Below are positions 1 to 34,922 of a stretch of DNA of 34,922 bases, piece after piece. How positions within the stretch are numbered: position 1 is the stretch's first letter; each line of letters starts with the position of its first letter. The translations under genes and the position numbers were made by a program. Source of the DNA: Candidatus Woesearchaeota archaeon (lineage in GTDB: Archaea; Nanobdellota; Nanobdellia; Woesearchaeales; UBA10107); the NCBI GenBank assembly GCA_016935155.1, contig JAFGRQ010000054.1, positions 1 through 34,922 on the forward strand, in the 5' to 3' direction. Below the pieces are notes generated by a model that worked only from the letters and a program-made list of their open reading frames with translations, ran no database searches and had not been told where the DNA came from.

Positions 1-2
1 TT

Positions 3-347
3 AAGGAGACATTAGATTACAACAAAAAACACAAAGGAGGAGTTGATATCAAACTCAGATTTTTTAACCAAGAAACAAAATTATTCAACAGAGCGGGATT
101 AGTGAAAGTAAAAAACCAGTCCGTTCTCAAGAAATGTTTCATGGCAAATGATGTCAATATTGACTACGAAGGAAATGTTGTTCTGTGCTGCAATGACTAT
201 TTTTCTTCAATTAAATTTGGAAATGTGAAAAAAGAAAAATTGATTGATATTTGGAATAAACCTAATTACAGAAAAATAAGAGAAGACCTAGAGAAAGGAA
301 TTTTTAACCTAGATATCTGTAAGAAGTGCGTTGGAATCGAGAAGTGA
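3..347 (+). CDS. C-terminal part of a radical SAM/SPASM-domain protein (5' end outside the window)
   Basis: Frame is open upstream of the listed ATG/GTG to the window edge (KETLDYNKKHKGG...); Cys-rich C-terminus CFMANDVNIDYEGNVVLCCND...GNVKKEKLIDIWN...ICKKC is typical of SPASM domains. Confidence 0.75.
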   Translation, partial: KETLDYNKKHKGGVDIKLRFFNQETKLFNRAGLVKVKNQSVLKKCFMANDVNIDYEGNVVLCCNDYFSSIKFGNVKKEKLIDIWNKPNYRKIREDLEKGIFNLDICKKCVGIEK

Positions 348-421
348 AATGGACACAGTTTATGTTCTGCTAGGCATCACAAATCAGTAAGTTTTTAAAT
401 GTCGCAACCGACGAGAATGAT

Positions 422-2179
422 ATGGGTGTGGAGACCGTTCAAAAAGACGATTTGGAGATTAAACTTAATGCGGGATTCCTGAAAAAATTCAACATCGTTG
501 TTGTGCTTCTTATTGTCTTTGCAATAGTACTTCTGAAATTCCTATCCGTATATGACGGAGGCATGCTTTCTCATCCGGCACCATACAATTATTTGGCAGG
601 GGACATGTTCGCGTTCTCAACATACGCCGAGTTTGCAAAATATGAAAATGATTTGACTGTGGCTCCGCCCTACATCTCAGAAGGGGAAGAAAACATCGTC
701 ATAACTTTTTCAATGATTGGCCCAATTATTTCTGCACAACTGTCGCAGTTCACCGGAGTTGAAACATATGATTTCATCATCCACATAAACATTCTGTTCA
801 TAATTCTTTCTGCATTAATAATTTTTCAGTTTCTTTATAAGATTGATAAGAAACTTGCCTTTTTCTCTCTTCCTCTTGCCCTTCTCGTTTTTAAGTGGCC
901 GTTTCTTTATACAATAACGTGGGGGATGCACGTTTCCAACGTAAACTTGCTTTTTGTGGCAGTATCTCTTCTGTGTCTTGCATATCTTGACAAGAAATAT
1001 GTGTTTATTGTTCTGGGAATCATGAACGGGGCCGGATTTTTGGCACACGCCAGAGAAACTCTTATGTTCAACACAGCTATTGCACTTTATTTCTTTGCCA
1101 GACTTCTGAAAGAAAAAATTCTTGTTAATTTGTTGAAGCAACCATCCCTCATCAAGACATATCTCCACGAAAACAAAACGATAATTTCGCTGAAAAACTA
1201 TCTTTTTTCTATTCCCATTATGCTCTTAATGATGTTCAGATATATTCCTATTCTTTCAATCTTTCTGCACACCAAAAGCGCGGCATATGTTTACGGCGAA
1301 AGCAGCAACTTAATTTCATGGATGCCTCCTTGGCTGCCAAGCCACGTTTGGTTTAAGGATTTTGGATTCTATCAGTATATTATTTTTGCAGGGGCCATAG
1401 TGGCTCTTTTCTGCCTGATTTTCCAGAAAAATAGAACCTTAGACATCATCGCTTCGTTCGCGATAATGTTTATGTTTAATGGCTTTTTCAGCGTCCTAGG
1501 AAATAAAACCACGCAAATAAGACATCTTTTCCCAATTCTCCTTATGCCTCTAGTTGGCCTGGCGCTGTTTTTCATCTACAATTCTTTGAAAAAACCTCTA
1601 AAAAACAAGTCAGAAATTGTTTTTGTAATTTTGTTTGTGATAATGATTTACTTTACAGCGGCAAATCACATGCCTTCACCTATTTCTGACTATGCATTCT
1701 CTGACCCGTACACTTGGAATGCTTTTACATGGGTTAAAAACAATGTTGCTGACAATGAAAAGGTTTTGATTCTTTATGGAGACAGACACAATCAGGAAAC
1801 AATGTTCTATATGATGAGAAAAGTTCAGTTTAGAGCCTGGCCGGAAGAATACCTAAAAAAAGTATCCACAAACATACTCAACTCCACGCTCTTTACTAAA
1901 GGAACAATTTTAGCAGAGAATTTCAGAAAAACAGAGTCCGGAGAAATCACCCACGATCCGGCAATAACAACCTGGATGAATGAAACATTGTGTTCGTATA
2001 ACTACGTTTACTCAGATAAATTAAGTTCGAACTCACAGATTCAAAAATATACTTTGGCAATGCTTGAAAAGTTAATCAAAGAGAATAATTTCTCGGTAGC
2101 TTACCAGAACGAGCTGGTGGTTGTGCTGAAAAACAACAATGTCGGCGGAAAATGTTTCGAGGATGAGGTGCTGGTATGA
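422..2179 (+). CDS. Multi-spanning membrane protein, GT39/ArnT/PMT-like glycosyltransferase candidate
   Basis: 585 aa ORF, many hydrophobic helices, soluble C-terminal region; overlaps the next ORF by 4 bp. Confidence 0.6.
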   Translation: MGVETVQKDDLEIKLNAGFLKKFNIVVVLLIVFAIVLLKFLSVYDGGMLSHPAPYNYLAGDMFAFSTYAEFAKYENDLTVAPPYISEGEENIVITFSMIGPIISAQLSQFTGVETYDFIIHINILFIILSALIIFQFLYKIDKKLAFFSLPLALLVFKWPFLYTITWGMHVSNVNLLFVAVSLLCLAYLDKKYVFIVLGIMNGAGFLAHARETLMFNTAIALYFFARLLKEKILVNLLKQPSLIKTYLHENKTIISLKNYLFSIPIMLLMMFRYIPILSIFLHTKSAAYVYGESSNLISWMPPWLPSHVWFKDFGFYQYIIFAGAIVALFCLIFQKNRTLDIIASFAIMFMFNGFFSVLGNKTTQIRHLFPILLMPLVGLALFFIYNSLKKPLKNKSEIVFVILFVIMIYFTAANHMPSPISDYAFSDPYTWNAFTWVKNNVADNEKVLILYGDRHNQETMFYMMRKVQFRAWPEEYLKKVSTNILNSTLFTKGTILAENFRKTESGEITHDPAITTWMNETLCSYNYVYSDKLSSNSQIQKYTLAMLEKLIKENNFSVAYQNELVVVLKNNNVGGKCFEDEVLV

Positions 2180-2577
2180 AAAAGGAAAACAAAAAAATAA
2201 TTCTGGATGAGCTGAAGATGCTTGGAATTGCACTTTTGCTGTTTTATGCATTTTTTCAAATACACTACCATAAAGAAAACTTTTTTGTGGTGTTGAAGAT
2301 GGTGTTTGCTCACTTTTATCTTTTCATAATCCCGGGATATTCCTTAAGCTTGATATTTTATGAAAAAATAAACAAAATAGAGAGATTAATCATCGGAGTT
2401 GGAATCGGATATGGTTTGCAGCCCTTCTTGCTTTATCTCATTAACGCAATCGTAAAAGTAAATATCATGAAATATAACGTCTTTGTATCCGCCGCAATGA
2501 TTTTGCTTGGTTTGTGGCTTTTTAACCGCTCAGTTCTGAAGGAAAAAATTAGCGGATTCAGCCTGGATATTGAATAA
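2176..2577 (+). CDS. Small membrane protein, DUF1616-like
   Basis: 133 aa; 'FIIPGYSLSLIFYEKINKIERLIIGVGIGYGLQPFLLYLINAI' resembles the N-terminal part of archaeal DUF1616 proteins; ATGA overlap with the upstream gene. Confidence 0.5.
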   Translation: MKKENKKIILDELKMLGIALLLFYAFFQIHYHKENFFVVLKMVFAHFYLFIIPGYSLSLIFYEKINKIERLIIGVGIGYGLQPFLLYLINAIVKVNIMKYNVFVSAAMILLGLWLFNRSVLKEKISGFSLDIE

Positions 2578-2703
2578 CTTTTGTTTTTGTTTTCGGCCAG
2601 GGATGTTTTCTTTTCTTTCTGTACCAGCAGCAAAAAACTCTGTTTAAAGCTCCACAGAGCCTGTTTTTCGATATTTGAAGCAATTAGAAGACCCTCGGAA
2701 ACA

Positions 2704-2712
2704 TTTATAAAG
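2704..2712 (+). promoter_or_regulatory. TATA box for the aminotransferase operon starting at 2755
   Basis: TTTATAAAG about 26 bp before a purine-rich leader (GGGGGAATAGTG) ahead of the ATG at 2755. Confidence 0.5.
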
Positions 2713-2754
2713 CGTTTAAATATTCGAATTATTGGGGGAATAGTGTAACGACAA

Positions 2755-3888
2755 ATGCCAAACAAAATACCTTTAACCAAGCCTTTTTTTAATGAGTTCG
2801 AGCTTGAAGAGCTCAAAAAGGTGCTTGAATCAGGATGGGTCGCAGGACAAGGACCCAAGAACAAAGAGTTAGAAAAAGAATTCGCCGAGTATATTGGCAT
2901 CGGACATACTGTATGCAACACAAACTGCACAACAGCACTCCATCTTTCTCTACTTGTATTGGGAATTAAAAAAGGAGATGAAGTAATTGTTCCAGACTAT
3001 ACATTTCCCGCTACAGCTCACGCTGTTTTATACGCAGGTGCAACACCTGTTTTTGTTGATATAGATCCCAAAACATTCAATATTGATACAAATAAAATAG
3101 AAGAAAAAATAACGTCAAAAACAAAAGCAATAATGCCAGTTCATACATTTGGACAATGTGCAGAAATGGATGAAATTTTGAAAATCGCGAAAAAAAACAA
3201 CCTATTTGTCATAGAGGATGCAGCCTGTGCCGTTGGAAGCAAATACAAAGAAAAATTTGCAGGTAGTTTTGGCGATATGAGTTGTTTTTCGTTCCACGCA
3301 AGAAAGAACATCACTTCAGGAGAAGGCGGAATGATTGCTTCCAACAATCCAAAACTAATCGAGGACGCGAGAAGCATGAGTTGCTTTGGAATTGAATCGG
3401 CGTACGCAAGAGAAAATAAGTTTCAAGTTCCACAATTTGTTAAGCTAGGTTACAACTACAAATTAAGCGACATTGCAGCATCAATCGTGCTTGTCCAGCT
3501 GAAAAGATCAGAGCAGTATGTCAAAAAACGAAATGAACTCGCTGAATATTACAACAATAAGCTGAAAGAAATATCAACCATAACCGTTCCGTTTGTTGAA
3601 AAGCACAATAGGCACGCCTACCAATCATATATTGTTCTGCTTGATAAAAAAATAAACAGGAATGATTTAATTGTAAAGCTTGGTGAAAAAGGAATTCAGA
3701 CCCAAATAGGAACTTATTCTCTTCACAGACAGCCAGTTTACCAAGGAATTACTGATTGCGAGGAAAAGAATTTTCCTAACTCTTCGTTCGTGTTTGATCA
3801 TAGTCTTGCACTGCCAATGTATTATGAGATGAGTTTTGATGATATTGACAGAGTTGTTGACACACTTAAGGAGGTTTTGAAAGAATGA
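2755..3888 (+). CDS. DegT/DnrJ/EryC1/StrS family PLP-dependent sugar aminotransferase (WbpE-like)
   Basis: Motifs SGWVAGQGP, TNCTTALHLSLLVLGIKKGDEVIVPDYTF, IEDAACAVGS, FSFHARKNITSGEGGM. Confidence 0.92.
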   Translation: MPNKIPLTKPFFNEFELEELKKVLESGWVAGQGPKNKELEKEFAEYIGIGHTVCNTNCTTALHLSLLVLGIKKGDEVIVPDYTFPATAHAVLYAGATPVFVDIDPKTFNIDTNKIEEKITSKTKAIMPVHTFGQCAEMDEILKIAKKNNLFVIEDAACAVGSKYKEKFAGSFGDMSCFSFHARKNITSGEGGMIASNNPKLIEDARSMSCFGIESAYARENKFQVPQFVKLGYNYKLSDIAASIVLVQLKRSEQYVKKRNELAEYYNNKLKEISTITVPFVEKHNRHAYQSYIVLLDKKINRNDLIVKLGEKGIQTQIGTYSLHRQPVYQGITDCEEKNFPNSSFVFDHSLALPMYYEMSFDDIDRVVDTLKEVLKE

Positions 3889-4823
3889 GCAAAATATTAA
3901 TTACAGGAGGAGCAGGATTTATCGGAAGCCATTTGGTCAGAGAATTAGCCAAAGAAGGACACGACATTGTTGTTTTAGATAATTTATTCCGTTCAAAAAT
4001 TGATTCGATAAAAGAATTGATTGATGCTGGAGAAGTAAAATTTATTGAAGAAGATATAAGGAATGAAGAAGCTGTTGATAAGGCAATGGATGGTGTTGAT
4101 TATGTTTTCCACATGGCTGCTGTTTGCATAAATTACAGCATAAAGAATCCAAAAGAATCCACAGAAATAAATTTGAATGGTTCAGATAATGTTTTCAGAT
4201 GTGCATTGAAGCACAACGTTAAGAGAGTTATATTCTCGAGCTCGGCTTCTGTTTATGGTGACCCGAAAGTTCTTCCTATGAAAGAAGACGGACCAATAAG
4301 TCCTGTTACTCCTTATTGCATTGCAAAACTTGCAGGCGAACATCTTCTTAAATTCTATGGAAGATCTGGATTGAAATACAACATATTGAGGTACTTCAAT
4401 GTTTATGGACTTGGACAGACAGCAGATGCTTATTATACCTCAGTTATAATAAATTTCATCAAAAAAATACTCAAAAAAGAAGCTCCGATAATTGATGGAG
4501 AAGGAAAGCAGTCGATGGATTTTGTAAATGTCAAGGATGTTGTTCAGGCGAATATCCTCGCAATGAAAACCGATATAGATGGCGAGACATTCAACGTTGG
4601 AACGGGAATTTCAACAACAATTGCTGATTTAGCTGCTGTTTTGATAAAAAGCCTCGGAGTTAATGTAACTCCGCAATTTAACAAAAGAGAAGTAATTGTT
4701 CACGAAAGAAGAGCAGACATAAGCAAAATACAAAATGAGCTTGGATTTAAAGTAACGGTTAAAGCAGATGATGGACTTTCAGAAGTTGCGAAAGATATTG
4801 CTCAAAATCCGGAGAAATACTGA
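3885..4823 (+). CDS. NAD-dependent nucleotide-sugar epimerase/dehydratase (SDR, GalE/WbpP-like)
   Basis: ITGGAGFIGSHLVRELAKEGHDIVVLDNL Rossmann motif, SSSASVYGDP and YxxxK (PYCIAK) motifs; 4-bp overlap with the upstream gene. Confidence 0.9.
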   Translation: MSKILITGGAGFIGSHLVRELAKEGHDIVVLDNLFRSKIDSIKELIDAGEVKFIEEDIRNEEAVDKAMDGVDYVFHMAAVCINYSIKNPKESTEINLNGSDNVFRCALKHNVKRVIFSSSASVYGDPKVLPMKEDGPISPVTPYCIAKLAGEHLLKFYGRSGLKYNILRYFNVYGLGQTADAYYTSVIINFIKKILKKEAPIIDGEGKQSMDFVNVKDVVQANILAMKTDIDGETFNVGTGISTTIADLAAVLIKSLGVNVTPQFNKREVIVHERRADISKIQNELGFKVTVKADDGLSEVAKDIAQNPEKY

Positions 4824-4839
4824 GGAAATCAAAGCAAAA

Positions 4840-6198
4840 ATGAAAATCTTATTATTACATCCGAGCAATCAGGAAGTTTATCAAAACATTCAGCAGTCTG
4901 TTACAAAATTAGACAAGAAGAGCGCCAAAACTCCTCCCATTGGAATAATGTACTTAGCAGCAGTTCTGAAGCAAAACAATTACGATGTTGAAATCCTTGA
5001 CGCCGAAGCATCAAATTTAAACCTACAGGAGACTCTGAAAGAAATCAGAAGAATAAACCCCGATATTTTGGGAATGACTTGCACCACGCCCCTTTACAAC
5101 GCCGCATTAATCATTGCCAAGGACTTAAGAAAAGACAACAAACAAATGAAAATAGTTCTTGGCGGTCCGCACATATCTGCTTTGCCTTACGAAAGCGTGT
5201 CAAATCCTGAAATTGATTTTATTGTGAAGGGAGAGGGAGAGTATAGTTTTTTGAATCTTGTCAAGGGAATTGAGAAGAGCAAAAACGAGAAGAATTACGA
5301 CTTCTCTCAACTCAAAGGAATAGGATATTTGATAGATGGCAAACCATTTCTCACTCCGCCGCAGGAATTAATTCAAAATCTCGATGAACTCCCTTTTCCA
5401 GCAAGAGAATTAACAGACATGGACAAATATCTCAAATTGTACACCGGGAAAAAATATTCTCTGATGGTCACGTCTAGAGGATGCCCATATCAGTGCATTT
5501 TCTGCGATTCTGTAATTACTTTTGGAAAAAGAACAAGGTTTAGAAGCCCCGATAACGTCATTGCTGAGATTAAAGAATTAGTTGAAAAATACGGAATTAC
5601 GGACATAACATTTTCTGACGATACATTCACTTTGGATAAAGAAAGAACGATTGAGATTTGCAAAAAAATTGTGGAAAACAACCTTGACATCAAATTCATT
5701 TGCAGTTCCAGAGCAAATACGATTGATGAAGAACGCCTTGAGTGGCTCAAGAAGGCAGGCTGCATTCAAATTACTTTTGGAATTGAATCTGGAGATGACA
5801 ACATCCTAAGAATAATCAAAAAAGGAATTACCACAGACATGGCCAGAAAAGCCATTGCTTTAGTAAAAAAGTACGGCATTGGAACGCATGCAAGCTATAT
5901 GCTTGGAAACCCGGGAGAAACTCTGGAAACGGTTCGAAAAACAATCAATTTTGCGAGAGAGCTTGATACAGATTATGCTCAGTTCAGCATTGCTACGCCC
6001 TTTCCAGGAACTGAAATGTGGGACATGGCCAGCAAGCAAGGATTAATAAAAATCAAAGATTTCTCTAAATTCACTTGGTACTATTCACCAACATTTGAAA
6101 CGAAGGAGCTGCCGGGAGAGTTGCTTATTAAATTGCAAAAAGAAGCATACGGACTGTATAAGGGAGGCAAGCAAGGCCAGAACGAGGACAAAAAATGA
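4840..6198 (+). CDS. B12-binding-domain radical SAM protein
   Basis: Cobalamin-binding-like N-terminus (GIMYLAAVLKQNNYDVEILDAEA...DILGMTCTTPLYNAALIIAKDLRK), radical SAM CxxxCxxC (SRGCPYQCIFCDS). ATG at 4840 is preferred over the ORF start at 4768, which overlaps the upstream gene. Confidence 0.88.
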   Translation: MKILLLHPSNQEVYQNIQQSVTKLDKKSAKTPPIGIMYLAAVLKQNNYDVEILDAEASNLNLQETLKEIRRINPDILGMTCTTPLYNAALIIAKDLRKDNKQMKIVLGGPHISALPYESVSNPEIDFIVKGEGEYSFLNLVKGIEKSKNEKNYDFSQLKGIGYLIDGKPFLTPPQELIQNLDELPFPARELTDMDKYLKLYTGKKYSLMVTSRGCPYQCIFCDSVITFGKRTRFRSPDNVIAEIKELVEKYGITDITFSDDTFTLDKERTIEICKKIVENNLDIKFICSSRANTIDEERLEWLKKAGCIQITFGIESGDDNILRIIKKGITTDMARKAIALVKKYGIGTHASYMLGNPGETLETVRKTINFARELDTDYAQFSIATPFPGTEMWDMASKQGLIKIKDFSKFTWYYSPTFETKELPGELLIKLQKEAYGLYKGGKQGQNEDKK

Positions 6199-6689
6199 GC
6201 GGCGAAAATAATTCTTCTGCTGAAAAAGGAGCATTTCCTCCGAGAAATAACTACAATCCGCTAGCATGGATAATAGGAAACCCAAAAATAGAGGAAGGAA
6301 CGTGGATTGGTGCATTTACAGTAATTGACGGAAGCAACGGTCTTGAAATCGGAAAAGAATGCGACATCAGCTGCGGAGTTCATATTTACACGCACAACAC
6401 AATGAAAAGATGCGTTTCTGGGAAAAAATTCAACTCAGACGGCTCAATCAACAAAGATTTGACTGAAAAAAAACCTGTTAAAATTGGCGACCATGTTGCA
6501 ATAGGCGCAAATGCAGTTATTATGCCGGGAGTTTCAATTGGAAATCACTGCATTATTGGTGCATGCTCGGTTGTTACAAAAAATATTCCAGATTATTCAT
6601 TTGCGGCGGGAGCACCCGCGAAAATAAAAGGGAAAATAATTATCAATGGAGAAAAAGTCGAGATAGAAAAAATAAAGGAGGAAACATAA
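6195..6689 (+). CDS. Left-handed beta-helix (hexapeptide) N-acetyltransferase, WbpD-like
   Basis: Hexapeptide repeats (IGKECDISCGVHIYTHNT...[52 protein letters not shown]). Confidence 0.88.
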   Translation: MSGENNSSAEKGAFPPRNNYNPLAWIIGNPKIEEGTWIGAFTVIDGSNGLEIGKECDISCGVHIYTHNTMKRCVSGKKFNSDGSINKDLTEKKPVKIGDHVAIGANAVIMPGVSIGNHCIIGACSVVTKNIPDYSFAAGAPAKIKGKIIINGEKVEIEKIKEET

Positions 6690-7676
6690 TTGGTAAACTT
6701 AGCAGTTATCGGCGTTGGTGTTATGGGAACTCATCACGCAAGAGTTCTTTCAAATATGGAAAATGTCAGTCTCGTTGCGATATCTGATGTTGATGAAACT
6801 AAGCTTGATGCTGTTGGAAATCAATTTAATATTGCGAAAAGATACAAAGACCACGGAGAAATGCTGAAAAATGAGAAACTTGATGGAGTTGTTGTCGCTG
6901 TCCAGCCCTTGCATCATAAAAAAATTGTTTTTGACTGCATTGACGCAGGAGTTAATGTTCTGCTTGAAAAACCTATTTCTCACGACCTCGAAGAAGCTCA
7001 GGAAATAATTGAAAAAGCAAAAGAAAAGAACGTTGTTCTTTTGGTTGGTCACATTGAAAGATTCAATCCAGTTGTTACGAAAATGAAAGAATTCATTGAC
7101 GCCGGAAATCTCGGTGATATCTATTTAGTTAATAGCGTGAGAATAGGCCCATTCCCAAAGCGACTTTACGGCCTTCAGGAAGGTGTTTTAATTGACATAT
7201 CTGTTCATGATATCGATATAATAAGATATCTTGCCGGAGAAATAACGCAAGTTTATTCGCAGCTGTTATTTTCCGGAAATCAAGAGATATATGCAAAGAG
7301 TGTTTTTAAAATAGGTGAAAATGCAAGGGGCTCTTCTGAATTCAGCTGGATTTCTCCAAAAAGACTCAGAGAAATTGAAATTTATGGTCTTAAAGGCATG
7401 TTAAAAGCAGACTACTTTGCACAGGAATTGACATTTCATGAAAATAATGATGCTGAAGTTGAAAGGAGTTTGGAAAAGGGAACAATAAGTGCAGGAAAAA
7501 TCGTACAAATCCCCATAGTAAAGCAGGAGCCGCTCAGAGTCGAACTAAGTCATTTTATTGACTGCATAAAAAATAATAAAAAACCGCTAATTAGCCCGGA
7601 AGATGCGAAAAGGGCAGTAGAAATTTCTCTTGCGATAATGAAGTCAAATAAAGAAAACAATCCCGTCAATGTTTGA
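6690..7676 (+). CDS. Gfo/Idh/MocA family oxidoreductase, WbpB-like nucleotide-sugar 3-dehydrogenase candidate (TTG start)
   Basis: N-terminal NAD motif VNLAVIGVGVMGTHHARVLSNM; EKPISHDLEEAQEII; GGAGG Shine-Dalgarno before the TTG. Confidence 0.88.
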   Translation: MVNLAVIGVGVMGTHHARVLSNMENVSLVAISDVDETKLDAVGNQFNIAKRYKDHGEMLKNEKLDGVVVAVQPLHHKKIVFDCIDAGVNVLLEKPISHDLEEAQEIIEKAKEKNVVLLVGHIERFNPVVTKMKEFIDAGNLGDIYLVNSVRIGPFPKRLYGLQEGVLIDISVHDIDIIRYLAGEITQVYSQLLFSGNQEIYAKSVFKIGENARGSSEFSWISPKRLREIEIYGLKGMLKADYFAQELTFHENNDAEVERSLEKGTISAGKIVQIPIVKQEPLRVELSHFIDCIKNNKKPLISPEDAKRAVEISLAIMKSNKENNPVNV

Positions 7677-8427
7677 TTCCTAATAATTTCTTGATTTGAT
7701 GCCATCTTAGCAAAAGAGAATATTTTGCAGTTATTTTGAAGAAATAATAAATTTCCTTTAACACGCTTGCCTTGGATTCGCTGCTTGCTCTTTTGATTTT
7801 TATGTAAACCGGAATTTCTTTGAGTTTTAGCTTATCTCTGGATGCCAAATAAAGCATTTCAACCTGCCAGCTGGGGTCGTCTCTTTTGCACTGCTTGATA
7901 ACTTTTTGCCCCCATTTTCTTCTGAAAACCTTTATTGTTCCAACTTCAGTAAATCTTGGAGAGAAAAACATTCTTATGAAATAAGAATAACCTATGCTGA
8001 GGAATCTCCTTGCAAAACTTGAGCCTCTGACTTGTTTTTTTACTAAATATCTTGAACCGCTCAGGAAATCATAATTCTTCATTTCTTTTACTGCCATTTC
8101 TATGAAACAATTCAAGACCTCTCCATCTGCTGCAACGAAAGTGATTATGTCTTTTTTTGCTCTTTTTACGCCTTCTCTTAGTGCAATTCCCATTCCTTTG
8201 TTTTTAATTGAGAAATATCTTATTTCTTTGTGCTGTTTTGACAGTGCTTTGCATATCTCCTCTGTTTTGTCATTTGAACCGTTGATGCAGACAATTATTT
8301 CGTAAGAATCAAGATTTGATTTTGCGGTTAATGAAGCCAGATAATGCTTCAGCTCCAGAACAGTATTTTTTATTACTTTTTCCTCATTGTAGGCAGGAAT
8401 AAGCACAGTTACGCTTTCTTTTCGCAT
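7666..8427 (-). CDS. Family 2 glycosyltransferase (dolichyl-phosphate sugar synthase-like)
   Basis: VTVLIPAYNEEKVIKNTVLELKHYL ... FVAADGEV; GT-A fold motifs. Confidence 0.85.
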   Translation of the reverse strand: MRKESVTVLIPAYNEEKVIKNTVLELKHYLASLTAKSNLDSYEIIVCINGSNDKTEEICKALSKQHKEIRYFSIKNKGMGIALREGVKRAKKDIITFVAADGEVLNCFIEMAVKEMKNYDFLSGSRYLVKKQVRGSSFARRFLSIGYSYFIRMFFSPRFTEVGTIKVFRRKWGQKVIKQCKRDDPSWQVEMLYLASRDKLKLKEIPVYIKIKRASSESKASVLKEIYYFFKITAKYSLLLRWHQIKKLLGIKH

Positions 8428-8469
8428 AAACTAAGGCTAGAATGTGTGTTTAAATAGATTACTGAAGAA

Positions 8470-9366
8470 CTACTTTAACCAATTAACAACTCTTTTTATT
8501 GATTCTGCTGATTCGTCCAATTTGCTGAAGTCTTTGTTGTTTGCTTCTATGCACAACTTAGCATCTGGATGATTTGATTTAATGTATTTTATAAATCTCA
8601 TGAAATTTTGTTCTCCTATTCTTCCTTTTCCCGGTACAACTCCTTCTGTCCATATTGATTCGTAAGGAACCCAATTTCCGTCAACATCGCTTAAATGGAA
8701 GTAACCTGCGTGCTTTCCGAGATTCATTGCCGGTTCGACAACATCTATGTTTTGTCCATTAAGACCGCAAGCATGATGACAAGTATCAAATGTAACTTTC
8801 ATATTTGTTCCTTTAACAACATCAAGGCAATCATCGATTGACTCAACTTCATCGCACCATATTTGATCCGGATCTTTTTCCATATCTCCCATCGATGGTG
8901 CCGGAAGATTTTCAATTCCAACCGGAATGCTTGTCTTATTCGCTCTTGCAAGCATTACATTTTTTATCTTCTGCAAATCAGCAGATTTGTTTTTGGGAGC
9001 ATTAGTTATTCCTTTATATCCTGCTCCGCTGTGAACATGAACGTATTGTGCATTTGTTTTGTTTGCAATATCCAAGTAAATATCAAGTAATTTTCCGCCG
9101 CTTTCTTCGCTTCTCATATCTGCAAGACCGCTTTCATAAACTGCCATTCCTGAGAAACCATGAACAGAAACATAAGCTCCTTTTGCCAATTCATTAATGT
9201 TTTTAACAATTTCTGCTATGCTTTCTGGATTTTGAAAATGCCTTGCTAATCCAATTATTTCTAAACCGATTTTATGTTCTTTTCCGACTTCTCTTTCCAA
9301 AACACTCAGAACTGTTTCAACATCATTTCTTTTTGCTGCCATCGTAGGCATAAGTATTGTTGCCAT
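8470..9366 (-). CDS. TIM-barrel protein, xylose isomerase / AP endonuclease family 2
   Basis: LEIIGLARHF...YVHVHSGAGYKG...VGIENLPAPS...MKVTFDTCHHACGL...GYFHLSDVDGNW...LCIEAN; ATG at 9366 preferred over the longer ORF start. Confidence 0.8.
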   Translation of the reverse strand: MATILMPTMAAKRNDVETVLSVLEREVGKEHKIGLEIIGLARHFQNPESIAEIVKNINELAKGAYVSVHGFSGMAVYESGLADMRSEESGGKLLDIYLDIANKTNAQYVHVHSGAGYKGITNAPKNKSADLQKIKNVMLARANKTSIPVGIENLPAPSMGDMEKDPDQIWCDEVESIDDCLDVVKGTNMKVTFDTCHHACGLNGQNIDVVEPAMNLGKHAGYFHLSDVDGNWVPYESIWTEGVVPGKGRIGEQNFMRFIKYIKSNHPDAKLCIEANNKDFSKLDESAESIKRVVNWLK

Positions 9367-9370
9367 TTTT

Positions 9371-9706
9371 TCAAGTACTCCATAAAAGACCATTAAATCT
9401 TGTTGGATGAGCTGGAATATAATCAACATAAGACAATTCTTTTTTTAATGATGCAATCGCCTTCCGTATTCCGCTATCGATACGCGAAACATATAATGAA
9501 CCTTTGGCTTGATTGTCATGAGTTGGAGCCTCTTGCGCAAGAAGTTCATATTGCCAAGGCCAAAATCCTGTTTTTTCTATCAATCCACGCACATCGAATA
9601 ATTCCTTGGGACCAACATGAAATGTTCTAATTTTGACATTTCTTCCTTCTTCTCTCAATCTTTCAGCGATTATTTCCAAAGAGTCTTTTGATTTTTTTGT
9701 TGTCAT
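9371..9706 (-). CDS. Small protein of unknown function, cotranscribed with the TIM-barrel gene
   Basis: 111 aa ORF, AAGGT ribosome-binding site about 8 nt before the ATG, 4-bp gap to the downstream gene. Confidence 0.6.
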   Translation of the reverse strand: MTTKKSKDSLEIIAERLREEGRNVKIRTFHVGPKELFDVRGLIEKTGFWPWQYELLAQEAPTHDNQAKGSLYVSRIDSGIRKAIASLKKELSYVDYIPAHPTRFNGLLWST

Positions 9707-9870
9707 TTTGCTACCTTAATTATAACATATTTGTAGTTTCACAGATATTTAAATCTTTCGTTCTGTTACTACTTTATAATGATAAACTTAAACAGGCTCT
9801 TTATGGCTTGGGAAGGCGTTTAAATGCACACAGATACCTTTTTAAAGAATTAACCATGAACGAAATATAG

Positions 9871-11127
9871 ATGGCATCTAAACCAAGAATCATCTACATT
9901 CATCCAATTTTCATACCATATGGGGGTGCTGAAAAGGTTCTGATTGAGCTGTTTCAACGAACAAAGAAAGACTTTGAATGCCACATGTACACGTTGTTCT
10001 ATGCAGACTATTTAAAAAACGAAAAAAATCTGCATTATGCAAGCAAAACACCTCCCGCTCTTCACAAAATATTCGGCTACAAGGCAAATCCATTTAACGG
10101 AAAATACATAAAAAAACTGGGAGCTGTGCTGGCAAAGAATTACCGAGAAAATGACATAATCATGTTCACAAACTTCCCCGGAAGCCTGATTCTTCATGAA
10201 GCAATTAAAATAAATCCCGAAATAAAGAAAGGGAGAAACATTTTCTTCTCTTTTGAACCGGATAGAATCCTGCATTTTAATAAACTAAAGAAAACAAGAT
10301 ACCTGCCGGAAGATTTGAATACAATAAAATTCAAAGTGGCGACAAACTTTTTCTGGAATTGGAGAAAACTGGACAATTATGTAATAAACAATGAAACATC
10401 TGAAATTTTTACGCTGAGCGACTATGTAAGCAGGCAAACAATAGCTGTTTTTGATAAAACAAACGCAAAAACAAGAAAAGCCACGGAACTTTACGTTGAT
10501 TTGAGCAAATTCAAATTCAAGTCAAAGCAAGAGTCGAGAGAAAAATTAGAAAATCACTACAAGCTTGGTTTGAAAAAAGAAGACATCGTTGTTTTGTCCC
10601 AGGCAAGAGTCGAGAGAAGCAAAGGAATTCTTGAATTGGTTGAAGCTGTAAAGCAAATAAATAAAGAAAAATCATGTCCTAAAATAAAACTTTTGATTGG
10701 CGGAAAAGGAAATTTGTTCGAAATGGTAAAAAAGGAATCAGAAAAAGAGGGAAACATATTCATGCTCGGATTTATTCCAAATGATCTGCTTCATCATCTT
10801 TATGCCTCAGCAGATATTTTTGTTACACTTCCAAGAAAAGAAACAGGTGGTCCGTTGACAATTCTTGAAGGAATGTATGCAGAAGCAATTGTTATTGGAA
10901 CGGATGAAGCGGGACCTCCTGAATTAATTGAAAACGGCAAAACGGGATTCTTGGCAGATGCGAGAAACATAAAGGACATCGCCAAAAAAATAAAAACGGC
11001 ATACAATTTGAGAGAGAGCAACAATGAAAATTACAAGAACATCATCAGAAAGGCAAGAGAGAAAGTTGTTAAAATGTACACCTTTGAAAAATTCTACGAA
11101 CGATTAATCACAAATCTAACCCGATGA
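9871..11127 (+). CDS. Family 4 glycosyltransferase (ALG2-like)
   Basis: PYGGAEKVLIELFQR; C-terminal VVLSQARVERSKGILELVEAV...FMLGFIPNDLLHHLYASADIFVTLPRKETGGPLTILEGMYA. Confidence 0.9.
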   Translation: MASKPRIIYIHPIFIPYGGAEKVLIELFQRTKKDFECHMYTLFYADYLKNEKNLHYASKTPPALHKIFGYKANPFNGKYIKKLGAVLAKNYRENDIIMFTNFPGSLILHEAIKINPEIKKGRNIFFSFEPDRILHFNKLKKTRYLPEDLNTIKFKVATNFFWNWRKLDNYVINNETSEIFTLSDYVSRQTIAVFDKTNAKTRKATELYVDLSKFKFKSKQESREKLENHYKLGLKKEDIVVLSQARVERSKGILELVEAVKQINKEKSCPKIKLLIGGKGNLFEMVKKESEKEGNIFMLGFIPNDLLHHLYASADIFVTLPRKETGGPLTILEGMYAEAIVIGTDEAGPPELIENGKTGFLADARNIKDIAKKIKTAYNLRESNNENYKNIIRKAREKVVKMYTFEKFYERLITNLTR

Positions 11128-11188
11128 GTTTTCCGATTAGTTAGAAAGTTTAATAAAGCGCCTCCTGTTTGAAAATATAAGAGGAACC

Positions 11189-12640
11189 ATGACTAACAGA
11201 TTCGACAAAGTTGTATTCATCATACCTCCGTTTGAAGGGCAAAATCAAGACAACAGAGGCTTGCTTTTGGGAATTGGATATGTTTCACAGTATCTTCTCG
11301 ACAACGGAATTGCAAACAAAGTTATTGATTTAAGGCTCGGATATGATATCCCTGAATTAAAAAAACAACTGGCTGATTATGCTCCGGGATTGGTTGCATT
11401 TGTTGTTTTCACAAATGGCCATGGAAAGACGTACAAAATAGTGAACGCGATAAAAAGCAAAAAATACAAAATTTTACTTGGCGGATATCATGCTTCAACG
11501 ATAAAAACAAAAATCCTTGAAGAAACTCCCGCAGACTTTGCAATAAAAGTTGAGGGAGAAGATGCAATGCTTGAGTTGTGCAAAGGCGCACCATATGAAA
11601 GCATACTTAATTTGATGTGGAGAGACGGTAAAAAACTCGTTGAAAATCCTTTGAGACCCTATGTTACAGATCTAGATAGATTTAATTTTCCAAAATACGA
11701 AAGTTTTGAATTTGAAAAGTACGACCACGTCATGCCTGTCTGCTCATCAAGGGGGTGTCCTTTTTTTTGTACGTTCTGCACAACAGCCGTAACTGCTGGA
11801 AGACCATTCAGAACCAGAACTCCGGAAAATGTTTTGAAGGAAATAAAATACTGGTATGATAAGGGATTCAGAGATTTTGCTTTCGTTGATGATAATTTTA
11901 CTCTTATGAAGGACAGAGTCATTGAACTGTGCAAACTTATAGAAAAAAACAAACTGACGGGACTTGCAATGAGGTGCGCAGGAATTCGTGCGGATAGAGT
12001 GGACAGGGAAGTTCTTACATATATGAGGAAAGTTGGATTCACTCAGCTCGGACTTGGAGTTGAAGTTGGAAATGATAAGATGCTCAAAATAATCAAAAAA
12101 GGAGAAACAATGGCTGCAATAGAAAAGGCAATAAGAGAAATCTTGAGGCTTAAATTCGATCTGCAGCTTTATTTTGTGCTTGGAAATCAGTACGAAACAG
12201 CACAGGATATTGAGGATAGTTTCAAACTCGCACTGAAATATCCCATTTCAGACGTTCATTTCTACAATCCGCTTCCTTTTCCTGGCTCAGAACTTTTCGA
12301 CTGGGTGGCCAGCAACAACTATTTCATCGAAGAGTTCAACAATTACATAAATAACAATTGTAATTTTTCTGTTAAACCTGTCTTCGAAACTCCTGAATTG
12401 CCCGCAAAAGAAAGGGAGAGGCTCCTCAGAAAATCAAAAGTCATTGAAGACATCATACTAAGAAGATATATCGCAAGAAAAATGAAGCCAACATTCGGTT
12501 TATTCGCATCACCCCTTGCATTTATTGTCATGCTCAAGCCAGTTAAATGGATGATAAACACAACATTCAGACATCCCGTTGGAAAAGCGGCAATAAGGCT
12601 GTTCATGAAAGTTTTCAGAGTAGATGTTCATTATTTGTGA
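11189..12640 (+). CDS. B12-binding-domain radical SAM protein (second copy)
   Basis: GIGYVSQYLLDNGIANKVIDLRL; radical SAM motif SSRGCPFFCTFCTTA; hydrophobic C-terminal segment (FGLFASPLAFIVMLKPVKWMI). Confidence 0.88.
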   Translation: MTNRFDKVVFIIPPFEGQNQDNRGLLLGIGYVSQYLLDNGIANKVIDLRLGYDIPELKKQLADYAPGLVAFVVFTNGHGKTYKIVNAIKSKKYKILLGGYHASTIKTKILEETPADFAIKVEGEDAMLELCKGAPYESILNLMWRDGKKLVENPLRPYVTDLDRFNFPKYESFEFEKYDHVMPVCSSRGCPFFCTFCTTAVTAGRPFRTRTPENVLKEIKYWYDKGFRDFAFVDDNFTLMKDRVIELCKLIEKNKLTGLAMRCAGIRADRVDREVLTYMRKVGFTQLGLGVEVGNDKMLKIIKKGETMAAIEKAIREILRLKFDLQLYFVLGNQYETAQDIEDSFKLALKYPISDVHFYNPLPFPGSELFDWVASNNYFIEEFNNYINNNCNFSVKPVFETPELPAKERERLLRKSKVIEDIILRRYIARKMKPTFGLFASPLAFIVMLKPVKWMINTTFRHPVGKAAIRLFMKVFRVDVHYL

Positions 12641-12647
12641 TTAGAAT

Positions 12648-13763
12648 TTATCTCTTAAGAGATTTTATTGTATCAACAATTTTTTTGATTTGTTCTTCTG
12701 TTAAAGAACTGCTTGAAGGCAAGTAAAGCCCTTCTTCAAATAATTTTTCAGAAACAGGATACTTTCCGGTTACATCAGGAAATCTCTCATCCTTGGCAAA
12801 ATAAACCGGCTGTTTGTGCATTGGATAGAAAAATGATCTTGTTTCTACTCCTTTTTCCATAAGTGCCTTCATCAATTCGTCTTTGCTCATTCCAAACTTA
12901 TTTTTGTCAACTAAAATCCCGTACATCCAGTAAACGTTTTTTGCCCATTCTTTTTGAGGCTGTGATGATATGCCTGGGACATCTTTAAGCAAAGATGTGT
13001 AAAGTTTTGCATTTTGAATTCTTTTGTTGATTAAGTAATCGGCCCTTTCAACCTGAGCTAAACCAATTGCTGCCTGCATATTAGTAAGCCTATAATTGAA
13101 ACCGAGCTCTGTGTGAATAAACCGTGGAATTCCAAATGCATGATTTCTCAAGAGCTTTGCTTTTTCTGCAATCTTGTCGTCATTTGTAACGACCATTCCA
13201 CCTTCTCCTGTTGTAATTATTTTGTTTGCAAAAAAACTGAAGCAGGCAACATCGCTTAATCCGCCCGTTCTCTTTCCCTTGTATTCTGCTCCGTGAGATT
13301 CGGCCGCATCTTCTATCACAAACAAATTGTGCTTTTTTGCGATTTTATTTATTTCATCCATATCAACGGGATGTCCGTAAGTATGCATAACCATTATGGC
13401 TTTTGTTCTTGGAGTTATTTTTTCTTCAATCTTGGAGATGTCCATGTTCCAAGTTTCTTTTTCTGAATCAACAAGAACTGGTTTTGCGCCCGCATAAATA
13501 ACTGCATTTGCAGTCGCAATCATTGTGAATGTTGGCATTATTACTTCGTCCCCTTCTTTAATTCCCAGTGCCTCAACTGCCAAATGAATCGCTGTCGTTC
13601 CATTAGAACATGCAACAGCGTGTTTTACTCCGCAGAATTTTGCAAAAGCATTTTCAAAATCAACAATATACTTTCCGCTTGAAGAAATCCATCCCGTTTT
13701 TATGCAGTCTGTAACATACATTAGTTCATTTCCTTCAAGTGTTGGCTCGCAGACAGGTATCAT
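12648..13763 (-). CDS. DegT/DnrJ/EryC1/StrS aminotransferase, GDP-perosamine synthase-like
   Basis: IPVCEPTLEGNELMYVTDCIKTGWISSSGKYI...IEDAAESHGAEYKGKRTGGLSDVACFSFFANKIITTGEGGMVVTND; partnered with a gmd-like gene. Confidence 0.88.
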   Translation of the reverse strand: MIPVCEPTLEGNELMYVTDCIKTGWISSSGKYIVDFENAFAKFCGVKHAVACSNGTTAIHLAVEALGIKEGDEVIMPTFTMIATANAVIYAGAKPVLVDSEKETWNMDISKIEEKITPRTKAIMVMHTYGHPVDMDEINKIAKKHNLFVIEDAAESHGAEYKGKRTGGLSDVACFSFFANKIITTGEGGMVVTNDDKIAEKAKLLRNHAFGIPRFIHTELGFNYRLTNMQAAIGLAQVERADYLINKRIQNAKLYTSLLKDVPGISSQPQKEWAKNVYWMYGILVDKNKFGMSKDELMKALMEKGVETRSFFYPMHKQPVYFAKDERFPDVTGKYPVSEKLFEEGLYLPSSSSLTEEQIKKIVDTIKSLKR

Positions 13764-14167
13764 TTTTTAAAGTACACTTTCTCTGCTTCCTTTCCAGGAT
13801 AAGGTCCTGGTTTTGTTTCGAGCATTTTTGTTTTTTCCAAGAGTTTTATTCCATGTCCGCTCATAATCAAAACAGCATCTCCGGTTTTTACTATTTGCTC
13901 AGCAACTTTCTTTCCATCATCATTGTAAAATTCAACAAGTATTTTTCCTTCAATTACATAAAAAAATTCCTGAACTACGATGTTGTTTATGTTTTCAATA
14001 TCTTTGTGGGTGTGAGGCTCAATGTAAGTTTCTCCCCTGTTGTGAAAACCAACCTGTAATGCATAAGACGGTTCTGAAACGAAGGCAAGTTCTTTGTCGC
14101 TGAAATCCTTAGGAAGGTAAATTCCTACTAACTTTCCATCTCCGTATATTTTTTGCAGCCCGCTCAT
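13760..14167 (-). CDS. Cupin-fold protein in the GDP-deoxysugar operon
   Basis: Cupin-like ETYIEPHTH...FFYVIEGKILVEFYNDDG...GDAVLIMSGHGIKLLE; 4-bp overlaps with both neighbours. Confidence 0.75.
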   Translation of the reverse strand: MSGLQKIYGDGKLVGIYLPKDFSDKELAFVSEPSYALQVGFHNRGETYIEPHTHKDIENINNIVVQEFFYVIEGKILVEFYNDDGKKVAEQIVKTGDAVLIMSGHGIKLLEKTKMLETKPGPYPGKEAEKVYFKK

Positions 14168-15204
14168 CTGTCAATCTCCGATTTCTGAACTGCATCTTCC
14201 CATCCCATTGCATTAGGAGCATCCCAATGTTCTGGTCTTTCATTCCATCTTTCCAAATCTGTTTTTACCATTTCAGAAACTAAATCTGAAAACTTAGTTT
14301 TGGGCTTCCATCCCAATTTTTTGAAAGCTTTTGCAGGATTTCCAAGCAACAAATTTACTTCTGAAGGTCTCATGAATTTTGGATCTGTTTTAACGTAATC
14401 TTTGTAATTCAATCCGAGTGTTTTGAAAGTTAGTTCGACAAATTCTTTTACTGTGTGAGTTTCTCCTGTTGCAATAACAAAATCATCTGGTTTGTCCTGC
14501 TGCAGCATTAGCCACATCGCTTCAACATAATCTCTTGCATGCCCCCAGTCTCTCATTGCATCAAGATTTCCAAGCATTAATTCTGTTTGCTCTCCGACTT
14601 TTATTCTTGCAGCTGCATTTGTTATTTTTCTCGTTACGAATTCCAGTCCTCTGTAAGGAGATTCATGATTGAATAAAATTCCTGCGCATGCAAACAATCC
14701 GTAAGCTTCTCTGTAATTCTTAACAACATGGTGAGCAAAAACTTTTGCAGCGGCATAAGGACTTCTTGGATTCAAAGGAGTATCTTCATCCTGGGGTATG
14801 TTTTTTCCAACATCTCCAAACATTTCGCTTGAAGACGCCTGGTAGAATTTTGTTTTTGGACTTAGTATCCTTATTGCATCAAGAAGTTTCAAAGTTCCCA
14901 TCGCATCAACTTCTGTGCTTGTTAATGGATGGTCAAATGAACCGCCTACAAAACTTTGAGCCGCTAAATTGTAAACCTCATCAAATTTAAACTTGCTGAA
15001 CAGCTCAACCATTGAACTTTGGTCAGTCATGTCTAAAGAAACAAGAGTTATTTTGTCCAGAAGTTTTAATGATTTTAAGCGCCAAAAATTCGGGGTGCTG
15101 ATTCTTCTGAAAGTACCATAAACTTTGTAACCTTTCTCCAAGAGAAGCTTTGCCAGATATGCCCCGTCCTGACCCGTAACCCCCGTTATAAGCGCTCTTT
15201 TCAT
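14164..15204 (-). CDS. gmd: GDP-mannose 4,6-dehydratase
   Basis: MKRALITGVTGQDGAYLAKLLLEKGYKVYGTFRR; YQASSSEMFGDV...PRSPYAAAKVFAHHVVKNYREAYGLFACAGILFNHESP; RDWGHARDYVEAMWLMLQQ. Confidence 0.93.
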   Translation of the reverse strand: MKRALITGVTGQDGAYLAKLLLEKGYKVYGTFRRISTPNFWRLKSLKLLDKITLVSLDMTDQSSMVELFSKFKFDEVYNLAAQSFVGGSFDHPLTSTEVDAMGTLKLLDAIRILSPKTKFYQASSSEMFGDVGKNIPQDEDTPLNPRSPYAAAKVFAHHVVKNYREAYGLFACAGILFNHESPYRGLEFVTRKITNAAARIKVGEQTELMLGNLDAMRDWGHARDYVEAMWLMLQQDKPDDFVIATGETHTVKEFVELTFKTLGLNYKDYVKTDPKFMRPSEVNLLLGNPAKAFKKLGWKPKTKFSDLVSEMVKTDLERWNERPEHWDAPNAMGWEDAVQKSEIDR

Positions 15205-15226
15205 AGATTCTAAACCTCTGACTTTA

Positions 15227-15235
15227 TTTATAAAT
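15227..15235 (-). promoter_or_regulatory. TATA box of the gmd/cupin/per operon, implying a leaderless transcript
   Basis: TTTATAAAT centred about 26 bp upstream of the ATG at 15204. Confidence 0.5.
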
Positions 15236-15285
15236 GTTTCTCAGACTTTTTCTGAATGAATAATCTATATTTCTCAACAGATTAG

Positions 15286-15293
15286 TTTATATA
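15286..15293 (+). promoter_or_regulatory. TATA box upstream of the GT4 gene at 15316, implying a leaderless or near-leaderless transcript
   Basis: TTTATATA centred about 26 bp upstream of the ATG at 15316. Confidence 0.45.
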
Positions 15294-15315
15294 GTCTCGA
15301 GAGGGATAAATTTTT

Positions 15316-16395
15316 ATGAAATCGCCCAGGATTAATGTGCTTCTTCCTTGGACGCACAACTGCGGGATAATGATTTACTGGTTAAGAATAGACAAAGAAC
15401 TCAAGAAATACCAAAAAACAAACATAATCAAAAATACTAGCACTGCTTCGATGAATCCGTTTTACTTTATTAGTCTGGCAAACAAGGCAAAGAAGTGCGA
15501 TTTGCTTCACATACAGCACAATTACAATGTTTTCGGAAGTTTTTTGGGAAAATTCAACAGCACATTTGCATGGTTATTTTATTTTCTGCTTAAATTTCCA
15601 AAAGGACCAAAAGTTATAACAACCCTGCATGATATTGTTGAGCCAAAACATCTTTCTTTGCTAAAAAAAATATATTTAAAGTTTATGAATTTCCCGGTAA
15701 ACAGATTCAGCGATAAAATCATCGTTCATGAAGCAAACAGCGAGAACACGCTGATAAGGCAAGGGTTTGATAAAAATAAAATAGTCAGAATTCCTCACGG
15801 CATTACTGATGTTGAGCATTTGCTTTCAAAAACAGAAGCAAGGAAGAGGTTTAATATTCCGAACAAAAAAACGATAATGCTTTACGGCTGGGTCAAAAAA
15901 ATAAAGCAGTATGAAAAAGTTATTGATTCTCTAGAATATCTTGACGATGTGCAAGTTATGATTCTTGGAAATCCATTGGATGAAGAATATTACGAATTTC
16001 TGTTAAATTATGTAAAAGAAAAAAATGTTGAGGACAAAGTTATATTCAGACAGAATGTAAACACAGACGCAATTTTCCAATGGCTTAGATGTGCTGATAT
16101 TGTTGTTCTCCCATATTCAAGAATAACTGCGTCAGGAGCACTAAGCGACTCAATTTCAGCTCATCTTCCCATAATAACTTCAAAAATACCTGAATTTGCG
16201 CAGTACGAAAAGGAATGGCATGTTGTAAAGACTGCAGATGTTGATTCACCAAAGAAACTTGCGGACACAATAAAAAACGTTCTTAAAAATCCTCATCAAT
16301 TAGATAAACATCTTATTAAGTTCATAAAACACAATAACAGGGACGTAATCGCGAGAAGAACTAAAAAACTTTACGAAGAGGTGCTTAATGAGTGA
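15316..16395 (+). CDS. Family 4 glycosyltransferase
   Basis: CDLLHIQHNYN...VITTLHDIVEPKHLS...FRQNVNTDAIFQWLRCADIVVLPYSRITASGALSDSISAHLPIITSKIPEFAQYE. Confidence 0.85.
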   Translation: MKSPRINVLLPWTHNCGIMIYWLRIDKELKKYQKTNIIKNTSTASMNPFYFISLANKAKKCDLLHIQHNYNVFGSFLGKFNSTFAWLFYFLLKFPKGPKVITTLHDIVEPKHLSLLKKIYLKFMNFPVNRFSDKIIVHEANSENTLIRQGFDKNKIVRIPHGITDVEHLLSKTEARKRFNIPNKKTIMLYGWVKKIKQYEKVIDSLEYLDDVQVMILGNPLDEEYYEFLLNYVKEKNVEDKVIFRQNVNTDAIFQWLRCADIVVLPYSRITASGALSDSISAHLPIITSKIPEFAQYEKEWHVVKTADVDSPKKLADTIKNVLKNPHQLDKHLIKFIKHNNRDVIARRTKKLYEEVLNE

Positions 16396-17119
16396 GTCTA
16401 TCAGATATATTTTGAAAAAAACTCTTCAAGCGGTCAAAAGAAAGGGATTTGTCTATGCAATAACTGCGGCGCGAAACAGAATCTACCGAATGATTGCTCC
16501 GTCTTTTATTTTCTTGAGAAAAGGAAGAAAATTTGAATTTGAAAACGAAAAACTTTATTACAATTTAAGCAAGTACGGCATGTGCTGGAATTCTGAACGA
16601 ACCATCGAGATGCCAATCATAATCAAAATTCTTGACAAAATGAATGCAAAACACAGAAACATGCTTGAAATAGGAAATGTTCTCAACAATTATAAAAAAT
16701 ATGGACAAATAGTGGTCGATAAATTTGAAAAAAATAAAGGGGTCATAAACGAAGACATATTGAACTACAAAACAAAAAAGAAATTTGATATAATGGTAAG
16801 CGTTTCTACGCTAGAACACGTTGGATGGGACGAAACCCCATCTAAACCAGAAAATATTCTTCTTGCAGTCAAAAACATAAAGCAAAACATTCTCAAGAAA
16901 GGAGGAATTCTTCTTTTCACAATTCCTATCGGATATAATCCATATATCGATTCTCTTATTGCGAAAAACAAAATAAAACTTGAAAAAGAATGGTACTTCA
17001 AGAAAATTTCCTTGAGCAATAAGTGGAAAGAAACAACAAAAAAATATGCATTTTCAAGAGAATACAACTACCCATATGAATGCGCCAATGCGCTGTTCAT
17101 TGGAATCATGAGGAACTAA
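16388..17119 (+). CDS. SAM-dependent methyltransferase-like protein
   Basis: NMLEIGNVLNNY...KKFDIMVSVSTLEHVGWDE...ILKKGGILLFTIPIGYNP; 8-bp overlap with the upstream gene. Confidence 0.65.
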   Translation: MSESIRYILKKTLQAVKRKGFVYAITAARNRIYRMIAPSFIFLRKGRKFEFENEKLYYNLSKYGMCWNSERTIEMPIIIKILDKMNAKHRNMLEIGNVLNNYKKYGQIVVDKFEKNKGVINEDILNYKTKKKFDIMVSVSTLEHVGWDETPSKPENILLAVKNIKQNILKKGGILLFTIPIGYNPYIDSLIAKNKIKLEKEWYFKKISLSNKWKETTKKYAFSREYNYPYECANALFIGIMRN

Positions 17120-17854
17120 ATGAGCATCGTTTCTATGTTCTCAAAAATCATTCCGGAAGGAAAGCTCAAGGATATTTTGAGAATTCCTGTGTACAGAACA
17201 ATGATTTTTTTCAAATTTTCCAAAAAAGAAACAACAATCATGGATGAAAAAGTTAAATTCTGTTCATTTCCTTGGTCAAAGCCAAGCATAGACAAAAAAG
17301 AAATTGCGGGTTATTTTGAAAACTATTTTCCTAGAAAAGGCGACATCATTGTTGATGCTGGCGCTTATGTCGGTCATTTTGCAATAATTGCTGCAAAATT
17401 AGTCGGTGATTCAGGAAAAGTTATTGTTTTTGAACCGGACCCGTTCAATAAAATAGAACTCAAGAAAAACATCAAAGCAAACGGAATAAAAAACATCGTT
17501 TTGATTGAGAAAGGACTTAGCAACAAGGAAGGAAAATTCAACTGGAACATTGGTGGGGTGGAATCTCAGATTGGAAAAGGATTTTTTGAAATTAAAACAA
17601 CAACTCTTGATAAGGCTTTGAAAAACAACAAAAGAATAGATTTAATCAAAATGGATATTGAAGGTGCGGAAATAGATGCACTTGAAGGAGCGAACAGCAC
17701 ACTAAATAAAACAAAACATTGTGCAATTGCTTCATATCATATCGTAAACGGCAAAAAAACATGTTTTGAAGTTGAAAAAATATTGAAAAGACGCAAATTT
17801 CATGTAAAAACAAAAATGGCAGGGCAGTTATTAACATTTGGAGATAGGAAATGA
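17120..17854 (+). CDS. FkbM family methyltransferase
   Basis: GDIIVDAGAYVGHFAIIAAKLVGDSGKVIVFEPDPFNKIELKKNIKANGIKNIVLIEKGLSNKEG...TTLDKAL...IDLIKMDIEGAEIDALEGA. Confidence 0.9.
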   Translation: MSIVSMFSKIIPEGKLKDILRIPVYRTMIFFKFSKKETTIMDEKVKFCSFPWSKPSIDKKEIAGYFENYFPRKGDIIVDAGAYVGHFAIIAAKLVGDSGKVIVFEPDPFNKIELKKNIKANGIKNIVLIEKGLSNKEGKFNWNIGGVESQIGKGFFEIKTTTLDKALKNNKRIDLIKMDIEGAEIDALEGANSTLNKTKHCAIASYHIVNGKKTCFEVEKILKRRKFHVKTKMAGQLLTFGDRK

Positions 17855-18882
17855 CTAAAATGACAAAGAAACAAGCTGAAGTATCAAAAAACAATGTTCA
17901 AGGCATTTCGTTCTTCATAAAGCCACATCCAATTCATGAAGCATGGATGAAAAGCGTGAGTTCCAGGAAAACACTTCCTTACGTTCCAAAATTTTTGTTA
18001 TGGACGAAAAAATTTCCTATTGCCTCGCAATTGATATCGCTTGTTTCAGGAATTTTTAATGCTCCTTTTGCTGGGGTTTTCGTTGTTGAAGGCGTTGGAA
18101 CTGTTCCCTTTGTTTTTTTCAGACCAGGAAAGGTTGTTTGCATAAATTCGGATACTTTTTTCTATAATCTAGAGCACAGTTCGTGGCTTGTCAGAACTTA
18201 CTCTAAACTTCTTCTTAAGAGAATTGATGGATTTATTTCAACATCAAGCATGATGCAAATACAGCAGGCAAAATACGCAAATAAACCTTCGCAGGTCGTT
18301 TATCCTTTCATGGAAAAGCAAAAGCTATTTAAGATGCATCCCAAGTTTGAAAACAACAATATATGCAATATTGCGGGGATGCGTTACACGAAAGGAACCG
18401 ACATTTTAGTTGATGTTTTCAAAAAATACAAACAAATTCATAAAAATGCACAGCTATTCTCTCTTGGATGGGAAGGAGGAGACATCAAAACAGACTGGAA
18501 GAATAAAGTTGAAGAGGCAGGAGGAATCGCACCAGGATTTGTTCCATCTGAAGAATATTACAAAGAATCAAGCATCTATATAAATCCTGCAAGACACGAA
18601 CCATTTGGGGTAAATGTGATTGAAGCAATGGCTGCTGGAATTCCGCCTTTGGTTTCTGAGCACTGCGGTTCATCAGATGTTGTAAAAAAAGTTAGCAAGG
18701 AATTGATTATTCCGTTGAAGAGCGATGAAATTGTCAAAAAAATAGTTTGGCTCAAGTCAAACAAAGAAAGATACCTCAAATTAAGCAAGAGATGCAAGAT
18801 TGAAGCAAAAAAACTTTCAAAAAAAGAAAGTGTAAAAGATTTTAAGATTAAGTTCGCAAATGTTTTGGGGATGATGAAATGA
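17851..18882 (+). CDS. Family 4 glycosyltransferase
   Basis: C-terminal YYKESSIYINPARHEPFGVNVIEAMAAGIPPLVSEHCGSSDVV; ATGA overlap with the upstream gene. Confidence 0.87.
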   Translation: MTKMTKKQAEVSKNNVQGISFFIKPHPIHEAWMKSVSSRKTLPYVPKFLLWTKKFPIASQLISLVSGIFNAPFAGVFVVEGVGTVPFVFFRPGKVVCINSDTFFYNLEHSSWLVRTYSKLLLKRIDGFISTSSMMQIQQAKYANKPSQVVYPFMEKQKLFKMHPKFENNNICNIAGMRYTKGTDILVDVFKKYKQIHKNAQLFSLGWEGGDIKTDWKNKVEEAGGIAPGFVPSEEYYKESSIYINPARHEPFGVNVIEAMAAGIPPLVSEHCGSSDVVKKVSKELIIPLKSDEIVKKIVWLKSNKERYLKLSKRCKIEAKKLSKKESVKDFKIKFANVLGMMK

Positions 18883-19616
18883 ATCTGATTGACAAAATAA
18901 AGTTTGTAATAATTACAAAGATGTACATTGGAAAAACAAAAATTTCTTCTTTGAAAGGAAAGCTTACTAAAAAACTCATAAGCGGATGGAAAAACAAAAG
19001 TGTTGCCGAAAAAACATTGAAAGTTTGCGAATTTGATATGGAGCAGATTAAGAAAGGAAATGCAAACTACAACATAAAAACAAATATTGCATTCATAAAA
19101 GCAACAGGACTTAAAAAATTAAGTCTTCTTGACGTTGGGTGCGGAACCGGAAGATACGCGAAGATTTTTGAGATGCTACTTCCCAGCTACGAAATAGATT
19201 ATACAGGAATTGATTATTCGAAAGAACACATTAAAATTGCCAAGAAAACGTACAAAGTTGGAAATGCTAAATTCAGAGTTGCAAATCAAGAATCTCTTCC
19301 ATTCAAGAATAAATCCTTTGATGTTGCCACTTCATTTAGTGTTCTTCCTTATGCTCCACATTATGAAAAAGCAATTGCAGAACTTAGAAGAGTTGCCAGA
19401 AAATATGTTTTGATAACAAGCATTTCGGTTACAAAAGGAGAGGAGCAGATTCTAAAACAGCAGGCATATGGCGCAGAATGGTCTTGCACATTATTCAGTG
19501 AAAAAAAATTAAAAGAAGTCATTAAAAAAAACAAGCTCAAAATAATCAAAGATGTTACTCTAAAAGATGGCGGAGAAAGAATTGAAAAAAGCTATATGCT
19601 GAAAGTGATGAAATAA
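18879..19616 (+). CDS. Class I SAM-dependent methyltransferase (Methyltransf_11-like)
   Basis: LSLLDVGCGTGRYAKIFEMLLPSYEIDYTGIDYSKEHIKIAKK...ESLPFKNKSFDVATSFSVLPYAPHYEKAIAELRRVARKYVLI. Confidence 0.9.
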   Translation: MNLIDKIKFVIITKMYIGKTKISSLKGKLTKKLISGWKNKSVAEKTLKVCEFDMEQIKKGNANYNIKTNIAFIKATGLKKLSLLDVGCGTGRYAKIFEMLLPSYEIDYTGIDYSKEHIKIAKKTYKVGNAKFRVANQESLPFKNKSFDVATSFSVLPYAPHYEKAIAELRRVARKYVLITSISVTKGEEQILKQQAYGAEWSCTLFSEKKLKEVIKKNKLKIIKDVTLKDGGERIEKSYMLKVMK

Positions 19617-19617
19617 A

Positions 19618-20748
19618 ATGAAAATAGAATTATTAGTTCAGGGATTTAGAACTTTTGCTCCAGAAGCATCTAACATAACTCTTCAGATTCTTGCAGAAGA
19701 ACTCGTGAAAGAAGGGCACGAAGTTGTCATATTCGGAAATCAAATTCTGAAACAGCCTTTGACTGAGAAAATTTGCGGATACAGAGTAATAAGACAGAAA
19801 TCAGAATATTATGGAAGCAAAATCAAAGGAATCTTGCAATTGCTAAATTATTCGAAATTAATTAAAAGAGAAATAAAAGAATCTGGAAAAGAATTTGATG
19901 TTATTCATAACTTTGGAGCTTCTCCCTTGCTCGCAATCAGAGGAATACGTGCAAAAATGCAATCTAAACACGCAAAACTCATCCAGACGATAAAAGCAAA
20001 TACCAAATATGGATTTTCCTATTTGTTTTCTCCTCTTTTGAATCTGTTTGATGTTGTAACTGTTCCAAATAACATGCTGAAAAGAAAACTTATGAAATTT
20101 GGGCTTTCTGAAAAGAAAATTACTGTTGTTCCTTCCTATATCGACACCAATAAATTCAAACCAATGGACAAGAACAAATTAAAATCAAAATATGGGTTGA
20201 AAAATAAAAAAATTCTGATTTATTACGGCCATATGTCTGAGTTCAAGGGAATTTCTTATTTAATTGATGCGATTGAATTAATTAAAGATGAAGAGTTTAC
20301 TGTGTTGTTTGTAACTGGCTCTGGAGAGAATTACATTGCCCCGTACGAAAAAATAATAAAAGACAAGAAACTCGGAAATAAAATCAAAATAATAAAAACA
20401 CCAGTCAAAAAAACAAAAAACATAGAGGAATATGTTGCAATGGCTGACTTTGTTGTTCTTCCGTATCCTGATTTAACATCTACAGAAGCTCAGCCTTCGT
20501 GCATTCTTGAATCAATGGCTTCAAAAACGCTTGTCATTACGTCTGATTTGCCTGAATTGAGAGAGTTTTTAACAAATAAAGAAGTTATTTTTGCGAAACC
20601 TAGAAATGCTGAAGATTTAGCTGGAAAAATCAAATCTGTGTTGAATGGAAAAATCAAAAAAACAATGATTGAAATAGCTTACAGAAAAGCGAAGCAGTTT
20701 GATTACAGAAAAGTTATTGAGAAATATATTGAAGTGTATAAAAAATGA
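19618..20748 (+). CDS. Family 4 glycosyltransferase
   Basis: LAEELVKEGHEVVIFGNQ...LIYYGHMSEFKGISYLIDAIEL...MADFVVLPYPDLTSTEAQPSCILESMASKTLVITSDLPELREFL. Confidence 0.9.
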   Translation: MKIELLVQGFRTFAPEASNITLQILAEELVKEGHEVVIFGNQILKQPLTEKICGYRVIRQKSEYYGSKIKGILQLLNYSKLIKREIKESGKEFDVIHNFGASPLLAIRGIRAKMQSKHAKLIQTIKANTKYGFSYLFSPLLNLFDVVTVPNNMLKRKLMKFGLSEKKITVVPSYIDTNKFKPMDKNKLKSKYGLKNKKILIYYGHMSEFKGISYLIDAIELIKDEEFTVLFVTGSGENYIAPYEKIIKDKKLGNKIKIIKTPVKKTKNIEEYVAMADFVVLPYPDLTSTEAQPSCILESMASKTLVITSDLPELREFLTNKEVIFAKPRNAEDLAGKIKSVLNGKIKKTMIEIAYRKAKQFDYRKVIEKYIEVYKK

Positions 20749-21164
20749 AAAAGGTAATTACATACGGAACATTTGACACATTACATCATGGACACATAAA
20801 TATTCTAAGACGAGCTAAAAAATTAGGAGATTATTTAATTGTTGGCCTTTCAACGAATAAATTTAACAAAATAAAACACAAGAAATCAGTTTATTCCTAT
20901 AAGCAGAGAAAAGCTATTTTGGAAGGTATAAAATATGTAGATTTAGTAATACCTGAAAATAGTTGGAATCAGAAAATAAACGATATCAAAACACATAAAA
21001 TAGATATTTTTGTTATGGGTGGTGACTGGAAAGGAAAATTTGATTTCTTAAAAAAATATTGCAAAGTTGTGATTTTACCAAGAACAAAGGGAATATCGAC
21101 TACATCAATAAAAAATAAATTAAAAAAGAAAAACAGGAAAATACTCAGTGATATTTCCCTTTAA
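20745..21164 (+). CDS. Glycerol-3-phosphate cytidylyltransferase-like (TagD family)
   Basis: ITYGTFDTLHHGHINILRRAKKLGDYLIVGLSTNKFN...IKYVDLVIPENSWNQKINDIKTHKIDIFVMGGDWKGKFDFLKKYCKVVILPRTKGISTTSIKNKL closely matches the TagD pattern (HxGH and ISTT motifs). Confidence 0.85.
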   Translation: MKKVITYGTFDTLHHGHINILRRAKKLGDYLIVGLSTNKFNKIKHKKSVYSYKQRKAILEGIKYVDLVIPENSWNQKINDIKTHKIDIFVMGGDWKGKFDFLKKYCKVVILPRTKGISTTSIKNKLKKKNRKILSDISL

Positions 21165-22443
21165 CTTCTCCAATGTTGTATGCCCAAAGCACAGACATTA
21201 CTATTCCTGCTCCGACTGCACCCAATATCCAGAAGTAAAATGCCGCATTCCAGCCGAAAGTATCAACTAACCAGCCAGTTCCAACACCAGTCAATGCTGC
21301 ACCAATGTATCCCCAACCGTCAATAAACCCTGTCGCTGATGCTGCTGCTTTTCTGGAACCGAAATCCATCGGCATTGCAGTAACAATCAAAACATGAGGT
21401 CCATATGTTAGGAAACCTATGCATGCCATTACAAACAAGCTAAGCATCCAGTCACCGTGCGGTACTCGAGGGAATACCCAGCAAGCTATTGCCAGCAAAA
21501 ACAGCATTATTGTTGCAATCGGTGCTTTTCTTTTTGCAAAGAATTTTTCTGCCGCATAAGCTGCGAACAACGCTCCCAGAATTCCTGCTAAAGGAATAAT
21601 TAGCGCTTTATATGCTGCTGTTGAAATCGCTGCTTTCTGCACTTCAAACAAATAAGTCGGAGCCCAGTCCATAAACCCATATCTTATTACATTTAATCCA
21701 CACAAAGCAAGTGCGGCTGCCCATATTCTTTTCTTTGTCAGAACTCTAAGCAAAGTAAATTTGAATCCGAGATGTTCGTCTTTACTTATCTTTCCATTCA
21801 ATGTGATTTTTCCGTTCTTATTTTTCTTTTCATGTTCCTCTACCGGAGAAAATCCTGCTTCTTCGGGAGCATTTTTTCCAAAGATAAGCCAATTCATTCC
21901 TATAACTGCACAAACTATTGCGGGAATAAAAAATGCCCATCTCCATCCGAACATTCCTACAACGAAACCAGATAATGCCCACGATGCTGCACTGCCAAAC
22001 TGGTAAGAAGTACCAAGCATTCCTGCACGTTTTGTCCTCATACTTAGAGGGAACCAATTAGCAACAGTTTTTACGCTTGAGCTCCATCCCATCGATTGGA
22101 AAACACCATTCAGCGCCCAAACCAATATCATTGAACCCAAAAATCCGTTTGTGAATCCAAAAATAAGATTCAAAACTGCGGATGTTAAAATTCCCATCGA
22201 AATCATCGTTCTTCCGCCGAATTTATCGCCTATCTGCCCGTTTATGAATTGTCCGGCAGCGTATGTTGCGAAAAATGCACTTAGAACGACTCCCATCGTT
22301 GTCTTTGATACATCAAATTCTTTCATTATTCCTGGAAGCGCTACAGACATGTTAACTCTGCACAGATAATATGCAGCGTATGATATCCATATCGACCAGA
22401 AAATTTTATTTCTCCAGCACTCTATGTTGCGTCCTTCTTTCAT
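21145..22443 (-). CDS. MFS transporter of the organophosphate:phosphate antiporter (OPA/GlpT-UhpT) family
   Basis: YAAYYLCRVNMSVALPGIMKEFDVSKTTMG...GWSSSVKTVANWFP...NVIRYGFMDWAPTYLFEVQ; both Arg-containing motifs characteristic of GlpT-type carriers are present. Confidence 0.87.
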   Translation of the reverse strand: MKEGRNIECWRNKIFWSIWISYAAYYLCRVNMSVALPGIMKEFDVSKTTMGVVLSAFFATYAAGQFINGQIGDKFGGRTMISMGILTSAVLNLIFGFTNGFLGSMILVWALNGVFQSMGWSSSVKTVANWFPLSMRTKRAGMLGTSYQFGSAASWALSGFVVGMFGWRWAFFIPAIVCAVIGMNWLIFGKNAPEEAGFSPVEEHEKKNKNGKITLNGKISKDEHLGFKFTLLRVLTKKRIWAAALALCGLNVIRYGFMDWAPTYLFEVQKAAISTAAYKALIIPLAGILGALFAAYAAEKFFAKRKAPIATIMLFLLAIACWVFPRVPHGDWMLSLFVMACIGFLTYGPHVLIVTAMPMDFGSRKAAASATGFIDGWGYIGAALTGVGTGWLVDTFGWNAAFYFWILGAVGAGIVMSVLWAYNIGEVKGKYH

Positions 22444-22471
22444 AACCTCTCTCCTCTTTTTATTTTTTTAA

Positions 22472-22888
22472 TTAATTATTTGATGATTGTTCTCTGTCTT
22501 TGATTTTTTGCTTTATTGATGTACTTGACTGCTCATTGTAGTAAGGAAGCATGACTATTCTTCCGCCGAAATATGTCTCAAGTTCTTTCAAGTACGGATT
22601 TCCTATGTGGCTTGTACTCTCCACATGAATATCCGGCTGAATTGCCTTAAGATTATTTAACGGAGAATATTCATTCTGCGGAACCGCACAGTCGACACAT
22701 TTCAGTGCTTGAATCAATCTCATTCTTTCTTTGAAAGAAATAAGCGGCTTTGGTTTTTTTTCCATGACTGCTTCATCTGTTAATACGCCCACAATCAATT
22801 TGTCTCCCAATTTCTTTGCATTCTCCAAGAAAAGCAAATGTCCTTCGTGAAGAATGTCTCCGCAAACATATGCATACACCGTCTTCAT
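22472..22888 (-). CDS. Cytidylyltransferase-like nucleotidyltransferase (HxGH superfamily)
   Basis: VYAYVCGDILHEGHLLFLENAKKLGDKLIVGVLTDEAVMEKKPKPLISFKERMRLIQALKCVD...SSTSIKQKI. Confidence 0.85.
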   Translation of the reverse strand: MKTVYAYVCGDILHEGHLLFLENAKKLGDKLIVGVLTDEAVMEKKPKPLISFKERMRLIQALKCVDCAVPQNEYSPLNNLKAIQPDIHVESTSHIGNPYLKELETYFGGRIVMLPYYNEQSSTSIKQKIKDREQSSNN

Positions 22889-23559
22889 TTTAACAAATAA
22901 CCTCCATTACATACTCCTTGTTTTAATGCGAGTTCTACATCGTTCTTGTATTTTAACAAACGAGTTTCAGCAGTTTCCAGTGCTTTCAATCTCATATTTC
23001 CTGTTTCTTTGTCTCTTTTTTTGATGTCTGCTACTCTTTCTTCGAAACTGATAATTTTACCACCATTGTTAGTCAAATCTGCATAAATGATTACCAGCTC
23101 ATTCCATGATTTTGGAAGCAAAAGATTTACATCTGTACCTTCCAATCCCTTTTTCCAAACATCATATTCTGGCATTTCGAATTGCTCCTTGACTATGAAG
23201 TGGGGCCTTAAATACTGAGCCATCCTGTTTGCCTGTTCTTGCGAATCTGTTATCCCCAAAGCGACTGCATTTTGTTCAAACCAATTTGCTCCGTAAATTT
23301 CGTGGAATGCATGATCTTTTTTATCTTTAGCAAAACATCTTCCAACATCATGGAAATATCCTGCAATTTCCAGCTCATTTTGAAAATTTTCTCCTTTGCC
23401 ATCCATCCGTGTGCTTAATACTTGTGCAATATCCTTCGCTCTGTTTCCTGTCGCAACAAAATGTTCAAGAGCTCTGGCTATCATTCCAAAATTTCCTGAA
23501 TTCTCACGAACAACATTTTCCAAAACCTTAACTGCTTCTTCCGGACGTGTTAGTGCCAT
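22885..23559 (-). CDS. HD-domain protein (phosphohydrolase-like)
   Basis: ELEIAGYFHDVGRCFAKDKKDHAFHEIYGANWFEQ; downstream 'IIYADLTNNGG'. ATG at 23559 preceded by GGAGAAAGG; ATGA-type junction with the next gene. Confidence 0.75.
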   Translation of the reverse strand: MALTRPEEAVKVLENVVRENSGNFGMIARALEHFVATGNRAKDIAQVLSTRMDGKGENFQNELEIAGYFHDVGRCFAKDKKDHAFHEIYGANWFEQNAVALGITDSQEQANRMAQYLRPHFIVKEQFEMPEYDVWKKGLEGTDVNLLLPKSWNELVIIYADLTNNGGKIISFEERVADIKKRDKETGNMRLKALETAETRLLKYKNDVELALKQGVCNGGYLLK

Positions 23560-23560
23560 T

Positions 23561-24103
23561 TTAATTACCTTTCTCCCCATATTGTTTGGAAATCTTTTTG
23601 AATATTTTCTCTGTTGATAATTTTTCATAAAATTCTGGCTGCACTATTTTGCCGCCTATTTTCTTGATAAAGCTGCTTCCTGGAACCTTCTTCCAGTTTG
23701 AACCGAAAACTAAAACAATTTTCGCATTTTTGAATTGATTGTGAATTTTTTTCAAATTTTCAGTTGGGTCCAAATTATCCTGAGTCATAACCATGTCAAC
23801 GCAGTTAAGTGAAGAAACAATTGCTTCTCTCTCTTTCAAATCTGCTATTGGTTCAAATTTGTACGCAGAGACAGCATCGTTTGTAAGAACTCCGCAAATA
23901 TGGAGATCTCCCAATTTATTCGCTGTCTGCAGCAATCTAAGATGACCGTAGTGAAACAAATCAGCCGTTACGACAGAATAAACAATCGTATTAACTTTTT
24001 CTTTAACTATATTTACAATATCTCCTTCTTTAATTCCGGAATCCTTGGGAATTGTAACGCACAACTGCCCGTTAGATTTGTTTGCCCAAACAGGTTTCTT
24101 CAT
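23561..24103 (-). CDS. Fusion: N-terminal AbrB/SpoVT-like swapped-hairpin domain plus HxGH nucleotidyltransferase
   Basis: N-terminus KPVWANKSNGQLCVTIPKDSGIKEGDIVNIVKEK (AbrB-like), then TIVYSVVTADLFHYGHLRLLQTANKLGDLHICGVLTNDAV (cytidylyltransferase-like). ATG at 24103 preferred over 24130. Confidence 0.75.
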   Translation of the reverse strand: MKKPVWANKSNGQLCVTIPKDSGIKEGDIVNIVKEKVNTIVYSVVTADLFHYGHLRLLQTANKLGDLHICGVLTNDAVSAYKFEPIADLKEREAIVSSLNCVDMVMTQDNLDPTENLKKIHNQFKNAKIVLVFGSNWKKVPGSSFIKKIGGKIVQPEFYEKLSTEKIFKKISKQYGEKGN

Positions 24104-24118
24104 ATTACTGGTACCCCA

Positions 24119-24136
24119 CACTAGTACCACTAGTAC
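24119..24136. repeat. Perfect tandem 9-bp repeat (CACTAGTAC)x2, candidate operator
   Basis: Read directly: CACTAGTACCACTAGTAC, between the TATA box (24140-24148) and start of the AbrB-fusion gene; each unit contains the palindrome ACTAGT. Confidence 0.6.
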
Positions 24137-24139
24137 TTG

Positions 24140-24148
24140 TTTATAAAG
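24140..24148 (-). promoter_or_regulatory. TATA box for the minus-strand AbrB-nucleotidyltransferase operon
   Basis: Minus strand CTTTATAAA; predicted start of transcription at about 24117, just past the tandem repeat. Confidence 0.5.
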
Positions 24149-24161
24149 ATTATCCTTTCAG

Positions 24162-24169
24162 TATATAAA
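24162..24169 (+). promoter_or_regulatory. TATA box for the sulfatase-like gene at 24210
   Basis: TATATAAA about 45 bp upstream of the ATG, divergent from the minus-strand promoter. Confidence 0.45.
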
Positions 24170-24209
24170 CAGAAAGGTTTAAAATAAGCCGTAATTCACG
24201 AAAAATAAC

Positions 24210-25697
24210 ATGCAAAAACCGAATATTTTCTGGATTTTAACTGACGGAACAAGGGCTAAACCAGGAAGAGACAAGAGTGGCAGATTCAAGACATATTTTG
24301 ACTTCGACAAGGAATCGATTCGATTCAAGAAAGCAATCACGACAGCAACATCTACGCTGATGTCAATCAGCGCAATTTTGACCGGAAGATTTGCAGCCGA
24401 GCTATATCCTGATTTTAATCATATAAACAAAAGAGGAATAATCTATCCAACATATTTTGACACTTTAATCAAAGAAGGATACAACATAAATTCAGTTGTT
24501 GCCCAAGAGGAAGCGGGCAGAGAATTGTTCAAAGATACGCTGCACATATTTAATCCAACGCAGCCGCAGCCACAAAATGCAAAAGAAACGTACGAAGAAT
24601 TTTTGCAAATGATGAAATCCAAGTTCGACAAATCAAAGCCAAATCTTATGTTTGTTCACTTTGGTAATTTTGAAGACAATAATCGATATTCAAAAAAATT
24701 GCTCGACTATTTAAAAGAACAAAAACTATTTGACGAATCAATCGTTATTTTGTGCTCAGATCACGGATATGTTGATTATGGAAAATTCCACTATCTGGGG
24801 TGGGCATTGCAACCAAGAACTCATTCGTTCTACGTTGACGAAAATTCGTACCACGCTAATTTCAACATAAGACTTCCATCATCGATTTCGAAAGTGAGGA
24901 AAAAAGAAGTTGATATCCCGATTGCGCTGATTGATATGTTCGAAACAATTTTTGATTATTTGGGATTCAAATACGAAAATCCACATAAAAAAGCGCAATC
25001 ACTCAAACCACTAATTGAAGGAAATGACAAAAAAGTTCTTGACAAGTTCATGAACAGAATAATAAGAACGGACAACAGATATTTGCTTCAAAACTATAGA
25101 AAAATAAGGCTGTTAAATGAGTTTGAAAGCCACGTAGTTTCTGGTGTTGAAGAATTGAACAAACTTCCTAAAAATTTCAGGGATTTTTTCAGAAAATCTG
25201 AAGAAGAGGTAAAAAACAACGCATTTAAACAAATAGAGGATAATTTTGAAAAATCAGAACTTTCTAAAATGAAAGGCAAGAAAATCGCAATATACAATTA
25301 CGATTACAAAGATTTGATTGAATTTATGTACAACAAACTCAAAAAACACAACAAAGTTTCTGTTCTTGATTTGAATTTGATAAAAAAGAACTACAAAAAG
25401 TACGACATTATACTGGCAATCATAAACAACCCCATGTTTTACAAATATGGCGGATTGGTTTCATTCTGCAAAAGAAAAGGAATCAAACTGATGCTGGTAA
25501 ATACGTTCTTTGCTGAAACACCATACAAAAAATATCATTATTTCAAGGCATGTTTGAATGATCCTGCAATGAAAGTAAGCAAATACCCTTTCATAATTAA
25601 CTGTGGACTTTATGTTATGCTTTTAATAATAAAATTTTATGAAACGCTTCTTCTGGACACTGAAAGAAACTACCACCCAATCATCAAGAATCTATAA
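24210..25697 (+). CDS. Sulfatase / alkaline phosphatase superfamily protein (LtaS-like catalytic core) with an extra C-terminal domain
   Basis: PNIFWILTDGTR, KAITTATSTLMSISAILTGR, FVHFGNFEDNNRYSKKLLDYLKEQKLFDESIVILCSDHGY; C-terminal 'KGKKIAIYNYDYKDLIEFMYNKLKKHNKVSVLDLNLIKKNYKKYDIILAII' looks like a separate alpha/beta domain. Confidence 0.8.
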   Translation: MQKPNIFWILTDGTRAKPGRDKSGRFKTYFDFDKESIRFKKAITTATSTLMSISAILTGRFAAELYPDFNHINKRGIIYPTYFDTLIKEGYNINSVVAQEEAGRELFKDTLHIFNPTQPQPQNAKETYEEFLQMMKSKFDKSKPNLMFVHFGNFEDNNRYSKKLLDYLKEQKLFDESIVILCSDHGYVDYGKFHYLGWALQPRTHSFYVDENSYHANFNIRLPSSISKVRKKEVDIPIALIDMFETIFDYLGFKYENPHKKAQSLKPLIEGNDKKVLDKFMNRIIRTDNRYLLQNYRKIRLLNEFESHVVSGVEELNKLPKNFRDFFRKSEEEVKNNAFKQIEDNFEKSELSKMKGKKIAIYNYDYKDLIEFMYNKLKKHNKVSVLDLNLIKKNYKKYDIILAIINNPMFYKYGGLVSFCKRKGIKLMLVNTFFAETPYKKYHYFKACLNDPAMKVSKYPFIINCGLYVMLLIIKFYETLLLDTERNYHPIIKNL

Positions 25698-25702
25698 CAA
25701 CA

Positions 25703-26455
25703 TTACTTCTTCATTTTAACCAAATAGCTTCCAGAAAGTAAAGTACTCAAGAAATTCAATTCGTGCTTGTAAAACATCTTCCAGATCCATTTGCTTAATG
25801 TTTTGAATATTACAACGCCAGGAATTCCAACTTTAATCTCGACAGGATATAACTCAACTTCCTTAAATCCGGTCTTCTTGAAAATTCTTTTCAGTTCCGA
25901 TATCGTAATTCCTCCTTGATGAAGCGTATCATTAGACTTAATTCCAAACAATCTGTAAATTCTCTGCATGAATGTATCGCATGACTGATTAATAACAACA
26001 CAGTTTCCGTTGTCTTTCATAGAATCATAAATTACTTTAAACAGCTTTTCCTTGTTTGGAATGTATTTTATCGCTCTTGAAGAAAAAACAAAATCAAATT
26101 CGTTCTTTTTCCTCAAGTTCAGCATGTTTCCGACAACGTATTTTATGTTTTTTCTTGATTTGAATCTTTTTTTGGCCAAATTGAGCATTTCTTTTGAAAT
26201 ATCAAGAAGTGTGAATTTAGCTCCTGATTTTACAAACATTTCTGTCCATGTTCCAGGTCCAACACCAAATTCTAAATACGATTTAAATGTAATGTCTTTG
26301 GTATGAAATTTTTGCGATGCTTTGTGCATTTCATAACCTAATTTAGACTCAGAAGAAGCGAACCACCTGTTGTATTCATAATTTCCGCCATAATCTGCTT
26401 TAACCTGGCGGTTGTACTCTTTTTTCACATATTCTGAAGTCAATTTTTTACTCAT
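25703..26455 (-). CDS. Class I SAM-dependent methyltransferase
   Basis: SYLEFGVGPGTWTEMFVKSGAKFTLLDISKEMLNLAKKRFKSRKNIKYVVGNMLNL...FDFVFSSRAIKYI. Confidence 0.87.
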   Translation of the reverse strand: MSKKLTSEYVKKEYNRQVKADYGGNYEYNRWFASSESKLGYEMHKASQKFHTKDITFKSYLEFGVGPGTWTEMFVKSGAKFTLLDISKEMLNLAKKRFKSRKNIKYVVGNMLNLRKKNEFDFVFSSRAIKYIPNKEKLFKVIYDSMKDNGNCVVINQSCDTFMQRIYRLFGIKSNDTLHQGGITISELKRIFKKTGFKEVELYPVEIKVGIPGVVIFKTLSKWIWKMFYKHELNFLSTLLSGSYLVKMKK

Positions 26456-27068
26456 GTCTTGCCTTCCCTAAAAAAGTATTTATTTCTCTTACAACGCTTG
26501 ATTTTGACTTGTTTGCATAAATTATTTTTGATTTTCTGTGTTTCTTCACGATTTCAAATAATTTCTCGCATTCAGATAAGAATTCATATGAAAATTTGTG
26601 CCTTTTTTCTCTTTTAAGAACTCGTTTTATTGAATGAGGAATGTTTGTTTTCAAATAAACGTAATTTACCTGCTTCGGCATTAGTTTTATCATTTTCATC
26701 AAAAAGTTTCTGTCTCTGAGCAAAGCTCCCCTTAATGCATCGTTCTGGCTGAGCATTTGAACCAGGCCATGATCTGAAATGAAAAACCCGCTCTTCTCAT
26801 GCCTGAACAAAACAAGGAATCTCACAAATACTCCTTTTAAAAAAGCTGAAAAATGAATTGGTTTTTTCATCACATCTTTGAAAAATTGGAAATCTGTGAA
26901 AAACTTGCCTGCAATCATAAATTTGAATTTTGAATAAGAAGAAGTGGCCTTCAAAACTGCAATTGGTGAATAATTCCATCTTGCATTTACATTTAACGAT
27001 TTATTCATTAAATCTGAAAGTGTTGTTTTCCCCGTTCCGGGCAGTCCGTAAAATTCAATATACATCAA
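26448..27068 (-). CDS. P-loop kinase-like protein (thymidylate-kinase-like)
   Basis: Walker A YIEFYGLPGTGKTTLSDLMNKSL; SDHGLVQ; overlaps both neighbours. Confidence 0.75.
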   Translation of the reverse strand: MMYIEFYGLPGTGKTTLSDLMNKSLNVNARWNYSPIAVLKATSSYSKFKFMIAGKFFTDFQFFKDVMKKPIHFSAFLKGVFVRFLVLFRHEKSGFFISDHGLVQMLSQNDALRGALLRDRNFLMKMIKLMPKQVNYVYLKTNIPHSIKRVLKREKRHKFSYEFLSECEKLFEIVKKHRKSKIIYANKSKSSVVREINTFLGKARHE

Positions 27069-28390
27069 GCACCACCAAATATGCTGCTGAATACTTTTTC
27101 AGCAACTTCTTTTGTTGTTTTGTCTATTCCTTCTGATTTAATTGTAACATATTTGACTTTATTCTTTATTTCTGCAAATATTTTTTCCTGTCGCTGCAAA
27201 TCGTCAAGAGGATGCGCAGTTTTTCTTGCGTGAAGCACTTCTGGTTTGTTCCATAAATAAATAGTTGAAGTTGGTTTTGGCAGAAACAAATAAAGGAAAT
27301 TTTTAAGCCATCTCGGAACATTTGCCATGAGCAGTATGTCGCTTGCATATCTGTCTGTAATCACTACTTGATTTTTCAGCCTTGCAGGGAATATTTTGAA
27401 CCAATATCTCATGAACAAATCAAAAGCAAAAACAGGTGCTGCGATTGTATACGCTGTTTTTTTAAGAAGAGATGTTTTTTTAGTTTTATTTTTAGTATGA
27501 TTTGATTGAACTTTGCTGCTTTCGTGCTTTTCCTCTGCTTTTTTGTAAACTTTCCCGAAAAACTGTATCGGCAGAATGTTGTTTCTTCCTCTTCCGGCAT
27601 AATAAACTAAATATTTTATTCTATTTTTGTCCATTGCTTCTTTCAAATAGCTAACGGTTGTTGTTTTCCCCGTTCCGTCCATTCCAATCAAACTAACAAG
27701 GGGTGCTAATTTGAAAAGACGATGGATTTTCCACACAGAACCGCATAAAAGAACTTTTGCAATCTTAAAAATTCTTCTGTTTTCGAATCTTCTTTTTAAG
27801 TTTGGCATTAATTTCTCGATTGCTGAAAAATTGTTATTCGAAACATAATTAAGCAAAGCATCCGTTTGCTTTTTTGAAAAAAGACCAAGAAGTGTTTGTC
27901 TTACATACAAGTTGCCGACAATATTTCTGCTCGAAGATAATTCCTTCCTGTACTTCTCGCTCATTTTAGATAAATCAAGAACTGAGTGAAGCAGATTAAT
28001 CAAAAACAAGTCTTCATTTGATGAAACTGAAAATCCTGATTTTCGAACGCTTCTCGAGATTATTTGCTGTGCATCAAGATATTTTGTGTGTCTTCCAGTA
28101 ATTCCATCTAAATGGAAATGAAACTGAAGAAGCTTTTCGTCTTCTGGAATGTATTTTGCATATCCTGTGTGCATTGAGAATGGATTTATAGGAACAACTC
28201 CAAAACCCAAGCCACCCATAATCTTATTTATTTTGTTTTTGTCTTTGCTGAAAACAACAACATCTGTGTCTTTTCCTTCGTAAATTTTATCATTCATTAA
28301 AAAATCGTAATTTCTTGCTATGCAGTACTTTATTTTGTTCTTATCGAACATGTCCAGAACTTTTCTTACTTCTAAATTTGTCTTTTTCAT
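27065..28390 (-). CDS. Fusion: N-terminal nucleotidyltransferase-like domain plus C-terminal thymidylate-kinase-like domain
   Basis: N-terminus VLDMFDKNKIKYCIARNYDFLMNDKIYEGKDTDVVVFSKD; C-terminal Walker A PLVSLIGMDGTGKTTTVSYLKEAM, VVITDRYASDILLMANVP, STIYLWNKPEVLHARK. Confidence 0.78.
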   Translation of the reverse strand: MKKTNLEVRKVLDMFDKNKIKYCIARNYDFLMNDKIYEGKDTDVVVFSKDKNKINKIMGGLGFGVVPINPFSMHTGYAKYIPEDEKLLQFHFHLDGITGRHTKYLDAQQIISRSVRKSGFSVSSNEDLFLINLLHSVLDLSKMSEKYRKELSSSRNIVGNLYVRQTLLGLFSKKQTDALLNYVSNNNFSAIEKLMPNLKRRFENRRIFKIAKVLLCGSVWKIHRLFKLAPLVSLIGMDGTGKTTTVSYLKEAMDKNRIKYLVYYAGRGRNNILPIQFFGKVYKKAEEKHESSKVQSNHTKNKTKKTSLLKKTAYTIAAPVFAFDLFMRYWFKIFPARLKNQVVITDRYASDILLMANVPRWLKNFLYLFLPKPTSTIYLWNKPEVLHARKTAHPLDDLQRQEKIFAEIKNKVKYVTIKSEGIDKTTKEVAEKVFSSIFGGA

Positions 28391-29871
28391 TTTAGTAAAG
28401 CTAAATGTCCCTTGACTTCATTTAGGTCAACAACTTTTGTTATTTTTAAAATCAAAAGCAAATACACTGCTCCCCCCAACACAAGAGATATTGCAAGTTC
28501 AATCCAATTGTTCAGCAAAAGCTGTTTTTTTACTTCGTAAACCAAAAATACGAAAATTGTGCTGGCAAACACTATTTTTGTCCAAGAAATAAGGGGTAAT
28601 TTCACGTTTACAAATTTTGATGTTTGTCTTGTGAAAAGCAAAAACATTATGAAATAATTAAATAACAGAGCAGAAGCAGCGCCGTTGATTCCGAACAATG
28701 GCACCAGAATTAAATTTAGAACGACAGTAGAAACTGATGCAAACAAGATTATTTTTGTTGCAATTGCCGGTTTTCCGATTCCGAGAAGAGTTGTTATGCT
28801 TAGGCTTGAAGCAATCATAAAAATTACTGCCACAAGCAATATTTGCAGTGCCGTTGCTCCTGAAATATAATCTACTCCGAACAAAAGATTAATCAGGAAC
28901 TTAGGAAAAGAAAAAACCATAAGAAGAACGGGTGTTGCGATTACGAAAGAATAAATGTAAACTATTTTCATCCATTCTTTGAGTTTTGCCTTGTCTTGTT
29001 TTGCCCATAACTCAGAAATCATTGGAAAAGCAACCGCTCCTGCAGATTCCGCAAGAAATAAAAATAAAAGCGCCGTCGGCATAACAACATTGTAAATACC
29101 AACTTGCTCAAGGGTCGTAAAATAAGTTAAAATAATTACATCTATTTTTGTAAGCAAACGTGCACTAGCGTTTGCAAGCATGACTGGAAATCCGAATGCG
29201 AATGCTTTTTTTGTGATGCCCCAGAAATCAACAATCTTAAACTTAAAAAAATTAAAGGTCCTTACTGCGATTGGAAACATTACCAAAGACATTATTACCC
29301 ACGAAAGCACAAAAGCGTAAGCTGGTGCGAAAACACCCTGACCAAGCCAGAAGAAGACAAAAATAAGAACAAACATAATCATAGTTCTTGAAAATTCTGC
29401 GCTTGAATATGAATAAATTTTTTGGAATCCCTGGAAAAAACTCTGCAGGAACAGAAAAATCATGCTAAATATGACGTAAATGACAAATAATTTTAGCATC
29501 AATGATGCATTTGAATCTCTGAAATAATTTTCTGCAAGAAAATCAGACAAGATAAAGAAAAACGTCCCCATTATGAGAGTCGATATGCTCTGCCAAGTAA
29601 AAATCGAAACAAGCGTTGTCTTAATTTCGCTGTATTTTTTCTTTATCTTGAGTTCGGGAATAAACTTTACCATTGCCTGGTTCAATCCTAAGTCCCTGAA
29701 AAACAAGAAGAAGCTCACAAACGCAAAAACAGCGTAAAATAAACCATATTCAGCTGGAGAAAGATTCCTTGCGAGAACTATTCGCGTGAGATAACCGATA
29801 AATGACGCTAGAAGGGTTGCGGCCATTAAAAAGGCACTGCCCTTGAACAATCTTTCAGTATAAGTTTTCAT
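28387..29871 (-). CDS. Polysaccharide/oligosaccharide flippase (Wzx/MATE-like)
   Basis: LFKGSAFLMAATLLASFIGYLTRIVLARNLSPAEYGLFYAVFAFVSFFLFFRDLGLNQAMVKFIPEL, about 12-14 TM segments. Start may be ATG 29871 (GGT ribosome-binding site) or 29886. Confidence 0.9.
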   Translation of the reverse strand: MKTYTERLFKGSAFLMAATLLASFIGYLTRIVLARNLSPAEYGLFYAVFAFVSFFLFFRDLGLNQAMVKFIPELKIKKKYSEIKTTLVSIFTWQSISTLIMGTFFFILSDFLAENYFRDSNASLMLKLFVIYVIFSMIFLFLQSFFQGFQKIYSYSSAEFSRTMIMFVLIFVFFWLGQGVFAPAYAFVLSWVIMSLVMFPIAVRTFNFFKFKIVDFWGITKKAFAFGFPVMLANASARLLTKIDVIILTYFTTLEQVGIYNVVMPTALLFLFLAESAGAVAFPMISELWAKQDKAKLKEWMKIVYIYSFVIATPVLLMVFSFPKFLINLLFGVDYISGATALQILLVAVIFMIASSLSITTLLGIGKPAIATKIILFASVSTVVLNLILVPLFGINGAASALLFNYFIMFLLFTRQTSKFVNVKLPLISWTKIVFASTIFVFLVYEVKKQLLLNNWIELAISLVLGGAVYLLLILKITKVVDLNEVKGHLALLK

Positions 29872-29969
29872 ACCTAAAATGACCATTTAATGCCTTTAAA
29901 AAGATGTTGATGTTTGGGTTCAGACGATTTATAAATAAAAGGAACGGAGCTGGTTGTTTAGGTCATTAA

Positions 29970-31712
29970 CTAGCACAAATAAATGTGAGCGATTTCCATT
30001 TCTTTGTCAATTATCGTTCTGTATGGTCTGCAATTGTCAACAAAGAATTTCTTCTTCATGTCACCATCAGAAACTTTTGGATAATCAACAAAAATTCCTA
30101 TTCCTTTGTTTTCTGTCATATTTTTGGCCAGTTCCTGCCAGCAAGCATCTTTGTTTTTGCAGTCATTTGTGAAAATAACATCTGAAAAATCTAAATTTTT
30201 CAAGGTAAAAAAGAATCCTGAATAAAGCGTGTTGACATAAAGCTTTCCTTTATGTGATTCATCCAGTTCGTTGTTGTAAATTTCTGTAATCTGGTCAACA
30301 GCAGAATTTACATCAGGATAAGTTGTTCTGAATAAAAACTCATTTATCACAAGCACCTGGAATCCAATCATTACTGCAAGCAAAACAAGAACTGCTGAAT
30401 TCCTGAATTTTTTGTTTTCAAGAACAAACCAAGCGAAAGAAGTTAAAACAACGCCCAAAACAACAGCAAATCCAATTGGGATGAACGAAAGCATGAAATT
30501 TGGACCGCCGACGCCGTAGAATGGAAAAATAAATCCCCATTGCAGCGAAAATGCATTCTTGACGTACGTTGCTATGCTGTGCGGTATGTATTGAACGGGA
30601 AGTTTATTCAAGAAATTAAATAACAGGAACGCCAAAAAAGAAAGAACTGCTGCAAAAGCTGTTTCTTTTTTGCTGAAAGAAATTTTATCAAAAAATGATG
30701 CTGCGAGTATAACTAACGGAGGCACGATTACTGTCAAATATCTGTCAATGGCTCCTCCATAGCTGCTGATTGAATAAATAGCAACTGGAATTAAAATCCA
30801 CGTCAGTAGAAATAACTTTTTTCTTGAGAATGACTTCAACGACAACAAACCAAATACGAGTAAAAGAGGCGAGCCCCACAAAACAATATAAACTAATTCT
30901 CTGCTGATTCCCTGAAAAATAGTTGAGAAACTGAGATATTCTGCAGGGTTTGTTTCCGAAAACAAGGCCTTTGCAAATTCTGGATAAAGCATTGAAAGAA
31001 TTTGCGTAAATAAAACGTACGCAACAACATAGACAGAAAACAAGGCAGCCAATTTTAACAATAATTCCTTAACGTTCTCAAAAGAAATTTTTCTTTTCTT
31101 GACAAAATCCTTTGCCAGCTTGCTGTCAAACAACAGGAATGCTGAAACTATCAACAAAGCAAAAAGAGATGTTATTTTGCAAAACATTGCAAGTGCGGCA
31201 AATGCACTTATCATGAACAACGACTTGTATGTCCCGTTTCTTTCTCTGTTCAGATAGAAATAAACGGACATTGATATTGCCAAAGTGATTATTGAAGAAT
31301 CTCTGTCAATTATGTATGAAGAAAATAAATTCCAATAACATATTGCCATTAAAAACATAGAAATAACTGCAACTTTCTGGTTAAACATTTTTTTTCCAAT
31401 CAGATATACAAAAATCAGATTAAGTACTGCGAATAAAAGCGAAAATAAGCGAAGCTGTACTGTACCAAATCCAAAAATAAAGCTCCAAGCAGTCAGCAAA
31501 ATTCCTGTTAATGGGGGGTCAATCCAATATCCGACATTTCCCTGGCCATATGGCTGATAAAAGTTCGGACCTTCTCTCGTTTGGTATTCAACCAAGGAAG
31601 GCCACGCAGTTTCATCTCCGAAGAAAAATGCATCCAACATTGGAAGTCTCAATAGAATGAATAAAACAACTGCTATTGCCGTTAATAACAACGCCTTGCT
31701 TCTTTTTTGCAT
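29970..31712 (-). CDS. GT39-family (ArnT/PMT-like) membrane glycosyltransferase
   Basis: LRLPMLDAFFFGDETAWPSLVEYQTREGPNFYQPYGQGNVGYWIDPPLTGILLTAWSFIFGFGTVQLRLFSLLFAVLNLIFVYLIGKKMF. Confidence 0.87.
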   Translation of the reverse strand: MQKRSKALLLTAIAVVLFILLRLPMLDAFFFGDETAWPSLVEYQTREGPNFYQPYGQGNVGYWIDPPLTGILLTAWSFIFGFGTVQLRLFSLLFAVLNLIFVYLIGKKMFNQKVAVISMFLMAICYWNLFSSYIIDRDSSIITLAISMSVYFYLNRERNGTYKSLFMISAFAALAMFCKITSLFALLIVSAFLLFDSKLAKDFVKKRKISFENVKELLLKLAALFSVYVVAYVLFTQILSMLYPEFAKALFSETNPAEYLSFSTIFQGISRELVYIVLWGSPLLLVFGLLSLKSFSRKKLFLLTWILIPVAIYSISSYGGAIDRYLTVIVPPLVILAASFFDKISFSKKETAFAAVLSFLAFLLFNFLNKLPVQYIPHSIATYVKNAFSLQWGFIFPFYGVGGPNFMLSFIPIGFAVVLGVVLTSFAWFVLENKKFRNSAVLVLLAVMIGFQVLVINEFLFRTTYPDVNSAVDQITEIYNNELDESHKGKLYVNTLYSGFFFTLKNLDFSDVIFTNDCKNKDACWQELAKNMTENKGIGIFVDYPKVSDGDMKKKFFVDNCRPYRTIIDKEMEIAHIYLC

Positions 31713-31764
31713 GAATAATCATCCTCAAATGGTCTTTAAAATTGTATCCAAACCCATCACAACC

Positions 31765-31773
31765 TTTATAAAT
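31765..31773 (+). promoter_or_regulatory. TATA box of the 5S rRNA gene
   Basis: TTTATAAAT about 26 bp upstream of the predicted 5S 5' end. Confidence 0.6.
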
Positions 31774-31794
31774 AACCTATTTTTCAATTATACT

Positions 31795-31906
31795 GGACGG
31801 TCATAGGAGCCTGGTTCCACCGGATCCCATTTCGAACTCCGCAGTTAAGAAGGCTTCCGTTCTGCTCGGTACTGTACTCATGTACGGGAAATGCGGAAAG
31901 CTGTCC
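31795..31906 (+). rRNA. rrf: 5S ribosomal RNA (stand-alone)
   Basis: Conserved CCCATTTCGAACTCCGCAGTTAAG core; helix I GGACGG(T)/(G)CTGTCC pairs; helix II GGAGCCT/AGGCTTCC; GTAC..GTAC arm; T-rich run immediately 3'. Confidence 0.9.
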
Positions 31907-31910
31907 TCTT

Positions 31911-32441
31911 TTATTTTCTGTATTTTATGATTTTTGCCGGAACGCCCGCGACAATTGCATAAGAAGGGATATTTTTTGTGACAACAGAACCTGCACCGAT
32001 GACTGCACCTTTGCCGATTGTAACTCCATCCAAAATTCTTGCACCTGCACCAATCCAAACATCGTCTTCAATAGTTATCCCTTTACAGCTCATTCCTTGT
32101 TTGTAAATATATTCCTTAGGATCACTATAATTGTGATTTGAAGAAACAATGACCGAATGAGAAGCAATTATCACCCCGTTCCCTATTTTTATTTTTCCAT
32201 AGCCATACAAAATTGAAAACTGACCCAAGTGAAAATTGTTCCCGATGGATACATCCCCAAAAGAAAGGAGCATTGCGTAATCCTTTAGGCAGCAGTTGCT
32301 GCCGATTTTCAATCGCCCTCCTTTTGCACCTATGCTTATTTTTGAAAGTCTTGAAATATTGCTGTTTTTCCCTATTTCAACATTCCTCAAAGTATTGTAT
32401 TTTTTCCTCAGAACACCAATTAACCTTTTGAAAAATCGCAT
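31911..32441 (-). CDS. Hexapeptide-repeat acyltransferase (maltose/galactoside O-acetyltransferase-like)
   Basis: [43 protein letters not shown]...[58 protein letters not shown] at 32441 preferred over ORF start 32600. Confidence 0.87.
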
Positions 32442-32496
32442 ACTTTCTTTTAAAAAAGTATTATTTAAAAATGTTGGCTTTGAGCCGAGACAAAAG

Positions 32497-32505
32497 TTTA
32501 TAAAT
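32497..32505 (+). promoter_or_regulatory. TATA box upstream of the MTAP gene
   Basis: TTTATAAAT; predicted transcription start at about 32527, leaving a short leader with GGGGG ahead of codon 32560. Confidence 0.5.
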
Positions 32506-32559
32506 GCACTCCGAATAAAAGAATTCGTCAAAATAAAAAAGACAAATAAGGGGGTTAAC

Positions 32560-33309
32560 ATCGTTAAGATAGGAATTATCGGGGGCAGCGGTTTGGACAA
32601 TCCAGAAATTCTTGAGAATTCAAGGGATGTTGACGTCAGTACTCCTTACGGAAAACCGTCATCTTCGTTAAAAATTGGAAAAATAAAGGGAGTTGATGTT
32701 GTTGTTATCGCAAGACATGGAAGAGAACACACAATTCCTCCCACTCACGTTAATTTCAGAGCGAATATTGATGCATTGAAACATCAAGGATGTACTCACA
32801 TTATCGCAACAACCGCAGTCGGTTCTTTGCGGGAGGAAATTGGACGCGGCCATCTTGTTATTCTCGACCAATTTATTGATTTTACAAGACATAGAACAAT
32901 AACATTCCATGATTCGTTTGAACCGCACAAACCAATTCATGCACCGATGGCTAATCCCTTTTCAGACGACCTTCGAAATTTGCTTATTCAAACGTGCAGA
33001 GAACTAAAAATATTCTGCCACGAAAAAGGAACTGTTGTTACAATCGAAGGCCCCAGATTTTCAACAAAAGCTGAATCTAAAATGTTTAGAATCTGGGGAG
33101 CGGATGTCATCAACATGTCTGTTGCTCCGGAAGCTGCCCTTGCAAATGAAGCAGAAATTCCCTATGCAGCAATAGCGATGTCAACAGACTATGACTGCTG
33201 GAAAGACGATGAAGAACCAGTAACATGGGATGCTATTCTAGAAATTTTTGGAAAGAATGTTGCCAAAGTAACTGATTTGATGCTCAATGCAATACCAAAA
33301 ATAAAATAG
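32560..33309 (+). CDS. mtnP: S-methyl-5'-thioadenosine phosphorylase (MTAP), apparent AUC start
   Basis: (I/M)[17 protein letters not shown]...[27 protein letters not shown]...[58 protein letters not shown] ribosome-binding site 5 nt before ATC at 32560. Confidence 0.88.
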
Positions 33310-33349
33310 ATAAAATAAACAATAATCAAAACAAAAATAACAAACCAAA

Positions 33350-33883
33350 ATGCCCCACATAATAAAATCCAAAATAAGAACAATTCCTCACTGGCCAAAG
33401 CAGGGAATAATGTTCAGAGATATCACAACACTTCTAAAAGACAGGGAGGGTTTCAACCGCATGATTGACTTGTTTGTTGAACGTTATAAAAACTCAAAAA
33501 TAACTTCGGTCGTTGGAATTGAATCGAGAGGGTTCATAGCCGGTTCTGCGCTGGCTCACAGGCTTGGGATTGGGTTCATTCCGATAAGAAAACCAAAAAA
33601 ACTCCCTGCAGAGACAATTTCCGAGGAATATGAGCTTGAATATGGAAAAGACAGAATTGAAATTCACAAAGATGCTATTTCAAAGGGAGATGATGTTCTG
33701 CTTGTTGATGATTTGATTGCGACAGGAGGAACGGCTCTTGCCGCATGCAGTCTAATCAAAAAACTCGGCGGCAATGTTGCCGAATGCTGCTTTATTGTTG
33801 ATTTGCCTGATTTGGGAGGGAAGAAAAAGCTGGAGAATGCAGGATATAAGGTTTTCAATTTGGTCGAGTTTGAAGGAAATTGA
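33350..33883 (+). CDS. apt: Adenine phosphoribosyltransferase
   Basis: [98 protein letters not shown]. Confidence 0.95.
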
Positions 33884-33891
33884 CCTAATTA

Positions 33892-34497
33892 TTATTTCTT
33901 CCTAAAAACTAGAATTAGATTCTGACCGAAAAACAAATTCTTGAAAGGAAGATTGAAATGAAAAACAGGAACAACAGACCTGTTAAAATAAATCTTTTTA
34001 ATTTCGAACATTCCCTTTGTTAACTTTCCAATCTGCCACGTGAAAACCGGGAATCTATGATCTGGGTGATTGCACATTGCCGGAAGTTTTCCTGTCAGAA
34101 AAAAATAAAGCCTGCTAAACCAATTCTGATTGTTCGGCGTCGTGACAATCAAAGTTCCGTTTTTTTCCAAAAGAGCATGTGCAGATAAAAATAAATTCGA
34201 GGGATTTTCCAAATGCTCCACTACTTCTGTGCAGGTTATCAAATCATATTTCTTTGGAAAAGAAACTTTTTCATTGAGATTTATTTTAACGCAGTTGACG
34301 TGCTTCAGCCTGAAATTTTCGGGATGCAGATCGCTCGCCGTGACATCAAATCCGTTTTTTGCGAGAGCTTCAACAAGTCCGCCGTAACCTGAGCCGAGAT
34401 CGAGAATTTTCTTTGGATTTATTTTTTTAACTAGTTTGATAACCGTTTCGTACGTGTTCTTAGATGCTCTCTTCAATCTTTCTTGAGATTCCATCAT
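33892..34497 (-). CDS. Class I SAM-dependent methyltransferase (UbiG-like)
   Basis: KKILDLGSGYGGLVEALAKNGFDVTASDLHPENF...YDLITCTEVVEHLENPSNLFLSAHALLEKNGTLIVTTPNNQNW. Confidence 0.9.
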   Translation of the reverse strand: MMESQERLKRASKNTYETVIKLVKKINPKKILDLGSGYGGLVEALAKNGFDVTASDLHPENFRLKHVNCVKINLNEKVSFPKKYDLITCTEVVEHLENPSNLFLSAHALLEKNGTLIVTTPNNQNWFSRLYFFLTGKLPAMCNHPDHRFPVFTWQIGKLTKGMFEIKKIYFNRSVVPVFHFNLPFKNLFFGQNLILVFRKK

Positions 34498-34529
34498 TGA
34501 AAAATAACTGCCTTAACTTATAAATCTTT

Positions 34530-34922
34530 TTATGGGAATATCAGGAAAGACAGAATTCCCAAAGTGATGCCCACAACGTATCCTCCAACAACATCATTGA
34601 AATAGTGTCTTTTTGTATAGATTCTTGAGAATCCAACCGAGATTGTTATCGCAGTAAAAAGCGATGTGAGCAAAACATTGTGATAATGCAAATTAAGCAT
34701 TGTTGTGAGGAGTGCAATATATCCGCAATGTCCGCTTGGAAAAGAATGTTTTTCCTCGAATTTTCCTATAAGTGATTTTTCCTTGTTTGTTTTGAAATCT
34801 GGTCTGGTTTCTTTCGTGAGCATTTTTGCCAGATATTCTATTACCAAAAATACAATTGATGTCAGCAGTATTCTTATTCCGAAATCTACCTCACTTATTG
34901 AAAAGAAAAACAAAAATACAAA
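34530..34922 (-). CDS. PAP2-superfamily membrane phosphatase (5' end beyond the window)
   Basis: KETRPDFKTNKE...HSFPSGHCGYIAL...VGFSRIYTKRHYFNDVVGGYVVG: PAP2 signature motifs; frame stays open to position 34922. Confidence 0.85.
   Translation of the reverse strand, partial: FVFLFFFSISEVDFGIRILLTSIVFLVIEYLAKMLTKETRPDFKTNKEKSLIGKFEEKHSFPSGHCGYIALLTTMLNLHYHNVLLTSLFTAITISVGFSRIYTKRHYFNDVVGGYVVGITLGILSFLIFP

Follow-up and report, generated by a model that had tools for sequence, protein, structure and literature searches.

A predicted archaeal enzyme-regulator fusion, joining an AbrB-like hairpin to a cytidylyltransferase, and its palindromic operator at mostly phosphonate-handling operons

Gene organization of the hairpin-CT locus

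The stretch of DNA analyzed here (34,922 nucleotides in full, hereafter the window) belongs to a Woesearchaeota archaeon, and the open reading frame that a sequence-only reading had placed at 23561-24103 was borne out at those coordinates. It lies on the minus strand, with an ATG at 24103 and a TAA at 23561-23563, and encodes 180 aa. Residues 1-37 (23993..24103, minus strand; MKKPVWANKSNGQLCVTIPKDSGIKEGDIVNIVKEKV) look like an AbrB-type hairpin, based on an alignment of 23 orthologues, hhalign comparison with archaeal AbrB domains and co-occurrence with an operator. The remainder, residues 38-180 plus the stop codon (23561..23992, minus strand), is a cytidylyltransferase (CT) domain according to PF01467, AlphaFold2 and Foldseek, with HYGH at residues 51-54 and a lysine at K82.

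The hairpin-CT gene heads a putative operon on the minus strand. Its second gene (22885..23559) encodes an HD-domain protein, which matched PF01966 with 23.1 bits (cut-off 22) and had no NCBIfam match; it starts 1 nt after the CT stop codon, and an earlier in-frame ATG is also present. In genome G141 the gene of a homologue of this HD protein stands divergent close to the end of the operon, and G160 has a weak homologue. The end of the HD gene is overlapped by a second, stand-alone cytidylyltransferase gene (CT2; 22472..22888, minus strand; PF01467, 58.1 bits), which G141, G174 and G409 also have after the hairpin gene. The last gene, after a 28-nt gap, encodes an OPA-type (organophosphate:phosphate antiporter) MFS transporter resembling GlpT/PgtP (21145..22443, minus strand; PF07690; TIGR00881 with an E-value of 5e-73, below the cut-off), and G141 has it in the same place. 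A third cytidylyltransferase gene lies nearby on the plus strand (20745-21164), and matched the glycerol-3-phosphate cytidylyltransferase model TIGR01518 with 188.5 bits against a cut-off of 165.4. Upstream, a divergent sulfatase-superfamily gene (24210..25697, plus strand; PF00884, 42.3 bits) shares the intergenic region, with the operator within its upstream 120 bp, and is possibly co-controlled. Some relatives, for example at locus L032, likewise have sulfatase-like genes on the upstream side of the hairpin gene.

The predicted operator, TACTAGTGGTACTAGTG on the minus strand, occupies 24119..24135 (core 24120-24134) and is conserved at all 27 hairpin-bearing operons. Its 17-bp pattern is YACTAGT-N2-Y-ACTAGTR, with the core palindrome ACTAGT-N3-ACTAGT, and the consensus of sites with full flanks is YACTAGTNNYACTAGTR. 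Allowing up to 3 mismatches, 0.04 such sites would be expected in the window by chance. Just upstream we read a TATA-like box, TTTATAAA (24140..24147, minus strand), so that the operator is placed between TATA box and start codon. TATA-like boxes adjoin the operator in most orthologues; in G042 the operator is upstream of the TATA box. Scans of sigma-70 promoters, a promoter type wrong for archaea, and of terminators returned chance levels only.

The N-terminal hairpin resembles AbrB domains

The main search covered 353 genomes of the order, and 22 of them (23 genes) carried the hairpin together with the CT domain. Conservation is highest in the hairpin (mean pairwise identity 82% for residues 1-20, vs 60% for residues 38-172), and V5, W6, N8, S10, N11, Q13, L14, C15, T17 and I18 are invariant in the alignment of the 23 orthologous hairpins (A4). 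An AbrB-like pattern had been proposed for the first ~35 residues. This is supported by hhalign, by the next-best matches of a hairpin HMM and by the strong conservation, with scores below the thresholds of curated models. None of the 27 hairpin-bearing members matched Pfam AbrB (PF04014), and NF047400 (MazE_PemI) matched at E<=1 in 7 members, the best being the window protein with 19.2 bits against a cut-off of 50. Comparison of the 23 hairpins with 26 archaeal PF04014 domains by hhalign gave a probability of 77% and a score of 24.7, higher than all 300 column shuffles by a thin margin (top shuffle 23.9). When the hairpin HMM was run over the 353 genomes, the next matches after the orthologues, at E-values of 0.009-0.03, included AbrB-PhoU proteins in G237 and G238 and, in G292, a small AbrB protein, together with some unrelated proteins. 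A PDB profile search placed the AbrB chains 5itm, 2l66 and 5itj at E-values of 0.5-0.7 amid unrelated beta proteins, which alone is not significant. As to a swapped-hairpin dimer barrel, the AlphaFold2 model was a monomer with only three sequences over residues 1-17, and most of these residues had a pLDDT below 50.

The shortening that had been noticed between IPK and GIKEGD is genuine and conserved: relative to archaeal AbrB domains, the helix between the two strands (IPK...LGIKEGD) is absent from the hairpin in all orthologues. The N-terminus is too divergent to be filed under PF04014, and we describe it as an AbrB-like hairpin. In viral and phage collections CT homologues were present, none of which aligned over the hairpin.

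The CT domain and relatives with an altered HxGH motif

The hairpin had been read as followed by a complete HxGH nucleotidyltransferase, and this holds: the CT domain of the window protein scored 45.1 bits against PF01467 (CTP_transf_like; cut-off 21), with F-H-Y-G-H at residues 50-54. AlphaFold2 was confident over this domain (block-mean pLDDT 89-98, residues 41-160), and the closest solved structure, both by sequence and by fold (Foldseek), was 5x3d, the Fom1 CyTase domain with HEP-CMP. Fom1 CyTase makes CMP-HEP, and fusion of PEP mutases to PF01467 or MobA-like cytidylyltransferases is common (PMC6697681).

Alignment A3 contains 23 hairpin-bearing proteins, 20 of which retain an intact HxGH motif. 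Both catalytic histidines are lost in G159 (L119) and G160 (L113), where NYGQ replaces the motif, and the first histidine is lost in G061 (L038), which has NYGH; all three keep hairpin and operator. Since these relatives do so, and many operons contain other CTs, this suggests, as far as sequences can tell, that a regulatory role can outlive catalysis.

Co-occurrence of hairpin and operator across genomes

Besides the 23 genes of the main search, four CT homologues in the 353 genomes start after the hairpin and thus do not carry it. Genomes drawn from across the phylum contributed three more hairpin-bearing genes, all of other orders (G367, G409, G509), and the hairpin-less G390, and the hairpin profile alone added G284 (L226), a 54-aa ORF containing the hairpin only, with a degraded CT. 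This ORF is either a minimal autoregulator or a recent pseudogene. Proteins and upstream DNA of G199 and G322 are identical to those of Candidatus Woesearchaeota MAGs JACPBQ010000004 and WJJV01000066, respectively.

The operator was found at 27 of 27 hairpin-bearing genes (23 exact and 4 with one mismatch) and at 0 of 5 CT homologues without hairpin, counts that are phylogenetically non-independent; two losses, the G284 remnant and the genes of other orders provide more independent evidence. In 26 of the 27 the distance between the site and the ATG of the hairpin gene is 2-56 bp. In the remaining case, G256b, the hairpin gene comes after one other gene of its operon, and the operator lies 4 bp before that first gene. 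In the tree, which places four of the five hairpin-less homologues (all but G390), these form two separate, supported clades, G182b with G206 (100/99) and G251 with G255 (97/97), nested among hairpin-bearing proteins, so that a minimum of two joint losses of hairpin and operator is the simplest reading. The G284 remnant keeps the operator 4 bp upstream, and G367, G409 and G509 carry it although they were left out of the motif definition.

As a control, upstream regions of 490 other ORFs were searched with up to 2 mismatches. Six matched, all of which share the same sites as divergent or operon-head genes, leaving 0 of 484 unrelated regions with a match. Ordinary AbrB genes were rejected as carriers of the operator (0 of 26 within one mismatch). 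Genome-wide, TACTAGTNNNACTAGT occurs in 28 of the 353 genomes: 19 with a hairpin-CT gene, G284, and 8 others. In genomes that have the gene, exact sites are confined to the hairpin-CT gene or its own operon, and a broader regulon was therefore rejected. In genomes without a hairpin-CT gene, ACTAGT-N3-ACTAGT precedes an AbrB-type antitoxin gene in G300 (L098) and RHH-type antitoxin-like genes in G150 (L074) and G067 (L091).

Phosphonate context of the operons

Most of the 17 stand-alone hairpin-CT genes stand first in operons that make phosphonates (PepM, Ppd) or take them up (PhnDCE); PEP mutase lies close downstream in 11 of the 17 and PhnD in 4, one having both. Reference copies scored above NCBIfam cut-offs for PEP mutase (TIGR02320), phosphonopyruvate decarboxylase (TIGR03297), PhnD (TIGR03431) and PhnW (TIGR03301). 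In G322 the contig breaks off inside a CT gene of the CT-PepM type. A further CT, either CT-PepM or CT2, is present in many operons. The window and G141 have the second CT plus the OPA-type transporter.

Nine further hairpin-CT genes run on into a PPDK-like dikinase (PF01326, PF00391); after them comes a class-I GATase gene and, at nearly all of these loci, a LicC-like NTase gene as well. These fusions are located at L034:11145-14090, L035, L036, L111, L114, L117, L118, L120 and L285, and the PPDK/PEP-synthase-like part is about 1000 aa long, or 1515 aa including a LicC-like stretch in G219. CDP-alcohol phosphatidyltransferase genes are nearby in several loci. These operons, we infer, use CTP to activate a headgroup, either a phosphonate or a phosphate ester, that may be destined for surface lipids or glycans. 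PEP mutase was not found in the window genome, which is about 90% complete, leaving de novo phosphonate synthesis unsupported there; the ligand of the window protein could therefore come from outside the cell, or be a phosphate ester of another kind.

Predicted regulation and alternative explanations

Comparative genomics links the hairpin to ACTAGT-N3-ACTAGT in the promoters of operons that are mostly phosphonate-handling. Because every hairpin-bearing relative has the same two-part promoter site, we consider it likely from these comparisons that the enzyme is also a regulator, controlling its own operon through the AbrB-like hairpin and the palindromic operator. The sequence-only reading had proposed that the hairpin and nucleotidyltransferase together could control transcription, and had named the 24100-24200 region, where the palindrome indeed lies; the contrast of 27/27 with 0/5 gives strong comparative support to this proposal. 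The hairpin would dimerize and bind both ACTAGT half-sites, which are spaced 9 bp apart. Because the operator usually lies between the TATA box and the start codon, the bound hairpin would block transcription initiation, resulting in autorepression. Repression is less obvious in G042, with its operator upstream of the TATA box. Less certainly, the CT domain would bind CTP together with a headgroup (a phosphonate or a phosphate ester, for example 2-hydroxyethylphosphonate) and, in most relatives, join the two into the CMP-conjugate. How tightly the hairpin grips the operator would depend on the ligand state of the CT domain, so that the operon would follow headgroup supply. A CT domain lacking both catalytic histidines would act as a sensor only. 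A new archaeal family of phosphonate regulators, in which the helix-less hairpin reads ACTAGT-N3-ACTAGT and the CT domain reads phosphonate/CTP status, with pure regulators in G159 and G160, is a real possibility that we put forward tentatively.

The hairpin could also act without any sensing, simply keeping the enzyme level constant by autorepression while the CT domain serves as an enzyme only. Autoregulation of the MazE type is not known to need a metabolite ligand. AbrB-type antitoxins such as E. coli MazE do autoregulate at a promoter operator (PMC9477884). The intact HxGH of 20 of the 23 proteins agrees with such a purely catalytic domain; however, the dead CT domains of G159 and G160 and the loss of the first histidine in G061 suggest that a binding role remains, and catalysis looks redundant given the CT-PepM or CT2 genes in many operons. 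We regard autorepression without sensing as somewhat unlikely, though a serious contender.

In principle, some other protein might use the operator. Since the same double palindrome precedes unrelated RHH or AbrB antitoxin genes in G150, G067 and G300, other proteins can read such a site, and a separate, unlinked repressor might occupy it while the hairpin merely aids oligomerization of the CT domain. The joint loss of hairpin and operator on at least two occasions, the retention of the operator by a hairpin-only gene, and the restriction of the site to the hairpin locus in those hairpin-bearing genomes with an exact copy make this improbable. We give even less credence to an RNA hairpin in the mRNA leader that would control translation. 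The palindrome can pair with itself and is close to the start codon in most cases, but the G042 site, being upstream of the TATA box, should not be transcribed, and the G256b site precedes a different gene. Moreover, both ACTAGT halves are invariant, with no compensatory changes, and single-side mismatches occur.

Comparison with known systems

How DPANN archaea control transcription has been little explored, and in the literature on these archaea we found no description of a hairpin-CT fusion or of a regulator of phosphonate genes. The protein, its predicted 17-bp operator and the pathway are directly testable in vitro, and the relatives whose active sites are dead hint at how an enzyme may become a regulator.

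NadR joins a helix-turn-helix (HTH) domain to NMN adenylyltransferase, and archaeal RbkR joins an HTH domain to riboflavin kinase. RbkR has been listed as both regulator and enzyme (PMC8305020). As in these proteins, a biosynthetic enzyme and a DNA-binding domain that controls pathway genes are predicted from the sequence to share one polypeptide here. Unlike them, the window protein has an AbrB-like hairpin in place of the HTH domain and a cytidylyltransferase of phosphonate context as its enzyme part, a pairing absent from NadR and RbkR. E. coli MazE autoregulates at an operator over its promoter (PMC9477884), and autorepressing AbrB/MazE antitoxins resemble the window protein in having a small DNA-binding hairpin and, at their own promoter, a palindromic operator, binding being predicted in our case; the window system differs from them in having no toxin, in the fusion of the hairpin to an enzyme and in the missing helix between IPK and GIKEGD. 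Archaeal AbrB-PhoU proteins, among the nearest non-orthologous matches of the hairpin profile, likewise have an AbrB-like N-terminus on a larger domain, but they have a PhoU domain where the window protein has an enzyme, and they keep the full AbrB helix. The CyTase-PepM protein Fom1 of the fosfomycin pathway is the top match by structure and sequence, and has the same pathway context. CT-PepM fusions, as in Fom1, adjoin the hairpin gene in many relatives, whereas the CT domain described here stands apart as a paralogue bearing a predicted DNA-binding hairpin, or is joined to a PPDK-like dikinase.
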